This document shows positions 1 to 64,000 of a stretch of DNA of 64,000 nt, in pieces. Numbering within the stretch: the first letter of the stretch is position 1; each line of letters opens with the position of its first letter. The notes beneath the pieces were generated by a model that saw nothing but the letters and a program-made list of their open reading frames with translations, was not told the origin of the DNA and did no database searches. Position numbers and translations under genes: made by a program. This stretch comes from Actinacidiphila acididurans. Lineage in GTDB: Bacteria > Actinomycetota > Actinomycetes > Streptomycetales > Streptomycetaceae. The stretch covers positions 1-64,000 of the forward strand of contig NZ_JADKYB010000012.1 in assembly GCF_016918855.1 (NCBI RefSeq), in the 5' to 3' direction.

Positions 1-33
1 GCCGACGGCCGGGGGGGCCCGTCCCGGAATCAC

Positions 34-85
34 CCGGGCCCGGGCCGCCGTGTTTTCGTCATGCCTGTGCCCTTCGCCCGGGTAT
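34..85 (+). promoter_or_regulatory. possible promoter of the Dps gene
   Basis: The hexamer GGGTAT at 80-85 resembles the -10 of stress-type (SigB-like) Streptomyces promoters, and GTTTT at 52-56 resembles their -35, but the gap of about 23 bases is longer than the usual 14-16. A CCCGGGCCCGGG palindrome at 34-45 may belong to whatever ends to the left. The stretch before the Dps start holds no other gene that I can support. Confidence 0.25.
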
Positions 86-218
86 GCGCCGCCGCGGGGC
101 AAGCCCATTTGCCCCGTCCGCTTTTGCCAGGTGTGCGGCACGGAGGCAGGGTAGGCGAAGGACGACAACGGGGGGCGAACCCGACTCGACGCCGTGGAAT
201 CCGGTAGGAGGCATGTGC

Positions 219-689
219 ATGACTGTCGTGAAGAGCCCGTTGTCCGAGGACAGCCGCAAAATCGTCGCGGACGCACTCCAGTCGGCCCTGGTGGACCTGA
301 TCGACCTCTCACTGATCGGCAAGCAGGTCCACTGGAACATCATCGGGCCGCGCTTCCGCTCCATCCACCTCCAACTCGACGAGGTGGTCGGCTACGCCCG
401 CTCCGCCTCCGACCTGGTCGCCGAACGCGCCGCCGCCCTCGGCATCACCCCCGACGGCCGCGCCGGCACGGTCGCCCGCACCACCGGCATCGACACCGTC
501 ACCGACGGCTGGGTCAAGGACGCCGAGGTCGTCGAAATCATGGTCGGCGCCCTCCACTCCGTGATCACCCGCATGCGCGAACGCGTCACCACCACGGAAG
601 AGCCCGACCCCGTCACCCAGGACCTGCTCATCGGCATCACCCGCGAGCTCGAAAAGGAGCACTGGATGTTCCAAGCCGAGAACGCCTGA
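219..689 (+). CDS. dpsB: Dps-family ferritin-like DNA-binding protein
   Basis: This 156-residue protein is a Dps (DNA protection during starvation) ferritin, which oxidises ferrous iron with peroxide inside a 12-subunit shell and shields DNA. The ferroxidase ligands sit at the spacing of E. coli Dps: His38, His50, Asp54, Asp65 and Glu69, in the segments KQVHWN, IHLQLDE and DLVAER. The start at 219 is preferred over ATG 213 because GGAGG at 207-211 lies 7 bases before it. The N-terminus is short and has no Lys-rich tail, so binding to DNA may be weak. The symbol dpsB rests on my recollection that S. coelicolor has this Dps paralogue in the same place; family membership is certain, the paralogue name less so. 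Confidence 0.9.
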   Translation: MTVVKSPLSEDSRKIVADALQSALVDLIDLSLIGKQVHWNIIGPRFRSIHLQLDEVVGYARSASDLVAERAAALGITPDGRAGTVARTTGIDTVTDGWVKDAEVVEIMVGALHSVITRMRERVTTTEEPDPVTQDLLIGITRELEKEHWMFQAENA

Positions 690-829
690 GCATCGCTCCC
701 GCTTCACCCTGCGCAGGGCTCGGGGCCGGGTCGGAGTGCCGTACGGGCCGCCGGCCCGGCGCACCCCTCTCGGCCCCTGTGCGACGGGCGGCGGCCCGGC
801 GCGAAGGAGCCCGGGTACGTACCACCTCT

Positions 830-854
830 GGGGAACCCGCCTGGCGGGTTCCCC
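830..854 (+). terminator. perfect 11-bp hairpin after the Dps gene
   Basis: GGGGAACCCGC at 830-840 and GCGGGTTCCCC at 844-854 form a perfect 11-bp stem with a 3-base loop. There is no T tract. It lies 140 bases after the Dps stop and 32 bases before the next start, so it may end Dps transcription or act in the leader of the following gene. Confidence 0.5.
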
Positions 855-885
855 ATCGCTGACTCGGGGCCTCAAGGAGGCGGCC

Positions 886-1230
886 ATGCGTCCGCTCCAC
901 GTCCTGCGAGTCCGCCCGCCCGCCACCACCCCGGCCGTACGGCCAACCGCCGGCCCCACCGCGCCGGGCCATCCCGTCCGCCGGTCTCGGTCCGGCAACC
1001 GTGCCCTACGCCTGGCCCCGGTGGCCGCCCTCGCCACCGTATGGGCCGGGTCCCTCCTGACCGTGTGCATACGGCCGGACCTCCCGCCCCTCACCCACGC
1101 CGCCCTGCTCATCAGCGGCTGGAGCCTCGGCCTCATCCCCCTCCACGCCGTCCCCGTCCCCGCTCACCCGTCAGCCACGGCACGGACGACCTCGCCGCCC
1201 CCGCCAGGACCCGGAACCGCCCCCCGCTGA
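886..1230 (+). CDS. small hypothetical membrane protein
   Basis: I do not recognise this 114-residue protein. The start is set by AAGGAGG at 874-880, five bases before ATG 886. The first 45 residues are Arg/Pro-rich. Two hydrophobic stretches follow, about residues 45-66 (APVAALATVWAGSLLTVCI) and 72-92 (HAALLISGWSLGLIPLHAV). They suggest a two-pass membrane protein with both ends in the cytoplasm. The C-terminal 22 residues are Pro/Thr-rich and probably disordered. The strong ribosome binding site favours a real gene, but the composition gives little else to judge by. Confidence 0.55.
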   Translation: MRPLHVLRVRPPATTPAVRPTAGPTAPGHPVRRSRSGNRALRLAPVAALATVWAGSLLTVCIRPDLPPLTHAALLISGWSLGLIPLHAVPVPAHPSATARTTSPPPPGPGTAPR

Positions 1231-1605
1231 CAGCGCGGGCCCCGGCCCTGCATGCCGATCTTCGACCGAACGGTGACCGGTCTTACGTCGATCTGCCCCG
1301 GCTCCCGGCATCCAGGCGGCCGCCTCGGGCGGGTGCTCAGCCGATGCCCGGGTCTGACGCTGCTGACCGCGCGGCCGCGGGCCCCCGTATGCCGCTCACG
1401 GCCTAGCCGCCAGCCGGTCCTACGCCGCCTGGCCTCTCCCGACGCCCTCGGGGCACGGTCGGCTCGACGGCTGCCGCTCAGCCGGTGGCCGGGTCCAGCA
1501 CCGGCGTCGGGACCGGCGCCGCGCTCCCCGTGCAGGTGCGGGCGCTGTACGGCGCTCGGAGTTGGCACCGCCAGCGGCTCTCGGGACCCGGGTCGGGCCG
1601 GGCGC
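1231..1605. other. intergenic region, nothing recognised
   Basis: This 375-base stretch separates the small membrane protein from the convergent glycosylase gene. The open frames crossing it are antisense or out-of-frame readings of the flanking genes. I saw no convincing terminator or small gene. Confidence 0.5.
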
Positions 1606-2427
1606 TCAGACGGTCCCCGGGCCCGTTACTGGGTCCGGGACCGGGCCGCGTTGGCAGCGGGGGCACCAGTAGGCGACCCTCGCGCGGTCGGCCGTGCCGT
1701 GCTCGCTCGCCCGGATGGGCGTGCCGCAGCGCAGGCACGGTTGGTGTTCGCGGCCGTACACCCAGTTCGTCCGGCCGCGCCGCGTGTCCCCCGTGGTCAC
1801 GTGGCCGGGGCGGGCCTTGTTCGCCTCCAGGAGCCGCCTGGCCAGGGCCACCAGCTTTTCCGGCGCCGGTACCTCCCCGAACGGCGTCCACGGCGTCACC
1901 CCGCGCAGAAAGCACAGCTCCGCCACGTACACATTGCCGATCCCCGCCAGATTGCGCTGGTCCAGCAACGCTTCTCCGAGCGGCCGCCCCGGGTCGGCCG
2001 CCAGCCGCTCCAGAGCTCGCGCCGCGTCCCAGTCCGGCCCGAGCAGGTCCGGGCCGAGGTGGCCCACCACGGAGTCCTCCTCGGCGGTCGGCAGCAGGGC
2101 GAGCACGGGCAGCCGGTAGCCGACGGCCGTCCTGGCCGATGTCTCCAGCACCGCCCGCACCTGGTGCATGGGGCCGCCCCGCCACCGTTCCCCGGGCGCG
2201 TACAGGTGCCAGGCACCGTCCATCTGCATGTGCGAGTGCAGTGTCAGGTCACCCTCCACCCGGGCCATCAGGTGCTTGCCGCGCGGCACGACTTCCAGCA
2301 GGCGCCGTCCTGCCAGATCGGTCGTGGCCAGCTTGGGCACCCGCAGGTCCGCGCGCAGCAGGAGCTGGCCGGCCAGCGCCGCGTGCAGCCGGTGGGCGGT
2401 CAGCCAGACCGTGTCTCCTTCGGGCAT
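1606..2427 (-). CDS. Fpg/Nei-family DNA glycosylase, Nei2 type
   Basis: This 273-residue bifunctional glycosylase/AP lyase removes oxidised bases. The N-terminus MPEGDTV carries the catalytic Pro2 and Glu3 in the endonuclease VIII (Nei) form rather than the Fpg form (MPELPEV). Lys51 in PRGKHL matches the conserved beta-hairpin lysine. The helix-two-turn-helix follows around residues 155-180 (DQRNLAGIGNVYVAE). A C-terminal zinc finger is visible as CLRC near residue 230 and CPRC near 255. Its neighbour on the same strand is lhr, whose stop lies 120 bases upstream. The same nei2-lhr pairing is known in mycobacteria, where both belong to the damage response. A CATCAT hexamer six bases before the ATG could be a leaderless -10. 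Confidence 0.88.
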   Translation of the reverse strand: MPEGDTVWLTAHRLHAALAGQLLLRADLRVPKLATTDLAGRRLLEVVPRGKHLMARVEGDLTLHSHMQMDGAWHLYAPGERWRGGPMHQVRAVLETSARTAVGYRLPVLALLPTAEEDSVVGHLGPDLLGPDWDAARALERLAADPGRPLGEALLDQRNLAGIGNVYVAELCFLRGVTPWTPFGEVPAPEKLVALARRLLEANKARPGHVTTGDTRRGRTNWVYGREHQPCLRCGTPIRASEHGTADRARVAYWCPRCQRGPVPDPVTGPGTV

Positions 2428-2546
2428 CCGTCCATGATGGCCCGACGCCGCACCGTCCCGTGAACCGGTCTCCCTCCGTCCGTTATCCCCGTGCGCCCGG
2501 GCCCGGGCTCACCCGCCGCCGTCCCCGCGTGCCTCCGCCTGCCGCA

Positions 2547-5500
2547 TCACCCGCCGTCCCGCAGCCGCAGGCCCCTGGGGGTCGCGTGGAAGCCCGCCGC
2601 TTCCAAGGCGTGGCCCATCGGGGAGGTCAGCGCGGGCTCGCCGTTGGTGCGCTCCACGGTCAGGCGGCCGAGCGCTCCCTCACGGACGGCCAGCGCCAGG
2701 GCGTCGGCGGCGGCCTGCATTCGTATCTCCTCCATCGGCCAGGCCAGCAGCGTCTTGCCGCCCCGCTCCACGTACAGGGCCAGCTCGCCGTCGGTGAGGA
2801 CGACCAGGGCACCGGCCTTGCGCCCCGGCTTGTGGGAGACCCCCGCGGGCTGCTCGGGCCAGGGCAGAGCCGCGCCGTAGGGGTTGGCCGGATCGGCGGC
2901 GGCCAGTACCACCGTGCGTACCCGGCCGGAGTGGTCCTCCTCCCGTTCCCGGGCCGTACTGAGCGCGCGAAGCCGGTCCACGGCGCCGTCCATGGCGAAC
3001 TGCGCCGCTCCCAGTCCCTCCACCACGTAACCGCGCCTGGCCTGACCGGTCTCCTCGAACGCCGACAGGACCCGGTAGGCCGCGGAGAAGCCACCCGTCA
3101 CCCCCTCGGCGGCGACCGCGCCCCGGGTCACCACCCCGTGCCGGTCCAGCAGGGTGTGGGTGAGGGCGTGCGCCCGCAGCGTCGGGTCGGGCTCGGCCAC
3201 CGGCAGCAACGACCAGCGGCCCGCGGTGGTCGGCGGACCCGAGCGCGAGGCCGTCCCGCGTGGCGCCCGGGCCGCCAGCGAGCTGTACCGGCCCCGCGGC
3301 ACCGACCTCGGCGCCCGGTGCGCGGTGGAACCGGCGGTGCGGCCCGATCCCAGCAGCGCCCGCAGCGGCGCCAGCGTGTCATTGGTGAGCCGCCCCGACC
3401 AGGCCAGCTCCCACAGGGCGTCGGCGATCTCCGGATCGGCCGCCTCCAGCCCGCCGGCCCGCACCTGGTCGGCGATCTGCCGGAAGAAGAGCCCGTACCC
3501 GCCTTCCAGCGCTGCCAGCACCGCCCGGTGCAGCGCTGTCGCCTCCAGCGGCTGCGGCTCGGGCAGCAGCAGTGGGGCACTGTCGGCGAGGTAGAGCGAC
3601 ACCCAGCCGTCCTTGCCGGGCAGCGCCCCCGCGCCCGCCCACAGGATCTCGCCCGAAACGGTCAGCTCGTCCAGCATGCCCGGCGTGTAGCCGGTCACCC
3701 GCGACGGCAGCACCAGCTTCTCCAGCGCCGACGCCGGTACCGTCGCACCCTGCAACTGCTCGACCGCCCGGGCCAGTCCGTCCATGCCGCGCAGGCTGTG
3801 CGTGCCCACGTGCTGCCACTGCGGCAGGAACACCCCGAGCGTCGCGGGCGGCACCGGCTCCAGTTCCTGCCGCAGCGCCGCCAGCGAACGGCGCCGCAGC
3901 CGCCGCAGCACGACCGCGTCGCACCACTCCTGTCCGGCGCCGCCGGGCCGGAACTCGCCCTGCACCAGCCGTCCTGTCGCCGACAGCCGGTGCAGGGTGC
4001 CGTCCGCCACCGCCGCGCCCAGGCCGAACCTGGCCGCCGCGTCCGCCGTGGTGAACGGCCCATGCGTACGGGCGTATCGCGCCAGCAGGTCGCCCAGCGG
4101 ATCCCGTACCGGTTCGGTGAACGCCACCGGCACGCCCACCGGAAGCGCGGTGCCCAGCGCGTCCCGCAGCCGGCCGGCGTCCTCGACCGCCGCCCAGTGC
4201 TCGGCGCCCGCGATCCGTACCCGGATCGCCCGGCGGGACTTTTCCAGTTCGGCCGGCCAGGCCGGTTCGGCGCCCCGCTCCGCCAGTTCGGCGCCGGTCA
4301 GCGGGCCGAGCATCCGCAGCAGGTCCGCCACCCCTTCGACGTCCTTGACCCGGCGGTCCTCGGTGAGCCACTGCAGCTCGTGGTCCAGCTCGGCCAGTAC
4401 CTCCGGGTCCAGCAGCTCGCGCAGCTCCGCCTGGCCCAGCAGCTCCGCCAGCAGCCGGGAGTCCAGGGAGAGCGCCGCCGCCCGCCGCTCGGCCAGCGGG
4501 GAGTCGCCCTCGTAGAGGAACTGCGCCACGTAGCCGAACAGCAGCGAGCGGGCGAAGGGCGACGGCTCGGACGTGGTGACCTCGACCAGACGCACCCGGC
4601 GCGCCTCGATGTCGCCCATCAGCTCCACCAGGCCCGGCACGTCGAACACGTCCTGCAGGCACTCCCGCACCGCCTCCAGCACGATCGGGAACGAACCGAA
4701 CTCCGAGGCGACCTGGAGGAGCTGCGAGGCCCGCTGGCGCTGCTGCCACAACGGAGTGCGCCGTCCCGGGTTGCGCCTGGGCAGCAGCAGCGCTCGGGCC
4801 GCGCACTCCCGGAACCGCGAGGCGAACAGTGCCGAGCCGCCCACCTGGTCGGTGACCAAGTGCTCGATCTCGCCCTTCTCGAAGACCACGTCGGCGGCGC
4901 CCACCGGCGACTGCTCGGGGTCGTACTCCCGCCCCCGCAGCGCCGGGTCGGAGTCCAGCAGGTCGAGGCCCATCAGGTCCGCGTCCGGCAGCCGCAGCAC
5001 GATTCCGTCGTCGGCGTGCATCGCCTGTGCGTCCAGCCCGTACTTCTCCTGGAGCCTGGACCCCAGCGCCAGCGCCCACGGCGCGTGCACCTGGGCGCCG
5101 AACGGCGAGTGGATGATCACCCGCCAGTCGCCCAGCTCGTCCCGGAACCGCTCCACCACGATCGTGCGGTCGTCCGGTACATGTCCGCACGCCTGGCGCT
5201 GCTCGGCCAGGTAGGCCAGCACGTTGTCCACCGCCCAGGCGTCCAGGCCGGCCTCGCCCAGCCGCTGCCTGGCCTGCTCGGGGGCGAGCGCGCCCACCTC
5301 GCGCAGCCACTTGCCCTGAGCTCGGCCCAGCTCCAGCGGACGGCCGAGCTGATCGCCCTTCCAGAACGGCAGCCGGCCCGGGACCCCCGGCGCGGGCAGG
5401 ACCAGCACCCGGTCGCGGGTGATGTCCTCGATCCGCCACGAGGTGGTGCCGAGGGTGAACACGTCACCCACCCGCGACTCGTACACCATCTCCTCGTCCA

Positions 5501-7199
5501 GCTCCCCGACCCGGCCGCCGCCCTTCTTCGGGTCGGAGCCGGCCAGGAACACCCCGAACAGGCCGCGGTCGGGGATGGTGCCGCCGGAGGTGACCGCCAG
5601 CCGCTGTGCGCCGGGTCGGCCGGTGAGCGTGTTGGCCACCCGGTCCCACACCAGGCGCGGGCGCAGTTCGGCGAAGGCGTCCGACGGATACCGCCCGGCC
5701 AGCATGTCCAGCACCGCGGTGTAGGCGGAGTGCGGCAGCGAGGCGAAGGGCGCGGCCCGCCGCACCACGGCCAGCAGTTCGTCCACGTCCCAGGTGTCCA
5801 TCGAGGTCATCGCCACGATCTGCTGGGCCAGCACGTCCAGCGGATTCGCCGGGACCCGCAGCGCCTCGATCGCGCCCTGCCGCATCCGTTCGGTGACCAC
5901 CGCGGCCTGCACCAGGTCGCCGCGGTACTTGGGGAAGACCACGCCCCGGGACACGGCGCCCACCTGGTGCCCGGCCCGGCCCACCCGCTGCAGGCCGGAG
6001 GCGACCGACGGCGGTGACTCCACCTGGACCACCAGGTCCACGGCGCCCATGTCGATGCCCAGCTCCAGGCTGGAGGTGGCCACCACGGCCGGCAGCCGTC
6101 CGGCCTTGAGGTCCTCCTCGACCAGGGCGCGCTGCTCCTTGGACACCGAGCCGTGATGGGCGCGGGCCAGCACCGGCGAGGCGCCTTTGGCCGCGCCGGA
6201 CTGGGCCATGATCTGCGCCGGCGTGTGCGCCTCGGGCAGCGCCTCGCCCTCCATCCGCTCGTGCCCGATCTCGTTCAGCCGGTTGCACAGCCGCTCGGCC
6301 AGCCGACGGGAGTTGGCGAACACGATGGTGGAACGGTGCCCCTGGACCAGGTCGGCGATGCGCTCCTCCACATGCGGCCAAATGGAGGGTCGCTCGGCAG
6401 GACCCGCCGCCGGACCGGTGTGCTCGGCGGCCTCGGTGACCGGGGAGCCGCCCAGCTCACCCAGGTCCTCCACCGGCACCACCACCGACAGGTCGAATTC
6501 CTTCTGCGACGGCGGCTGGACCACGGTCACCCGGCGGTGCGGCGAGAGGTAGCGGGCGATCTCGTCCACCGGCCGGACCGTGGCGGACAGCCCGATCCGG
6601 CGCGCCGGACGCTCCAGCAGCCGGTCCAGCCGTTCGAGAGAAAGTGCCAGGTGGGCGCCGCGCTTGGTGCCCGCCACCGCGTGCACCTCGTCCAGGATCA
6701 CTGTCTCCACCCCGCTCAGCGCGTCCCGCGTGGACGAGGTGAGCATGAGGAACAGGGACTCGGGCGTGGTGATCAGGATGTCCGGGGGCCGGGTGGCCAG
6801 TGCCCGGCGCTCGGCGGGCGGGGTGTCCCCGGACCGGATACCGACCCTCACCTCGGGCTCCGGCAGGCCCAGCCGTACCGACTCCTGCCGCAGGCCCGCG
6901 AGCGGACTGCGCAGATTCCGTTCGACGTCGACCGCGAGGGCCTTGAGCGGGGAGACATACAGCACCCGGCAGCGGCGCCGGGCCTCGGCGGGTGGCGGGG
7001 TCGCCGCCAGCCGGTCCAGCGCGGCCAGGAAAGCAGCCAGGGTCTTGCCCGAGCCGGTCGGGGCCACGACGAGCACGTCGGAACCCCCCGCGATGGCAGT
7101 CCACGCGCCGGCCTGGGCGGCGGTGGGCTCGCGGAATGCCCCCGTGAACCACGCGCGGGTGGCGGGGGAGAAGGATTCGAGACTGCTCTGATCGGACAT
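2547..7199 (-). CDS. lhr: Lhr-type large ATP-dependent DNA helicase
   Basis: This 1550-residue protein is an Lhr (long helicase-related) superfamily 2 helicase, a 3'-to-5' translocase that unwinds RNA:DNA hybrids. Walker A APTGSGKT is at residues 46-53, DEVH at 170-173, motif III SAT follows, and motif VI is LQRVGRAGHQ. Beyond the core are the winged-helix and beta-barrel modules and the long Lhr C-terminal domain, so the length is that of the full family. The start at 7199 (MSDQSS) is chosen over ATG 7208 because a -10-like CAGGAT lies seven bases upstream, which would make the mRNA leaderless and would overlap the alternative start. Its promoter resembles the PafBC damage motif. It runs towards the Nei2-like gene. 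Confidence 0.93.
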   Translation of the reverse strand: MSDQSSLESFSPATRAWFTGAFREPTAAQAGAWTAIAGGSDVLVVAPTGSGKTLAAFLAALDRLAATPPPAEARRRCRVLYVSPLKALAVDVERNLRSPLAGLRQESVRLGLPEPEVRVGIRSGDTPPAERRALATRPPDILITTPESLFLMLTSSTRDALSGVETVILDEVHAVAGTKRGAHLALSLERLDRLLERPARRIGLSATVRPVDEIARYLSPHRRVTVVQPPSQKEFDLSVVVPVEDLGELGGSPVTEAAEHTGPAAGPAERPSIWPHVEERIADLVQGHRSTIVFANSRRLAERLCNRLNEIGHERMEGEALPEAHTPAQIMAQSGAAKGASPVLARAHHGSVSKEQRALVEEDLKAGRLPAVVATSSLELGIDMGAVDLVVQVESPPSVASGLQRVGRAGHQVGAVSRGVVFPKYRGDLVQAAVVTERMRQGAIEALRVPANPLDVLAQQIVAMTSMDTWDVDELLAVVRRAAPFASLPHSAYTAVLDMLAGRYPSDAFAELRPRLVWDRVANTLTGRPGAQRLAVTSGGTIPDRGLFGVFLAGSDPKKGGGRVGELDEEMVYESRVGDVFTLGTTSWRIEDITRDRVLVLPAPGVPGRLPFWKGDQLGRPLELGRAQGKWLREVGALAPEQARQRLGEAGLDAWAVDNVLAYLAEQRQACGHVPDDRTIVVERFRDELGDWRVIIHSPFGAQVHAPWALALGSRLQEKYGLDAQAMHADDGIVLRLPDADLMGLDLLDSDPALRGREYDPEQSPVGAADVVFEKGEIEHLVTDQVGGSALFASRFRECAARALLLPRRNPGRRTPLWQQRQRASQLLQVASEFGSFPIVLEAVRECLQDVFDVPGLVELMGDIEARRVRLVEVTTSEPSPFARSLLFGYVAQFLYEGDSPLAERRAAALSLDSRLLAELLGQAELRELLDPEVLAELDHELQWLTEDRRVKDVEGVADLLRMLGPLTGAELAERGAEPAWPAELEKSRRAIRVRIAGAEHWAAVEDAGRLRDALGTALPVGVPVAFTEPVRDPLGDLLARYARTHGPFTTADAAARFGLGAAVADGTLHRLSATGRLVQGEFRPGGAGQEWCDAVVLRRLRRRSLAALRQELEPVPPATLGVFLPQWQHVGTHSLRGMDGLARAVEQLQGATVPASALEKLVLPSRVTGYTPGMLDELTVSGEILWAGAGALPGKDGWVSLYLADSAPLLLPEPQPLEATALHRAVLAALEGGYGLFFRQIADQVRAGGLEAADPEIADALWELAWSGRLTNDTLAPLRALLGSGRTAGSTAHRAPRSVPRGRYSSLAARAPRGTASRSGPPTTAGRWSLLPVAEPDPTLRAHALTHTLLDRHGVVTRGAVAAEGVTGGFSAAYRVLSAFEETGQARRGYVVEGLGAAQFAMDGAVDRLRALSTAREREEDHSGRVRTVVLAAADPANPYGAALPWPEQPAGVSHKPGRKAGALVVLTDGELALYVERGGKTLLAWPMEEIRMQAAADALALAVREGALGRLTVERTNGEPALTSPMGHALEAAGFHATPRGLRLRDGG

Positions 7200-7206
7200 G
7201 CCACCC

Positions 7207-7229
7207 ATCCTGCCTCGCCCCACCGACAG
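7207..7229 (-). promoter_or_regulatory. PafBC-type damage promoter of lhr
   Basis: Read on the minus strand, CTGTCGGTG (7229-7221), eight bases, then CAGGAT (7212-7207) matches TTGTCRGTG-N8-TANNNT with one change in each half. Seven bases then separate it from ATG 7199. Confidence 0.6.
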
Positions 7230-7252
7230 CCCGCTGGCCCCGCGCGCCGGCC

Positions 7253-7306
7253 TGTGGATAACTTCGCCCCGGCTCGCTGACCTCGGGTTCGGTGATCTTG
7301 TCCACA
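7253..7306. promoter_or_regulatory. pair of DnaA-box-like sites upstream of lhr
   Basis: TGTGGATAA at 7253-7261 is the complement of TTATCCACA, and TTGTCCACA at 7298-7306 is the preferred Streptomyces DnaA box. They face each other 36 bases apart in the divergent gap between lhr and the DUF3046 gene. Two boxes are far too few for a replication origin. Confidence 0.4.
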
Positions 7307-7349
7307 GCCACCGGGCCCCCGACCATACGCGCGCGCGATACTGGCAGGC

Positions 7350-7544
7350 ATGCGGTTGACGATTTTCTGGGAGCGGATGCGCGCGCACTTCGGGGAGACG
7401 TACGCCGACTCCTTCGCGCGCGACCACGTGATGTCCGAACTGGGCGGCCGGACCGTGCTCCAGGCCCTGGAGGACGGCTGGGATACCAAGGACGTGTGGC
7501 GGGCCGTGTGCGAGGCGATGGAAGTGCCCGCCGCGCATCGCTGA
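7350..7544 (+). CDS. DUF3046 family small protein
   Basis: This 64-residue protein (starting MRLTIFWERM) matches the DUF3046 family, small actinobacterial proteins almost always encoded just upstream of recA. No catalytic residues are known. It is acidic and probably one helical domain, with aromatic residues at the N-terminus and a VWRAVCEAM helix at the end. There is no Shine-Dalgarno sequence. GATACT at 7337-7342 lies seven bases before the ATG, so the mRNA may be leaderless. It diverges from lhr and lies about 280 bases before recA, from which it is separated by the recA promoter region. Confidence 0.8.
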   Translation: MRLTIFWERMRAHFGETYADSFARDHVMSELGGRTVLQALEDGWDTKDVWRAVCEAMEVPAAHR

Positions 7545-7670
7545 CCCGTCCCGGGACCCGGCCCTCCCCTCTCTCCTGGCACAGCTCTCCCAGCCCAGCC
7601 CGGCGCGCCTCGGTATGGGCAGACGTGGATCGGGGGCTCGGCGAATCGTGTGAAGAGGAAAGCGACTCGC

Positions 7671-7700
7671 TTGACAGGGAAATCGAACATCCATTCAGAT
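7671..7700 (+). promoter_or_regulatory. SOS promoter of recA with LexA box
   Basis: TTGACA at 7671-7676 is a perfect -35, and TCAGAT at 7695-7700 could be the -10 at 18-base spacing. GAACATCCATTC at 7685-7696 lies between them and fits the actinobacterial LexA (Cheo-type) box GAAC-N4-GTTC with one change. A repressor there would block RNA polymerase directly. Confidence 0.75.
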
Positions 7701-7761
7701 GGAGAGGCCGGGCGGGAGTTCCGCCGGAGTTTTCCACAGCCCGGGGCGACGTCCGGGCGCA

Positions 7762-7784
7762 TTGTCAGTGGCAGGCGCTAGCGT
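7762..7784 (+). promoter_or_regulatory. PafBC-type (LexA-independent) damage promoter of recA
   Basis: TTGTCAGTG (7762-7770), eight bases, TAGCGT (7779-7784) is an exact match to TTGTCRGTG-N8-TANNNT. Transcription would begin near 7791 and give a leader of about 37 bases to the recA ATG. It lies about 80 bases downstream of the LexA-controlled promoter. Confidence 0.82.
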
Positions 7785-7827
7785 CGTGGACGTGAAGCGA
7801 TCGAACCAGACATCCCGGGTGGAACCC

Positions 7828-8955
<1,128 letters not shown>

Positions 8956-8959
8956 TGCC

Positions 8960-9529
8960 ATGGCGCGCGGGCCCCAGGAGCGCGGCGGCTCTTCCGAGTC
9001 GAGGGCCTCGCAAGAGCCGCCGCTCGATCCCGAGGAGCGGGCGCGGGCACTGTGCCTGCGTCTGCTCACCGGGGCACCCCGTACCCGCCGGCAGCTCGCC
9101 GATGCCATGCGGAAGCGGGAGATCCCCGACGAGGTCGCCGAGCACGTCCTGGAGCGGTTCCAGGACGCAGGCCTCATCGACGACCAGGCGTTCGCCAACG
9201 CCTGGGTGGAGTCCCGGCATCGCGGGCGCGGACTCGCCGGCCGCGCCCTGGCCCGGGAGCTCCACCACCGCGGGGTGGACGCCGACCTGGTGTCCGAGGC
9301 GGTGGGCCTCCTCGACCCGGAGCAGGAAGAGGAGACCGCCCGCGAGCTGGTACAGCGCCGGCTCCCGGGCACCCGCGGCCTGGACCGCGACAAGCGCATC
9401 CGGCGCCTGGCCGGAATGCTCGCCCGCAAGGGCTACTCCGAGGGCCTGGCCCTGCGAGTGGTCCGGGACGCCCTCAGGGAAGAAGCCGAGACCGACACCG
9501 AAGAAGGGGAGGAGGAGCCGTGGCTGTAG
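8960..9529 (+). CDS. recX: regulatory protein RecX
   Basis: This 189-residue RecX binds RecA filaments and modulates their extension. The helical repeats typical of the family are readable: LLTGAPRTRRQLADAM, VLERFQDAGLIDDQAFANAWVESR, and a C-terminal KRIRRLAGMLARKGYSEGLALRVV. The N-terminal 25 residues (ARGPQERGGSSESRAS) are a low-complexity extension. ATG 8960 lies four bases after the recA stop and there is no separate promoter, so expression depends on recA transcription and probably on translational coupling. The C-terminus is very acidic (EEAETDTEEGEEE). Confidence 0.93.
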   Translation: MARGPQERGGSSESRASQEPPLDPEERARALCLRLLTGAPRTRRQLADAMRKREIPDEVAEHVLERFQDAGLIDDQAFANAWVESRHRGRGLAGRALARELHHRGVDADLVSEAVGLLDPEQEEETARELVQRRLPGTRGLDRDKRIRRLAGMLARKGYSEGLALRVVRDALREEAETDTEEGEEEPWL

Positions 9530-9847
9530 ACATCAGCGCGAGCGCGGGACCGTTGCGGACCCGCACGGGGGCCGGACCTTGGATACGCACCCTGGGCTGC
9601 GGCCCACTGGTCCCCGCAGCGGCTTCGGCCCCGGTCCGGGCCTGACTCCGGCAGGGGAGAGACCGCCGTGCGGCCCGGTGCCGTCCGGCGCCGACTCCCA
9701 CCCCGCACCCGGCCCGTGCGCCACCGCTGATCCCGGCGCACCTCGTCCGGCGCGGTCCGGTACGCCCGGGCATACGGGAATGGCCAGCAACGGGACGGCC
9801 CGGACCCGTCGCTCAACCCGCACCGAGCTCCCGTAACCGCTTCCCAC
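9530..9847. other. intergenic region between recX and the monooxygenase gene
   Basis: This 318-base gap lies between convergent genes. The only structure noted is a weak 7-bp hairpin, GCTGCGG at 9596-9602 with CCGCAGC at 9614-9620, which might end recAX transcription. No coding sequence is supported here. Confidence 0.4.
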
Positions 9848-11539
9848 TCAGCCTCTGCGGCCGCCGACCTGGTCGTCCGCGCCCGCCGAGGCACCACTCG
9901 CATCGGTGGGATCCGGACCGCTCGCCTGGGACGGTACCGGGGGGCCGCCGCGGGCGAGGTCGGCGTAGGCGTACAGCTCGGCGGGGCGGCAGCCCACCAT
10001 GGTGGCCACCAGGTGCCCGTCCGGGCGGATCAGCAGCACGAGGTGGGCGCTGGCTCCCGGATAGCTCTCGGTGACCAGCAGTTCCGCGCGGGTGGGCAGT
10101 GCCGCGACCGCGGAGGCCAGCCGGGGCATCAGGCCGGCGGTCAGCCAGTGGCGGCTCTCCCACACCCCGGTGCCGGGGGCGACCAGCACCACCACCAGCC
10201 CCCGCCCGAGCCGGTCCCGCAACCGTCCCACCGTGCCGTCCATCGCGGTCACCGGCACATCGCTGACGATCCCGCCCAGCGGTGTGTCGCACCCGCCGGT
10301 CAGCGGTGAAGGCCCGGATTTGCTGCCGGAACGCTGGGCGGGCAGCGTCAGGGGCGAGCGCGCGTACACCGAGGACGCCGCCGTTGCGCCGCGGCCGAGG
10401 TGACTGTCGGTCAGCATTTCGATCTGGCCGCGCCCGGATCCGGCCAGCAGGGTCTGCCGTACTGTCTGCCAGGCTCCGCTGGCCCGCAGCAGCGGCAGTG
10501 CCTGGTCGGTGGCGCGCAGTCGTACGCCCACCGCGCCGCGCCGTTCGGCTTCGTAACTGTTGAGGAGGAGTTTGGAGGCCCCGTCGTGCCAGGCCATGGA
10601 AAGTTTCCAGGAGAGATTCTCGGCGTCGCGGATGCCCTCCTCGATGCTTTGCGCCCCCAGTGCGCCCATCAGATGCGCCGCGTCCCCGGCGAGGAAGACC
10701 CGGCCGACCCGCCAGCGCCGGGCCAGCCGCTGATGCACGGAGTAGTCGGCCGAGCCGATCAGTTCGTAGGGCACCACCTCGCCGCACCAGGTGGTGAGGG
10801 TGGCGCGGAGTCGTTCGACCAGTGCGTCCGAGGTGAGTTGGCGGGTCTGCGCGGGCAGCAGCCAGTCCAGCCGCCACAGTCCGTCCGGCAGCGGGCGCGC
10901 GGTGATCTCCTGCCCGGCCGGCGCTCCTGGCGGGTCCCGGTGCAGCAAGGCCACGCCGGGCTCGGGGAGTTCGGCCTCGACCACGGCCACCGCGTGCCGG
11001 TCGACGGCGGTGCGGCCGGGGAACCGTACCCCCAGCAGCTTGCGGATCGTCGAGCGCGGACCGTCGCTGCCCACCAGGAAACTGCCGCGCCACCAGGTCT
11101 CGTGCTCGCCCCGGGTGTGCACCGAGACGCCGTGCGCGTCCTGCTCGATGGCGTCCACCCTGCAGCCCGTCACGACCCTGGCGGGGCCGCAGTTGAGCAG
11201 GGCGGCCCGCAGCCCGGCCTCCAGCCGGTGCTGGGCGATGTGCAGGGGGGCCTCGTCGGGGGAGGAGGTGAAGTCGATCCGCAGCATCTCCGTACGGCGG
11301 CGCAGCGTGCGCCAGCCCTGCCAGGTGGTGCCGTCGCGGCGGACCGCGCCGTAGCCGAGCCGCTCCAGCAGCGCGGTCGTCGCCGGCCCGAGTACCGCGG
11401 TGCGCGGCCGCCGCAGTCCTTCGGCGCTGGTCGGGGTCTCCGCCTCGTCGAACACGATGACGGGGACCTCACGGCGGGCCAGCGCGAGAGCGAGGGCTAG
11501 GCCAACCGGGCCCGCCCCCGCGACAATCACCGGGTCCAC
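9848..11539 (-). CDS. FAD-dependent aromatic monooxygenase
   Basis: This 563-residue flavoprotein is of the phenol/polyketide hydroxylase class (RdmE/PgaE-like). VIVAGAGPVGLALALALARR near the N-terminus is the GxGxxG FAD-binding fold. The GD motif FLVGSDGPRSTIRKLLG lies near residue 160 and FLAGDAAHLMGALGAQSIEEGIRDAENLSWKL, the second FAD motif, near residue 285. The C-terminal 180 residues form a thioredoxin-like domain as in phenol hydroxylases. The GTG start at 11539 is chosen because the nucleotide-binding strand begins immediately after it. The substrate is unknown; no polyketide or catabolic genes adjoin it. It diverges from the two-component system. Confidence 0.87.
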   Translation of the reverse strand: MDPVIVAGAGPVGLALALALARREVPVIVFDEAETPTSAEGLRRPRTAVLGPATTALLERLGYGAVRRDGTTWQGWRTLRRRTEMLRIDFTSSPDEAPLHIAQHRLEAGLRAALLNCGPARVVTGCRVDAIEQDAHGVSVHTRGEHETWWRGSFLVGSDGPRSTIRKLLGVRFPGRTAVDRHAVAVVEAELPEPGVALLHRDPPGAPAGQEITARPLPDGLWRLDWLLPAQTRQLTSDALVERLRATLTTWCGEVVPYELIGSADYSVHQRLARRWRVGRVFLAGDAAHLMGALGAQSIEEGIRDAENLSWKLSMAWHDGASKLLLNSYEAERRGAVGVRLRATDQALPLLRASGAWQTVRQTLLAGSGRGQIEMLTDSHLGRGATAASSVYARSPLTLPAQRSGSKSGPSPLTGGCDTPLGGIVSDVPVTAMDGTVGRLRDRLGRGLVVVLVAPGTGVWESRHWLTAGLMPRLASAVAALPTRAELLVTESYPGASAHLVLLIRPDGHLVATMVGCRPAELYAYADLARGGPPVPSQASGPDPTDASGASAGADDQVGGRRG

Positions 11540-11871
11540 GCAGGGACCCCGGGAAGAAGTGCGGTCACAAAGCGTATGCAACCCACTGCGAGTGCCCACG
11601 TCAAGCGACGTTCGCACGTCGGCGCGGTGCGGCGGCCGCACACGGGGCGCCTGCGACGCGTACCGGCTCGGTAACGGTCCGCGCCGTGAGCCGGTACCCC
11701 CTTGACGCACCCTGGTCCCATCGGCGTGGATTCCGTCCACAGGACAAACGAACAGCATCCGAAAACGCCGCGCGCCGCCGACCGCAACCGTACGGCAGGG
11801 CGCGGACGACTGTTCCGGCAGGGGCCCGGCAGGGGGTCGGGCCCGGACCGGGGATCAGGAGGAGGTGAGGC
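11540..11871. promoter_or_regulatory. divergent promoter region with 10-bp inverted repeat
   Basis: The 332-base gap between the monooxygenase gene and the response regulator contains GTACCGGCTC at 11660-11669 and GAGCCGGTAC at 11688-11697, a perfect 10-bp inverted repeat with an 18-base spacer. TTGACG at 11702-11707 is a good -35 for the response regulator, but no convincing -10 follows. The repeat may be the response regulator's own operator. Confidence 0.45.
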
Positions 11872-12648
11872 ATGCGGTTGTTGCTCGTCGAGGACGACGA
11901 CCGGGTCGCCGCCGCCCTCTCGGCGGTTCTCGGCAAGCACGGCTTCCACGTGCGGCACGCCCGCGGCGGCGAGGAGGCGATCGAGGCGCTGCTGCCCGAC
12001 CAGGGCCCGGGGTTCGACTGCGTGCTGCTCGACCTCGGCCTGCCCGACCAGGACGGCTTCGAGGTGTGCAGCCGGATCAGGCGGCTGACCGCCACCCCGG
12101 TGATCATGGTCACCGCCCGCGCCGACGTCCGCTCCCGCATCCACGGCCTCAATCTCGGCGCGGACGACTACGTCGTCAAGCCGTACGACACCGGCGAACT
12201 GCTCGCCCGGATCCACGCCGTGGCCCGCCGTCCCCCGCTCAGGACACCTGCCACCGGACCCACGGCGTCCGCGGGAACCGCCGCGCCGTCTGCGGGTGGA
12301 CCGGCCACCGCGCCGTACCCGCCGCAGGAAGCTGCGGCCGCCGAGCCCGCCGAAGTCCTGCTGCTCGGCCGGGTCGCCATCGAGCCCGCCACCCGTCAGG
12401 TGACCGTCGACGGCGCGCCCGTGGCGCTCACCCGGAAGGAATTCGACCTGCTCGCGCTGCTCGCCCAGCGGCCGGGCGTGGTCTTCCGCCGGGAGCAGAT
12501 CATCAGCGAGGTGTGGCGTACCGCGTGGGAGGGCACCGGCCGCACCCTGGAGGTCCATGTCGCCAGTCTGCGTGCCAAGTTGCGCACCCCGGCGATGATC
12601 GAGACGGTCCGCGGGGTCGGTTACCGGCTCGTGGTCCCGGCCGGCTGA
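11872..12648 (+). CDS. OmpR-family response regulator
   Basis: This 258-residue protein has a receiver domain at about residues 1-120 and a winged-helix DNA-binding domain at about 160-255. The acidic pocket is EDDD at 7-10, Asp54 in VLLDLGLPDQDG is the phosphoacceptor, and Lys in YVVKPYD completes the site. The winged helix is readable as KEFDLLALLAQ through RTLEVHVASLRAKL. The linker is unusually long and Pro/Ala-rich, about 45 residues. A strong GGAGGAGGTG ribosome binding site precedes the ATG. The sensor kinase gene follows after 20 bases, so the pair is one operon. The target genes are unknown; the neighbouring TAXI protein is the obvious candidate partner. Confidence 0.93.
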   Translation: MRLLLVEDDDRVAAALSAVLGKHGFHVRHARGGEEAIEALLPDQGPGFDCVLLDLGLPDQDGFEVCSRIRRLTATPVIMVTARADVRSRIHGLNLGADDYVVKPYDTGELLARIHAVARRPPLRTPATGPTASAGTAAPSAGGPATAPYPPQEAAAAEPAEVLLLGRVAIEPATRQVTVDGAPVALTRKEFDLLALLAQRPGVVFRREQIISEVWRTAWEGTGRTLEVHVASLRAKLRTPAMIETVRGVGYRLVVPAG

Positions 12649-12668
12649 CCGGCGGGGCAGGCCGGCAC

Positions 12669-14141
12669 GTGCGCAATCGACTCCTCCCGCTGCTCATCGC
12701 GCTGATGGCAGGCGTTCTGCTGGCCCTCGGCTTCCCGCTCGCCGCGAGCGAGGCCGCGTCCCAGCAGCAGCGCGTCGTGGTCGACCGGATCGACGACACC
12801 ACCCGGTTCGCCGCGCTCGCCCAGTTCGTGACCGCCCGCGACGAGCAGACCGCCGTCACCACGGACGACGTCGAACGGCTGCACACCCTGCGCACCGAAC
12901 TCGATCGTTACCAGCAGCTCTACGGCATCCGGGCCGGCGTCTTCTACCGCGACCGGACCGCCATGGCCACCGCCCCCGCGAACTGGCGGCTGCCCACCCA
13001 CGGCGAACTCTCCGACTCCTACTACTCCGCGCTGCTCGGCCGCCGCGCCCACGACCCGAACCAGATCTGGCCCTGGCAGCACCGCACCCTCGCCATCTCC
13101 TCGCCCATCGTGCGCGACGGCGACGTGGTCGCGGTGGTCGTCACCGACTCGCCGACCGGCGCCCTGCGCACCCGCATCCTGCGCGGCTGGCTGGTGCTGG
13201 CCGCCGGTGAACTCGCCGCGATGGCCGTGGCCGTGCTGTTCGCCGTACGTCTCACCGCCTGGGTGCTGTTGCCCGTCGCCCGTCTGGACCGGGTCACCCA
13301 CGACATCGCGACCGGCAGGATGACCTCCCGGGTCGAGGCGGCCGGCGGACCGCCCGAACTGCGCCGCCTGATCCTGTCGTTCAACGAGATGGCCGACAAC
13401 GTCGAGGAAGTCCTCGACCAGCAGCGCGCTTTCGTCGCCAACGCCTCCCACCAGCTGCGCAACCCCTTGTCCGCGCTCCTGCTGCGCGTCGAACTCCTCG
13501 GCCTGGAACTGCCGGCCGGACACACCGAGGCCGAGTCGGTCAAGGAGGAGGGCCATCGCCTCGCCCAGGTGCTGGACGACCTGCTGGGGCTGGCCGTTGC
13601 GGAGAGCGGCGCCGAGAGCGGCGACAGCCACCGGGCCGTCACGGACATCGTCGAGCTGGTACGTACCCGGGTGGCTGCCTGGCGGCCGGCGGGGGAGCGG
13701 GCCGGCACGGCGGTGGAGTTCACCGAACCCCCGGACCCGGGCGCGGCCACCGGCTGGGCCGACCCGGTGGCACTGTCCAGCGCGCTGGACGCCGTCATGG
13801 ACAACGCGATCAAGTTCACGGCCGGCTCCGCGAAGGACGGAGCGGGGGCGGCCGGGAGGAACGGTGAGGGGGTGTCTGTACGGATCGCCGCGGACGACGA
13901 CCACGTGCTGATCACGGTCGCCGACAGCGGTCCGGGCCTCACCGACGAGGAACTGGCCCGCATAGGCGACCGCTTCTGGCGCAGCAACCGGCACCAGAAC
14001 GTGCAGGGCTCGGGCCTGGGCCTGTCGATCGCCCGCACCCTCATCGGCCAAGGAGGCGGCGCGATCGTCTTCGACCGCCGCGAGCCGCACGGCCTGGAAG
14101 TCACGCTGAAGGTGCCGCGGCGGGCGCCGGTGCGGGTGTGA
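12669..14141 (+). CDS. sensor histidine kinase
   Basis: This 490-residue inner-membrane kinase pairs with the preceding response regulator. There is a first membrane segment at about residues 5-25 (LLPLLIALMAGVLLALGFPL), an extracytoplasmic sensor of about 145 residues, a second membrane segment (GWLVLAAGELAAMAVAVLFAV), a HAMP linker, and an H-box ANASHQLRNPLSALLLR with the phosphorylated His near residue 261. The ATPase domain follows with N box DAVMDNAIKF, G1 VADSGPGLT and G2 GSGLGLSIA. The GTG start is 20 bases after the regulator stop. The sensor domain resembles none that I can name. The gene converges on the TAXI gene with an 82-base gap. Confidence 0.93.
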   Translation: MRNRLLPLLIALMAGVLLALGFPLAASEAASQQQRVVVDRIDDTTRFAALAQFVTARDEQTAVTTDDVERLHTLRTELDRYQQLYGIRAGVFYRDRTAMATAPANWRLPTHGELSDSYYSALLGRRAHDPNQIWPWQHRTLAISSPIVRDGDVVAVVVTDSPTGALRTRILRGWLVLAAGELAAMAVAVLFAVRLTAWVLLPVARLDRVTHDIATGRMTSRVEAAGGPPELRRLILSFNEMADNVEEVLDQQRAFVANASHQLRNPLSALLLRVELLGLELPAGHTEAESVKEEGHRLAQVLDDLLGLAVAESGAESGDSHRAVTDIVELVRTRVAAWRPAGERAGTAVEFTEPPDPGAATGWADPVALSSALDAVMDNAIKFTAGSAKDGAGAAGRNGEGVSVRIAADDDHVLITVADSGPGLTDEELARIGDRFWRSNRHQNVQGSGLGLSIARTLIGQGGGAIVFDRREPHGLEVTLKVPRRAPVRV

Positions 14142-14223
14142 AGGCGGGCACGAACGCGGGCGTGAACGCGGATGTGAAGGCAAGCTTGAAGGAAACCCGC
14201 GGCTGAAGGCCGGTGGTGAATCG
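14142..14223. repeat. degenerate short repeats between convergent genes
   Basis: The 82 bases between the kinase stop and the TAXI gene contain loose copies of a GAACGCGG(G/A)(C/T)GTGAA unit followed by GTGAAGG and TTGAAGG. This looks like decaying sequence. No hairpin terminator is evident. Confidence 0.3.
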
Positions 14224-15249
14224 TTACGGCTTGACCGACCGGTAGTAGCGGGCCGCGCCCACGTGCAGAGGCAGCGGGTCGGTGAAGACGGCCGTGCGCA
14301 GGTCGACGAGCTGCGCCGCGTGCACCTTCTTGCCGATCGCGTCCCTGCTGTCGATGACGGCCCGGGTGAGCCGCTGGACCAGCCCGGCATCGGCACGGTC
14401 GGTGGTGACCAGCAGGTTCGCCACCGCGATGGTGGCGACGGCCTGGCCGCCCTGGGCCTTGGGGTAGGCGTCGGCCGGCATCACCGCCTGCCGGTAGTAC
14501 TGCATCCGCGGACCCATGGCGTGCAGCCGTCCCACCAGGTCGCCGAGCTGCACCAGCCTGATCCGGGCCACCGGTGTGGCCATCGCGGTCACCGCCGCGG
14601 TGGGCAGGCCGCCGGACCAGAAGAAGGCGTCCAGGCGCCCGCTCAGCAGCATCGCCGGCGCCTGGTCGATGCCGACCGGGTACGCCGTGATGTCCTTGGC
14701 GATGTCCAGGCCGGCGGCGGTGAGCAGCCGGCGTGTGATCAGGTTCACCCCGGAGCCCGCCTGACCCACGCCCACGCGCAGTCCCCGCAGGTCACGGGCG
14801 GACCGTACTTTCGAATCGCGGGGCACTACGAGCTGCATGTAGTCGTCGTAGAGCCGGGCGCAGGCCCGCAGGTCGCCCTTGCCGGGCCCCTGGTAGTCGG
14901 CCACGGCGTCCGCGGCCGCGATGGTGAAGTCGGACCGGCCCGAGACCACCCGCTCGATGTTGTCGACCGAGCCCGCGGTGTGCACCAGCCGTACGTCCAC
15001 CCCGGGCAGCGCGGTGACCAGGTCCGATTTGAGCAGCACCCCGTACTTCTCGTAGACGCCGTCGGCGACCCCGGTGGCGAACGAGATCGGCCGGTGCGGA
15101 TACGAAGGGCCGTCCGAGGGGAGCACCCACCACAGCCCCAGGGCCAGCGCGGACCCCGAGGCCAGGGCGATCTGCACCGCGCGCCGCCGCCCCACCCGGC
15201 CGGAGAGGGCGGCGTCGGCCGCGCGCCCGTCGGGGTGAGGTGCTTCCAT
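14224..15249 (-). CDS. TAXI-family solute-binding protein, orphan
   Basis: This 341-residue protein is a TAXI (TRAP-associated extracytoplasmic immunogenic) solute receptor, normally the periplasmic-binding part of a TRAP carboxylate importer. After GRRRAV comes one hydrophobic segment at about residues 22-45, an uncleaved anchor or signal peptide without a lipobox Cys. TAXI landmarks are [16 protein letters not shown], the [13 protein letters not shown] segment, [15 protein letters not shown] and [16 protein letters not shown]. No TRAP membrane subunits lie nearby. Its position tail-to-tail with a two-component system suggests that it may present a ligand to the sensor kinase instead. It could equally serve a permease elsewhere. 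Confidence 0.85.
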
Positions 15250-15322
15250 GCCCCGGGATCCTGCCAGCGGGGACGGGCCCGGCGAAAGCCCCGGTCCGGC
15301 GAAAGCCCGCGCCCGGGCCGCC

Positions 15323-15328
15323 TACCCT
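15323..15328 (+). promoter_or_regulatory. putative leaderless -10 of miaB
   Basis: TACCCT ends six bases before the miaB ATG and no Shine-Dalgarno sequence is present, the geometry of a leaderless transcript. No -35 is evident. Confidence 0.4.
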
Positions 15329-15334
15329 TGTCGC

Positions 15335-16852
15335 ATGAGCAGCAGTGACCGGAGCCGGACTGTGGGCGGCAAGCGAAGCTATGAGATCCGCACCTACGGG
15401 TGCCAGATGAACGTCCACGATTCCGAACGGCTGGCCGGCCTCCTCGAGGACGCCGGTTACGTGCGCGCCGCCGAGGGGGACGACGGGGCGGACGTCGTGG
15501 TGTTCAACACCTGCGCCGTGCGCGAGAACGCCGACAACCGCCTCTACGGCAACCTCGGGCAGCTCGCGCCGAAGAAGACCACCCGGCCCGGTATGCAGAT
15601 CGCCGTGGGCGGCTGCCTCGCGCAGAAGGACCGCGACACCATCGTCAAGCGCGCCCCCTGGGTCGACGTGGTCTTCGGCACCCACAACATCGGTCAGCTC
15701 CCGGTGCTGCTGGAGCGGGCTCGGATCGCCGAAGAGGCCCAGGTCGAGATCGCTGAGTCGCTGGAGACCTTCCCCTCCACGCTGCCGTCGCGGCGCGAGT
15801 CGGCGTACGCCGCCTGGGTCGCGATCTCGGTCGGCTGCAACAACACCTGCACCTTCTGCATCGTGCCGGCGCTGCGCGGCAAGGAGAAGGACCGGCGCCC
15901 GGGCGACGTCCTCGCCGAGGTCGAGGCGCTGGTCGCCGAGGGCGTCGTCGAGGTCACCCTGCTCGGCCAGAACGTCAACGCCTACGGCTCCGACATCGGC
16001 GACCGCGAGGCCTTCGGCAAGCTGCTGCGCGCCACGGGCGGCGTCGAGGGGCTGGAGCGGATCCGCTTCACCTCGCCGCACCCGCGCGACTTCACCGACG
16101 ACGTCATCGCCGCCATGGCCGAGACGCCCACGGTGATGCACCAGCTCCACATGCCGCTGCAGTCCGGCTCCGACCGCGTCCTGCGCGCGATGCGCCGCTC
16201 CTACCGGCAGGATCGTTACCTCGGCATCATCGACAAGGTGCGGGCCGCCATGCCGGACGCCGCGATCACCACCGACATCATCGTGGGCTTCCCCGGCGAG
16301 ACCGAGGAGGACTTCGAGCAGACGCTGCACGTGGTGCGCGAGGCCCGGTTCGCCCAGGCGTTCACCTTCCAGTACAGCAAGCGGCCCGGCACGCCCGCCG
16401 CCGAGATGGACGGCCAGATCCCCAAGGCCGTCGTGCAGGAACGGTACGAGCGGCTGGTCGCCCTCCAGGAGGAGATCTCCTGGGCGGAGAACAAGAAGCA
16501 GGTCGGCCGCACGCTCGAGGTGCTGGTCGCCGAGGGCGAGGGCCGCAAGGACGACGCCACGCACCGCCTGTCCGGCCGCGCCCCCGACAACCGTCTGGTC
16601 CACTTCACCCCGCCGGCCGAACCGGTCCGCCCGGGCGACATGGTCACCGTCGAGATCAGCTACGCCGCCCCGCACCACCTGCTGGCGCAGGGCCCGGCGC
16701 TCGCCGTCCGCCGCACCCGGGCCGGCGACGCGTGGGAGCTGCGCAACGCCGCCCCGCCCGCCCCCAAGGGCGTCATGCTCGGCATCCCGACGATCGGGGC
16801 GCCGGCTGCGGCCGCCGAGCCCGCGGTGGGCGGCTGCGCGGTCCCGAGCTGA
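15335..16852 (+). CDS. miaB: tRNA-2-methylthio-N6-dimethylallyladenosine synthase MiaB
   Basis: This 505-residue radical SAM methylthiotransferase adds the 2-methylthio group to i6A37 in tRNA, completing the modification begun by MiaA, encoded 1.3 kb downstream. The N-terminal MTTase domain carries [12 protein letters not shown] and NTCAVRENA with its cluster-binding cysteines. The radical SAM motif is CNNTCTFC near residue 168, and a C-terminal TRAM domain ends at about residue 475. The last 30 residues ([15 protein letters not shown] to VGGCAVPS) are a Streptomyces-type tail. ATG 15335 is chosen because [11 protein letters not shown] follows after the usual short lead and a -10-like TACCCT lies just upstream. 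Confidence 0.96.
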
Positions 16853-16930
16853 TTTCGGGCGCCGCGTACGCCTGACGGGACGGCTCCGGCCGACTCCTTG
16901 TGACGGGCGGCGCCGGGTAGTGTGGCGATC

Positions 16931-17674
16931 ATGCTCGTCGCCGCTGCCGTGTGCCCGTGTCCGCCCCTGCTGGTGCCCGAAGTGGCGGCGGGGGCCGCGC
17001 CCGACCTGGACGAGCTGCGGGCCGCCTGCGCCGACGCCGTCGGTGTGCTGGCCGCCTCCCGGCCGGACCGCCTGGTGGTCGTCGGGCCGGCGACCGAGTC
17101 GCGCACGGGCGAGTTCGAGCAGGGTTCACCGGGCTCGTTCCGGGAGTTCGGGGTGCCGCTGGACGTCTCCCTCGGTGCGTCCCTCGGTGCGGCCACACCC
17201 GCTTCCGACGGCCCGGCTTCCGACGTCACGGGCCTACGTGTCCTGCCGCCGTCGTTGGCCGTCGCCGGCTGGCTGCTGCGCGGCTGGAGCGGCGCGCCCG
17301 TGTACGGACTCGGTGTCGCCGAGGACCTGGCGCCCCAGGCGTGCGTTGCTCGGGGCCAGGAACTCGGCCGGGCCGACGGCCGGGTCGCACTGCTGGTCAT
17401 GGGCGACGGCAGCGCCTGCCGTACGGTCAAGGCGCCGGGCTACCTCGACGAGCGCGCCGAACCCTTCGACGCCGCTGTCGCCGCCGCGCTGGGCGCCGCC
17501 GACCACTCGGCCCTCGCCGGCCTGGACGCCGGGCTGGCAGCCGAACTGAAGGCCGCAGGCCGCGCGCCCTGGCAGATCCTTGCCGGAGCGGCCGAGAGCG
17601 CGGGCCTTACGGGCGAACTCCTCCACCAGGCCGTGCCCTACGGCGTGGCCTACTTCGTCGCGACCTGGACGTGA
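16931..17674 (+). CDS. LigB-like class III extradiol dioxygenase fold protein
   Basis: This 247-residue protein resembles the class III extradiol dioxygenase subunit B-like proteins that sit between miaB and miaA in many actinobacteria. The N-terminus MLVAAAVCPCPPLLVPEV and the VVVGPATES strand fit that fold. The His/Glu iron ligands of true LigB enzymes are not clearly conserved: the first His of the usual hPHPP motif is replaced by Cys-Pro. I therefore doubt that it is an active dioxygenase. ATG 16931 is preferred over GTG 16922 because TAGTGT at 16918-16923 would place the transcript start at or just before it. It converges on the small antitoxin-like gene. Confidence 0.7.
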   Translation: MLVAAAVCPCPPLLVPEVAAGAAPDLDELRAACADAVGVLAASRPDRLVVVGPATESRTGEFEQGSPGSFREFGVPLDVSLGASLGAATPASDGPASDVTGLRVLPPSLAVAGWLLRGWSGAPVYGLGVAEDLAPQACVARGQELGRADGRVALLVMGDGSACRTVKAPGYLDERAEPFDAAVAAALGAADHSALAGLDAGLAAELKAAGRAPWQILAGAAESAGLTGELLHQAVPYGVAYFVATWT

Positions 17675-17708
17675 GTCCGGACGCCCTGCCCGGGTCTTGA
17701 GCCCCGGA

Positions 17709-17939
17709 TCAGGATGAGCCCTCGCCGCCGCCCTGGTTGCCGAAATCGTCCATGGAGCCCTTGGCCTTGTCCGCGCCCGAGTCGATCTGGTCGCTGTGCT
17801 TCCCACCGGTCTTGGAGTCGGCGGACTGTGCGCCCCTGTCGATCCCGGAGTCGATCTGGTCGTCGTGCTCACGCGCGGTGTCCGCGGCCTTGTCCTTCGA
17901 CATTCCGAGCTTGCCCTTGAGCGTGTCCATGAAGCTCAT
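17709..17939 (-). CDS. small antitoxin-like protein (MT0933/Rv0909 type)
   Basis: This 76-residue hydrophilic protein begins MSFMDTLKGKLGMSKDKAAD, the signature of the actinobacterial antitoxin-like family related to Rv0909 and MT0933. The segment DQIDSG occurs twice, at about residues 27-32 and 50-55, within a repeated (H/S)DDQIDSGxDxAxGxxD-like unit. It is probably disordered. GAAGGTG lies just upstream of the ATG. No toxin gene is adjacent, and in Streptomyces such proteins often occur alone, so the antitoxin label describes the family rather than demonstrating a toxin-antitoxin pair. Confidence 0.72.
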   Translation of the reverse strand: MSFMDTLKGKLGMSKDKAADTAREHDDQIDSGIDRGAQSADSKTGGKHSDQIDSGADKAKGSMDDFGNQGGGEGSS

Positions 17940-18180
17940 GTGGCACCTTCTCTCGCATTCCTTCGAAGATGGCGGCCCACTCAGGGTTCATAACGCGCAT
18001 ACCGCCACAAACCCCTCACGCCTCCCGACAATACTCGCGCCGGCTGCCCCGCGCGCCCGCAATCGCACCTCGGCCTAAGTCCCTTGCTCACCGGCTCGTC
18101 CGGGCCGCCGGGCGGGAGAAGCCCTTCAGGAGACCTGGCGGGATTTGGGAGACCTCGCGGGAGAAGAGGAGACTGATCGG

Positions 18181-19095
18181 GTGAAGAACCGTGTCATCGC
18201 CGTCGTCGGCCCCACCGCGGCCGGAAAGTCCGACCTGGGTGTCGCCCTGGCGAAGACCTTCGGCGGTGAGGTGATCAACGCCGACTCCATGCAGCTCTAC
18301 CGCGGCATGGACATCGGCACCGCCAAGCTCGCTCCGGCCGAGCGCGACGGCGTCCCGCATCACCTCCTGGACATCTGGGACGTCACCGAGACCGCCAACG
18401 TCGCCGACTACCAGCGCCTCGCCCGCGCCGAGATCGACCGCCTGCTCGCCGCCGGCTGCGTCCCCGTCCTCGTCGGCGGCTCCGGCCTGTACGTTCGCGC
18501 CGCCCTCGACGTCCTGGAGTTCCCCGGCACCGACCCCGCCGTGCGCGCCCGGCTGGAGGATGAACTCCGCGCCCTCGGCTCCGGCGCCCTGCACACCCGA
18601 CTGGCCGCCGCTGACCCCGAGGCCGCCCGCGCGATCCTGCCCAGCAACGGCCGCCGCATCGTGCGCGCCCTGGAGGTCATCGAGATCACCGGCCGGCCCT
18701 TCACCGCCAACCTCCCCAGCCACGAATCGGTCTACGACACGGTGCAGATCGGCGTGGACGTGCCCCGCCCGGAACTCGACGACCGCATCACCCGTCGTGT
18801 GGACCGCATGTGGGACGCCGGCCTCGTCGCTGAAGTCCGCACCCTGGAGGCCGCCGGCCTGCGCGACGGACTCACCGCCTCCCGCGCCCTCGGCTACCAG
18901 CAGATGCTCGCCGCCCTCGCCGGCGAGTGCACCGAGCAGGAGGCACGCGCCGAAACCGTACGCGCCACCAAACGCTTTGCCCGCCGCCAGGATTCGTGGT
19001 TCCGCCGTGACCCGCGCGTGCGCTGGCTCACCTCGCGCGGCCAGGAACTCACCGACGACGCGCTGACGTTGCTCCGGGAAGCGGTCACAGCCTGA
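18181..19095 (+). CDS. miaA: tRNA dimethylallyltransferase MiaA
   Basis: This 304-residue enzyme transfers a dimethylallyl group from DMAPP to A37 of tRNAs reading codons that begin with U, making the substrate for MiaB. The P-loop GPTAAGKSD is at residues 10-18. NADSMQLYRGMDIGTAK and VPHHLLDIWDVTE are family motifs, and GGSGLYVRAALD and the C-terminal RQDSWFRRDPRVRW are conserved. The GTG start at 18181 follows GAGGAGA and lies just before the first beta strand. The length is typical. A membrane protein gene and dapF follow on the same strand. Confidence 0.96.
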   Translation: MKNRVIAVVGPTAAGKSDLGVALAKTFGGEVINADSMQLYRGMDIGTAKLAPAERDGVPHHLLDIWDVTETANVADYQRLARAEIDRLLAAGCVPVLVGGSGLYVRAALDVLEFPGTDPAVRARLEDELRALGSGALHTRLAAADPEAARAILPSNGRRIVRALEVIEITGRPFTANLPSHESVYDTVQIGVDVPRPELDDRITRRVDRMWDAGLVAEVRTLEAAGLRDGLTASRALGYQQMLAALAGECTEQEARAETVRATKRFARRQDSWFRRDPRVRWLTSRGQELTDDALTLLREAVTA

Positions 19096-19192
19096 TCACG
19101 TGATGGCATCGGGACGCTCCGGTACCACTGAGCCGGCCTTCGCCCGTGCCATCATCAGAATCGAGCTACGGTGTCGGAGATCGGGAGGGCGC

Positions 19193-19795
19193 GTGGCGAT
19201 GGCAGCCGGCCCACGCGACACCCCACACGGGCGCGACGCGACGGCGGATTCAGGTATGCCTCACGAGTCCCAGGGGGCGGCCCGTGGCGTTCCCGGTGCG
19301 CGTGCCCACCAGGACTCCGTCGAGGCCCTGGAATCCGAGGAACCCGCCGACGGACTCGAACCCCTGGACCCGGGGGATCCCCTGGGCTCGCTCGATTCCC
19401 TCCCGTCACTCGAAGCGCTCGATACCATCGAGCCCCTTCCGCCCGAGGGTGAGGGCCAGTCCTTCTTCCGGGCGCTGCGCCCGCCTCGGCAGTTGCGCCT
19501 TTGGCAACTCGCCCCGATCGTGGCCCTCGCGGTCGGCGGCTCGCTCATGTTCGCCTTCCCCCTGGCCTTCGAGTCCGGGGACGCCGGACCGGTCGTGGCC
19601 ATGCTCGGCCTGCTGCTCTGCTGCTGCTCCGCAGGCTGGGGCCTGATGGCCGCCCGGCGGATCGGCCACACCTGGCCCGGACTGCCGCCCCGCGGCTCCG
19701 GCAAACGCGCCGACTGGCGCTTTGTCGCCGCATACGCCGCTGTGACCGTGCTCCTGGCCGCACTCGCCGTCTGGCGCGTCGCCCGGTTGCGCTGA
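19193..19795 (+). CDS. hypothetical three-pass membrane protein
   Basis: I do not recognise this 200-residue protein beyond its place between miaA and dapF. The first 95 residues are acidic and low in complexity, with repeated LD/LE/P units (SLDSLPSLEALDTIEPL), and are likely a disordered cytoplasmic region. Three hydrophobic segments follow at about residues 105-125 (LAPIVALAVGGSLMFAFPLAF), 131-153 (VVAMLGLLLCCCSAGWGLMAA) and 176-196 (FVAAYAAVTVLLAALAVWRVA). GGGAGG at 19183-19188 supports GTG 19193; ATG 19199, two codons on, is an equal alternative. Confidence 0.65.
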   Translation: MAMAAGPRDTPHGRDATADSGMPHESQGAARGVPGARAHQDSVEALESEEPADGLEPLDPGDPLGSLDSLPSLEALDTIEPLPPEGEGQSFFRALRPPRQLRLWQLAPIVALAVGGSLMFAFPLAFESGDAGPVVAMLGLLLCCCSAGWGLMAARRIGHTWPGLPPRGSGKRADWRFVAAYAAVTVLLAALAVWRVARLR

Positions 19796-19865
19796 TCCGG
19801 CCCCGGCCGTCCCGCCCCGCTCCACGTGGGGTCCGTCCGGCCGCGCCCCGGTGCCCGCCGCCCCG

Positions 19866-19871
19866 TACGAT
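19866..19871 (+). promoter_or_regulatory. putative leaderless -10 of dapF
   Basis: TACGAT ends seven bases before GTG 19879 and no Shine-Dalgarno sequence is present. Confidence 0.45.
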
Positions 19872-19878
19872 CGGACAT

Positions 19879-20796
19879 GTGACACACGCGCCCCACGGTG
19901 CCGCGCCGCTGACCTTCCTCAAGGGCCACGGCACCGAGAACGACTTCGTGATCGTCCCCGACCCGGACGGCCTGCTCGACCTGTCCGCCGCCGACGTCGC
20001 CCGGCTGTGCGACCGGCGGGCCGGCATCGGCGGCGACGGACTGCTGCGGGTCGTCCGCTCCGCCGCCCACCCCGAGGCCGCCGCGCTGGCGGACCAGGCC
20101 GAGTGGTTCATGGACTACCGCAACAGCGACGGCTCCATCGCCGAGATGTGCGGCAACGGCGTACGTGTCTTCGCCCGCTACCTCCAGTGCGCCGGCCTCG
20201 CCGATGCCGGCGACCTGGCCATCGCCACCCGCGCCGGCGTGCGCGGGGTGCACATCGCCAAGGACGCCGACGACGGCACCCCCGGTGACATCACCGTTCG
20301 GATGGGCCGCGCGGTGTTCCCGGACGGCCTTGTCACCGTCTCCGTCGGCGACCGCACCTGGCCCGCGGTGCACGTCAGCATGGGCAACCCCCACGCCGTC
20401 GCCTTCGTCGCCTCCCTGGACGACGCCGGTGACCTGCTGCGCGCCCCCGCTGTCGTCCCCGCCGAGGCCTACCCGGCCGGCACCAACGTCGAGTTCGTCG
20501 TCGACCGTGGTCCCCGCCATGTGGCCCTGCGGGTCCACGAACGCGGCTCGGGCGAGACGCGGTCCTGCGGCACCGGCGCGTGCGCCGTGATGGTCGCCGC
20601 CGCCCGCCGCGACGGGCACGACCCGGTGCACTCCGGGCACCCCGTCACTTACACCGTGGATGTCCCCGGTGGCCGCCTGGTGATCACCGAACGCGCCGAC
20701 GGCGAGATCGAGATGACCGGACCCGCGGTGATCCTCGCACAGGGCACGGTGGACCCCGTCTGGCTCAGCCCCGGCATCGCCCAGCACCGGCCGTAG
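19879..20796 (+). CDS. dapF: diaminopimelate epimerase DapF
   Basis: This 305-residue enzyme interconverts LL- and meso-diaminopimelate for lysine and peptidoglycan synthesis without a cofactor, using two cysteines. The first is Cys91 in GSIAEMCGNGVRVF and the second lies in GSGETRSCGTGACAV. KGHGTENDF near the N-terminus is the substrate-binding start of the family, and ISMGNPHAV-like VSMGNPHAV follows in the second half. The GTG start has no Shine-Dalgarno sequence but has TACGAT seven bases upstream, so the mRNA is probably leaderless. rshA follows 222 bases downstream. Confidence 0.96.
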   Translation: MTHAPHGAAPLTFLKGHGTENDFVIVPDPDGLLDLSAADVARLCDRRAGIGGDGLLRVVRSAAHPEAAALADQAEWFMDYRNSDGSIAEMCGNGVRVFARYLQCAGLADAGDLAIATRAGVRGVHIAKDADDGTPGDITVRMGRAVFPDGLVTVSVGDRTWPAVHVSMGNPHAVAFVASLDDAGDLLRAPAVVPAEAYPAGTNVEFVVDRGPRHVALRVHERGSGETRSCGTGACAVMVAAARRDGHDPVHSGHPVTYTVDVPGGRLVITERADGEIEMTGPAVILAQGTVDPVWLSPGIAQHRP

Positions 20797-21018
20797 GGCC
20801 GTTGTTCGGTCCCTTTCGGCCCAACCCGGGGCATCGATCGCAACTGGACGTATCCGGTCGAGACCGTGCGTAGTCATTCCCTCGAACGGGTGACGGGGAT
20901 CACTCTCGGCGAGAGCGTGACTGCCGCACGTGGTGGGCTCGATAGCATCAATCACCGGCGCGGCCCCGCGGGTCGTGCGAGGGCTCCCGCGGCCGGTCCA
21001 CGCTGCCGGAGGTGCCCG

Positions 21019-23175
21019 ATGAGCGCAGAGAACGCGGTGAACGCGGGACGTGCCGCCCAGGCCCGCAGGCGCGGGTTGCGCACCATCGACTTGCGGCGAC
21101 TCGGCCGGGCCGCCCTGCTCGGCACCGGTGGCGGCAGGGACCGCGTCCCCGACGCCATCGAGCATCTGATCAAGGTGCACCGCACCCGCCATCCGGAAGT
21201 GCGCGCCGACGCGGTCGAGACGCTCCGCCGCGCCTACCTGCTCGCAGAGTCCTCGCACCGCGGCCAGACCCGCAAGAGCGGCGAGCCCTACATCACGCAT
21301 CCGCTCGCGGTCACCCTCATCCTGGCCGAACTCGGCGCCGAGACGACGACATTGACGGCCTCCCTGCTGCACGACACCGTCGAGGACACCGAGGTGACCC
21401 TCGATCAGGTGGGCCTCGGGTTCGGCGAGGAGGTGCGCTACCTCGTCGACGGTGTCACCAAGCTCGAGAAGGTCGACTACGGCGCCGCCGCCGAACCCGA
21501 GACCTTCCGCAAGATGCTCGTCGCGACCGGCAGCGATGTACGGGTGATGTCGATCAAACTCGCCGACCGGCTGCACAACATGCGGACCCTCGGCGTGATG
21601 CGGCCCGAAAAGCAGGCCCGGATCGCCGGCGTCACCCGGGACGTGCTGATCCCGCTCGCCGAACGGCTGGGCGTGCAGGCGCTCAAGACCGAGTTGGAGG
21701 ACCTGGTCTTCGCCATCCTCCACCCGGAGGAGCACGCCCGTACCCGTGCCATGATCGAGGCCGATGCCCTGGCTGCCGAGGACCCGCTCGGCGCCGTCGC
21801 CGCCGACGTACGCACGGTGCTGCGCGAGGCCGGGATCGCCGCCGAGGTCGCCATACGGCCCCGGCATGCCGTCTCGGTCCACCGCGTCTGGCTCAAACGC
21901 GGCGGCGCCCCGCTCGGCGGCTGCGACTTCGGCCGGATCCTGGTGCTGGTCGCCGAGGACGCCGACTGCTACGCGGTCCTCGGTGAACTGCACACCTGCT
22001 TCACGCCGGTGATCGCCGAGTTCAAGGACTTCATCGCCGCGCCCAAGTTCAACCTGTACCAGTCGCTGCACACCGCCGTCGCCGACAACGGCGGCAGGAT
22101 CGCCGAGATCCTGGTGCGTACCCGCAAGATGCACCGGGTGGCCGAGGCCGGAGTGATCGCCCTCGGCGACCCGCATGAAGTCGCGGAGCAGCCCCAGGCC
22201 GCCGACGGTGAGCGGGTGGACCCCACCCAGGCCGGCTGGCTGGCCCGCCTGCTGGAGTGGCAGCGCGCCGCGCCCGACCCGGACACCTTCTGGAGCGCCC
22301 TGCGCGATGACCTCGCGCAGGACCGCGAGATCACCGTGGTCACCCAGCAGGGCGGCGATGCCTCCGGTACGCTCCGGCTGCCCGCCGGGGCGAGCTGCGT
22401 CGACGCCGCCTACGCGGTGCACGGCGAGGCGGGGCACGCCTGCGTCGGTGTCCGCGTCAACGGCCGGCTCGCCCCGCTGGGCACCAAGCTCCGTGACGGG
22501 GACACCCTGCAACTGCTGATGGACGACTCCGCCTCCTCCGGGCCCGACCCCGACTGGCTGGAGCACGCCGCCACCCCCGCCGCCCGCATCGCCATCGCCC
22601 GCTGGCTCACCCAGCATCCGGCGGATCCCGTGGAGGACGGCTCCGAACGCCCGGCGCAGGCCCCCGCCCTGCGGCCGGCCCCGGCCCTGGACGCCGCCCG
22701 AACCGGCGAGCCCGTCGCCGTGGCCGATCTGCCGGGCGCGATGGTCCGGCTGGCCCGTTGCTGCACGCCTGTGCCGCCCGACCGGGTAACAGGCTTCGCC
22801 ATCCGGGGCGGCGCAGTGGCCGTCCACCGCGTGGAATGCCCCACCGCCGTACGGATGATCGCGACCGGGCGCGGCACGGTGCCCGTCCGCTGGAGCGACG
22901 GCACGCCCGCGGGCGGATACCGTGCCACCGTGCTCGCCGAGGCCCTCAGCCGCCCGCGGCTGCTCGCCGATCTCACCGAAGCGATCGCCGCCCAGGGGGT
23001 CGGGATCGTCTCGGCCGCGGTGGAGCCGCCTCAGGAGCATCGGGTCCGCCACACGTACACGGTGGAACTCCCCGACCGGCACGCGCTGACCGCTCTCATG
23101 CGCGCGATGCGCTCGGTCCCCGGCGTGTACGACGTCTACCGCGCCAAGCCGGCCATGGCCTCGGCCCGTCCCTGA
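21019..23175 (+). CDS. rshA: RelA/SpoT homologue RshA
   Basis: This 718-residue protein belongs to the long RelA/SpoT family controlling (p)ppGpp. The HD hydrolase domain appears intact, with YITHPLAV near residue 91 and LLHDTVEDTE near 117. The synthetase domain is less standard: FKDFIAAPKFNLYQSLHTAV and EILVRTRKMHRVAEAG are present, but the segment that normally reads YDxxAxR is CDFGRILVLV. TGS (residues about 440-500) and a C-terminal ACT domain complete the regulatory half. GGAGGTG at 21008-21014 sets the ATG. It differs from the main Streptomyces RelA. S. coelicolor is known to have a second RSH protein called RshA at this locus. Confidence 0.85.
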   Translation: MSAENAVNAGRAAQARRRGLRTIDLRRLGRAALLGTGGGRDRVPDAIEHLIKVHRTRHPEVRADAVETLRRAYLLAESSHRGQTRKSGEPYITHPLAVTLILAELGAETTTLTASLLHDTVEDTEVTLDQVGLGFGEEVRYLVDGVTKLEKVDYGAAAEPETFRKMLVATGSDVRVMSIKLADRLHNMRTLGVMRPEKQARIAGVTRDVLIPLAERLGVQALKTELEDLVFAILHPEEHARTRAMIEADALAAEDPLGAVAADVRTVLREAGIAAEVAIRPRHAVSVHRVWLKRGGAPLGGCDFGRILVLVAEDADCYAVLGELHTCFTPVIAEFKDFIAAPKFNLYQSLHTAVADNGGRIAEILVRTRKMHRVAEAGVIALGDPHEVAEQPQAADGERVDPTQAGWLARLLEWQRAAPDPDTFWSALRDDLAQDREITVVTQQGGDASGTLRLPAGASCVDAAYAVHGEAGHACVGVRVNGRLAPLGTKLRDGDTLQLLMDDSASSGPDPDWLEHAATPAARIAIARWLTQHPADPVEDGSERPAQAPALRPAPALDAARTGEPVAVADLPGAMVRLARCCTPVPPDRVTGFAIRGGAVAVHRVECPTAVRMIATGRGTVPVRWSDGTPAGGYRATVLAEALSRPRLLADLTEAIAAQGVGIVSAAVEPPQEHRVRHTYTVELPDRHALTALMRAMRSVPGVYDVYRAKPAMASARP

Positions 23176-23543
23176 TTGCACGAGCGGCCTTACGAACCGT
23201 CGCCGCGCCCTGCCCGGGCCCGCCGTCGTGATTCGCCCACGTCCCACCGCGTCCACCTCCTGATTCAGCGGCCGTCCGCGACTCGAACGGCCTCTCGATG
23301 ACTACGCTGTGTGAACGCGCGAGTGCCGGACCGGGTTTCGGCTGATCGTGCACTCGTTCGAGTGATCTCCGCCTGCGGCTTGTCCACCGGCCCTGGCCGG
23401 GAATCCTGGAGTGCCCGAAAACGTTGAGAAGGATGACGGCAGCAGTCCCGGTAAACACGTATGACCGCACACCCCGTACATGCGACCATCGTGGAGACGG
23501 CTCAGGACCGCCGCCGAACCCGACCGTACGACCGAAGGATCAA
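23176..23543. promoter_or_regulatory. upstream region of hflX with inverted repeat
   Basis: The 368 bases between rshA and hflX hold no convincing gene. CACTCG at 23351-23356 and CGAGTG at 23359-23364 form a tight inverted repeat with a two-base spacer, a possible operator. An upstream in-frame ATG at 23433 has no correctly spaced ribosome binding site. Confidence 0.4.
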
Positions 23544-25046
23544 ATGACCTCCACTTCTCGCACCTCCGCCTCTTCGACCAGCCGCCGGAGCCTCCCCGAG
23601 CACCTCCGAGCCGATGCCCTGATGGAAGAGGACCTCACCTGGAACCTGGGGATCGACGAGGAGCGGGACGGCGACCAGCTCGACCGTGACGACCGGGCCT
23701 CACTGCGCCGGGTGGCCGGACTCTCCACCGAGCTCGAGGACATCACCGAGGTCGAGTACCGGCAGCTTCGGCTGGAGCGGGTGGTGCTCGTCGGCGTGTG
23801 GACCTCCGGCACCGTGGACGACGCTGAGAACTCCCTGGCCGAGCTCGCCGCCCTCTCCGAGACCGCCGGCGCCGTCGTGCTGGACGGCGTCATCCAGCGC
23901 CGTGACAAGCCGGACCCAGCCACGTACATCGGTTCGGGCAAGGCGCAGGAACTGCGGGACATCGTCGTCGAGACCGGCGCCGACACCGTGGTCTGCGACG
24001 GTGAGCTCAGCCCCGGCCAGCTCATCCACCTGGAGGACGTCGTCAAGGTGAAGGTGGTCGACCGGACCGCGCTGATCCTCGACATCTTCGCCCAGCACGC
24101 CAAGTCCCGAGAGGGCAAGGCCCAGGTGGCGCTCGCCCAGATGCAGTACATGCTGCCCAGGCTGCGCGGCTGGGGTCAGTCGCTGTCCCGCCAGATGGGT
24201 GGCGGTGGCTCCGGTTCCTCGGGCGGCGGCATGGCGACCCGTGGTCCCGGTGAGACCAAGATCGAGACCGACCGGCGGCGGATCCGCGAGAAGATGGCCA
24301 GGGCGCGCCGGGAGATCGCGGACATGAAGACCAGCCGCGACCTGAAGCGCAAGGAACGCAAGCGGCACAAGGTGCCGTCGGTGGCCATCGCGGGCTACAC
24401 CAACGCCGGCAAGTCCTCGCTGCTCAACCGGCTGACCGGGGCCGGCGTCCTGGTGGAGAACGCGCTGTTTGCCACCCTGGACCCGACCGTCCGGCGGGCC
24501 GAGACACCCAGTGGTCGGCTCTACACCCTCGCCGACACCGTCGGATTCGTCCGGCACCTGCCCCACCACTTGGTCGAGGCGTTCCGCTCCACCATGGAGG
24601 AGGTGGCCGAGGCCGACCTGATCCTCCACGTGGTCGACGGCTCACACCCGGCTCCCGAGGAGCAGCTCGCCGCGGTCCGCGAGGTGTTCCGTGAGGTCGG
24701 CGCCCTCGACGTGCCGGAGGTCGTGATCGTCAACAAGGCGGACGCGGCCGACCCGCTGGTCCTGCAGCGGCTGCTGCGCGAAGAGAAGCACGCCATCGCG
24801 GTCTCCGCCCGCACCGGTCACAACATCGACCAGTTGCTGGAGCTGATCGACGAGGAGCTGCCGCGGCCGGACGTCGAAGTCGAGGCGCTGGTGCCGTACA
24901 CCCACGGCGGCCTGGTCTCCCGGGTGCACACCGCAGGCGAGGTTCTGTCCGAGGAGCACACCGGCGAAGGCACCCTGCTGAAGGTGCTGGTGCACGAGGA
25001 ACTCGCCGCCGAACTCGCGCCCTTCACGCTGGTCGCACGCCACTGA
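23544..25046 (+). CDS. hflX: ribosome-associated GTPase HflX
   Basis: This 500-residue GTPase binds the 50S subunit and splits stalled ribosomes. The N-terminal HflX domain includes DKPDPATYIGSGKAQEL near residue 130 and the glycine-rich linker MGGGGSGSSGGGM, followed by TRGPGETKIETDRRRIR. The G1 motif is GYTNAGKSSLLN near residue 287, then DTVGF (G3) and NKAD (G4). AAGGA at 23535-23539 precedes ATG 23544. The Ser/Thr-rich first 15 residues are a variable extension. A textbook terminator follows. Confidence 0.95.
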   Translation: MTSTSRTSASSTSRRSLPEHLRADALMEEDLTWNLGIDEERDGDQLDRDDRASLRRVAGLSTELEDITEVEYRQLRLERVVLVGVWTSGTVDDAENSLAELAALSETAGAVVLDGVIQRRDKPDPATYIGSGKAQELRDIVVETGADTVVCDGELSPGQLIHLEDVVKVKVVDRTALILDIFAQHAKSREGKAQVALAQMQYMLPRLRGWGQSLSRQMGGGGSGSSGGGMATRGPGETKIETDRRRIREKMARARREIADMKTSRDLKRKERKRHKVPSVAIAGYTNAGKSSLLNRLTGAGVLVENALFATLDPTVRRAETPSGRLYTLADTVGFVRHLPHHLVEAFRSTMEEVAEADLILHVVDGSHPAPEEQLAAVREVFREVGALDVPEVVIVNKADAADPLVLQRLLREEKHAIAVSARTGHNIDQLLELIDEELPRPDVEVEALVPYTHGGLVSRVHTAGEVLSEEHTGEGTLLKVLVHEELAAELAPFTLVARH

Positions 25047-25110
25047 CACCGGTTCCGCGTCGAGCCCGCAGCGGCCCGCACGGGTAAGTGCTGTACGGCG
25101 CGGTCCCACA

Positions 25111-25154
25111 CGGGTAAGGACCCGTCTCCCTGAGACGGGTCCTTACCCGTTTTT
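25111..25154 (+). terminator. strong intrinsic terminator of hflX
   Basis: CGGGTAAGGACCCGTCTC at 25111-25128 and GAGACGGGTCCTTACCCG at 25132-25149 form a perfect 18-bp stem with a 3-base loop, followed by TTTTT at 25150-25154. It is the best terminator in the window. Confidence 0.95.
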
Positions 25155-25348
25155 GCCCTTGGTGCGACGTACGCCTGTTCCCACTGGTGCAGATCGCCGA
25201 GGCCGGTCGGGAAGGAGGTCGGCAGCGCCCGTCCGTCACTGACAGTGACGGATTCCGAGGGCTTGTGGTCCGTTGAACGGTCCCCGGAACCGCACGCGGT
25301 GACCGTACTCATGAGCAGCAGCACCACGGCGGCGGCCACAAAGTGCAT
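25150..25348 (-). pseudogene. truncated lipoprotein gene remnant
   Basis: Read leftwards from ATG 25348, the frame begins MHFVAAAVVLLLMSTVTACGSG, a hydrophobic signal ending in a VTAC lipobox with the Cys at residue 19. A hydrophilic stretch including GLGDLHQWEQAYVAP follows. The frame then runs into the hflX terminator and on into antisense of hflX, where it becomes low-complexity. I read this as the N-terminal third of a lipoprotein gene whose rest has been lost. The signal lacks the usual positive N-terminal residues and no ribosome binding site is clear, so a chance resemblance remains possible. Confidence 0.35.
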
Positions 25349-25510
25349 GCGTATCGGTGGTATGGGCGGTGCCCCCTGAGTGTCGAGCGCTCCTGCCCGG
25401 CCATGGCGGCGGGCGGTCGCATCCGGTTCGGCCGCGGAAACTTCTGTCGAACGGCCGTGATCGCTCCGTCACCGCGTCGTTAGTACGGACGGGGGACGAG
25501 GTGACCGTAC
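25298..25510. repeat. 11-bp direct repeat flanking the siderophore promoter region
   Basis: GGTGACCGTAC occurs at 25298-25308 and again at 25500-25510, 202 bases apart, the second copy just before the ribosome binding site of the siderophore operon. The gap between holds no gene except the lipoprotein remnant. No iron-box (DmdR1/IdeR) palindrome was found. Confidence 0.35.
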
Positions 25511-25532
25511 GCCGATCCGGAGGAGACAGCAC

Positions 25533-26936
25533 GTGGCGGCCATGCCGAGCGCGCCGGGGCACATCGCGGCACAGGACGACGAGTCGATGACGGGGGAGGG
25601 CATTCTGCGGCGGCAGGAGCAGCGCGAGTCCGCTGCGCGCACCTACGCCCGGTCACTGCCGGTAGTCCCGGTCCGGGCCCGGGGAATGAACGTCGAGGGC
25701 GCCGACGGACGCCGCTACCTGGACTGCCTGTCCGGCGCGGGCACCCTCGCCCTCGGCCACAACCACCCGGTCGTCCTGGAGGCCGTTCGGGACGTCCTGG
25801 ACTCAGGGGCGCCGCTGCACGCGCTGGACCTGGCCACCCCGGTCAAGGATGCCTTCACCACGGCCCTGTTCGAGACCCTGCCGCCTGAACTCGCCGACCA
25901 CGGCCGGGTCCAGTTCTGCGGTCCGGCCGGCACCGACGCGGTGGAAGCCGCGCTCAAGCTGACCCGGATCGCCACCGGCAGGCACGGCCTGCTCGCGTTT
26001 TCCGGCGCCTACCACGGCATGACGGCCGGTGCGCTGGCCGCCACCGGAGACACGACGGTACGCGCCTGCGCCGACGACAACGGCGGGCGCGTCATCCGGC
26101 TGCCGTACCCGTACGACTACCGCTGCCCGTTCGGGGTCGGCGGCGACCGGGGCGCCGAACTGTCCGCCCGCTGGACGGCCAATGTGCTGGACGACCCCAA
26201 GGGCGGGGTGCAGCCGCCCGCGGCGATGCTCCTCGAAGTGGTGCAGGGGGAGGGCGGCGTGATCCCCGCGCCGGACTTCTGGCTGCGGCGCATGCGCGAG
26301 ATCACCGCCGCCCGCTCGGTGCCGCTGATCGTGGACGAGGTCCAGACGGGCGTGGCGCGCACCGGCACCTTCTGGGCGGTCGAGCGCAGCGGTGTGGTGC
26401 CCGACGTCATGGTGCTGTCCAAGGCCATCGGGGGCAGCCTGCCGCTCGCCGTGATCGTCTACCGCGAGGAACTGGACGTGTGGCAGCCCGGCGCCCACGC
26501 GGGCACCTTCCGTGGCAACCAACTGGCGATGGCAGCCGGCACCGCCACCTTGCGCTTCGTGCGGGAGAACCGCCTGCACGAACGGGCAGCGACGGTCGGC
26601 GCCCGCATGCTGTCCCGACTGCGGGGCCTGGCCGCCCACCAGCCCTGCGTCGGCGACGTCCGCGGCCGCGGCCTGATGATCGGTGTGGAACTGGTCGACA
26701 CCGAGGCCGACCCCGACGACTACGGAGCGCTGCCCGCCGACCCACGCCTGGCCGCGCGGGTTCAGCAGGAGGCACTGCGCCGCGGTCTCATCGTCGAGCT
26801 GGGCGGCCGGCACGCCAGTGTCGTACGGCTGCTGCCGCCGCTGACCATTACCGACGAGCAGGCCGAGGCGGTGCTGGACCGACTGGCCTCGGCGCTGGAT
26901 GCCGCCCGGTCCGCCGCCAAGGAGGCCGCGGCATGA
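25533..26936 (+). CDS. diaminobutyrate-2-oxoglutarate aminotransferase family, siderophore cluster
   Basis: This 467-residue PLP enzyme is a class III aminotransferase most like those that make 2,4-diaminobutyrate (DABA) for rhizobactin-type siderophores. AFSGAYHGMTAGALAATG and LIVDEVQTGVARTGTFWA contain the PLP-ring-contacting Asp, and VMVLSKAIGGSLPLAV contains the Schiff-base Lys near residue 296. GGAGGAG at 25519-25525 lies seven bases before GTG 25533, which is preferred over ATG 25542. It is the first gene of the siderophore operon. Its TGA overlaps the ATG of a small ORF as ATGA. The exact amine product is inferred from family and context. Confidence 0.88.
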   Translation: MAAMPSAPGHIAAQDDESMTGEGILRRQEQRESAARTYARSLPVVPVRARGMNVEGADGRRYLDCLSGAGTLALGHNHPVVLEAVRDVLDSGAPLHALDLATPVKDAFTTALFETLPPELADHGRVQFCGPAGTDAVEAALKLTRIATGRHGLLAFSGAYHGMTAGALAATGDTTVRACADDNGGRVIRLPYPYDYRCPFGVGGDRGAELSARWTANVLDDPKGGVQPPAAMLLEVVQGEGGVIPAPDFWLRRMREITAARSVPLIVDEVQTGVARTGTFWAVERSGVVPDVMVLSKAIGGSLPLAVIVYREELDVWQPGAHAGTFRGNQLAMAAGTATLRFVRENRLHERAATVGARMLSRLRGLAAHQPCVGDVRGRGLMIGVELVDTEADPDDYGALPADPRLAARVQQEALRRGLIVELGGRHASVVRLLPPLTITDEQAEAVLDRLASALDAARSAAKEAAA

Positions 26937-27064
26937 ACCGTACGCACAGGTTGCGACCCCACGGCGATCGTACGGGCAGCCTCCGTGACGCTCTCCGCGG
27001 CGGCCGTCCGGCGGGCCCCGCCGCACCACCCCCCGCCCAGACGACGAGTGGAGCACCGGCATGA
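26933..27064 (+). CDS. 43-residue small ORF coupled between siderophore genes
   Basis: This unrecognised frame encodes 43 residues (MNRTHRLRPHGDRTGSLRDA at the start, Ala/Pro-rich at the end). Its ATG overlaps the aminotransferase stop as ATGA at 26933-26936, and its TGA overlaps the ATG of the IucA/IucC gene as ATGA at 27061-27064. A perfect AAGGAGG at 26919-26925 stands seven bases before its ATG, whereas the IucA/IucC start has only a weak site. This is strong structural evidence that ribosomes translate it and hand over to the synthetase gene. The product may be a functional basic peptide or only a coupling device; no function can be given. Confidence 0.6.
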   Translation: MNRTHRLRPHGDRTGSLRDALRGGRPAGPAAPPPAQTTSGAPA

Positions 27065-28881
27065 CCCCCCACACCCCCATCGACCAGGCGCTCGTCAGGG
27101 TGGGCGCCGCGCTGCCGCCTCAGCGCGTGCGAACCGCCCCTGATCTGGACCCGGCGCCGGACCTGCTGGAACAACGCGAGCCGTACGCGGTGGCCGACGC
27201 CGCGGCCATCGAGAACCTGCTGCGCTGCTGGGTCCGGGAGACCGGGCTCGACCGCCCGGCCGACGGGATGCTGACAGTGCCGCTGCCGGCCAGCGGCACC
27301 CGGCTACGGGCCGCCGTCCGCCACTGGTCCCACACCGGCCACCACCGCTTCGGCCCCGCCCACCTGGCCGGCGCCGATCGCGTCCCGCTCACCGCCGTGA
27401 CCCTGACCACCCTGCTGGCCCGCGAGGGCGACAGTGCCCCGGCCGAAGCCGCCGACCTCGTCGCCCGCGTCGCGGACTCGGTACGCCGTACGGCCGCGTT
27501 CGTCACCGAGCGCCGCGAACAGCCGGGACCGGCCGAGCCGCTGCTGCCCTTCCTCGACTCGGAACAGGCGCTGATCCTGGGTCACCCCATGCACCCCACG
27601 CCCAAGTCACGCGAAGGGCTCGGTGAGACCGAGGCCGCCACCTACTCGCCGGAGTCGCGCGGCTCCTTCCCGCTGCACTGGATCGCGGTGGCGCCCGAAC
27701 TGCTGGCCACCGACTCGGCCTGGACCGAGCGGGGCCGACCGGTGCCCGCCCCCGACCTGCTGGCGGCCCTCGCCGGGCCCGGCCTGCGGCTGCCCGAAGG
27801 CGCGGCACCACTGCCGCTGCACCCCTGGCAGGCCCGCGACATCCGTCACCGACCGGGCGTACGCGCCCTGTTCGACGCCGGCGCGCTGCAGGATCTCGGC
27901 CCGGTCGGTACGGCGTGGCACCCCACCTCCTCGGTGCGTACGGTCTACCGGCCGGACGCCGCGGTGATGCTGAAGCTGTCGCTCGGCCTGCGCATCACCA
28001 ACTCCCGCCGAGAGAATCTGCGCAAGGAACTGCTGCGCGGCACCGAGGTGCATCGCCTGCTGCGCAGTGGCCTCGCCGTCCAATGGCACGCCGCGCACCC
28101 GGCGTTCGACATTGTGCGCGACCCGGCCTGGCTCGCGGTGAACGACGCCGACGGCCGACCGGTCCCCGGGCTCGACGTGATGCTCAGGCACAACGCCTTC
28201 GGCGCCGGTCACCAGGCGCACTGCGTCGCCGGACTCACCTCGCCCCGCCCCTGGCAGGACCTGCCGCTGCCCGCCATGCGCTCACGACTGGCCGTCCTCG
28301 TCGCCGCCCTGGCCCAGCGCACGGGTCGGCCCGCCGCCGCCGTGGCCACCGAGTGGTTCCTGCGCTATCTGGACGCGGTCGTCCGCCCCGTGCTCTGGCT
28401 CGACGGCGAGGCCGGGATCGCCCTGGAGGCCCACCAGCAGAACACCCTGGTACTGCTCGACGCCGACGGCTGGCCGTCCGGCGGACGCTACCGCGACAAC
28501 CAGGGCTACTACTTCCGGGTCTCCCGCCGCTCCGACCTCGATGCCCGGCTGCCCGGCATCGGCATCGACAGCGACACCTTCGTGGCCGACGACATCGCCG
28601 ACGAACGCTTCGCCTACTACCTTGGCATCAACAACGTCTTCGGCCTGATCGGTGCCTTCGGCTCCCAGAAGCTGGCCGACGAAGAGGTGCTCCTCGCCGC
28701 CTTCCGGCGCTTCCTCGGCACCGTCGGCGGGCGCAGCGCCCTGCCCGACTTGCTGCTGGACACCTCCCACCTGCGCTGCAAGGCCAACCTGCTGACCCGG
28801 CTGAACGGCATGGACGAACTCGTCGGCCCGGTCGACACCCAGTCCGTGTACGTCACCGTGCCCAACCCACTGGCCCGGTGA
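27061..28881 (+). CDS. IucA/IucC family NIS siderophore synthetase (first)
   Basis: This 606-residue enzyme is an NRPS-independent siderophore (NIS) synthetase, which adenylates a carboxylate such as citrate or a hydroxamate-bearing acid and condenses it with an amine or alcohol. Family motifs are ILGHPMHPTPKSREG near residue 178, PLPLHPWQARD near 255, KLSLGLRITNSRRENLRKEL near 305, and EAHQQNTLVLLD in the ATP site. The C-terminal FhuF-like part includes YYLGINNVFGLIGAFG and LRCKANLLTRL. Its start overlaps the stop of the 43-codon ORF, and the GNAT gene follows after 75 bases. The substrate class cannot be set from motifs alone. Confidence 0.93.
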   Translation: MTPHTPIDQALVRVGAALPPQRVRTAPDLDPAPDLLEQREPYAVADAAAIENLLRCWVRETGLDRPADGMLTVPLPASGTRLRAAVRHWSHTGHHRFGPAHLAGADRVPLTAVTLTTLLAREGDSAPAEAADLVARVADSVRRTAAFVTERREQPGPAEPLLPFLDSEQALILGHPMHPTPKSREGLGETEAATYSPESRGSFPLHWIAVAPELLATDSAWTERGRPVPAPDLLAALAGPGLRLPEGAAPLPLHPWQARDIRHRPGVRALFDAGALQDLGPVGTAWHPTSSVRTVYRPDAAVMLKLSLGLRITNSRRENLRKELLRGTEVHRLLRSGLAVQWHAAHPAFDIVRDPAWLAVNDADGRPVPGLDVMLRHNAFGAGHQAHCVAGLTSPRPWQDLPLPAMRSRLAVLVAALAQRTGRPAAAVATEWFLRYLDAVVRPVLWLDGEAGIALEAHQQNTLVLLDADGWPSGGRYRDNQGYYFRVSRRSDLDARLPGIGIDSDTFVADDIADERFAYYLGINNVFGLIGAFGSQKLADEEVLLAAFRRFLGTVGGRSALPDLLLDTSHLRCKANLLTRLNGMDELVGPVDTQSVYVTVPNPLAR

Positions 28882-28956
28882 GCGCCGGGCACCGCATCCC
28901 AACCACACGCCGGCCCGCTGCCGGGCACCCGGAGCCGAGCAGAGGAAGGAGTTCCG

Positions 28957-29664
28957 TTGCCACCCTCCGACCCCAGCGCCGAGGACACCCTCGACCTGAA
29001 GCTGCCCGCCGAAGCTCTGGCGCTCATCCCTGAGGAACCCCAACAGGAGCGGGGTGCCGGTCGTGACCCCGCGACGGGTACCGACGACCGGGCCGCGCTG
29101 CTCGACCACATCGCCGCCTGGGGCCCCGCCGACACCCCGCACGGCTCGTTCCGTCTCGTCCCAGTGGTGCCCGCCCGTGACCTGGCCCTGATCACCCGAT
29201 GGATGAACGACCCGGCTGTCGCCGAGTTCTGGGAGCTGGCCGGCGAGGCTCACATCACCGAGAAGCACCTGAGCGCACAACTCGACGGCGACGGCCGCAG
29301 TGTGCCCTGCCTGGGCGTGCTCAAGGACATCCCGATGAGCTATTGGGAGATCTACCGCGCCGACCTGGACCCGCTCGCCCGCTACTACCCGGCGAGGCCC
29401 CACGACACCGGCGTCCACCTCCTCATCGGTGGCGTCGCCGATCGTGCCCGCGGCCTCGGCAGCACCCTGCTGCGTACGGTCTGCGGGATGGTCCTGGAGC
29501 ACCGGCCCGCCTGCACCCGTGTGGTGGCCGAACCCGACCTGCGCAACACCCCCTCCGTCTCCGCCTTCCTCACCGCGGGTTTCCGCTTCTGCGCCGAGGT
29601 CGACCTCCCCGGCAAACGCGCGGGCCTGATGATCCGCGACCGAGCCCTGTCCCACCTCATGTGA
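28957..29664 (+). CDS. GNAT acyltransferase of the siderophore cluster
   Basis: This 235-residue protein is a GNAT-fold acyltransferase of the siderophore (IucB/RhbD/MbtK-like) group, which acylates a hydroxylamine or amine of the siderophore building block. The first 65 residues are a Pro/Asp-rich extension. The GNAT core runs from FRLVPVVPARDLALITRWMNDPAVAEFWELAG to the acetyl-CoA-binding region DRARGLGSTLLRTV, and the family motif ending NTPSVSAFLTAGFRF is present. The start is TTG at 28957, supported by AGAGGAAGGAG at 28941-28951. No N-hydroxylating monooxygenase is encoded nearby, so the acceptor is uncertain. Confidence 0.85.
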   Translation: MPPSDPSAEDTLDLKLPAEALALIPEEPQQERGAGRDPATGTDDRAALLDHIAAWGPADTPHGSFRLVPVVPARDLALITRWMNDPAVAEFWELAGEAHITEKHLSAQLDGDGRSVPCLGVLKDIPMSYWEIYRADLDPLARYYPARPHDTGVHLLIGGVADRARGLGSTLLRTVCGMVLEHRPACTRVVAEPDLRNTPSVSAFLTAGFRFCAEVDLPGKRAGLMIRDRALSHLM

Positions 29665-29670
29665 ACGGCT

Positions 29671-29724
29671 GAGGTCGGCCGCCGGTGCTCCGGTCCGGTC
29701 GGCGGCCTCGGCCTCGCGTGTTTT
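29671..29724 (+). terminator. intercistronic hairpin with T run in the siderophore operon
   Basis: GAGG (29671-29674) and GGCCGCCG (29677-29684) pair with CGGCGGCC (29700-29707) and CCTC (29712-29715), around a small internal loop. GCGTGTTTT follows. It lies 7 bases after the GNAT stop and 38 before the second synthetase start. It could be a partial terminator or an mRNA processing and stability site that lowers expression of the last gene. Confidence 0.5.
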
Positions 29725-29761
29725 CCGACCCACCACCTCGTCCCCGTGCAGGAGCCCACCT

Positions 29762-31522
29762 GTGATCGTCCCGCCCTCTCCCGACGGCGCCGCCTGGCAC
29801 CGCGCGGCCCGGCGACTGCTCGCCAAAATGCTTGCCGAATTCGCCTACGAAGAGGTGATCATCCCGGTGCCGGAGCCCACCGCCGGCCCCACGTCGTACC
29901 GCCTGGACCTCGACCCCGACATCACCTACCGATTCCGCGCGCGCCGCGGTTCGTACGGCAGTTGGTACGTGGACCCGGAGAGCATCGGCCCCACCGGGGA
30001 TCCCCTGCACTTCCTCAGACATGGGTACGACACCGTGCTCGGACTCGGCGGAGACACCACCGGACACCTGATCAAGGAACTGCTGGCCACCCTGTGCGCC
30101 GACACGCGGCTGGACGCCACCGCCCTCAGCGCCGCCGAACTCGCCGACCTCGACTACGCCGAACTCGAAGGGCACCAGACCGGGCACCCCTGGCTGGTCG
30201 CCAACAAAGGACGTATCGGATTCTCCGACGCGGACGCCGCCCGCTGGGCACCTGAGGCCCGCAGGCACCACCGGCTGCCCTGGATCGCGGTCCACCGCAA
30301 CATGGCCCGATACCGCGGCATCCCCACCCTTGCCACCCCCGATCTCCTCTACGTGGAGGAACTCGCCCCCGCCACGCTCGACACCTTCCACCACGCCATC
30401 GCCGACCGGGGCCGGGAACCCGCCGACTACCTGCTGCTGCCCGTCCACCCCTGGCAGTGGGAGCAGGTCGTCGCCCCGCTGTTCGCCCCGGCGATCGCCG
30501 ACGGATCCATCCTGCACCTCGGCACCGACAACGACCTCCGGCTGCCCCAGCAGTCCATCCGTACTTTCCTCAACGTCACCCGACCGCGTCGTCGTACGGT
30601 CAAACTCCCCCTCTCCGTCCTCAACACCCTCGTCTGGCGTGGCCTGCCCACCGAACGCACCCTTGCCGCGCCCGCCGTGACCGCATGGGTGCACGCCCTG
30701 CGCGACCGGGACCGCTTCCTGCGCGACGAGACCAGAGTGATTCTGCTCGGCGAGGTCGCGTCCATCGCGGTGGCGCACCCGCAGTACGACGCCCTGCCCA
30801 CCGTGCCCTACCAGTACCGGGAACTGCTCGGCTGCATCTGGCGCGAGCCGCTCGGCACCTACCTCGACCCCGGCGAGCGGGCCCGTACGCTCGCCGCGCT
30901 GCTGCACACCGATCCCACGGGCCGAGCCTTCACCGCGGAGCTGGTCGAACGATCCGGACTCGCCCCCCGGGTCTGGCTGCGGCACCTGTTCGCTGCGCTG
31001 CTGCCCCCGTTGCTGCACTTCCTCTACCGCTACGGCACGGTGTTCTCACCGCACGGCGAGAACGCCATCGTGGTCTTCGACGAGCACGACATCCCGGTCC
31101 GCCTCGCGGTGAAGGACTTCGTCGACGACATCAACGTCTCCGCCGAACCGCTGTCCGAGCATGACACCATGCCGGACGACGTACGAGCCGTACTCCTCAC
31201 CGAATCACCCGAATTCCTGACACAGTTCATCCATTCGGGCCTCTTCGTCGGGGTGTTCCGCTACCTCGCGCCGCTGTGCGACCAGCAGTTGGGCGTTCCC
31301 GAAGCCGAGTTCTGGGCATTGGCGCGCGAGGAGATCCTGCGCCACCAGGAGCGCTTCCCCGAGCTCAAGGAACGATTCGCCACGTTCGACCTGCTCACGC
31401 CGCGGATCGAGCGGTTGTGCCTGAACCGGAACCGGCTGCACCTCGACGGCTACCGGGACCGGCCGCAGCGCCCGCACGCCGCCGTCCACGGCTTTGTCCA
31501 CAACCCGCTCCACCGACCCTGA
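29762..31522 (+). CDS. IucA/IucC family NIS siderophore synthetase (second)
   Basis: This 586-residue protein is a second NIS synthetase, clearly diverged from the first. GHPWLVANKGRIGFS near residue 140, YLLLPVHPWQWEQV near 225, KLPLSVLNTLVWRGLP near 280 and SPHGENAIVVFDEHDIPVRLAVKDFVDDI near 430 are its ATP and substrate motifs. Two different synthetases imply two condensation steps, for example addition of two arms to one dicarboxylate core. The GTG start follows CAGGAG at 29748-29753. The gene ends the cluster. No exporter, receptor or siderophore-binding protein gene is adjacent. Confidence 0.93.
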   Translation: MIVPPSPDGAAWHRAARRLLAKMLAEFAYEEVIIPVPEPTAGPTSYRLDLDPDITYRFRARRGSYGSWYVDPESIGPTGDPLHFLRHGYDTVLGLGGDTTGHLIKELLATLCADTRLDATALSAAELADLDYAELEGHQTGHPWLVANKGRIGFSDADAARWAPEARRHHRLPWIAVHRNMARYRGIPTLATPDLLYVEELAPATLDTFHHAIADRGREPADYLLLPVHPWQWEQVVAPLFAPAIADGSILHLGTDNDLRLPQQSIRTFLNVTRPRRRTVKLPLSVLNTLVWRGLPTERTLAAPAVTAWVHALRDRDRFLRDETRVILLGEVASIAVAHPQYDALPTVPYQYRELLGCIWREPLGTYLDPGERARTLAALLHTDPTGRAFTAELVERSGLAPRVWLRHLFAALLPPLLHFLYRYGTVFSPHGENAIVVFDEHDIPVRLAVKDFVDDINVSAEPLSEHDTMPDDVRAVLLTESPEFLTQFIHSGLFVGVFRYLAPLCDQQLGVPEAEFWALAREEILRHQERFPELKERFATFDLLTPRIERLCLNRNRLHLDGYRDRPQRPHAAVHGFVHNPLHRP

Positions 31523-31543
31523 CCCGGTCGGGCGGGACATCGC

Positions 31544-31549
31544 TACGAT
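31544..31549 (+). promoter_or_regulatory. -10 hexamer upstream of the FHA gene
   Basis: TACGAT ends seven bases before an in-frame GTG at 31557. Either the FHA protein starts there on a leaderless mRNA (30 residues longer), or this promoter gives a 90-base leader to ATG 31647. Confidence 0.4.
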
Positions 31550-31646
31550 CCCCGTAGTGACGCAGCCGGCGGCCGGGACACACGTACCAACCCACCCGCG
31601 CGCGGCCGGCCCGGGAAGAACCGAACGGAGCGAAGGGGGGCGGGCG

Positions 31647-32201
31647 ATGAAGGACGGCACGGACACCGGCGTCTGTCCGGAGTGCGGCACGCCCGGCGTG
31701 CGGCCGGGGCAGTTGGTCTGCCAGGGCTGCTTCGTGCCCTTCTCCCTGATGGCACCGCCGAAGGACCGGGACGACGATCCCGACCCCACCGCCGACCTGC
31801 CCCAGGTGGACCCGGACAACGAGCAGACCCGGGTGATCAACATGATTCCCGGCGCGCTGCCCCGCCCCGCGCAGACCCGCAGGGACACCCCGCCCAGGGC
31901 GCTGCGGCTGTCCTTCCCGGGCGGGGAGATCGTGCCCGTCGAGCCCGGGGTGCGCATACGCATAGGCCGCGACCCGCAGCTCTGCCCGGCAGTTGCTTTC
32001 CTGTCCACCCGCGACAACCTCTCGCGGCTGCATGCCACCGTGGCGGTCGAGGCGGACGGCTCCGCCTGGATCTCCGACGAGGGCTCCACCAACGGCACCT
32101 TCGCGCACGGCTATCGCCTCGGTCCGGGGGACCGCGCTCCTCTGCGTCCCGGCGACCGAATACGGCTGGCCGCGGACGTGAACGTGAACGTGCTGCCCTG
32201 A
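31647..32201 (+). CDS. zinc-ribbon and FHA domain protein
   Basis: This 184-residue cytoplasmic protein combines an N-terminal zinc ribbon (CPEC and CQGC at about residues 10-13 and 26-29) with a C-terminal FHA domain, a phosphothreonine-binding module. The FHA signature is readable: RIRIGRDP, NLSRLHATV and DEGSTNGTF. The linker between them is acidic and contains the segment DNEQTRVINM, where a Thr could be a kinase target. AAGGGGGG at 31633-31640 sets ATG 31647. It converges on a Ser/Thr kinase gene, the likely source of the phosphate signal it reads. Confidence 0.85.
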   Translation: MKDGTDTGVCPECGTPGVRPGQLVCQGCFVPFSLMAPPKDRDDDPDPTADLPQVDPDNEQTRVINMIPGALPRPAQTRRDTPPRALRLSFPGGEIVPVEPGVRIRIGRDPQLCPAVAFLSTRDNLSRLHATVAVEADGSAWISDEGSTNGTFAHGYRLGPGDRAPLRPGDRIRLAADVNVNVLP

Positions 32202-32286
32202 GCGAGCGCCGTCGCGGCCCGGCCGGCCTTCGGCCCGGGCACGTCGGCCTTCGGGCAGAGCCCTTCACCGCTCCCGCGGGGCGCCC

Positions 32287-33492
32287 CTACTCGGCGCGGG
32301 ACGCGGCATAGGCGGCGACACAGCGGGAGAGCGGGTGATCAGGACCCAGCGCCAATGAGGTGTTCTGCGCCAGCTCCGTCAGGCGGCGGGACACCGCGGC
32401 GGCGCCGTTGAGTCCTTCGAGTGCCCGGGCGCGGCCGAACAGCGCGGCGAAGGACGCCGGTTCGTCCTCGGCGCCCAGGCGGGTGATCTGCTGCAACGCC
32501 TGCCAGTAGCGCCGGTCGGCGTCGGCGAACCTGCCCTGGGCGAGCAGCCCTTCGCCGTCCTCCAGCATGGTCCACACCACCTGCCGGGCCCCGTTGACCA
32601 AAGCGCTGGGGGTGCGCGGCGCTGCGCCGGACCGCTGCATGGCCCGCAGCCGCAGAGCGACCTCGCCCGCCCCGGCCGGGCGGTCCTCCGGACGTTTGGC
32701 CAGCAGTCGGTGGATCAGGCGCGCCAGGTCCGCCGGCACCTCGGGTCGGCGGCTCTCGATCCGTTCCGGCGTCTCGTGCACATGCGCATAGGCATATCCG
32801 ACGGCATTGCCCGCGGTGAAAGGAGGTCCTTCGGCGAGCATCGCGTACAGCACACATCCCAGCGAGTAGAGGTCCGACTGCTCAGTGACCTCATGGCCCT
32901 GGGCCTGCTCCGGCGAGAAGAACCGCGGGGAGCCCAGCACCGCGTGCGGGTCGGTGTAGCGGGTGAGTGTGGTGTCCCGCTGCGTCACCAGGCCGAAGTC
33001 GCAGATCTTGACCACGCCGTCCGGGAGCAGCATCACGTTCTCCGGCTTGATGTCCCGGTGGATCAAGCCGCGCTCGTGGGCGTGCTGCAGGCCGGCGCAG
33101 ATCTGTGCCCCGTATGACAGTACGTCGGCGACCGGCAGTCCACCGCGTTCCAGTAGCACCTGCCGGAAGTCGGTGCCGTTGAGCAGTTCCATGACCAGGA
33201 ACGGGCGCCCCTCGTGCTCGCCCGCGTCATGGACGGTGGCCACGTTCGGATGACTGAGCGCCGCCGCGGCGACCGTCTCCCGGCGGAATCGGCCCTGCCG
33301 CTCGCTGCGGTCGCCGTCGCCCCACTCCTCGCGGAGCGTCAGCACCTTCACCGCCACCCGGCGGGAGAGTCGCTGGTCCACCGCCGCGTAGACCCGCCCG
33401 AATCCGCCGCCACCCAGCGACTCCTCCAGCCGGTACCGCCCGTTCAGGACCGTACCGACCCCGATCTCGCCCGCCACACCGTCCTCGCTCAC
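32287..33492 (-). CDS. soluble Ser/Thr protein kinase with TPR-like tail
   Basis: This 401-residue Hanks-type kinase has all catalytic elements: the glycine loop GGGGFGRVY near residue 27, VAVKVL with the ATP-anchoring Lys near 48, HRDIKPEN near 145, and DFGL near 165. GSPRFFSPEQAQG replaces the classical APE with SPE. There is no membrane segment or PASTA repeat, so it is cytoplasmic, unlike PknB. Residues about 300-400 are helical and end in NTSLALGPDHPLS, a tetratricopeptide-like pattern. The GTG start lies 53 bases after the stop of the NYN-FHA gene on the same strand, so the two are probably cotranscribed. Confidence 0.92.
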   Translation of the reverse strand: MSEDGVAGEIGVGTVLNGRYRLEESLGGGGFGRVYAAVDQRLSRRVAVKVLTLREEWGDGDRSERQGRFRRETVAAAALSHPNVATVHDAGEHEGRPFLVMELLNGTDFRQVLLERGGLPVADVLSYGAQICAGLQHAHERGLIHRDIKPENVMLLPDGVVKICDFGLVTQRDTTLTRYTDPHAVLGSPRFFSPEQAQGHEVTEQSDLYSLGCVLYAMLAEGPPFTAGNAVGYAYAHVHETPERIESRRPEVPADLARLIHRLLAKRPEDRPAGAGEVALRLRAMQRSGAAPRTPSALVNGARQVVWTMLEDGEGLLAQGRFADADRRYWQALQQITRLGAEDEPASFAALFGRARALEGLNGAAAVSRRLTELAQNTSLALGPDHPLSRCVAAYAASRAE

Positions 33493-33545
33493 GTCTGCTC
33501 GTGCCGCTCGCTCACGCCCGCCCGCCCACGCCGGTCGTACCGCCC

Positions 33546-34727
33546 CTACTCTTCGTGCCCCTCACCCGGGCTCGGCCAGGGAAGCGGCACACTCAACATG
33601 GTCGGGCCCACGGCCGAGGCGCTGTCCTGCGGTCCGACCGTACCGTCGGTGGTGTCCTCTTCGAACACGAACTGCCTGCCGCTGGGCAGGAGTTCCAGCC
33701 GGTCGTGGAGCACGATCGAATCACCGCGGCGCAGCGTCCAGACGATGCCGTGGTGGAGGAGGAAGAGTTCGTCGCCGCTGGGCCGGACCCGGCGCACCCG
33801 AGTGCCGTTGGCGCTGCGCTCGTCCACCACCGACAGAACCTTCCCGTCGTAGTGCAGCACCACATGCGTCCGGCTCACGGAGTCCACCGCGGTGTCGTCG
33901 ACCCATGCGCCGAGCGCCACCCCGCCGGCCGCGGGGGCCCGGCCGACGGCCAGCGGCTCGCCCGCCGTGACCATGAAGCGGCCCCGGACCGTGCCGTCCA
34001 TGACGACCTTGACCTGGGCACGGCGGGGCAGCGGCCCCAGGTCGGTGAGCGGCAGGCCGTGCGTCGGACAGAGGACCTTCTCCCTGCGGCGGCGGGGCAG
34101 AGCGGTACTCGGACGGTCGGCGGCACCGAACAGCGGGCAGCCGGGCGCGGGGCAGCGCCAGTCGCGGCTCAGCACGGACCGGTGTCCGGAGGGGGCCCAG
34201 CGGCGCAGCACCCCCGCCTCCAGCAGAATGCCCTCTTCCTCCTTGCGGGACACTTCCCATTCGGGTGGCACCGGCATGACGCGAAGACGTACCCCTGTCC
34301 GGCCGTCCGGCTCCGCGAAGGGGCGCAGAAAGCGGTCCCGGCTGCCCGGGATCCACGGATAGGCGCGGTGGAAATCGAGGAAATTGTCCGCGCTGACCAC
34401 CTGCAGTTCCAAGGCGTCGGCCAACTCCAGGATCCGGTCGTCCGCCCGCGGCAGGACCTCCAGCAGCCCGGTCTCGTACCAGCGGCCCAGGCGCTCGCGC
34501 TCGTCCGCGGTCAGGCGTCCGTCGGTCAGCAGGGAGCGGTCGGTGATCGCGTACACCTGCACCGCCGGGTCGTGGGCGAACTCGGCGAGCGCGTCCAGCA
34601 GTCCTTCGAGCCGGGCCAGATCCGCGGCCCTTTCCCCGCCCAATGCCGGCTCGCGCACGACGTTGGCCACATCCACGACGTATTCGGCGGCGGAAGCATC
34701 AAGCGTCAGGTGGCTCTCGCACTGCAT
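33546..34727 (-). CDS. NYN/PIN-like nuclease-fold protein fused to FHA domain
   Basis: This 393-residue protein starts with a nuclease-like region of about 150 residues: EYVVDVANVVRE with a conserved-type Asp, YAITDRSLL, and LQVVSADNFLDFHRAYPWI. That order of acidic residues suits an NYN/PIN-like RNase. A possible zinc knuckle (CPAPGCP, then CPTHG) lies near the middle. An FHA domain occupies about residues 255-345, with VGRAP, VSRTHVVLHYD and DERSANGTRV. Kinase signalling could therefore steer an RNase. TAGCTT on the minus strand ends eight bases before the ATG, suggesting a leaderless mRNA. The FHA call is firm; the nuclease call is inferred. Confidence 0.75.
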   Translation of the reverse strand: MQCESHLTLDASAAEYVVDVANVVREPALGGERAADLARLEGLLDALAEFAHDPAVQVYAITDRSLLTDGRLTADERERLGRWYETGLLEVLPRADDRILELADALELQVVSADNFLDFHRAYPWIPGSRDRFLRPFAEPDGRTGVRLRVMPVPPEWEVSRKEEEGILLEAGVLRRWAPSGHRSVLSRDWRCPAPGCPLFGAADRPSTALPRRRREKVLCPTHGLPLTDLGPLPRRAQVKVVMDGTVRGRFMVTAGEPLAVGRAPAAGGVALGAWVDDTAVDSVSRTHVVLHYDGKVLSVVDERSANGTRVRRVRPSGDELFLLHHGIVWTLRRGDSIVLHDRLELLPSGRQFVFEEDTTDGTVGPQDSASAVGPTMLSVPLPWPSPGEGHEE

Positions 34728-34809
34728 ATGACCAGAAGCTAGCACCGGCGGACCGGACCGGTCCCGGGAATGCCGGCGGGCGACCGGGGCGGGTGAGAGC
34801 GGGACGGCG

Positions 34810-34832
34810 TTGTCAGTGGCTCGCCGTAGGCT
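34810..34832 (+). promoter_or_regulatory. PafBC-type damage promoter of dinG
   Basis: TTGTCAGTG (34810-34818), eight bases, TAGGCT (34827-34832) is an exact match to TTGTCRGTG-N8-TANNNT. The dinG ATG follows nine bases later, so the mRNA is probably leaderless. Confidence 0.85.
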
Positions 34833-34841
34833 GGCCTCCCT

Positions 34842-36872
34842 ATGGAAACCACGACCACCAGCCTCCAGGACGCGGCGGAGGAAACGGGCGGCGCAGCGCC
34901 GTCCGCCGCGCGGGGCAAGCCAGCGCTCACCGACCTGCTGCACGCCGCCGTGACCGCTGTGGGCGGCACCGAGCGGGCCGGACAGGTCACCATGGCCCAG
35001 GCCGTCGCCGACGCCGTGGACGACCAGTCCCACCTGCTCGTCCAGGCCGGCACCGGTACCGGAAAGTCGCTGGGCTACCTGGTGCCCGCGCTCGCCCATG
35101 GGGAACGCGTCGTGGTGGCCACGGCCACGCTTGCCCTCCAGCGGCAATTGGTGGAGCGCGACCTGCCGCGCACGGTGGAGGCGCTGCGCCCCCTGCTGCG
35201 CCGCGAGCCGCAGTACGCCATGCTCAAGGGCCGGTCGAACTACCTGTGCCTGCACCGCCTGCACGAAGGCGTCCCGCAGGACGACGAGGACGGCCTCTTC
35301 GACCCCTTCGAGGCCGCCGCGCCCACCAGCAAGCTCGGCCAGGACCTGCTGCGGCTGCGCGACTGGGCGGACGAGACCGAGACCGGTGACCGTGACGGCC
35401 TGACGCCCGGTGTGTCGGACCGCGCCTGGAGCCAGGTCTCGGTCACCTCCCGCGAGTGCCTGGGCGCCACCAAGTGCGCCTATGGCGCCGAATGCTTCGC
35501 CGAGGCCGCCCGCGAGCGGGCCAAGCTCGCCGACGTCGTGGTCACGAACCATGCGCTGCTCGCCATCGATGCCATCGAGGGCGCGCCCGTGCTCCCCAGC
35601 CACGAGGTGCTGATCATCGACGAGGCCCACGAACTGGTGGGCCGTGTCACGGGGGTCGCGACGGGCGAACTTTCTCCGATCAGCGTCAATCGTGCGGTCA
35701 AACGCGCTGCCAAGCTGGTCAACGAGAAGGCGGCCGACGCCCTGCTGACCGCGGGCGAGGGCTTCGAGCGGCTGATGGAGCTCGCCCTGCCTGGCCGCTT
35801 GGAGGAGATCCCTGAGGATCTCGCCTATGCGCTGGCCGCGCTCCGGGACGCCTGCCGTCAGGTGATCACCGCGCTGGGGGAGACCCGCGACAAGTCCGTC
35901 CAGGACGAGGACGCGGTGCGCAAGCAGGCCCTCGCCTCCGTGGAACACGTCCACGAGGTCAGCGAGCGACTGGTGCAGGGTTCGGAGTACGACGTGGTGT
36001 GGTGCGAGCGGCACGACCGCTTCGGCGCCTCGCTGCGGGTCGCGCCGCTGACCGTCTCCGGGCTGCTGCGCGAGAAGCTCTTCACCGAGCGGTCGGTCGT
36101 GCTGACCTCCGCCACCCTCAAGCTGGGCGGCGACTTCAACGGGGTGGGGGCCTCCTTGGGTCTCGCCCCGGAGGGGACGGAAGGCGAGGACGTCCCCCAG
36201 TGGAAGGGCATCGACGTCGGGTCACCGTTCGACTACCGCAAGCAGGGCATCCTCTACGTCGCCCGGCATCTCAGCCAGCCCGGGCGGGACAGCAACCGCG
36301 AGGACATGCTCGACGAACTCGCCGAGCTGATCGAGGCGGCCGGCGGCCGTACGCTCGGGCTGTTCTCCTCGATGCGCGGCGCCCAGGCGGCCGCTGAGGC
36401 ACTGCGGGGACGACTGGACCACCCGATCCTGCTCCAGGGCGAGGAGACGCTGGGGGAGCTCATCCGGCGCTTCTCCGAGGACGCCCGCACCTGCCTGTTC
36501 GGAACGCTGTCGTTGTGGCAGGGCGTGGACGTGCCCGGCACGAGTTGCCAGTTGGTGGTGATGGACCGCATTCCGTTCCCGCGCCCCGACGATCCGCTGA
36601 TGAGCGCCCGGCAGAAGTCGGTGGAGGAGCACGGTGGCAGCGGCTTCATGGCTGTCGCGGCCACGCATGCCGCCCTGCTCATGGCCCAGGGCGCCGGACG
36701 CCTGATCCGGGCCGGCGGCGACCGTGGTGTGGTGGCCGTCCTGGACCCGAGGCTCGCCACCGCTCGCTACGGCGGATTCCTGCGCTCTTCGATGCCGGAA
36801 TTCTGGTACACCACCGACCGCAATCAGGTGCGCAAGTCGCTCGCGGCGATTGACGCTGCCGCGAAGGTCTGA
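34842..36872 (+). CDS. dinG: DinG-family (XPD-like) iron-sulfur DNA helicase
   Basis: This 676-residue superfamily 2 helicase of the DinG/XPD group unwinds DNA 5' to 3'. Walker A AGTGTGKSLGYLVPAL is near residue 70 and the DEAH box is LIIDEAHEL near 260. Between them lie four cysteines for a 4Fe-4S cluster: SNYLC, then SRECLGATKCAYGAEC. Helicase motifs V-VI are LSLWQGVDVPG and MAQGAGRLIRAGGDRG. The ATG is fixed by a damage-type -10 nine bases upstream, and no Shine-Dalgarno sequence exists. It converges on lexA. The damage-type promoter supports a role in repair. Confidence 0.94.
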   Translation: METTTTSLQDAAEETGGAAPSAARGKPALTDLLHAAVTAVGGTERAGQVTMAQAVADAVDDQSHLLVQAGTGTGKSLGYLVPALAHGERVVVATATLALQRQLVERDLPRTVEALRPLLRREPQYAMLKGRSNYLCLHRLHEGVPQDDEDGLFDPFEAAAPTSKLGQDLLRLRDWADETETGDRDGLTPGVSDRAWSQVSVTSRECLGATKCAYGAECFAEAARERAKLADVVVTNHALLAIDAIEGAPVLPSHEVLIIDEAHELVGRVTGVATGELSPISVNRAVKRAAKLVNEKAADALLTAGEGFERLMELALPGRLEEIPEDLAYALAALRDACRQVITALGETRDKSVQDEDAVRKQALASVEHVHEVSERLVQGSEYDVVWCERHDRFGASLRVAPLTVSGLLREKLFTERSVVLTSATLKLGGDFNGVGASLGLAPEGTEGEDVPQWKGIDVGSPFDYRKQGILYVARHLSQPGRDSNREDMLDELAELIEAAGGRTLGLFSSMRGAQAAAEALRGRLDHPILLQGEETLGELIRRFSEDARTCLFGTLSLWQGVDVPGTSCQLVVMDRIPFPRPDDPLMSARQKSVEEHGGSGFMAVAATHAALLMAQGAGRLIRAGGDRGVVAVLDPRLATARYGGFLRSSMPEFWYTTDRNQVRKSLAAIDAAAKV

Positions 36873-37016
36873 GCGGGCGGGAAATCCGGGCCATGGGCGG
36901 CCCTGCGGCCTGGAAGCCCGGGACGGCGCAGGGCCGTCGCAGGCGTGCCGTGAGGGGCCGGCAGCGGTGAGGGAGCCTGTGGCTCGGTGGTCCCTTCCAC
37001 GCCGGAGACATGGCGC

Positions 37017-37048
37017 GGCCCCGGAACCTGGGTAAAAGTTCCGGGGCC
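37017..37048 (-). terminator. hairpin between dinG and lexA
   Basis: GGCCCCGGAAC at 37017-37027 and GTTCCGGGGCC at 37038-37048 form a perfect 11-bp stem with a 10-base loop. It lies 17 bases beyond the lexA stop and probably ends transcription of lexA, and perhaps also of dinG. There is no T tract. Confidence 0.7.
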
Positions 37049-37065
37049 CCGCTGAGCGCCGCGCG

Positions 37066-37845
37066 TCAGATCCGGCGGAGCACCGCCACGACCTTGCCGA
37101 GAATGGTGGCCTCGTCACCGGGGATCGGCTGGTACGCCGCATTGTGCGGCAGCAGCCAGACATGGCCGTTGTCCCGCTTGAAGCGCTTCACGGTGGCCTC
37201 ACCATCGAGCATTGCCGCGACGATGTCGCCGTTCTCCGCGACGGGCTGGCGGCGTACCGTCACCCAGTCGCCGTCGCAAATGGCCGCCTCGATCATCGAG
37301 TCGCCGACCACCTTGAGGACGAACAGTTCGCCGTCGCCGACCAGTTGACGGGGCAGCGGGAAGACGTCCTCGACGGATTCCTCGGCCAGAATCGGGCCGC
37401 CGGCAGCGATCCGGCCGACCAGTGGCACATAGGACGCCGAGGGTTTTCCGGTGGTGTCGGTCGGCTGCGGCTGGCCCGCGTCCGAAGCCCTGACCTCGTA
37501 CGCCCGCGGCCGGTGCGGGTCACGGCGCAGGAATCCTTTGCGCTCCAGCGCCATGAGCTGATGGGCCACGGAGGAGGTGCTGGACAGGCCGACGGCCTGG
37601 CCGATCTCGCGCATGGACGGCGGATATCCACGGCGCTGGACCGAGTCCCGGATCACCTCGATAACCCGGCGCTGCCGTTCGGTCAGCCCGGAGCTGTCGG
37701 CGCGAATACCCGGGGGCCGTCCGGGAAGTGAACGCGCGGGCTTCGGGGTGTTCTCCTCGGGCATCACGTCCAACGGGCCGATTCGGTCCTGGGATCGGTC
37801 ATGGGCGGTCAATGTTGAGGTGGCGCTCTCTGCGGTGGTGGTCAC
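37066..37845 (-). CDS. lexA: SOS repressor LexA
   Basis: This 259-residue LexA represses SOS genes and cleaves itself when RecA filaments form. The DNA-binding winged helix is [44 protein letters not shown] at about residues 55-98. The Ala-Gly cleavage site is in [10 protein letters not shown], the catalytic Ser is in VVGDSMIEA, and the Lys is in [11 protein letters not shown]. The first 50 residues are a Streptomyces-type extension. GTG 37845 is chosen because AAAGGGG stands five bases upstream; GTG 37872 is a weaker alternative. A LexA box in its own promoter indicates autoregulation. Confidence 0.96.
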
Positions 37846-37919
37846 GGCGGCCCCTTTCACGTTGTTCTCCACCGCATGGGCTGCGGTTGGCCCGCTTCGG
37901 GGCGCGGGCGGTTAGTACA

Positions 37920-37949
37920 ACGGTAGTGGGTTTCGAAAGGTTGCGCCAA
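37920..37949 (-). promoter_or_regulatory. lexA promoter
   Basis: On the minus strand TTGGCG (37949-37944) and TACCGT (37925-37920) form a -35/-10 pair with 18-base spacing. The LexA box overlaps the -35. The leader to GTG 37845 would be about 68 bases. Confidence 0.55.
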
Positions 37950-37959
37950 ACACACGTTC
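37948..37959 (-). promoter_or_regulatory. LexA box upstream of lexA
   Basis: On the minus strand GAAC-GTGT-GTTT matches the actinobacterial SOS box GAAC-N4-GTTC with one change, preceded by C and followed by G as in the extended CGAAC-N4-GTTCG form. Confidence 0.8.
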
Positions 37960-38180
37960 GAGTGAATTTGCATAAATCCGCTGACGTGATCAAGGTACCG
38001 GGTGTATGGATCGAATGGAAGTTCGATTCCAACATTTCTTCGGCGACTCCCGGTGCGAGCCTCCCACGGATCGCTGTGAAGACTCCCGACCGACACATCC
38101 GGCGCGCCGGGATCTACGCTCCGGGGCGGCGCGACCCCGTACTGTGGCCGCGACACGCAGGGACCCCCGATGGTGCGCAG

Positions 38181-38252
38181 ACACCAGATCTAGTGCTTGG
38201 ATAGTCCCCGCACACCACAAGTTGTGGTGGGCGGCCAGTGCGTGGCTAGTAT
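38181..38252 (+). promoter_or_regulatory. nrdRJ promoter with two NrdR boxes
   Basis: ACACCAGATCTAGTGC at 38181-38196 and ACACCACAAGTTGTGG at 38212-38227 are two NrdR-box-like palindromes whose starts are 31 bp apart, three turns of the helix, as the NrdR octamer model requires. The second is embedded in a perfect 8+1+8 palindrome, 38213-38229. TAGTAT at 38247-38252 is a good -10, and a TTGTGG-like -35 falls inside the second box. Binding would block the promoter. Confidence 0.8.
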
Positions 38253-38337
38253 TAGTGGCGCTTCGCGGGGGCTGTGACGGCCCTGCGGAAGCCATGTCGT
38301 CGTGCGCTCACCAGTGGGTGGGGAAGGGGGTTGGAAG

Positions 38338-38847
38338 ATGCACTGTCCCTTCTGCCGGCACGCCGACAGCCGTGTGGTCGACAGCCGCACCACCGACGAC
38401 GGAGCCTCGATCCGCCGTCGGCGCCAGTGCCCGGACTGCGGTCGCCGCTTCACCACGGTGGAGACGGCGTCACTGATGGTGATCAAGCGCAGCGGTGTGA
38501 CCGAACCCTTCAGCCGGGACAAGGTGATCGCCGGCGTGCGCAAGGCGTGCCAAGGCCGTCCGGTCACCGAGGACGCCCTCGCCCAGCTCGGGCAGCGGGT
38601 CGAGGAGGCGGTCAGGGCGACCGGCAGTGCCGAGCTGTCGACCCACGACGTGGGCCTGGCGATACTCGGCCCGCTCCAGGAACTCGACCTGGTCGCCTAT
38701 CTGCGCTTCGCCTCGGTCTACCGCGCGTTCGACTCGCTGGAGGACTTCGAGGCGGCCATCGGAGAGCTGCGTCAGCAGCTCCCACCCGGCACTCCTGGCG
38801 GGCTCGACGAAGAGCTCGGAACCGCGGCGTCCGCGGCTGTCGACTGA
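38338..38847 (+). CDS. nrdR: transcriptional repressor NrdR
   Basis: This 169-residue repressor senses ATP/dATP and shuts off ribonucleotide reductase genes. The N-terminal zinc ribbon has CPFC at residues 3-6 and CPDC near 31. The ATP-cone domain follows at about residues 46-136 ([25 protein letters not shown] onwards). The start at 38338 is chosen because the zinc ribbon begins at residue 3 in all family members; an AAGGGGG stretch and GGAAG lie upstream. It is cotranscribed with nrdJ, 116 bases downstream. Two NrdR boxes in the promoter indicate autoregulation. Confidence 0.97.
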
Positions 38848-38963
38848 CCGGCACCAGGAGCCCCAATCGTGCCGGGCGCCATTGTGCCCCGGCTGCAGAC
38901 AAATACCGTGTTGCGGGAAGAACCGCGCACGTCAGGGCGTTATAGCCCTCAGAGGGAGGCGGC

Positions 38964-41882
<2,919 letters not shown>

Positions 41883-41955
41883 GCCCACGGGCCCGCTGGG
41901 GCGACTGGGCTGACCGGGGCGATGCCGCGTTGACCGGCTGGTCGAGGATGTGAGC

Positions 41956-41989
41956 GAAGGGGAGCCGTTCGGGTGAACGGCTCCCCTTC
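41956..41989 (+). terminator. nrdJ terminator hairpin
   Basis: GAAGGGGAGCCGTTC at 41956-41970 and GAACGGCTCCCCTTC at 41975-41989 form a perfect 15-bp stem with a GGGT tetraloop, 73 bases after the nrdJ stop. There is no T tract, as is usual in Streptomyces. Confidence 0.85.
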
Positions 41990-42099
41990 CGTGTTCGCCG
42001 CACCTGGAGGCGGCGGGGAATAGGTCCGGATGTCCGGCGATTGTGCCGGGGTGCGGAAGACCGGCCGCGAGTGCGGCCGGGCGCGGCAGGGAGAACGCC

Positions 42100-42870
42100 A
42101 TGGCAGGTCTCGACATCCGTTACGTGGGCGGTCCGACCTCGGTGCTCGGCATCGGCGGGGTACAACTGCTCGTCGATCCCACCTTCGACGCGCCCGGCGA
42201 CTATCCGATCGGGAGCCGGGTGCTGACCAAGACCACCGGGCCGGCGGTCGCAAGGGAGGCGATCGGCCCGGTGGACGCGGTGCTGCTCTCCCACGACCAG
42301 CACCCGGACAACCTGGACACCTCAGGGCGGGCCCTGCTCGCGGAAGTGCCGCTGGTGCTGTCCACGCGGTCCGCCGAGGAGCGCGTCGGCGGCACCGTGC
42401 GCGCGCTGCCCAACTGGGAGCGGGTCGACCTGCCGCGCCCGGACGGCGGGGTGCTGACGGTGACCGGTGTGCCCGCCCAGCACGGTCCGGACGGCAGCGA
42501 TGACGTCGTCGGGGAGGTGACCGGCTTCGTGCTGTCCGGCGAGGGCCTGCCCACGGTGTACGTCAGTGGCGACAACGCCTCCCTGGACGTCGTGCGCGCG
42601 GTGGCCGACCGCCTCGGGCCGTTCGACGTGGCGCTGCTCTTCGCGGGCGCGGCCATGACGCCGTTGGTGCCGGATGCGCCGCTTACCCTCACCAGCCAGG
42701 ACGCGGCCGAGGCGGCGCGCATACTCGGCGCCCGTGACGTGGTGCCGGTGCACTTCGAGCACTGGGCGCACTTCACGCAGGACGGCGACGCCCTGGAAGT
42801 GGCGTTCGCGGCGGCCGGACTGGCCGACCGGCTGCACCGGCTGAAGCCCGGGGGCACGATCACGCTCTGA
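42100..42870 (+). CDS. metallo-beta-lactamase fold hydrolase (UlaG-like)
   Basis: This 256-residue protein has the metallo-beta-lactamase fold of UlaG-type lactonases and related hydrolases. DIRYVGGPTSVLGIGGVQLLVDPTFD is the opening strand pair and VLLSHDQHPDNLD is the first metal motif. It reads H-D-Q-H-P-D-N instead of the common HxHxDH, so metal binding may be altered. YVSGDNAS and VPVHFEHWAHF supply later ligand candidates (Asp and His). GGGAGA lies just before the ATG. It follows nrdJ but is separated by a terminator. The substrate is unknown. Confidence 0.8.
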   Translation: MAGLDIRYVGGPTSVLGIGGVQLLVDPTFDAPGDYPIGSRVLTKTTGPAVAREAIGPVDAVLLSHDQHPDNLDTSGRALLAEVPLVLSTRSAEERVGGTVRALPNWERVDLPRPDGGVLTVTGVPAQHGPDGSDDVVGEVTGFVLSGEGLPTVYVSGDNASLDVVRAVADRLGPFDVALLFAGAAMTPLVPDAPLTLTSQDAAEAARILGARDVVPVHFEHWAHFTQDGDALEVAFAAAGLADRLHRLKPGGTITL

Positions 42871-42955
42871 CCGCGTGCGGCGGCCTGTTCCGGAGCGGCA
42901 CGACGCGACGGCGGAGCGTGGCGGTCGGCAGGTTCGACACCACTACGATGGCGCG

Positions 42956-43561
42956 GTGTTGGTGAAGTGGATACGCTGCGGCGTAGTCGACCGGCCCGGT
43001 TTCGACCGGGGTCAGCGCGGGTGGGCGGCGCTCAGGAACCAGCCGGGTTTCCGCGGCCAGGGCGGCGGCTGGAGCAGGGCCCAGCCGGGCGTGGTGCACC
43101 TCTTCACCTTCTGGGACGGCAGACCCTCGCACGACGCCTTCGCCGCCGGTCCCCAGGAAGGCCTGGCGGCGGCACAGCGGGGCACGTTCGAGATGCTCAC
43201 GGAACACCTCTTCGAGCGCAGGCTCGACGTGAAAGTGGGCTTCGAGCCGCGCTTCGACGACATCGACCTGGTGCGGGTCGCGCTGTGCAAAGTGCGGCCC
43301 GACCGCACCGACCACTTCACTTCGATGCAGGAGCGGGTGTGGAATCCCGCCATGGCCGGTTCGCCCGGAATGCTGCGCGGCGTCTTCGGCCAGGGTGCCG
43401 GGAGCGATTTCCTGGTGCTGTCCATGTGGGATTCGGCGACGGAGCACGGCAAGTACCGCGAGGGCGCGGTCTCGCGGCTGTCCGAACGTGCGGAGCTGGA
43501 TGCGGACGTGCTCTCCGTGGCAGGCGACGTGGTGGATGTGGTGCAGGCGTGGACGGTCTGA
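42956..43561 (+). CDS. YdbC/DUF4937 family protein
   Basis: This 201-residue protein resembles B. subtilis YdbC (DUF4937). It starts VLVKWIRCGVVDRPGF, continues with GQRGWAALRNQPGFRGQGGGW and contains two similar ferredoxin-like halves; the second starts near VRVALCKVRPDRTDHF. Such folds resemble antibiotic-biosynthesis monooxygenase (ABM) domains, but no activity is established. GTG 42956 has no Shine-Dalgarno sequence; TACGAT at 42944-42949 ends six bases before it, suggesting a leaderless mRNA. The following sigma factor start overlaps its 3' end by 13 bases. Confidence 0.75.
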   Translation: MLVKWIRCGVVDRPGFDRGQRGWAALRNQPGFRGQGGGWSRAQPGVVHLFTFWDGRPSHDAFAAGPQEGLAAAQRGTFEMLTEHLFERRLDVKVGFEPRFDDIDLVRVALCKVRPDRTDHFTSMQERVWNPAMAGSPGMLRGVFGQGAGSDFLVLSMWDSATEHGKYREGAVSRLSERAELDADVLSVAGDVVDVVQAWTV

Positions 43562-44517
43562 GGAACGAGGAGACGGGCAGGCAGGACGGAGCCGGCACGG
43601 CGACCGGCAGGCCCGACCCCGCGGTGCCGCCGCTCGCCGGTTTCGCGGATGACCCGCACCTGGTGCGGCTGTTCGGCGCGGTGTACCGGATGCTCGGCTC
43701 GGCCCAGGAGGCGGAGCAGATCGTACGCGAGGCCCGGCCCGGCGCCGCTGACGCGGACGCGGAGGCGTACGACCGGCTCGTCCATCAGGTCTTCGGCGTG
43801 GTCGTACGGCGGGCAGAGGCGGCGGTGCGGGGCCGGCGGGAGGCCGCTGCCGGGACCTGGCTGCCCGAGCCGGTGCTGACCGCGGGCGGAATCCTCGGTC
43901 CGTTGCCCAGCGCCGAGGCACGGGAGTCGGTCTCCATGGCCCGGCTTGTCCTGCTGGAACGCCTCCAGCCGACGGAACGCGCGGCCTATGTGCTGCGGGA
44001 GGTCTTCGGCTACGGCCCCGCGGACATCGCCGGGGTGCTGGGCCTGGCCGAGGCGCGCTGCGGGTCGCTGTTGCGACGGGCACGGCAGCGGGTGCGGGAG
44101 AGCGAGAGCGTGTTCCGGTCCGGGGTGAGCGAGCAGCAGCGGCGCCGGATCGTCGACGAACTGCTGCGAGCCGTGCTGGCGGAGGAACGGGCGGCGCTGG
44201 AGGAACTGCTCACCGACGACGTGGTGGCCTGGACGGACGGCGGCTGGCAGCCCGAAATCCTGCGGCGGCCGGTGCTGGGCGCGGTGAAGGTCAGCCGTTT
44301 CCTGGCGGGGCTGCTGGCGCGGGCCCCGGAAGGCACCGGGGGGACCATTGCCGAGGTCAACGGGGGCTTGGGGGTGGTGGGGGTGGTCGGCGACCGGATC
44401 GTGGGCGTCCTGTCACCGGAGTTCGGCGAGCGGGGGCTGGTCGGGATCCGTACGGTGGCGGTGCCGGCGAGACTGGCGTACTTCAGCCGGCAGTGGGCGG
44501 CCCGGGCGGAGGACTGA
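43549..44517 (+). CDS. ECF sigma factor of the SigJ/ECF41 type
   Basis: This 322-residue protein has extracytoplasmic-function sigma regions 2 and 4 and a C-terminal SnoaL-like domain, the ECF41 layout in which the extension controls activity. Region 2 begins LVRLFGAVYRMLGSAQEAEQIV but continues unusually (REARPGAADADAEAYDRLV). Region 4 is LQPTERAAYVLREVFGYGPADIAGVLGLAEARCGSLLRRARQRV. In the C-terminal domain the DGGG motif of the group reads DGGW. The GTG start overlaps the YdbC-like gene by 13 bases; GTG 43624 is an alternative. The usual partner gene, a carboxymuconolactone decarboxylase or oxidoreductase, is not next to it; the SDR 0.8 kb away is a candidate. Confidence 0.82.
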   Translation: MDGLRNEETGRQDGAGTATGRPDPAVPPLAGFADDPHLVRLFGAVYRMLGSAQEAEQIVREARPGAADADAEAYDRLVHQVFGVVVRRAEAAVRGRREAAAGTWLPEPVLTAGGILGPLPSAEARESVSMARLVLLERLQPTERAAYVLREVFGYGPADIAGVLGLAEARCGSLLRRARQRVRESESVFRSGVSEQQRRRIVDELLRAVLAEERAALEELLTDDVVAWTDGGWQPEILRRPVLGAVKVSRFLAGLLARAPEGTGGTIAEVNGGLGVVGVVGDRIVGVLSPEFGERGLVGIRTVAVPARLAYFSRQWAARAED

Positions 44518-45184
44518 TCGCTTCCGCGGCGGGACCGCTGGCCTCCGCCGAGCCGGTGACCTCGCCGGGCGGGGAAAGGCGCGGCGCACCGGACGGACCG
44601 GCGCCGAGGAGGGTGGCCAGTGCCCGGGTGATCCGGGCGGCGAGTTCGCTGTCCACCGGGGCGTGATGGCTGATCAGGCGATACCACATCGTGCCGAAAG
44701 CGAAGTCGACCGCGAGGTCGAGCGGGACGGTCGCCGTCAGCTCGCCGCGCTCCACCCCACGGGCGAGCACGGCCCGCAGCGCCTGCCTGCGGGGGCCGAT
44801 GACCATGGCCTGCAGGCGGTGCGACAGCTCGGGGTCGTGCTGGGCGTCGGCCATCAGACCGGTCAGGGCCTTGCCGGTGAGACTGCTGGCGAGGTCGAAG
44901 GTGGCGGCGAGCAGGGTGAGGACGTCGGCCAGGGTGTCGCCGGTGTCCGGGTCGAGTTCCTCCGCCCGCAGCAGCCGCAGGTCCCGCAGCGCGTCGATGA
45001 GGACGTCCTGCTTGGCCGGCCACCAGCGGTACACCGTCTGGCGGCCCACCCCCGCGGTCTCGGCGATCGCTTTCATCGTCAGGGCCTGGTAACCCCCGCT
45101 CTGGCACAGCTGGAGCGCGGCGTCGAGCACCGCACGCCGGGCGGTTTCGCTGCGCGGCCTCCCTCGCACGGGTGTCGTCTCCAT
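44483..45184 (-). CDS. TetR-family transcriptional repressor
   Basis: This 233-residue regulator has the TetR helix-turn-helix RRAVLDAALQLCQSGGYQALTMKAIAETAGVGRQTVYRWWPAK at about residues 16-58. The ligand-binding half follows, and the last 35 residues are Pro/Ser/Gly-rich. Its 3' end overlaps that of the sigma factor gene by 35 bases, tail to tail. It is divergent from a short leader ORF and the SDR gene. The shared gap carries inverted repeats (TTTACGAG-N9-CTCGTAAA) suited to TetR dimers, so it probably represses the SDR gene and itself. Confidence 0.9.
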   Translation of the reverse strand: METTPVRGRPRSETARRAVLDAALQLCQSGGYQALTMKAIAETAGVGRQTVYRWWPAKQDVLIDALRDLRLLRAEELDPDTGDTLADVLTLLAATFDLASSLTGKALTGLMADAQHDPELSHRLQAMVIGPRRQALRAVLARGVERGELTATVPLDLAVDFAFGTMWYRLISHHAPVDSELAARITRALATLLGAGPSGAPRLSPPGEVTGSAEASGPAAEAISPPPGPPTAG

Positions 45185-45220
45185 GAAGCCACTTTACAAG
45201 ACATGGTGCCTCGAATATGT

Positions 45221-45245
45221 TTTACGAGTCAGCATGCCTCGTAAA
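45221..45245. promoter_or_regulatory. likely TetR operator
   Basis: TTTACGAG (45221-45228), nine bases, CTCGTAAA (45238-45245) is a perfect 8-bp inverted repeat. GTGCCTCG (45206-45213) and ATGCCTCG (45234-45241) also repeat directly. The site lies in the 73-base gap between divergent starts. Confidence 0.7.
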
Positions 45246-45257
45246 CGGAGCGGCATC

Positions 45258-45329
45258 ATGTCGGCTGTGAAACAACGGGACTACCTTCCCGTCGACGGTG
45301 GGTCGCGGCTGCGGCCGGTGACCCGGTGA
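45258..45329 (+). CDS. 23-residue leader ORF overlapping the SDR start
   Basis: ATG 45258 opens a 24-codon frame (MSAVKQRDYLPVDGGSRLRP, then VTR) whose TGA overlaps the SDR GTG as GTGA at 45326-45329. CGGAG at 45246-45250 stands seven bases before its ATG, while the SDR start has no clear ribosome binding site. Translation of the SDR gene therefore probably depends on this leader. No function for the peptide is known. Confidence 0.5.
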   Translation: MSAVKQRDYLPVDGGSRLRPVTR

Positions 45330-46162
45330 CCGGCACGGGGTCCGAGGGCCGGACCGTACTGATCACCGGATCCACCGACGGGATGGGTCGGTGGCTGGCG
45401 CTGCGGGTCGCCGAGAGCGGTGCCCGGGTGCTGATCCACGGTCGCAGCGCCGACCGGGCCGAGCAGGTCCGCCGGGAGATCCATGAGGCCACCGGGGAGG
45501 ACCGGGCCGAGATCCTGCTCGCGGACTTCGCCGACCTGCGGGAGGTCGACCGGTTCGCCGACGAGGTGGCGGCCCGCACGGCACGCCTCGACGTCCTGGT
45601 CAACAACGCCGGTATCGGTGCGACCTCACCGGGCGGCCGACGCGAGATCGACGAGCTGGGTGTCGAGCGTCGCTTCGCGGTGAACTACCTGTCCGGCTAT
45701 CGCCTCACGCGCCGACTGCTGCCCCTGCTCACCGCGTCCGCGCCGTCCCGGATAGTCAACGTCTCCTCAGCAGGCCAGCGAGCCCTGGACTTCGCCGACC
45801 CGATGATGGAGCTGGGATACGACGGCATGCGCGCCTACACCCAGAGCAAGCTCGCCCAGATCATGTTCACCTTCGACCTCGCCGAGGAACTGCGGGACAG
45901 CGGCGTCGCCGTCAACGCCCTGCATCCGGCGACCTTCATGGACACGACCATGGTCAGGGAGGGCGGGATCAGCCCCTGGAGCACGGTGGAGGAGGGCGGG
46001 AACGCGACGCTGCGCCTCATCGACGCCGCCGATGTCGGGACCGGCCGTTACTTCAACGGGACCGCCCAGGCGCACGCCGACCCGCAGGCATACGACCCGG
46101 AGGCTCGGCGTCGGCTGCGGGAGCTGTCGGAGAAGCTCCTGATACAGGCCGGTGTCGCCTGA
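45326..46162 (+). CDS. short-chain dehydrogenase/reductase
   Basis: This 278-residue SDR oxidoreductase binds NAD(P) through TVLITGSTDGMGRWLA (TGxxxGxG) near residue 10. The NNAG motif is LVNNAGIG near 92, the catalytic Ser is in IVNVSSAG and the YxxxK motif is YTQSK near residue 171. LHPATFMDTTM follows. HGRS after the second strand suggests preference for NADPH. The GTG start overlaps the stop of a short leader ORF. A divergent TetR repressor gene and its operator lie just upstream. The substrate is unknown. Confidence 0.9.
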   Translation: MTGTGSEGRTVLITGSTDGMGRWLALRVAESGARVLIHGRSADRAEQVRREIHEATGEDRAEILLADFADLREVDRFADEVAARTARLDVLVNNAGIGATSPGGRREIDELGVERRFAVNYLSGYRLTRRLLPLLTASAPSRIVNVSSAGQRALDFADPMMELGYDGMRAYTQSKLAQIMFTFDLAEELRDSGVAVNALHPATFMDTTMVREGGISPWSTVEEGGNATLRLIDAADVGTGRYFNGTAQAHADPQAYDPEARRRLRELSEKLLIQAGVA

Positions 46163-46227
46163 CCCGGGAGCGGTGCCGCGGCCGGCGCAGACCGCGGGAC
46201 GGGCGAGCCGGGTCCGCGAGGGCGCAA

Positions 46228-46233
46228 TAGGCT
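46228..46233 (+). promoter_or_regulatory. putative leaderless -10 of the phosphomutase gene
   Basis: TAGGCT ends eight bases before ATG 46242 and no Shine-Dalgarno sequence is present. Confidence 0.4.
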
Positions 46234-46241
46234 TGGCGGTC

Positions 46242-46904
46242 ATGGGACGTCCGAAACGCATTGTGCTCATCCGCCACGGTGAGTCCCAGGGCAACGAGGA
46301 CGACACCATTTATGAACGGGTGCCCGATCACGCCCTGGAACTCACCGCCGACGGTGTGCGACAGGCCACTGCGGCGGGGGAACGGCTCCGCGAGGTCTTC
46401 GGCCAGGAACGGGTGCAGGCGTTCGTCTCGCCGTACCGGCGCACCTGGCAGACGTACCGGACGCTGCGCCTGGACCCCCGCCTCGTCCAGGCGAGGGAGG
46501 AGCCCCGGCTGCGCGAGCAGGACTGGGGCAACTGGCAGGACGTCGAGGACATCCAGCGGCAGCGCAAGGCCCGCGACGCATACGGTCACTTCTTCTACCG
46601 GTTCGCCATGGGGGAGAGCGGTGCGGATGTCCACGACCGGGTCGGGTCCTTCCTGGAGACGCTCTACCGGGCCTTCGAGAAGCCGGACTTCCCGCCCAAC
46701 GTGCTGTTGGTCACGCACGGGCTGACGATGCGGCTGTTCTGCATGCGGTGGTTCCACTGGACGGTCGAGGAATTCGAGACGCTGTCGAACCCCGCCAACG
46801 GAGAGACCCGGATGCTGCTGATGGACCCGGACGGGCACTACACCCTGGACCGCCCGTTCGAACGCTGGGGGACGCCGGGACCGCCCGGCGGCGGGTACTG
46901 CTGA
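46242..46904 (+). CDS. histidine phosphatase (phosphoglycerate mutase-like) protein
   Basis: This 220-residue protein belongs to the histidine phosphatase superfamily. The RHG motif LIRHGESQGNEDDTIYERVPDH is at residues 9-14 and beyond, with the phospho-accepting His near residue 11. The second catalytic pair is in LREQDWGNWQ, and the later His is in VLLVTHGLTMRLF. It is shorter than true dPGM and more like broad-range phosphatases, so glycolytic mutase activity is doubtful. A small hairpin lies two bases after the stop. The start has no ribosome binding site and is probably leaderless. Confidence 0.88.
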   Translation: MGRPKRIVLIRHGESQGNEDDTIYERVPDHALELTADGVRQATAAGERLREVFGQERVQAFVSPYRRTWQTYRTLRLDPRLVQAREEPRLREQDWGNWQDVEDIQRQRKARDAYGHFFYRFAMGESGADVHDRVGSFLETLYRAFEKPDFPPNVLLVTHGLTMRLFCMRWFHWTVEEFETLSNPANGETRMLLMDPDGHYTLDRPFERWGTPGPPGGGYC

Positions 46905-46905
46905 G

Positions 46906-46923
46906 CGACGGGACGACCCGTCG
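46906..46923 (+). terminator. hairpin after the phosphomutase-like gene
   Basis: CGACGGG at 46906-46912 and CCCGTCG at 46917-46923 form a 7-bp stem with an ACGA loop, two bases after the stop codon. There is no T tract. Confidence 0.5.
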
Positions 46924-47016
46924 GCGTTCTGCCCGGGTGCGGTGTCCGGCGGCCGGTGGTGGTTCCGGACCGGAGGATTGACCCGGAACAGGCCCGATGT
47001 CAGAGTTCTCGGCGCC

Positions 47017-47949
47017 ATGACCGCTCACGCCACCGACGCCGACCGTTTGGCCCGTGCCCTCTCCAGCCTCCGCGGCCTCGCCGTGGGGGACGCCCTCGGG
47101 TCCCAGTTCTTCGTACCCGACAACCTGGCCGCACTGCACAACGGCGAACTGCCGCCGGGCCTGTGGCAGTGGACCGACGACACGGAGATGGCCTGCTCGG
47201 TGGTGTCGGTCCTGGTCCGCTGCGGACGGATCGACCAGGACGCCCTCGCGCAGTCCTTCGCCCAGCACAACGACTTCGACCGCGGCTACGGCCCCGCGGT
47301 GGGCCGTATGCTGCGGCTGGTCCGGCAGGAGGGTGCGGACTGGCGGGAGCTGGCCGCGGGCCTGTTCAACGGGCAGGGATCGTGGGGCAACGGCGCCGCG
47401 ATGCGGGTGGCGCCGCTGGGCGCCTGGTACGGCGGCGACCCCGTACAGGCCGCCCACCAGGCGGAGATCTCGGCGTACACCACCCACCAGCACCGGGAAG
47501 CCGTAGCAGGTGCCATGGCGGTCGCGGCCGCCGCGGCGCTCGTCGCCGATCCGGCGCAGCCCGCGCCGGCCCCCGAGGCACTGCTCGGCGCGGTGATCGA
47601 ACTTCTGCCGCGCAGCGCGGTCACGGCCGGTCTCCGGCGGGCCCAGGACATGCTCGACTACGACGACGTGGCCACGGTCGCGGCCGTACTCGGCTGCGGG
47701 CGGCGGACCAGTGCGCACGACACCGTGCCCTTCACGCTCTGGGCCGCGGCCCGCAGTCAGGGCGACTACGAGCGGGCGTTCTGGACGACGGCGCGGGCCG
47801 GCGGGGACGTGGACACCACGTGCGCCATCGTCGGGGGGATCGTCGCGTCCCGCCCCGGCGGCGAGCCACCGCGGACCTGGGCCGAACGGACCGAAGCCCT
47901 TCCCGAATGGGCCGTTCCGACCGCAACCCGCAACGCCGACCCCTTGTGA
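47017..47949 (+). CDS. ADP-ribosylglycohydrolase family protein
   Basis: This 310-residue protein is of the DraG/ARH type, which removes ADP-ribose from proteins or other acceptors. The two-metal site is readable: [12 protein letters not shown] near residue 20, WTDDTEMA near 51, and [15 protein letters not shown] near 270. [16 protein letters not shown] near 125 is the ribose-binding loop. The ATG is chosen because the family begins about 15 residues before GDALG. The ribosome binding site is unclear. rnhB follows after 35 bases. Confidence 0.9.
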
Positions 47950-47984
47950 GGCGACGATCACCGGAAGGTAGGCTGAGTACTGCC

Positions 47985-48695
47985 ATGCCCTACCAACCAC
48001 CCACCCACACCGTCGAGCGCTCGATGCGCGCCACCCTCGGGGTGCGGACCGTCGCCGGAGTGGACGAGGTGGGCCGCGGCGCCTGGGCCGGACCGGTCAC
48101 CGTGTGCGCCGCGATAACCGGGCTGCGTCGGCCGCCGGAAGGCCTGACCGACTCCAAGCTGCTCACCCGCCAGCGCCGGACCCAAATCGCCGCGGTTCTC
48201 ACCGATTGGGTCACCTGCTACGCGCTCGGCCACTCCTCTCCCGAGGAGATCGACGAGTTCGGGATGACGGCCGCTCTGCGGATGGCGGCCGGACGGGCCC
48301 TGGAAGCGCTGCCGGTGCGGCCCGACGCGGTGATCCTCGACGGCAAGCACAACTACCTGGGCGACGCCTGGACGGTCCGCACGGTGATCAAGGGTGACCA
48401 GTCGTGCGTCGCGGTCGCCGCCGCTTCGGTGATCGCCAAGGTGCGGCGCGATGCGGCGATGGCCGAACTCGGGCTGGAATACTCGTCGTTCGCATTCGCG
48501 GACAACGCCGGATATCCGTCGCCCGTTCACCGTGCGGCCCTTGAGGAGTTGGGGCCGACCGTGCATCATCGTTTGTCCTGGTCGTACTTGGACGCGATGC
48601 CGCGGTGGCAGCATCTGAAGAAGGTTCGCGCAGGCGTCGACACGGGTGAACCCGTCAGCGCCGATGCGGGGGAACAACTCGGTTTCGATTTCTGA
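47985..48695 (+). CDS. rnhB: ribonuclease HII
   Basis: This 236-residue enzyme cuts RNA in RNA:DNA hybrids, including single ribonucleotides in DNA. The catalytic acids appear in [16 protein letters not shown] (Asp-Glu near residues 26-27), [11 protein letters not shown] (Asp near 118) and the [12 protein letters not shown] region. [12 protein letters not shown] is the conserved C-terminal segment. The ATG follows TAGGCT at 47969-47974 by ten bases, with GGAAGG further upstream. It lies 35 bases after the ADP-ribosylglycohydrolase gene and may be partly cotranscribed with it. Confidence 0.95.
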
Positions 48696-48749
48696 TTCAG
48701 CCCCCACCCCCCGCTGCGCATTCACCGCGCATTTGATAGACATCGACTC

Positions 48750-49421
48750 ATGCCTCTCACCCCCGAGGAGCCTCAGATTCACGAGAGTGTCCCGGGTCCC
48801 CGCACCGCACCGGCCAGCGGCCGGAGTGCGTCGGCCCCACGCCCTGTCCCCGGGCCGCCGCGGCCCGCAGCGCCGCGTCCCGCGCCGCCGAGGGATTCCG
48901 CCACTGGAGCCGGATCGCGCCGTCCCGGCCCTGCCCGGCCGGCCGGCAACACCGCCGTCCCTGCCAACCCGGTGACCCCGGCGGCAGCGGCGGAGCGTAC
49001 CGACGTCCCCAAGCAGCGCGATGCCGACACCGGTGCGGCCCAGATCCAGCTCATCCCGGCTCCGACGGCCGGGGCGGTGGACGCCGCCGACGAGACGGTC
49101 GACCTGCTGCTGGACACCGGCCGTGCGCCGGGCGAGATCCTCGTCCTCACCACCGGCGACCCGCACCCGTGGGCCGCGCACGAACTGTCCTTCGGCGAAG
49201 CGTCCTACTGGGCGCAGCACGACGCCGCGGACGACGTCTTCTACGCCGACATCTCCGCCGCCCGCGCCAGTGGCCGCCCGGTGGTGGTCGTGGCGCTCAA
49301 CGGCGGCGATGACGAAACGTTGCCTCGGGCACTGAGCGGCGCGCTCGCCCGGGCCGGCGTGCTGCTGATCGTGTGCGGTGACCCGGCAAGGATCAACGGG
49401 TTGTTGGGCGCCAGCGCCTGA
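48750..49421 (+). CDS. hypothetical protein with UvrD-like C-terminal segment
   Basis: The first 90 residues of this 223-residue protein are a Pro/Ala/Arg-rich disordered tail. Residues about 105-220 form a compact domain: LLLDTGRAPGEILVLTTGDPHPWAAHELSFGEASYW, DDVFYADIS, RPVVVVALNGG and VLLIVCGDPARI. This resembles the last lobe of superfamily I (UvrD-like) helicases without any Walker motifs. If so, it is a stand-alone helicase fragment or a protein-binding module. The start has no clear ribosome binding site. Position between rnhB and recQ fits a repair role, but this is inference only. Confidence 0.6.
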   Translation: MPLTPEEPQIHESVPGPRTAPASGRSASAPRPVPGPPRPAAPRPAPPRDSATGAGSRRPGPARPAGNTAVPANPVTPAAAAERTDVPKQRDADTGAAQIQLIPAPTAGAVDAADETVDLLLDTGRAPGEILVLTTGDPHPWAAHELSFGEASYWAQHDAADDVFYADISAARASGRPVVVVALNGGDDETLPRALSGALARAGVLLIVCGDPARINGLLGASA

Positions 49422-49528
49422 CCGCGGCCGCCTGACGATCGGGCCCGGAGCCCGGCTCCAGGCCGGTCGTACGGCGTCGGCCGCACGGGTCGTACGAGCG
49501 GGCGCTGCCGCGTCGGCCGGGAGGGACG

Positions 49529-50116
49529 TCAGCGGGCCGCGGCCCGGCGTATCGGCCGGGCCGTTCCGGTCAGCGCCGTCGCGTCGCCGCCCGTTCGGCG
49601 GGACCACGAGCGGGAGTTCGGCGTCCTGCCGGAACGGTTCTCCCCGATGATGTTCCACCCGTCCTCGGCCAGCGTCACGTAGGAGCCGCAGCGCAGCCCG
49701 TGCAGTACGCACGCGTCGCGCAGCCCCCACATCCAGGCTCCGTCCTCCTCGGCCCACTCCGAACGGCCGTTGCGGCACACGAGCAGGACGGCGGTCCGGA
49801 CCGGTTGGCGCAGCCGCAGGTCGTGCGGGATGACCCGGCGCAGATGGGAGAGCACGGCGTTGCGCCGTTCCCAGCCGTCCAGCACGCCGGTGCGGCTGCG
49901 GAAGGAGGCGCTGGCCCGGATCCGGCCGTCCGGGTCGTACACCGCCACGATCGCGGTGGACGGTGAGGGCAGGTGGCGCGCGTGCAGATCCTTGATGACG
50001 TCACGCGGGTTGGCCAGCAACGGCACTCCGACGCCCGCCCATTCGGCGGGCTCCAGATTGCGTGTCGCGCGGGAGGAAGTGGCGGAGGACGTCTCCGGAA
50101 CGAAGCCGATGGTCAC
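49529..50116 (-). CDS. conserved hypothetical protein downstream of recQ
   Basis: I do not recognise a domain in this 195-residue protein. The central part looks folded and basic: IVAVYDPDGRIRASASFRS, NAVLSHLRRVIPHDLRLRQPVRTAVLLVCRNG and RDACVLHGLRCGSYVTLAEDGWNIIGE. The last 30 residues are Arg/Ser-rich. The GTG start at 50116 has GGGAAGGGAGG directly upstream. It lies 197 bases after recQ on the same strand and could be cotranscribed. The alternating strand pattern might be a small alpha/beta fold, which I cannot assign. Confidence 0.6.
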   Translation of the reverse strand: MTIGFVPETSSATSSRATRNLEPAEWAGVGVPLLANPRDVIKDLHARHLPSPSTAIVAVYDPDGRIRASASFRSRTGVLDGWERRNAVLSHLRRVIPHDLRLRQPVRTAVLLVCRNGRSEWAEEDGAWMWGLRDACVLHGLRCGSYVTLAEDGWNIIGENRSGRTPNSRSWSRRTGGDATALTGTARPIRRAAAR

Positions 50117-50312
50117 GGGCCTCCCTTCCCGGATGCACCCGTAGACCGGGTGCGGGCACACGCCGGTCTGAAGGCTCCGAGAGCCGATCGGGGATCCGAC
50201 CTCAATTCTTCCTCCCGTATTGCCCTGCGGCAACGGGCAAATGCCTCGCCCGACCGGTATGGACCTGTCCGCCGCATAGATCCCTTCCGGTTGTGGTCCG
50301 CAAGTTGCCGGA

Positions 50313-52496
50313 TCAGCCCTGCACCGCCAGGACCACCGGGAACACCGCGCTCGCCCCGGCCCGCAGCAGCAGCCGCGCCACGACCGCCAGGGTCCAGCCG
50401 GTGTCCGCGAAGTCGTCCACCAGCAGGACGGGGCCCGGTGTTTCCTTGAGCGCGAAGCTCACGTCCTCCGGCACGGTGAACGCGTCGTGCAGGGCCCGTA
50501 CCCGCTGGGCGCTGTTGGTCCGCGGCATCGCTCCGGGATCGCCGTCGCCGCTGTACTCCACGGTGCCCAGCAGGGGCATCCGGCCGATCGCGGAGATGCG
50601 CGAGGCGAGCGACTCGACGAGCACGGCGTGCCGGCGGGACGCGATGCGCAGCACACCGACCGGCCGCTCGGGAGCGTCGGGCCGTCCGCTCGCCCAGCCG
50701 CCGGGGCCCTTGGCCCAGTCGGCGAGCACCTGCACCACGGCGTCGACCGCGTCCGGCGGCACCGGCTGGTCGGGGGCGCCGTCGGCGAACAGCGGGCGCA
50801 GGCGGTTGCCCCAGCCGATGTCGGAGAGCCGTCCCAATGCCCGGCCGGGCCGGGTCTGTTCGCCTGCCGGGATGCGGCCCTTGAGCGGCACCCCGATCGC
50901 TTCCAGCCCCGTCGGCCACATCTTTCGCGGTTCCAGCTCCACGCCGGGGCGGCCGAGGGCGGCCCGGGCCGCTTCCAGCGCCGCCGAGGAGACCTCCGCA
51001 GTGAAACGCGCGCCCGTGCAGTTGTCGCACCGGCCGCACGGCCCGGCCTCCTCGTCGTCCAACTGGCGGCGCAGGAACTCCATCCGGCAGTCGGTCGTCG
51101 TGGCGTACTCCCGCATGGCCTGCTCCTCAGCTCTGCGCTGGGCGGCCACCCGCTCGTACCGCTCGGTCTCGTACGTCCATGGCTGTCCGGTCGACGTCCA
51201 GCCGCCGCGCACCCGGCGCACCGCGCCGTCCACGTCGAGCACCTTGAGCATGGTCTCCAGCCGGGAGCGGCGCAGTTCGACGCGCGCCTCCAGTGCCGGA
51301 AGGGACAGCGGCTGCTCGGCCTGCCCGAGCACGTCGAGGGTCCGGCGCACCTGCGGCTCGGCGGGGAATGCCAGCGAGGCGAAGTAGCGCCAGATCGCAC
51401 CGTCCTCGGGGCCGGGCAGCAGCAGGACGTCGGCGTGGTCGACACCGCGGCCGGCGCGGCCGACCTGCTGGTAGTAGGCGATGGGGGAGGACGGGGAGCC
51501 GACGTGCACCACGAAGCCCAGATCGGGCTTGTCGAAACCCATGCCGAGTGCCGAGGTGGCCACGAGGGCCTTGACCCGGTTGGCGAGCAGGTCGGCCTCC
51601 GCGGCCTGGCGGTCGGCGTTCTCCGTCCGGCCCGAGTACGAGGCCACTGCGTATCCGCGCTGCCGCAGGAACGCGGTGATCTCCTCGGCGGCGGCCACCG
51701 TCAGGGTGTAGACGATGCCGGAACCCGGCAGGCTGTCGAGGTGGTCGGCGAGCCAGGCCAGCCGGTGGGCGGCATCGGGCAGGCGCAGCACGGCCAGGGA
51801 CAGGCTCTCCCGGTCCAGCGGCCCGCGCAGTACGAGGGCTCCGTCCTCGTCACCGGTCTGCGGGCTGCCGGTGCCCAGCTGTTCCGCGACGTCCGCGGTC
51901 ACGCGGGCGTTGGCGGTCGCGGTCGTGGCCAGGACGGGCACGCCCGGCCGGAGACCGGCGAGCAGGGTGCGCAACCGCCGGTAGTCCGGGCGGAAGTCGT
52001 GGCCCCAGTCCGAGATGCAGTGCGCCTCGTCGACGACGAGCAGGCCGGTCGTCGCGGCGAGCCCGGGCAGGACCTGGTCCCGGAAGTCCGGGTTGTTGAG
52101 CCGCTCGGGGCTGACCAGCAGGACGTCCACCTCGCCGGCGGCGACCTCGGTCTGGATGCCGTCCCACTCCTCCGGGTTGGCCGAGTTGATCGTTCGGGCC
52201 CGGATGCCCGCCCGCGCCGCGGCTTCCACCTGATTGCGCATCAGCGCCAGCAGCGGAGAGACGATCACGGTGGGGCCGCTGCCGCGCTCGCGCAGCAGCG
52301 CCGTCGCGACGAAGTAGACGGCGGACTTTCCCCACCCGGTGCGCTGCACCACCAGCGTTCTGCGGCCGTGCGCGACGAGTGCCTCGACGGCACGCCACTG
52401 GTCCTCGCGCAGGCGTGCGGCGCCGGGTTCAGCCCCGACGAGTCGGCTCAGTACGGTGTCGGCTGCCTCGCGCAGCGCGCTGGTGGTCTCAGGCAT
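50313..52496 (-). CDS. recQ: RecQ helicase fused to a phosphoribosyltransferase-like domain
   Basis: This 727-residue protein has a RecQ core: VVQRTGWGKSAVYF (Walker A) near residue 53, LVVDEAHCISDWGHDFRPDYRRL (DEAH and RecQ aromatic loop) near 155, and QQVGRAGRGVDHAD (motif VI). A four-cysteine zinc site ends in CGRCDNCTG. Instead of an HRDC domain, the last 110 residues carry VLLVDDFADTGWTLAVVARLL, a PRPP-binding-loop pattern of type I phosphoribosyltransferases. The ATG 52496 is fixed by a damage-type -10 six bases upstream. It is divergent from the DUF4192 gene. Confidence 0.9.
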   Translation of the reverse strand: MPETTSALREAADTVLSRLVGAEPGAARLREDQWRAVEALVAHGRRTLVVQRTGWGKSAVYFVATALLRERGSGPTVIVSPLLALMRNQVEAAARAGIRARTINSANPEEWDGIQTEVAAGEVDVLLVSPERLNNPDFRDQVLPGLAATTGLLVVDEAHCISDWGHDFRPDYRRLRTLLAGLRPGVPVLATTATANARVTADVAEQLGTGSPQTGDEDGALVLRGPLDRESLSLAVLRLPDAAHRLAWLADHLDSLPGSGIVYTLTVAAAEEITAFLRQRGYAVASYSGRTENADRQAAEADLLANRVKALVATSALGMGFDKPDLGFVVHVGSPSSPIAYYQQVGRAGRGVDHADVLLLPGPEDGAIWRYFASLAFPAEPQVRRTLDVLGQAEQPLSLPALEARVELRRSRLETMLKVLDVDGAVRRVRGGWTSTGQPWTYETERYERVAAQRRAEEQAMREYATTTDCRMEFLRRQLDDEEAGPCGRCDNCTGARFTAEVSSAALEAARAALGRPGVELEPRKMWPTGLEAIGVPLKGRIPAGEQTRPGRALGRLSDIGWGNRLRPLFADGAPDQPVPPDAVDAVVQVLADWAKGPGGWASGRPDAPERPVGVLRIASRRHAVLVESLASRISAIGRMPLLGTVEYSGDGDPGAMPRTNSAQRVRALHDAFTVPEDVSFALKETPGPVLLVDDFADTGWTLAVVARLLLRAGASAVFPVVLAVQG

Positions 52497-52502
52497 GACT
52501 CC

Positions 52503-52525
52503 ATGCAACCCGATCGCACCGACAC
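52503..52525 (-). promoter_or_regulatory. PafBC-type damage promoter of recQ
   Basis: On the minus strand GTGTCGGTG (52525-52517), eight bases, TTGCAT (52508-52503) fits TTGTCRGTG-N8-TANNNT with one change in each half. ATG 52496 follows six bases later. Confidence 0.6.
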
Positions 52526-52547
52526 TTCGCCAATCCCGCTCGGTGAC

Positions 52548-52580
52548 CTGTGGATAACTCCCCGCGAAAGTTATCCACAG
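52548..52580. promoter_or_regulatory. perfect inverted pair of DnaA-box sequences
   Basis: CTGTGGATAAC at 52548-52558 and GTTATCCACAG at 52570-52580 form a perfect 11-bp inverted repeat with an 11-base spacer; each arm contains TTATCCACA. CTTTTT follows on the plus strand, so as RNA it would also look like a terminator. It lies between the divergent recQ and DUF4192 promoters. Confidence 0.6.
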
Positions 52581-52630
52581 CTTTTTGGGGGGTCTGGTGC
52601 GAATCACGTGCGATGCGTCATCGTCGAGAC

Positions 52631-53887
52631 ATGACTCAGAGCAACGAATCCAATCACGGACAGTCATCGGCGAGTGCGGCCGACTTCGCCGGGGCCGCCG
52701 ATGTCAAGGTGACCCTGCGCGGCCCGGGCGAACTCGCGGACGCCCTGCCGTACCTGATGGGCTTCCATCCCAACGACAGCGTGGTCATGGTCGCGCTGCA
52801 CGGTGAGTACGGCCGGTTCGGCGGGAGGCTGCGGGTCGGCCTGCCGCAGGACGCCGAGGAATGGCCGGAGCTCGCGGCGCAGCTCGCGGACTGCCTGGTC
52901 AGGAACAGCATGCGCCGCGGTTTGCGGCCCGACGCGGTCGTCGTCTTCCTCTGCCAGGATCCGTGCGAGGGTGAGCGCTCGTCCGCGGTGATGGAACGCC
53001 TGCGGCCGCTGGCCCAGTTCCTGCGGGTGGCCTGCGGCGATCTCGAGGTGCCGGTCGTCGAGGCGCTGTGCGTGTCGGCCGGCCGATGGTGGTCGTACTG
53101 CAGCCCGGGTGCGGTCGTGCCGGGTGAGGGCACGCCGCTCCCGCCGCCCGGCAGCACCACCATGGCCGCCACTGCCGCGTACGCCGGGCTGCCCGCGCCG
53201 ACTTCGCAGCGGGACATCGAGTCGCGGCTGCGGCCGCCGCAGTCACGCAACCGGGAACACGAGATCGCCCTCGACATCGCCTGCGCGGAACTGCTCCCGC
53301 GCATGCTGGCCGACCGGGAGGGCGAGCGGATCAGGGGCCGCACCGTGGCCCTGGCCCGCGCGGCGCTGGAGAAGTTCCGCTCCGCGCTCCCGATCGGTGA
53401 CCCCGTGCGCGGTGACCGGCGCGATGACAAGCTGCTGCGGGACGACGAGGCGGCAGCGATCATCCTGGGCCTGCAGGACAAGCAGGCCCGGGACCGGGTG
53501 GCCGAGTGGATGGAACCCGGCCAGGCCGACGCGGCCCTGCGGCTGTGGCGGGCACTGGCGCGCCGCTGCCCCGGACCGTACGGCGAGCATGCCGCCGCAC
53601 CGCTGAGCCTGGCCGGCTGGGTCGCCTGGTCCTCCGGCGACGAGGCCGAGGCCCGGGTGGCATTGGCCATGGCACTCGACCTCGAACCGGACTACGGCTT
53701 CGCCCGGTTGCTGCACACCTCCGTCAACGAGGGCCTGGACCCGGAACTGCTGCGCCGCAGCCTCCGGCACGACCGGCGCAGGCGGGTGACCGCCGCCGCT
53801 AAAGGTCGCCGCGGGCCAGACGGACCAGCCGGTCGAGGACCCGGCCGTCACTCACCCGGAGACCGTCGTGTTCGTACTCGTCGGTGA
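52631..53887 (+). CDS. DUF4192 family protein
   Basis: This 418-residue protein matches DUF4192, an actinobacterial family of unknown function. Family landmarks are VTLRGPGELADALPYLMGFHPNDSVVMVAL near residue 18, VFLCQDP near 115 and AGRWWSYCS near 155. The last part is helical (AAAPLSLAGWVAWSSGDEAEARVALAMALDLEPDYGFARLL) with a TPR-like pattern. The C-terminal 30 residues are Arg/Gly-rich and lie wholly antisense to the end of the peptidase gene, 89 bases, so the original stop may have been lost. No Shine-Dalgarno sequence is clear. Confidence 0.8.
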   Translation: MTQSNESNHGQSSASAADFAGAADVKVTLRGPGELADALPYLMGFHPNDSVVMVALHGEYGRFGGRLRVGLPQDAEEWPELAAQLADCLVRNSMRRGLRPDAVVVFLCQDPCEGERSSAVMERLRPLAQFLRVACGDLEVPVVEALCVSAGRWWSYCSPGAVVPGEGTPLPPPGSTTMAATAAYAGLPAPTSQRDIESRLRPPQSRNREHEIALDIACAELLPRMLADREGERIRGRTVALARAALEKFRSALPIGDPVRGDRRDDKLLRDDEAAAIILGLQDKQARDRVAEWMEPGQADAALRLWRALARRCPGPYGEHAAAPLSLAGWVAWSSGDEAEARVALAMALDLEPDYGFARLLHTSVNEGLDPELLRRSLRHDRRRRVTAAAKGRRGPDGPAGRGPGRHSPGDRRVRTRR

Positions 53888-55109
53888 CCCAGGTCCGCAA
53901 GCCCCGGATCGCGCGGGCGGTGGCCAGCGAATGCGCCGTGTCGACGTACATGTCGTCGTGGTAAACGGCCGCCGCCACCGGCACCTCGTTGTCCGCAAGG
54001 CGCCGCGGGTCGTACAGGTCCGGCCACTGCTCGCGCTGGGCCAGCAACTCCGCCGCCTCGCGCAGCGGCGCCAGCGCCGGGTCGGTGGTGAACATCCAGG
54101 GGTGGATCGTCTCGCCGGTGAAGAGCACCGGGCTGTCGCCGGCCAGTGCCGCACCGGCGTTGAACTGCGGGAACTCGGCGCGGATACGGTCGGCCGCCCA
54201 CCCGGTCGGGCCGCTGTCGACCGAACGCTGCCCGTAGATCGGCTCGTGCAGCACTGCGAACAGCGGATTGGCCACGAAGGACAGGCGTGTCGCCGCCTGC
54301 GAGAGGAAGGAGTCGGACAACTCGATGCCGGTCGAGGTGGGGACGAGGGCGTCCTCGATCAGGTAGTGGAGAGCGTGGGAGCTGGTGGCGAACCCCAGCA
54401 TGAGGCCGAGGGCCTGGAACGCCTCCGGGGTGAGCCGGCCGCCGTTCGGCAGGAACACCTCGTGGTCGTGCAGGTGGCGCACGATGCTGCGCACCGCCTC
54501 GACGTCTTCGGGGTAGCGGGCATAGTGCCCGGCGTTCTTCCGCTCCATCCGCGGATAGGCGGCCCGGTAGACGTCGTCGGCGGTGACGCGCAGCCCCGGG
54601 AGACCGCCGGTGATGAAGACCTCGCGCAGCCCCTCGGGCGCGAAGGAGAGGTAGGTGACCGCGCAGAAGCCGCCGAAGCTCTGACCGAGCACCGACCAGC
54701 GCCCGTCCTCGCCGAGCAACTCGCGGCGCACGCTCTCGCAGTCCCGCACGATCGAGTCGGCCCGGAAGTGCGACAGATACTCCGCCTGGGCGGCCGCGTC
54801 GCCCCGGGCCGGCAGGGTCTGCCGGGTGGCGGGGGTGGAGCGTCCGGTCCCGCGTTGGTCGAGCAGCAGCACCCGGTAGTCGTCCAGAGCGCGGACGAGC
54901 CAGCCGTCACGCCCCAGCGGGCGCGGGGACCGGCCGCCGGGCCCGCCTTCGAGGTACAGCAGCCAGGGCAGCCGGTCGCGCTCCCGGCCCGCCGCCACGA
55001 CCTCGCGGGCGTAGAGCTCGATCCGTTCCCCCTCGGGTCGGGAGTGGTCGAGGGGGACGACGAAGGTGCGGTCGGTGATCACGGTGCCGGGCTGACGGTG
55101 GACGGTCAT
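53799..55109 (-). CDS. alpha/beta hydrolase of the prolyl aminopeptidase (S33) type
   Basis: This 436-residue enzyme resembles proline iminopeptidases of peptidase family S33. The oxyanion-hole strand LYLEGGPGGRSPRPLG is near residue 52 and LLLDQRGTGRSTPATRQT near 82. The nucleophile elbow is VLGQSFGGFCAV, with Ser near residue 142. The cap and C-terminal region end with AAAVYHDDMYVD (Asp region) and DEYEHDGLRVSDGR (His region). CGGAGA lies before the ATG. It is cytoplasmic, with no signal peptide. The 3' end overlaps the DUF4192 gene. A role in peptide turnover is inferred from family. Confidence 0.9.
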   Translation of the reverse strand: MTVHRQPGTVITDRTFVVPLDHSRPEGERIELYAREVVAAGRERDRLPWLLYLEGGPGGRSPRPLGRDGWLVRALDDYRVLLLDQRGTGRSTPATRQTLPARGDAAAQAEYLSHFRADSIVRDCESVRRELLGEDGRWSVLGQSFGGFCAVTYLSFAPEGLREVFITGGLPGLRVTADDVYRAAYPRMERKNAGHYARYPEDVEAVRSIVRHLHDHEVFLPNGGRLTPEAFQALGLMLGFATSSHALHYLIEDALVPTSTGIELSDSFLSQAATRLSFVANPLFAVLHEPIYGQRSVDSGPTGWAADRIRAEFPQFNAGAALAGDSPVLFTGETIHPWMFTTDPALAPLREAAELLAQREQWPDLYDPRRLADNEVPVAAAVYHDDMYVDTAHSLATARAIRGLRTWVTDEYEHDGLRVSDGRVLDRLVRLARGDL

Positions 55110-55331
55110 GGGTGTGTCTCCGGTGGAGCGGGCGGGTGTGCGGAGCGGCGGCTCCCGACCAGGAACGCTAGACCCGCGCTGACCAGGGGCCGTGAGCGGG
55201 CCGGGCGCCGCGTGCCGTGCGGGCGGGCGGAGCGCCGGCCGGGTCGGGGAGGCCCGAGGGGTCCGCCGGTCGGGTGGCGGTCGGCGTGAATGGGCGGCGA
55301 CCTGATCGCGAAGAGGTGGTGATCGGGCTGA

Positions 55332-55356
55332 TTATCGTCAGGCAGACGACTAAGAT
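55332..55356 (+). promoter_or_regulatory. operator and -10 of the NrtR-like gene
   Basis: TTATCGTC (55332-55339), five bases, GACGACTAA (55345-55353) is an inverted repeat with one extra base. It overlaps TAAGAT (55351-55356), a -10 that ends six bases before ATG 55363. Autoregulation by the Nudix-HTH product would fit. Confidence 0.55.
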
Positions 55357-55362
55357 CGCGGC

Positions 55363-56094
55363 ATGTCGCCCTACGACCCGTCGGCCTTCCCGCCCTTTGC
55401 TGTCACCGTCGACCTGGTCGTGCTCACCGTGCGACAGCATGCGCTCTGCGCGCTGGCGGTCCGCCGCGGCGAACCGCCCTTCCAGGGACGGTGGGCGCTG
55501 CCCGGGGGATTCGTGCGCAGCGACGAGGATCTTTCCCAGGCCGCCGCGCGTGAGCTCGCCGAGGAGACGGGGCTGCGGGCGCAGAACGGAGCCCATCTGG
55601 AGCAGCTCGCCACCTACGGCGACCCGCAGCGCGACCCGCGGATGCGCGTGGTCAGCGTCGCCCACCTCGTGCTCGCCCCGGACCTGCCGGCACCGACGGC
55701 GGGCGGGGACGCCAGGGGCGCCCGGTGGGCGCCGGTCGAGACCCTGCTCGGCGAGGGAGGCAAGGAACCCGGGGAGTCGGCGTCGCTCGCCTTCGACCAC
55801 GACCGGATTCTGGCCGACGGGGTGGAGCGCGCCCGGTCGAAGATCGAGTACTCGTCGCTGGCCACGGCGTTCTGCCCGCCCGAGTTCACCGTGGGCGAGC
55901 TGCGCCGGGTCTACGAGGCGGTGTGGGGCGTGGCGCTGGACCCGCGCAACTTCCACCGGAAGGTGACGGGGACGGTCGGCTTCCTGGTGCCGACCGGCGG
56001 GACGACGACACGTCAGGGCGGGCGACCGGCGCAGTTGTTCCGGGCGGGCGGTGCCACGCTGCTCAATCCGCCGATGCTGCGACCCGAGGTCTGA
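55363..56094 (+). CDS. NrtR-like Nudix and winged-helix regulator
   Basis: This 243-residue protein has a Nudix domain at about residues 10-150 and a C-terminal winged helix ([38 protein letters not shown]), the layout of NrtR regulators that sense ADP-ribose and control NAD metabolism. The Nudix box [23 protein letters not shown] is complete (G-x5-E-x7-REUxEExGU), so hydrolase activity may be retained, unlike many NrtR proteins. The mRNA appears leaderless, with TAAGAT six bases upstream. NAD genes are not adjacent; an ADP-ribosylglycohydrolase lies 8 kb away. The ABC transporter follows after 41 bases. Confidence 0.85.
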
Positions 56095-56106
56095 CACTAG
56101 GGCATT

Positions 56107-56129
56107 TTGTCTGATTTACGGGTTATGGT
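56107..56129 (+). promoter_or_regulatory. promoter of the ABC transporter gene
   Basis: TATGGT (56124-56129) ends six bases before GTG 56136. TTGTCTGAT (56107-56115) stands eight bases before it, the spacing of PafBC-type promoters, but only the first five bases and one G fit that consensus. Confidence 0.35.
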
Positions 56130-56135
56130 ACTGGC

Positions 56136-57899
56136 GTGATCCAGGCCATCGGATTGACCAGTGCGTCCCGGCGCAAGGCCCGGCCCGTCGTCGCCGATCT
56201 GACCTTCGACGTGCGTGCCGGCGAGGTCACCGGGCTGGTCGGCCCCGCGGGGGCGGGCAAGTCCACCGCGATGCGCCTGCTGCTCGGTACCGAACCCGGC
56301 CGTGGCGCCACACTCGTCGACGGCCGTCCGTTGCCGGAGCTGCCGCACCCCGCGCGGGAGATCGGCGTCCTGGTCGGCGAGGTCCGGGGCCACCCGGACC
56401 GCACGGGCCGCGGCCACCTGCGGATGCTCTGCGCCGCATTCGGCCTGCCCCCGGCCCGCGCCGACGACGTGCTGGTCCAGGTCGGCCTGGAAGCGGTCGC
56501 CCACGAGCGGATCGGCACGTATTCGCTCGGCATGGACCGCCGGTTCGGGATCGCCGTCGCCCTGCTGCCCGAACCCCGGGCACTGGTCCTGGACGACCCC
56601 GCCCGAGGGCTGCCGCCGCGGGAGGCCGCCTGGGTGCACGACCTGGTCCGCCGCCATGCCGCCGCGGGCGGGGCGGTACTGATCAGCGGGCGCGACCCGC
56701 GTGCGCTGGCGCGTACCGCGGACCGGATGATCGCGCTGGACCGGGGCCGCATGGTCACCGACGAGCCGGCCGAGGACTTCGCCCGTACCCGGCTGCGCTC
56801 GTACGTGGCCGTACGGTCGCCGTACGCACAGCGGCTCGGCGAACTGCTCAGCGACGGGGGAACGGAGGTGGTCGCCGCCGGCGGGGGCCGGATCGCGGTG
56901 TTCGGGTCGACCACGGCGGCGGTGGGCGAGGCCGCCCACCGCAACGGCATCGTGCTGCACCAACTCGCCGAGGAGACCGCGCCGGCCGCCATGCCCGCGG
57001 GGACGGCGGAGAACGAGGCGCCACGCCGCCCGCGCGCCCGACCGCGTGGTGTGCCGCGCCGTACTCCGCGCCGAGCCGGCCCCGCGCGCCCGCTGACCTA
57101 CGAACTGCGGCGCGGGTTCGGCCTGCGCACGCCGTGGCCGATCGTCGCGCTCGCCCTGGCCGGTTCCGTCCTGGCCACGCTGGCGATGGTCAAGCTCGGC
57201 GGCACCCCGCTGTCGCCGGTGCGGCTGGCGGGCGGCTGGTGGGACGAACTCCCGTTGCCGGCCGCCGCGATCGGGGCGGGTGCGCTGGGCGCGCTCAGCT
57301 ACGGGCAGGAGTACCGCTACCCCGCGCTGACGCCGGGGCTCGGCCCCGACCCGCGCAGCCCGCGCCTGCTGGTGGCCAAACTCGCGGTCGCCTGCGCGGT
57401 CGCGCTGGCGCTCGCGGCCGCCTCCGCCGCGGCGGACATCGCGGTGCTGCACGCGGTACTCGGCTTGGCCCCCGACCTGTTGGCCACTCCAGGCACCCTG
57501 GCCGTGTGGGCGACGCTGTGCGTCGGATGCGCCTGTGCGGGGGTGCTGGCGGGGGCGGTCTTCCGTACCACCGCCCTCGGCGTGGCATCCGTACTCGCCG
57601 TACCCGTCGTGGTCGCGCCCGCCGTGCACGCTTTGATCGGTGGCAGTCAGGCCGGGGAACTGCTGGACGCCGGTGGCGCGTTGTGGTCGGTCGTGAGCGG
57701 AGTGTCGCAGGACGGCACGGGCACGGTGTCCGGGGCGCTGCGGTCGACCGGCCAACCGTTCTTCCTCGCGCTGGGGTTGTCCCTGGCGGCGCTCGCCGGG
57801 GCGTACGCGACCGGCGCGTTGCTGGGCCGCCGGCGCGTGCGCCGGTCAACTGCCCTGCCCACAGGCGCCGCTGCGCCCCTCACCAGCGAGAAGGGGTGA
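56136..57899 (+). CDS. ABC transporter, ATPase fused to permease
   Basis: This 587-residue protein joins an ABC ATPase (about residues 1-285) to a six-pass membrane domain (about 335-570). Walker A is GPAGAGKST near residue 37. The signature region is YSLGMDRR in place of LSGGQ, and Walker B reads ALVLDDPARGL, with Asp where the catalytic Glu normally stands. An Arg/Pro-rich linker (RPRARPRGVPRRTPRR) joins the halves. Because two ATP sites are needed, the protein probably dimerises. The catalytic change suggests slow or regulated ATP hydrolysis. The substrate is unknown. The GTG start follows TATGGT by six bases. Confidence 0.85.
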   Translation: MIQAIGLTSASRRKARPVVADLTFDVRAGEVTGLVGPAGAGKSTAMRLLLGTEPGRGATLVDGRPLPELPHPAREIGVLVGEVRGHPDRTGRGHLRMLCAAFGLPPARADDVLVQVGLEAVAHERIGTYSLGMDRRFGIAVALLPEPRALVLDDPARGLPPREAAWVHDLVRRHAAAGGAVLISGRDPRALARTADRMIALDRGRMVTDEPAEDFARTRLRSYVAVRSPYAQRLGELLSDGGTEVVAAGGGRIAVFGSTTAAVGEAAHRNGIVLHQLAEETAPAAMPAGTAENEAPRRPRARPRGVPRRTPRRAGPARPLTYELRRGFGLRTPWPIVALALAGSVLATLAMVKLGGTPLSPVRLAGGWWDELPLPAAAIGAGALGALSYGQEYRYPALTPGLGPDPRSPRLLVAKLAVACAVALALAAASAAADIAVLHAVLGLAPDLLATPGTLAVWATLCVGCACAGVLAGAVFRTTALGVASVLAVPVVVAPAVHALIGGSQAGELLDAGGALWSVVSGVSQDGTGTVSGALRSTGQPFFLALGLSLAALAGAYATGALLGRRRVRRSTALPTGAAAPLTSEKG

Positions 57900-57925
57900 C
57901 GCTCCGGGGCAACCGTCAATTATGA

Positions 57926-57942
57926 GGTGATGAGCGCTCACC
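57926..57942. promoter_or_regulatory. palindrome upstream of whiH
   Basis: GGTGA and TCACC flank the perfect palindrome TGAGCGCTCA at 57931-57940, 62 bases before the whiH start. It may be an operator for WhiH itself or another GntR-type regulator. Confidence 0.45.
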
Positions 57943-58003
57943 CTTTCGTGTGCTTTTCAGCAAAGCCCTCAAGGCTCGCTGCGGCATCGCCGACAAAGGA
58001 TGC

Positions 58004-58912
58004 GTGAGTACCCTTGCGCATTCCATGATGACCGCGGCTCGCTCCGCCGACTCCGGCATCGCCGGTCCGGGCGAGCTGGACCGCTATTCGTACGCCGAAG
58101 CCCCCGGCGCCGACCGACCCGGACTCCCGTCCTGGGAAGGCGTGGAACCGGACATGAGCCGGGTGGGCCGCCGGGCGAGCGGCAGCCGGGGCCGGGGACT
58201 GCACGGCCAACTCGTCCAGCAACTCGGACAGATGATCGTCTCCGGCGATCTCGGCGCCGACCGCCCGCTGGTCCCGGAGGAGATCGGCCAGCGCTTCGAG
58301 GTGTCCCGCACCGTGGTGCGCGAGTCGCTGCGCGTGCTGGAGGCCAAGGGACTGGTCAGCGCCAGGCCCAACGTCGGCACCCGGGTGCGCCCGGTCAGCG
58401 ACTGGAACCTGCTCGACCCCGACATCATCGAGTGGCGCGCCTTCGGGCCGCAGCGCGACGACCAGCGCCGCGAGCTGCTCGAACTGCGCTGGACCATCGA
58501 ACCACTCGCCGCCCGGCTCGCCGCCGGCCATGGCCGCGAGGACGTCCAGCAGCGCCTGGCCGACATGGCCGAGATCATGGCCCACGCCGCCGCCCAGGGC
58601 GACGCCCTCACCTTCACCCGCGCCGACGTCGAGTTCCACACCCTGCTGCTGCAGATCGCCGGCAACAAGATGCTGGAGCACCTGTCCGGCATCGTCTCCT
58701 CCGCGCTGCACGTCTCCGGTGGCTCCGTCACCGGCTGCGAGCGTCCCGGCGACACCTCCGTCGGCCTGCACCAGCGCATCGTCGAGGCGCTTGCCGAGGG
58801 CGACGGCGGCACCGCCGAGGCCGCGATGCGCGAGCTGCTGGCCGTACCCGCCGAGCAGCCGGCCGCCGGCAACGGCGACAGCCACGTCGTACCCGCCCCA
58901 CGCGAGCACTGA
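58004..58912 (+). CDS. whiH: GntR/FadR-family sporulation regulator WhiH
   Basis: This 302-residue regulator has a GntR winged helix at about residues 65-130 (LVQQLGQMIVSGDLGADRPLVPEEIGQRFEVSRTVVRESLRVLEAKGLV) and a FadR-type helical ligand domain (VEFHTLLLQIAGNKMLEHLSGIV). FCD-domain metal-site residues such as His in FHTLL and HQRIVEAL are present. Adjacency to hrdB identifies it as WhiH, needed for sporulation septation in S. coelicolor. GTG 58004 has AAAGGA only three bases away; ATG 58025 is an alternative. A hairpin separates it from hrdB. The symbol rests on synteny and family. Confidence 0.88.
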   Translation: MSTLAHSMMTAARSADSGIAGPGELDRYSYAEAPGADRPGLPSWEGVEPDMSRVGRRASGSRGRGLHGQLVQQLGQMIVSGDLGADRPLVPEEIGQRFEVSRTVVRESLRVLEAKGLVSARPNVGTRVRPVSDWNLLDPDIIEWRAFGPQRDDQRRELLELRWTIEPLAARLAAGHGREDVQQRLADMAEIMAHAAAQGDALTFTRADVEFHTLLLQIAGNKMLEHLSGIVSSALHVSGGSVTGCERPGDTSVGLHQRIVEALAEGDGGTAEAAMRELLAVPAEQPAAGNGDSHVVPAPREH

Positions 58913-58921
58913 GTGCGACTT

Positions 58922-58957
58922 CGCCGCCGCGGGTCCCGTGCACCGGGACCGGCGGCG
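58922..58957 (+). terminator. whiH terminator hairpin
   Basis: GGTCCCG (58932-58938) pairs with CGGGACC (58944-58950), and CGCCGCC (58922-58928) pairs with GGCGGCG (58951-58957), with a 3-base bulge between the halves. It starts ten bases after the whiH stop. There is no T tract. Confidence 0.65.
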
Positions 58958-59110
58958 GCGCCGTGCGCGACGGCCGTGTGCCTCGTCGATGCCCTCGTCG
59001 ATGCCGGCGTCGGTGTCCTCGCACGAGGTCGTCGGCGCCGCGATGGCTGGCCGTAATTGCCGTGGTGGCCGTGTGCCGTGGGCGTTGTCGTGCGTGAGTG
59101 ATGCCCGACG

Positions 59111-59140
59111 TGGGTAGTGAAATGTCTGGCTGGGTAGTGA
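59111..59140. repeat. direct repeats at 20-bp spacing upstream of hrdB
   Basis: TGGGTAGTGA occurs at 59111-59120 and exactly 20 bases later at 59131-59140, two helical turns, followed by TAGGTGCGATTT. The position about 170 bases before the hrdB start suggests an activator or regulator site. The rest of the 398-base gap between whiH and hrdB holds no gene. Confidence 0.55.
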
Positions 59141-59310
59141 TAGGTGCGATTTGGGGTGTGACTCGGGCCACGTAAGCTGGGCGTAACGCTAGGCGAGGCA
59201 GTGCGATGACTTAAGAGGTGGCGGCCACGCGAGGAGTGGTCGGCGTCCTGGGGGCGCCGGATTGCTGCGCGGTGCCATCGAGTCGTTCCCATCGTTCCGA
59301 GAGGTTGTTC

Positions 59311-60882
59311 GTGTCGGCCAGCACATCCCGTACGCTCCCGTCCGAGATCGCCGAATCCGAGTCTCTGATGGCGCTCATCGAGCAGGGTAAGGCCCAGGGC
59401 CAGATCGCCGGCGACGACGTGCGTCGGGCGTTCGAAGCGGACCAGATTCCGGCAACCCAGTGGAAGAACGTTCTGCGCAGCCTCAACCAGGTCCTCGATG
59501 AGGAGGGTGTGACGCTGATGGTGACTGCCGCGGAGGCGCCCAAGCGCACCCGAAAGAGCGTCGCAGCCAAGAGCCCGGCGAAACGTACTGCCACCAAGAC
59601 GGTCGCCGCCAAGGCGGCCCCTGCCAAGAAGACCGTAGCGCCCAAGGCCCCCGCCCCACAGGTGGTGGCCGAGGCCGAGACCACGGTGGAGCCATCGGTG
59701 GAGGCGGAAACTCAGCCCAAGAAGGCACCCGCGAAGAAGGCCGTCGCCAAGAAGACGGCTGCCAAGAAAGCCCCCGCGAAGAAGGTCGCGGCGGTGAAGA
59801 AGACCGCCGCCGCCCCCAGCGAGGACGAGGCAGTGGTCGAGGCGGAGGACCTGCTCGACGACGCACCCGTCAAGGGCGCGGAGGACGAGACGGAGAAGAC
59901 CGAGTCCGAGAGCTTCGTGCTCTCCGACGACGACGAGGACGACGCCCCGGCCCAGCAGGTCGCGGTCGCCGGCGCCACCGCCGACCCGGTCAAGGACTAC
60001 CTGAAGCAGATCGGCAAGGTCCCACTGCTCAATGCCGAGCAGGAGGTCGAGCTCGCCAAGCGGATCGAGGCGGGCCTGTTCGCCGAGGACAAGCTGGCCG
60101 CGGGCGACAAGCTCGCCCCCAAGCTGCGGCGCGAGCTGGAGATCATCGCCGAGGACGGCCGTTGGGCCAAGAACCACCTGCTGGAGGCCAACCTCCGGCT
60201 CGTGGTGTCGCTGGCCAAGCGCTACACGGGCCGCGGCATGCTCTTCCTCGACCTGATCCAGGAGGGGAACCTGGGCCTGATCCGTGCGGTCGAGAAGTTC
60301 GACTACACCAAGGGCTTCAAGTTCTCCACGTACGCCACCTGGTGGATCCGGCAGGCGATCACCCGGGCCATGGCCGACCAGGCGCGGACCATCCGCATCC
60401 CGGTGCACATGGTCGAGGTGATCAACAAGCTGGCCCGCGTGCAGCGGCAGATGCTCCAGGACCTGGGTCGCGAGCCCACCCCGGAGGAGCTGGCCAAGGA
60501 ACTCGACATGACCCCCGAGAAGGTCATCGAGGTCCAGAAGTACGGCCGCGAGCCCATCTCGCTGCACACCCCGCTGGGCGAGGACGGCGACAGCGAGTTC
60601 GGCGACCTGATCGAGGACTCCGAGGCGGTCGTACCGGCCGACGCGGTGAGCTTCACACTTCTGCAGGAGCAGCTCCACTCCGTCCTGGACACGCTTTCCG
60701 AGCGTGAGGCGGGCGTGGTCTCCATGCGCTTCGGCCTCACCGACGGCCAGCCGAAGACGCTGGACGAGATCGGCAAGGTGTACGGCGTCACGCGCGAGCG
60801 GATCCGGCAGATCGAGTCCAAGACCATGTCGAAGCTGCGGCACCCCTCGCGCTCGCAGGTCCTGCGGGACTACCTCGACTGA
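59311..60882 (+). CDS. hrdB: principal RNA polymerase sigma factor HrdB
   Basis: This 523-residue sigma-70 protein directs housekeeping transcription. Residues about 75-180 are Lys/Ala/Pro repeats ([12 protein letters not shown]) followed by an acidic stretch (DDDEDDAPA). Region 1.2 begins [16 protein letters not shown]. Region 2 is [57 protein letters not shown]. Region 4 ends [34 protein letters not shown] 59311 is set by GAGAGG at 59299-59304 and by SASTSRTLP, the known HrdB N-terminus; the frame is open further upstream but not supported. Confidence 0.97.
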
Positions 60883-60905
60883 GCCTGACGGGGCGAGCAC
60901 GACCC

Positions 60906-60923
60906 GAGCGGAGCGTTTCGCTC
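60906..60923 (+). terminator. weak hairpin after hrdB
   Basis: GAGCGGA (60906-60912) and TTCGCTC (60917-60923) form a 7-bp stem including one G-T pair, with a GCGT loop, 23 bases after the hrdB stop. This is a possible terminator. Confidence 0.35.
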
Positions 60924-61034
60924 AGGGCGTAGAGGCGCCCGCCGGGACTCACGTACGGCGTTGCTGCGGATGCGGCCTCCGGCGCTGTCGATGACTCTGG
61001 GTATCCAGAGCTGTCCACAGCGTCAGGAGGCCGT

Positions 61035-61937
61035 ATGCGTTCCCCCGTCCATTCCGAGACCGCCGCGCCGGGCGGAGCCCGCGGTTCCATAACCCGGGCG
61101 GCCCGGTTCGCCCGCCGTGCCGCCCTACTGGGTGCGCTCGCGGTGCTGCCGGCCGCCGTCGTACCGCTGGCCGCGCCGGCCACGTCGGCGCAGGCCAACG
61201 GGGTGGTGGTGGGCGGCGCCCCGACTACCACCGACCAGGAGCCTTGGGTGGTCGCCCTGTCCAGCCCGTCCCGGTTCGGGCCCCAGCGCTCCGGTCAGTT
61301 CTGCGGGGGCGTGGCCGTGGGGCCGCGTACGGTGCTGACGGCCGCGCACTGTTTCGGCAGCGAGGTGCTCGGCGTCGCGGACTGGCGGCAGCTCACCGAT
61401 CTGCGGGTGATCGAGGGCCGCACCGACCTGGCCGGGAACACCGGCCAGGAGCTGAAGCCGACCCAGGTGTGGGTCAACCCGGGATTCGACCCGTCGACCA
61501 ATTCGGGTGATGTGGCAGTGGTCACACTTGACCACGACCTGCCCGGCGGAGCCGCGCTCCCGATGGCCCGGGCCACGGACACGGCCGACTATGTGGCGGG
61601 CACGAGCGCCGAGGTCTACGGCTGGGGCGACACCACCGGTCACGGCGACTACGCCGATACGTTGCGGGTGGCGCCGGTCACGGTGCTGCCGGACGCCGAC
61701 TGCGAGCGGGCGTACCCGGGTAGCGCGGACGGCAGGTACATGCGGGGCACGATGATGTGCGCGGGGGTCACGGCCGGCGGGCGGGATGCCTGCCAGGGGG
61801 ACAGTGGCGGGCCGCTGGTCGTCGCGGGCCGCGTGGTGGGGCTGGTGTCATGGGGCAGCGGCTGTGCGCAGCCGGGCTACCCGGGGGTCTACACGCGAGT
61901 GTCGGCGGTGGCGGAGTTGGTGGCGCAGCACCTTTGA
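61035..61937 (+). CDS. secreted trypsin-like serine protease (S1)
   Basis: This 300-residue precursor has an Arg-rich N-terminus, a hydrophobic signal (LLGALAVLPAAVVPLAAPATSAQA, residues about 31-54) and an S1 domain starting VVVGGAP near residue 57. The catalytic triad is His in LTAAHC, Asp in SGDVAVVTL and Ser in CQGDSGGP. Asp in RDACQGDSGG is the S1-pocket residue expected for trypsin specificity (cleavage after Lys/Arg). Cysteine pairs typical of the fold are present. AGGAGG precedes the ATG. A hairpin between this and the convergent DUF7455 gene ends transcription. Confidence 0.94.
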   Translation: MRSPVHSETAAPGGARGSITRAARFARRAALLGALAVLPAAVVPLAAPATSAQANGVVVGGAPTTTDQEPWVVALSSPSRFGPQRSGQFCGGVAVGPRTVLTAAHCFGSEVLGVADWRQLTDLRVIEGRTDLAGNTGQELKPTQVWVNPGFDPSTNSGDVAVVTLDHDLPGGAALPMARATDTADYVAGTSAEVYGWGDTTGHGDYADTLRVAPVTVLPDADCERAYPGSADGRYMRGTMMCAGVTAGGRDACQGDSGGPLVVAGRVVGLVSWGSGCAQPGYPGVYTRVSAVAELVAQHL

Positions 61938-62042
61938 GCGCCGCTCCGAAACGCCGGGCCGCGGGGTTCGCGGCCGCCGGTGCCGTACGCCGTACGGGAG
62001 ACGAGCGCCGACGCCGTCGCACCCAAGGGTCCGGATGCGCCT

Positions 62043-62080
62043 GCGGGCGGACACCCCCTGAATGGGGTCCGTCCGCCCGC
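62043..62080. terminator. bidirectional hairpin after the protease gene
   Basis: GCGGGCGGAC (62043-62052) pairs with GTCCGCCCGC (62071-62080) and ACCCC (62053-62057) with GGGGT (62064-62068), leaving a CC bulge and a 6-base loop. It lies between convergent genes and can serve both. Confidence 0.8.
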
Positions 62081-62110
62081 GGGGTCCGAACTCGTCGCTG
62101 GTGCGATGTG

Positions 62111-62341
62111 TCAGCGCTCTTCGTCTCCCGCCGACGCCGGGGTGGCGTTCAGCCTGCCGCTCTCGTCCTGTATTTCCGCTGCGATCTTCTTGAGCTCGGG
62201 CTCGAACTTGCGGCCGTGGTGAGCGCAGAAGAGCAGCTCCCCACCGCTGATCAGAACGACGCGCAGGTACGCCTGAGCGCCGCAACGGTCGCAGCGGTCT
62301 GCCGCTGACAGCGGACTCGCGGGGGTCAGAACAGTAGTCAC
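62111..62341 (-). CDS. DUF7455 small zinc-binding protein
   Basis: This 76-residue protein matches the actinobacterial DUF7455 family. Two ligand pairs are visible, CDRC at residues 17-20 and CAHHG near 39-43, with a short beta hairpin (AYLRVVLISGGELLF) between, so it is probably a single zinc ribbon. A C-terminal helix and a Ser/Ala-rich tail follow. The GTG start at 62341 has GAGG five bases upstream. Function is unknown; it diverges from parE and sits beside hrdB in many Streptomyces. Confidence 0.8.
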   Translation of the reverse strand: MTTVLTPASPLSAADRCDRCGAQAYLRVVLISGGELLFCAHHGRKFEPELKKIAAEIQDESGRLNATPASAGDEER

Positions 62342-62762
62342 GTCGCCTCTTCTCTAGCTCGACGAGCTGTCGTACCAGGGTCAACATCCAACCAGGCCGA
62401 AAACGTTCCCGCTGACGGCATTTCCTCGAAATTCGACCTCGGAGTGACTGGTTGTTACCGATTGGCGGCGAATAGGAGTCAGTTGTGTCAGATGTCTGAT
62501 TTGGGGGGTGTTGTCCGGGCTGCGCTCCCCCGGCCGGCTGCCGGGTGTTGGAGAGGACGTTGCCCGGAGCCTAAATGGTTCATGCGTCTTTGGGAACGTG
62601 ACATGTGTATCACTCCCACGGGTTATCGAACGCTTACTCGATAACGGCTACGATGGGGCTTCCGGATGCCGGGTCGCGGCGCTGCCCACCCGCCCGACCT
62701 CGGTACCCTCTCACCGATACGGCCGAGACCGTCAGATACATCTGGATCGAGGAGCTGCCCGC
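62342..62762. promoter_or_regulatory. divergent promoter region of DUF7455 and parE
   Basis: The 421-base gap holds GTTATCGA (62622-62629), eight bases, TCGATAAC (62638-62645), a perfect inverted repeat just upstream of the -10-like TACGAT (62649-62654), which would start a parE mRNA about 100 bases before its GTG. TCAGATGTCTGA at 62488-62499 and CAGATACATCTG at 62733-62744 are shorter palindromes. No gene is supported here. Confidence 0.5.
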
Positions 62763-64000
62763 GTGACCGCCGAAACGACCGTGCCGTCCCCCGCGCTGCT
62801 GACCGGTGCGGACCGCGACGGTTCCAACTACACCGCGCGGCACCTGCTCGTCCTCGAAGGCCTCGAAGCCGTCCGGAAGCGCCCCGGTATGTACATCGGG
62901 TCGACCGACAGCCGCGGCCTCATGCACTGCGTCTGGGAGATCATCGACAACTCCGTCGACGAGGCGCTGGCCGGCCACGGCGAGCACATCGAGGTGTTCC
63001 TCCACCCGGACGGCTCGATCGAGGTGCGCGACCGCGGCCGCGGCATCCCCGTCGACGTCGAGCCGAAGACCGGGCTGTCCGGCGTCGAGGTCGTCATGAC
63101 CAAGCTGCACGCCGGCGGCAAGTTCGGCGGCGGCTCGTACGCGGCCTCCGGCGGTCTGCACGGTGTCGGCGCCTCGGTGGTCAACGCCCTGTCCGCCCGC
63201 CTGGACGTCGAGGTCGACCGCGGCGGCCACACCCACGCGATCAGCTTCCGCCGCGGCGTGCCCGGCGCCTTCAGCGGCCCCGGCCCCGACGCCCCCTTCG
63301 AGCCGGGCAGCGGCCTGACCAAGACCAAGAAGATCGCCCGGAACAAGGTCGGCACCCGCGTGCGGTACTGGCCGGACCGCCAGATCTTCCTCAAGGACGC
63401 CAAGCTCTCCGTCGACACCCTGCACCAGCGCGCCCGCCAGACCGCCTTCCTGGTGCCGGGCCTGACCATCGTGGTGCGCGACGAGCGCGGCACCGAGGCG
63501 CCCGAGCCGGTCGAGGAGGTCTTCCACTACGACGGCGGCATCAGCGAGTTCTGCGAGTACCTGGCGCCGGACAAGCCGATCTGCGACGTACTGCGCCTCA
63601 CCGGCAGCGGCACCTTCAAGGAAACCGTGCCCGTACTGGACGACCTCGGCCACATGACCCCGACCGAGGTCACCCGGGAACTCGGCGTGGACATCGCCCT
63701 GCGCTGGGGCACGGGATACGAGACCACCGCCCGGTCGTTCGTCAACATCATCGCCACCCCCAAGGGCGGTACCCACGTCACCGGTTTCGAGCGCTCCGTG
63801 ACCAGGACCCTCAACGAGGTGCTGCGCGCCACCAAGGTGCTGCGCGTCGCCGAGGAGGACATTGTCAAGGACGACGCCATGGAGGGCCTGAGCGCGGTGA
63901 TCACCGTGCGCCTGGCCGAGCCGCAGTTCGAGGGGCAGACCAAGGAGGTGCTGGGCACCTCGGCGGCCAACCGGATCGTGGCCGCGGTGGTCTCCCGGGA
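62763..64000 (+). CDS. parE: DNA topoisomerase IV subunit B (ParE), 5' part
   Basis: The frame runs off the right edge, showing about 412 residues of a GyrB/ParE type II topoisomerase subunit, which binds ATP and drives strand passage and decatenation. The GHKL ATPase motifs are EIIDNSVDEALAG, VRDRGRGIPVD and SGGLHGVGASVVNALS. The transducer follows with VNIIATPKGGTHVTGFE and AVITVRLAEPQFEGQTKEVLG. GAGGAG at 62749-62754 lies eight bases before GTG 62763. ParE rather than GyrB is inferred from its place near hrdB; gyrB normally lies beside dnaA-dnaN-recF. The partner parC is not in the window. Confidence 0.88.
   Translation, partial: MTAETTVPSPALLTGADRDGSNYTARHLLVLEGLEAVRKRPGMYIGSTDSRGLMHCVWEIIDNSVDEALAGHGEHIEVFLHPDGSIEVRDRGRGIPVDVEPKTGLSGVEVVMTKLHAGGKFGGGSYAASGGLHGVGASVVNALSARLDVEVDRGGHTHAISFRRGVPGAFSGPGPDAPFEPGSGLTKTKKIARNKVGTRVRYWPDRQIFLKDAKLSVDTLHQRARQTAFLVPGLTIVVRDERGTEAPEPVEEVFHYDGGISEFCEYLAPDKPICDVLRLTGSGTFKETVPVLDDLGHMTPTEVTRELGVDIALRWGTGYETTARSFVNIIATPKGGTHVTGFERSVTRTLNEVLRATKVLRVAEEDIVKDDAMEGLSAVITVRLAEPQFEGQTKEVLGTSAANRIVAAVVSR

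Follow-up and report, generated by a model that had tools for sequence, protein, structure and literature searches.

Why a soluble Hanks Ser/Thr kinase should be encoded between two FHA-domain proteins is the question raised by positions 31,647 to 34,727 of the window, the 64,000-nucleotide stretch of Actinacidiphila acididurans DNA analysed here. To our knowledge, Hanks kinases are abundant in actinomycetes and few of their outputs are known. An earlier note had recognised three neighbouring genes at this position, and the open reading frames, Pfam matches and coding-type codon GC of all three bear this out. The first gene, for a 184-residue protein composed of a zinc ribbon and an FHA domain (Zn-FHA; 31647-32201, forward strand), is convergent with the gene for the 401-residue kinase, which has a GTG start (32287-33492, reverse strand). 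The third encodes a 393-residue protein with an NYN-like region, a zinc ribbon and an FHA domain (NYN-FHA; 33546-34727, reverse strand), with its ATG at 34727 and its stop codon ending at 33546, an extent that agrees with full-length relatives. We favour, at a probability of roughly 55%, a reading in which the block is a kinase-gated NYN endoribonuclease effector unit: phosphorylation by the operon kinase, read by the two FHA domains, would set RNA cleavage, probably in a stress or conflict role. The idea of a phosphorylation-controlled RNA-cleaving or RNA-binding system was already that of the earlier note, and it is still the best-supported reading given the conserved acidic residues and the co-conservation of the genes, with catalysis and phosphorylation as putative steps.

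Whether the NYN-FHA protein could cleave RNA depends on its N-terminal part. Residues 1-160 have no match above noise in Pfam, NCBIfam or PADLOC models; they fall short of the Pfam cut-off for RNase_Zc3h12a (PF11977), a family with no match anywhere in this genome. An AlphaFold model built from an alignment of 25 relatives reaches a pLDDT of about 90 across the region, and a structure search matches residues 9-150 of it to PRORP1/2 (Z ~12.5, 3.0 Å over 136 residues) and to MCPIP1/ZC3H12C, that is Regnase (Z ~11.7). Profile comparison with hhalign finds a similarity, albeit only a remote one (E 3.5e-11), to a bacterial RNase_Zc3h12a-type domain taken from a locus (L058) where it is fused to an Hsp70-like protein, and it pairs D19, N22, D63, D96 and D114 with equivalent residues of that domain. 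On the model, the N-terminal region belongs to the NYN/PIN fold, near PRORP and Regnase/ZC3H12C, with a predicted RNase domain at residues 13-150 (34278..34691, reverse strand). The window protein thus has its fold in common with the NYN domains of Regnase/ZC3H12 and PRORP and its acidic positions in common with the bacterial Zc3h12a-type domain, but it carries no CCCH finger or PPR repeats and has instead a C-terminal zinc ribbon and FHA domain and a bacterial kinase partner. Among 33 non-redundant relatives, reduced at 80% identity, the five positions are widely kept (D19 in 32, N22 in 28, D63 in 30, D96 in 29 and D114 in 31), and the refuting outcome named in the earlier note, a missing NYN/PIN acidic pocket, did not come about as far as sequence tells. 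We therefore regard the protein as a putative metal-dependent endoribonuclease of the NYN/PIN superfamily.

It is possible that the NYN domain binds RNA or protein without cutting, the unit then being a phospho-controlled RNA-binding or scaffold regulator in which the FHA domain assembles the NYN protein on the kinase. Key acidic residues have been lost in four or five of the 33 relatives (L021, L080, L109, L038), so in some lineages the NYN part can apparently serve without catalysis; in L021/L078, L080 and L109 the zinc ribbon and FHA domain are kept even though the acidic residues are degenerate, and one genome (G100) has lost the NYN half by deletion and retained the FHA frame. However, what remains in G100 lacks a clear start, and among the intact proteins of the genus all five positions are invariant, with most of the family conserving them as well. 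Strong purifying selection acts on the NYN part (dN 0.09, dS 0.80, dN/dS ~0.11 against the nearest relative), which also agrees with NYN-FHA being a genuine gene. We consider a non-cutting NYN domain unlikely as a general account and retain the gated endoribonuclease as the preferred reading.

The remainder of the protein appears equipped for phospho-recognition. The earlier description of an FHA protein with an N-terminal NYN/PIN-like region holds, since structure and profile comparison both support that region, but it missed a zinc ribbon between the two domains (residues 188-228; 34044..34166, reverse strand), whose ligands C192, C197 and C220 occur in 33 of 33 relatives and whose fourth position, H223, is His or Cys in all of them. 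The FHA domain proper (residues 232-353; 33669..34034, reverse strand; Pfam E 8e-5, Z ~13 against FHA structures) has all of the phosphothreonine-pocket residues R263, S285 and N307; across the relatives R263 is kept in 32/33 and S285 in 31/33, and N307 is replaced by Tyr in 8/33. Full-length relatives with this NYN–zinc-ribbon–FHA architecture are present in at least four families. The C-terminal tail is variable except for a motif of PT followed by M, L, I, V, R, Q or S. The motif occurs in 18 of the 33 relatives, whereas shuffled tails would give it in 3.7, and 0 of 2000 shuffles matched the observed count; in the window protein this conserved motif, in short PT(M/L), contains T376 (33600..33602, reverse strand).

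A second candidate threonine lies in the Zn-FHA protein. Two CxxC pairs (C10, C13, C25, C28) precede an intact FHA domain at residues 104-174 (Pfam E 9e-12), and in the orthologue alignment the zinc ribbon and the FHA domain are separated by a variable linker with the motif TRVINM, of which T61 (31827..31829, forward strand) is retained by most genus members although the linker varies. The TRV motif and linker are lost in a clade that has no NYN-FHA gene, and the threonine is changed to isoleucine in a decayed locus (G412). We rejected this co-loss as proof of a phospho-link: the events are few, and T61 is not a general link, since the Zn-FHA proteins of L026, L054 and L055 have no TRV linker despite the presence of NYN-FHA. 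T376 and T61 may be phospho-sites, and we treat these sequence-based candidates as leads rather than proof.

The presumptive writer of these marks is a bona fide member of the kinase family by its Pfam match (E 5e-50) and its intact motifs (VAVK with K49, HRD at 145, DFG at 165). The earlier view of it as soluble with a TPR-like tail is upheld, as hydropathy reveals no transmembrane-like stretch and AlphaFold models the last 112 residues (290-401; 32290..32625, reverse strand) as a set of five helices (pLDDT 92). These align with kinesin light chain, Rap and other TPR proteins at Z 11-12.7, in a range that helical repeats easily reach. The same tail type is common to the kinases of L026, L054 and L055. 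Many PADLOC kinase models match the protein, essentially across the kinase domain, and the same models match the other Hanks kinases scanned; an assignment to PD-T4-6 was rejected because its matches are these generic kinase-domain ones.

The pairing of kinase and Zn-FHA calls to mind PknG and GarA/OdhI, in which a Hanks kinase, soluble and TPR-tailed, acts beside a small FHA protein whose flexible segment ahead of the FHA domain contains a Thr motif. The window block is alike in its soluble TPR-tailed kinase and in its small FHA protein, the linker of which likewise has a Thr motif, but its kinase has neither a rubredoxin domain nor a PknG_TPR domain among its Pfam matches, the tail being TPR-like by structure only, and an RNase–FHA protein is added. 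GarA, moreover, has no zinc ribbon, unlike the window Zn-FHA. The domain make-up of the latter is instead that of ArnA of Sulfolobus, a zinc finger plus FHA protein that pairs with the vWA protein ArnB and controls motility (PMC6509490); the ArnA–ArnB pair has no NYN protein.

How closely the NYN-FHA gene is tied to the kinase can be read from its promoter and from its losses. The kinase gene starts 53 nt downstream of the NYN-FHA gene, and a -10-like TAGCTT lies 8 nt before the NYN-FHA ATG (34736..34741, reverse strand), probably as the leaderless promoter of a NYN-FHA–kinase unit. This element is kept across the genus. In one clade (L060-L063) the NYN-FHA gene is gone and the TAGCTT precedes the kinase instead, which starts right at the promoter that in other cases stands in front of NYN-FHA; its first codons are ATG TCG TTC GAG, as compared with ATG CCG TTC GAG for NYN-FHA in several genus members. 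The junction reads as an in-frame deletion scar; if so, NYN-FHA was lost rather than gained there, and it had shared a transcript with the kinase. The single operon that had been proposed for these two genes is thus supported at the sequence level, and the convergent Zn-FHA gene lies outside it.

Across 35 genomes of the genus, NYN-FHA is present in 20, the kinase with its tail in 24 and Zn-FHA in 25, and ten genomes have none of the three. Five keep the kinase and Zn-FHA without NYN-FHA, and L059, which also has no NYN-FHA gene, has a junction that differs from that of L060-L063. The only NYN-FHA gene seen without an intact kinase is that of G412, where the kinase is truncated and NYN-FHA itself has a stop codon, the substitution N22D and a damaged zinc-ribbon region. 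The predicted RNase gene has therefore been lost several times in the genus while the kinase and Zn-FHA remain, and it is never seen intact without the kinase. Such a pattern fits an effector that needs the kinase or one that has to be restrained by it, either way round. It could also be taken to mean that the core of the locus is a housekeeping kinase–Zn-FHA pair in metabolic control, much as PknG–GarA, to which NYN-FHA is a dispensable add-on for ordinary RNA turnover and not for conflict. The genomes that retain the pair alone, the likeness to PknG–GarA and a position among core genes adjoining a siderophore operon all speak for such a pair, but a pair missing from 10 of 35 genus genomes is not housekeeping, the kinase does not match the PknG domains, and more distant family members have NYN-Zn-FHA proteins with various kinases and no Zn-FHA. 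This account seems to us improbable, and we continue to place the kinase-gated effector at the centre of the locus.

Could the three genes simply be neighbours by chance, or through a general clustering of kinase and FHA genes, without joint function? Both gene types are numerous in actinomycetes, with 36 kinases in this genome, but the trio of NYN-Zn-FHA, kinase and Zn-FHA, with the same kinase tail type, occurs at three unrelated chromosomal sites: at the dinG locus in the genus, wherever inspected there; in the interval from rpoC to rpsL–rpsG–fusA of S. scabiei and S. coacervatus, where the set is joined by a further kinase whose C-terminal region is hydrophobic; and at a third site in L026. 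In a tree the trio members from all three sites group as one clade (99/98), and the ancestral cassette therefore stayed together through relocation. Genome contigs were searched with a profile made from a 10-row alignment, and in a later, independent class-wide survey, in which FHA-only matches (positions 217 onwards) were left out as other FHA proteins, a Hanks kinase lies beside NYN-Zn-FHA in 6 of 11 assessable loci. The chance of kinase adjacency is about 1.8% per locus, given 36 kinases in the 9.69 Mb of this genome, so the observed linkage is far above chance (P 1.6e-8), and the tree requires at least six changes in kinase linkage. Together with the promoter common to NYN-FHA and the kinase, these observations make fortuitous adjacency very improbable, and the co-conservation on which the earlier note relied is borne out. 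In roughly half of the lineages of the family, NYN-FHA has no kinase next to it. Kinase and FHA genes often cluster in actinomycetes generally, which could account for part of the linkage.

The surroundings of the block in the window are those of a core locus, with a siderophore gene set (two IucA/IucC-type synthetases and a GNAT protein) on one side and dinG–lexA–nrdR–nrdJ on the other. Control by the SOS response through the adjoining dinG and lexA was considered and rejected, as a scan, itself noisy, of the intergenic region between dinG and NYN-FHA (34728-34841) detected no LexA-box-like site. Relatives of the cassette were absent from the viral contigs and the plasmid and phage records searched, so nothing points to mobility of the cassette itself. 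Taken together, the core-locus position and the lack of relatives in those plasmid and phage records do not directly suggest a defence island.

The case for a stress or anti-invader role, which we regard as likely, comes instead from relatives of the protein, because NYN-Zn relatives are effectors in VMAP and PP2C–vWA–kinase systems. In the ternary conflict systems named after VMAP (vWA-MoxR-associated protein), fusions of a PIN domain with a zinc-binding domain and the combination of PIN with FHA have been reported as effectors (Kaur et al. 2020, PMC7159879); there the effector regions of the vWA component, like the window protein, have a PIN-type RNase domain followed by a zinc-binding domain, as well as PIN and FHA on one polypeptide. 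The window protein differs in that it stands by itself and is accompanied by a kinase and a Zn-FHA of its own; among the neighbours of the block in the window, no MoxR, vWA or VMAP gene was identified. A homologue in such a context (L038/L039) forms the end of a SAV_2336-type protein that has VMAP-C/trypsin and MoxR AAA proteins as neighbours, and the NYN and FHA parts of this homologue, unlike those of the window protein, are degenerate. In another setting (L103/L104) a paralogue lies within an operon for a PP2C-type phosphatase, a vWA protein, the NYN-Zn-FHA protein and a kinase-like protein; another member of the family lies divergent from this operon. This resembles the TerY-P-type triad of a vWA protein, a PP2C phosphatase and a Ser/Thr kinase (PMC11090510, citing Anantharaman 2012 and Gao 2020), which has kinase-centred phospho-signalling in common with the window block; the triad as that paper describes it has no NYN-Zn-FHA member, and beside the window block no PP2C or vWA gene was identified. 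The earlier note knew of no description of the system; this holds for a stand-alone NYN/PIN–FHA–kinase operon, for which we found none in the largely open-access literature searched, but not for the module as such, already known in fused form among the VMAP effectors.

The favoured scenario, then, is a small cytoplasmic phospho-signalling unit with RNA cleavage as its output. The kinase, translated from one mRNA with NYN-FHA and with its TPR tail as a scaffold, would phosphorylate threonines in flexible segments, T376 and T61 being the candidates, and both FHA domains would bind these phosphates within or between molecules; the zinc ribbon of NYN-Zn-FHA would probably grip RNA or a partner. 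The phosphorylation state could thereby set whether and where the RNase acts, perhaps keeping a stress or anti-invader RNase off until triggered. There is precedent in GarA and OdhI, which switch through binding their own phosphothreonine.

More tentatively, and with less confidence than we attach to the unit itself, NYN-Zn-FHA proteins might be actinomycete-wide, exchangeable, phospho-gated RNase effectors that serve varied kinase modules (a TPR-tailed kinase with Zn-FHA, large kinases, PP2C–vWA–kinase operons and VMAP), a bacterial counterpart, in defence, of kinase-controlled RNA decay of the Regnase type. A kinase genetically tied to an RNase with its own phospho-reader would give a direct and testable path from Ser/Thr phosphorylation to RNA cleavage, and it would link effectors that have so far been noted only as parts of large conflict systems with a unit of just three genes, small enough for reconstitution. 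That the RNase has repeatedly been lost while the kinase was kept yields a clear genetic prediction about who restrains, or needs, whom.

At four related loci (L060–L063, in genomes G079, G094, G112 and G055), NYN-FHA is missing through an in-frame loss: the kinase there starts at the former NYN-FHA promoter, and its first codons resemble those of NYN-FHA. Also gone from these loci is the Zn-FHA linker, including the TRV motif with the candidate phospho-acceptor T61. A deletion at locus L025 in G100 (about 7060-7770) removes the NYN domain and half of the zinc ribbon, while the FHA frame, the kinase and Zn-FHA are all retained. At L064 in G412, the kinase is truncated, and NYN-FHA carries an in-frame TGA, the substitution N22D at a conserved NYN position and a damaged zinc-ribbon region; this is joint decay of the two genes. 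In the NYN-Zn-FHA proteins of L021/L078, L080 and L109, the acidic residues are degenerate and the zinc ligands and most FHA residues are retained; the proteins are probably pseudo-enzymes.

In the window, positions 34728-34841 separate NYN-FHA from the divergent dinG, and both genes appear to be leaderless and to carry a -10 box directly before the ATG. The block also adjoins an NIS siderophore gene set (27061-31522; two IucA/IucC-type synthetases and a GNAT protein), as it does in nearly all inspected members of the genus; a full-length match to the synthetase at 29762 was not found in L045 or L064.

At loci L054 (10866-13645) and L055 (10455-13309), a gene overlapping that of Zn-FHA encodes a second kinase of about 800 residues with a hydrophobic C-terminal region, giving a four-gene cassette located between rpoC and rpsL–fusA. 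Elsewhere, L058 (1-1941, G034) encodes an Hsp70-like protein with a Zc3h12a-type NYN domain fused at its C-terminus. Finally, L103 (742-5883) and L104 (9419-14669) hold a PP2C–vWA–NYN-Zn-FHA–kinase-like operon plus a second, divergent NYN-Zn-FHA gene, an arrangement that resembles a TerY-P triad with an RNase-FHA member.
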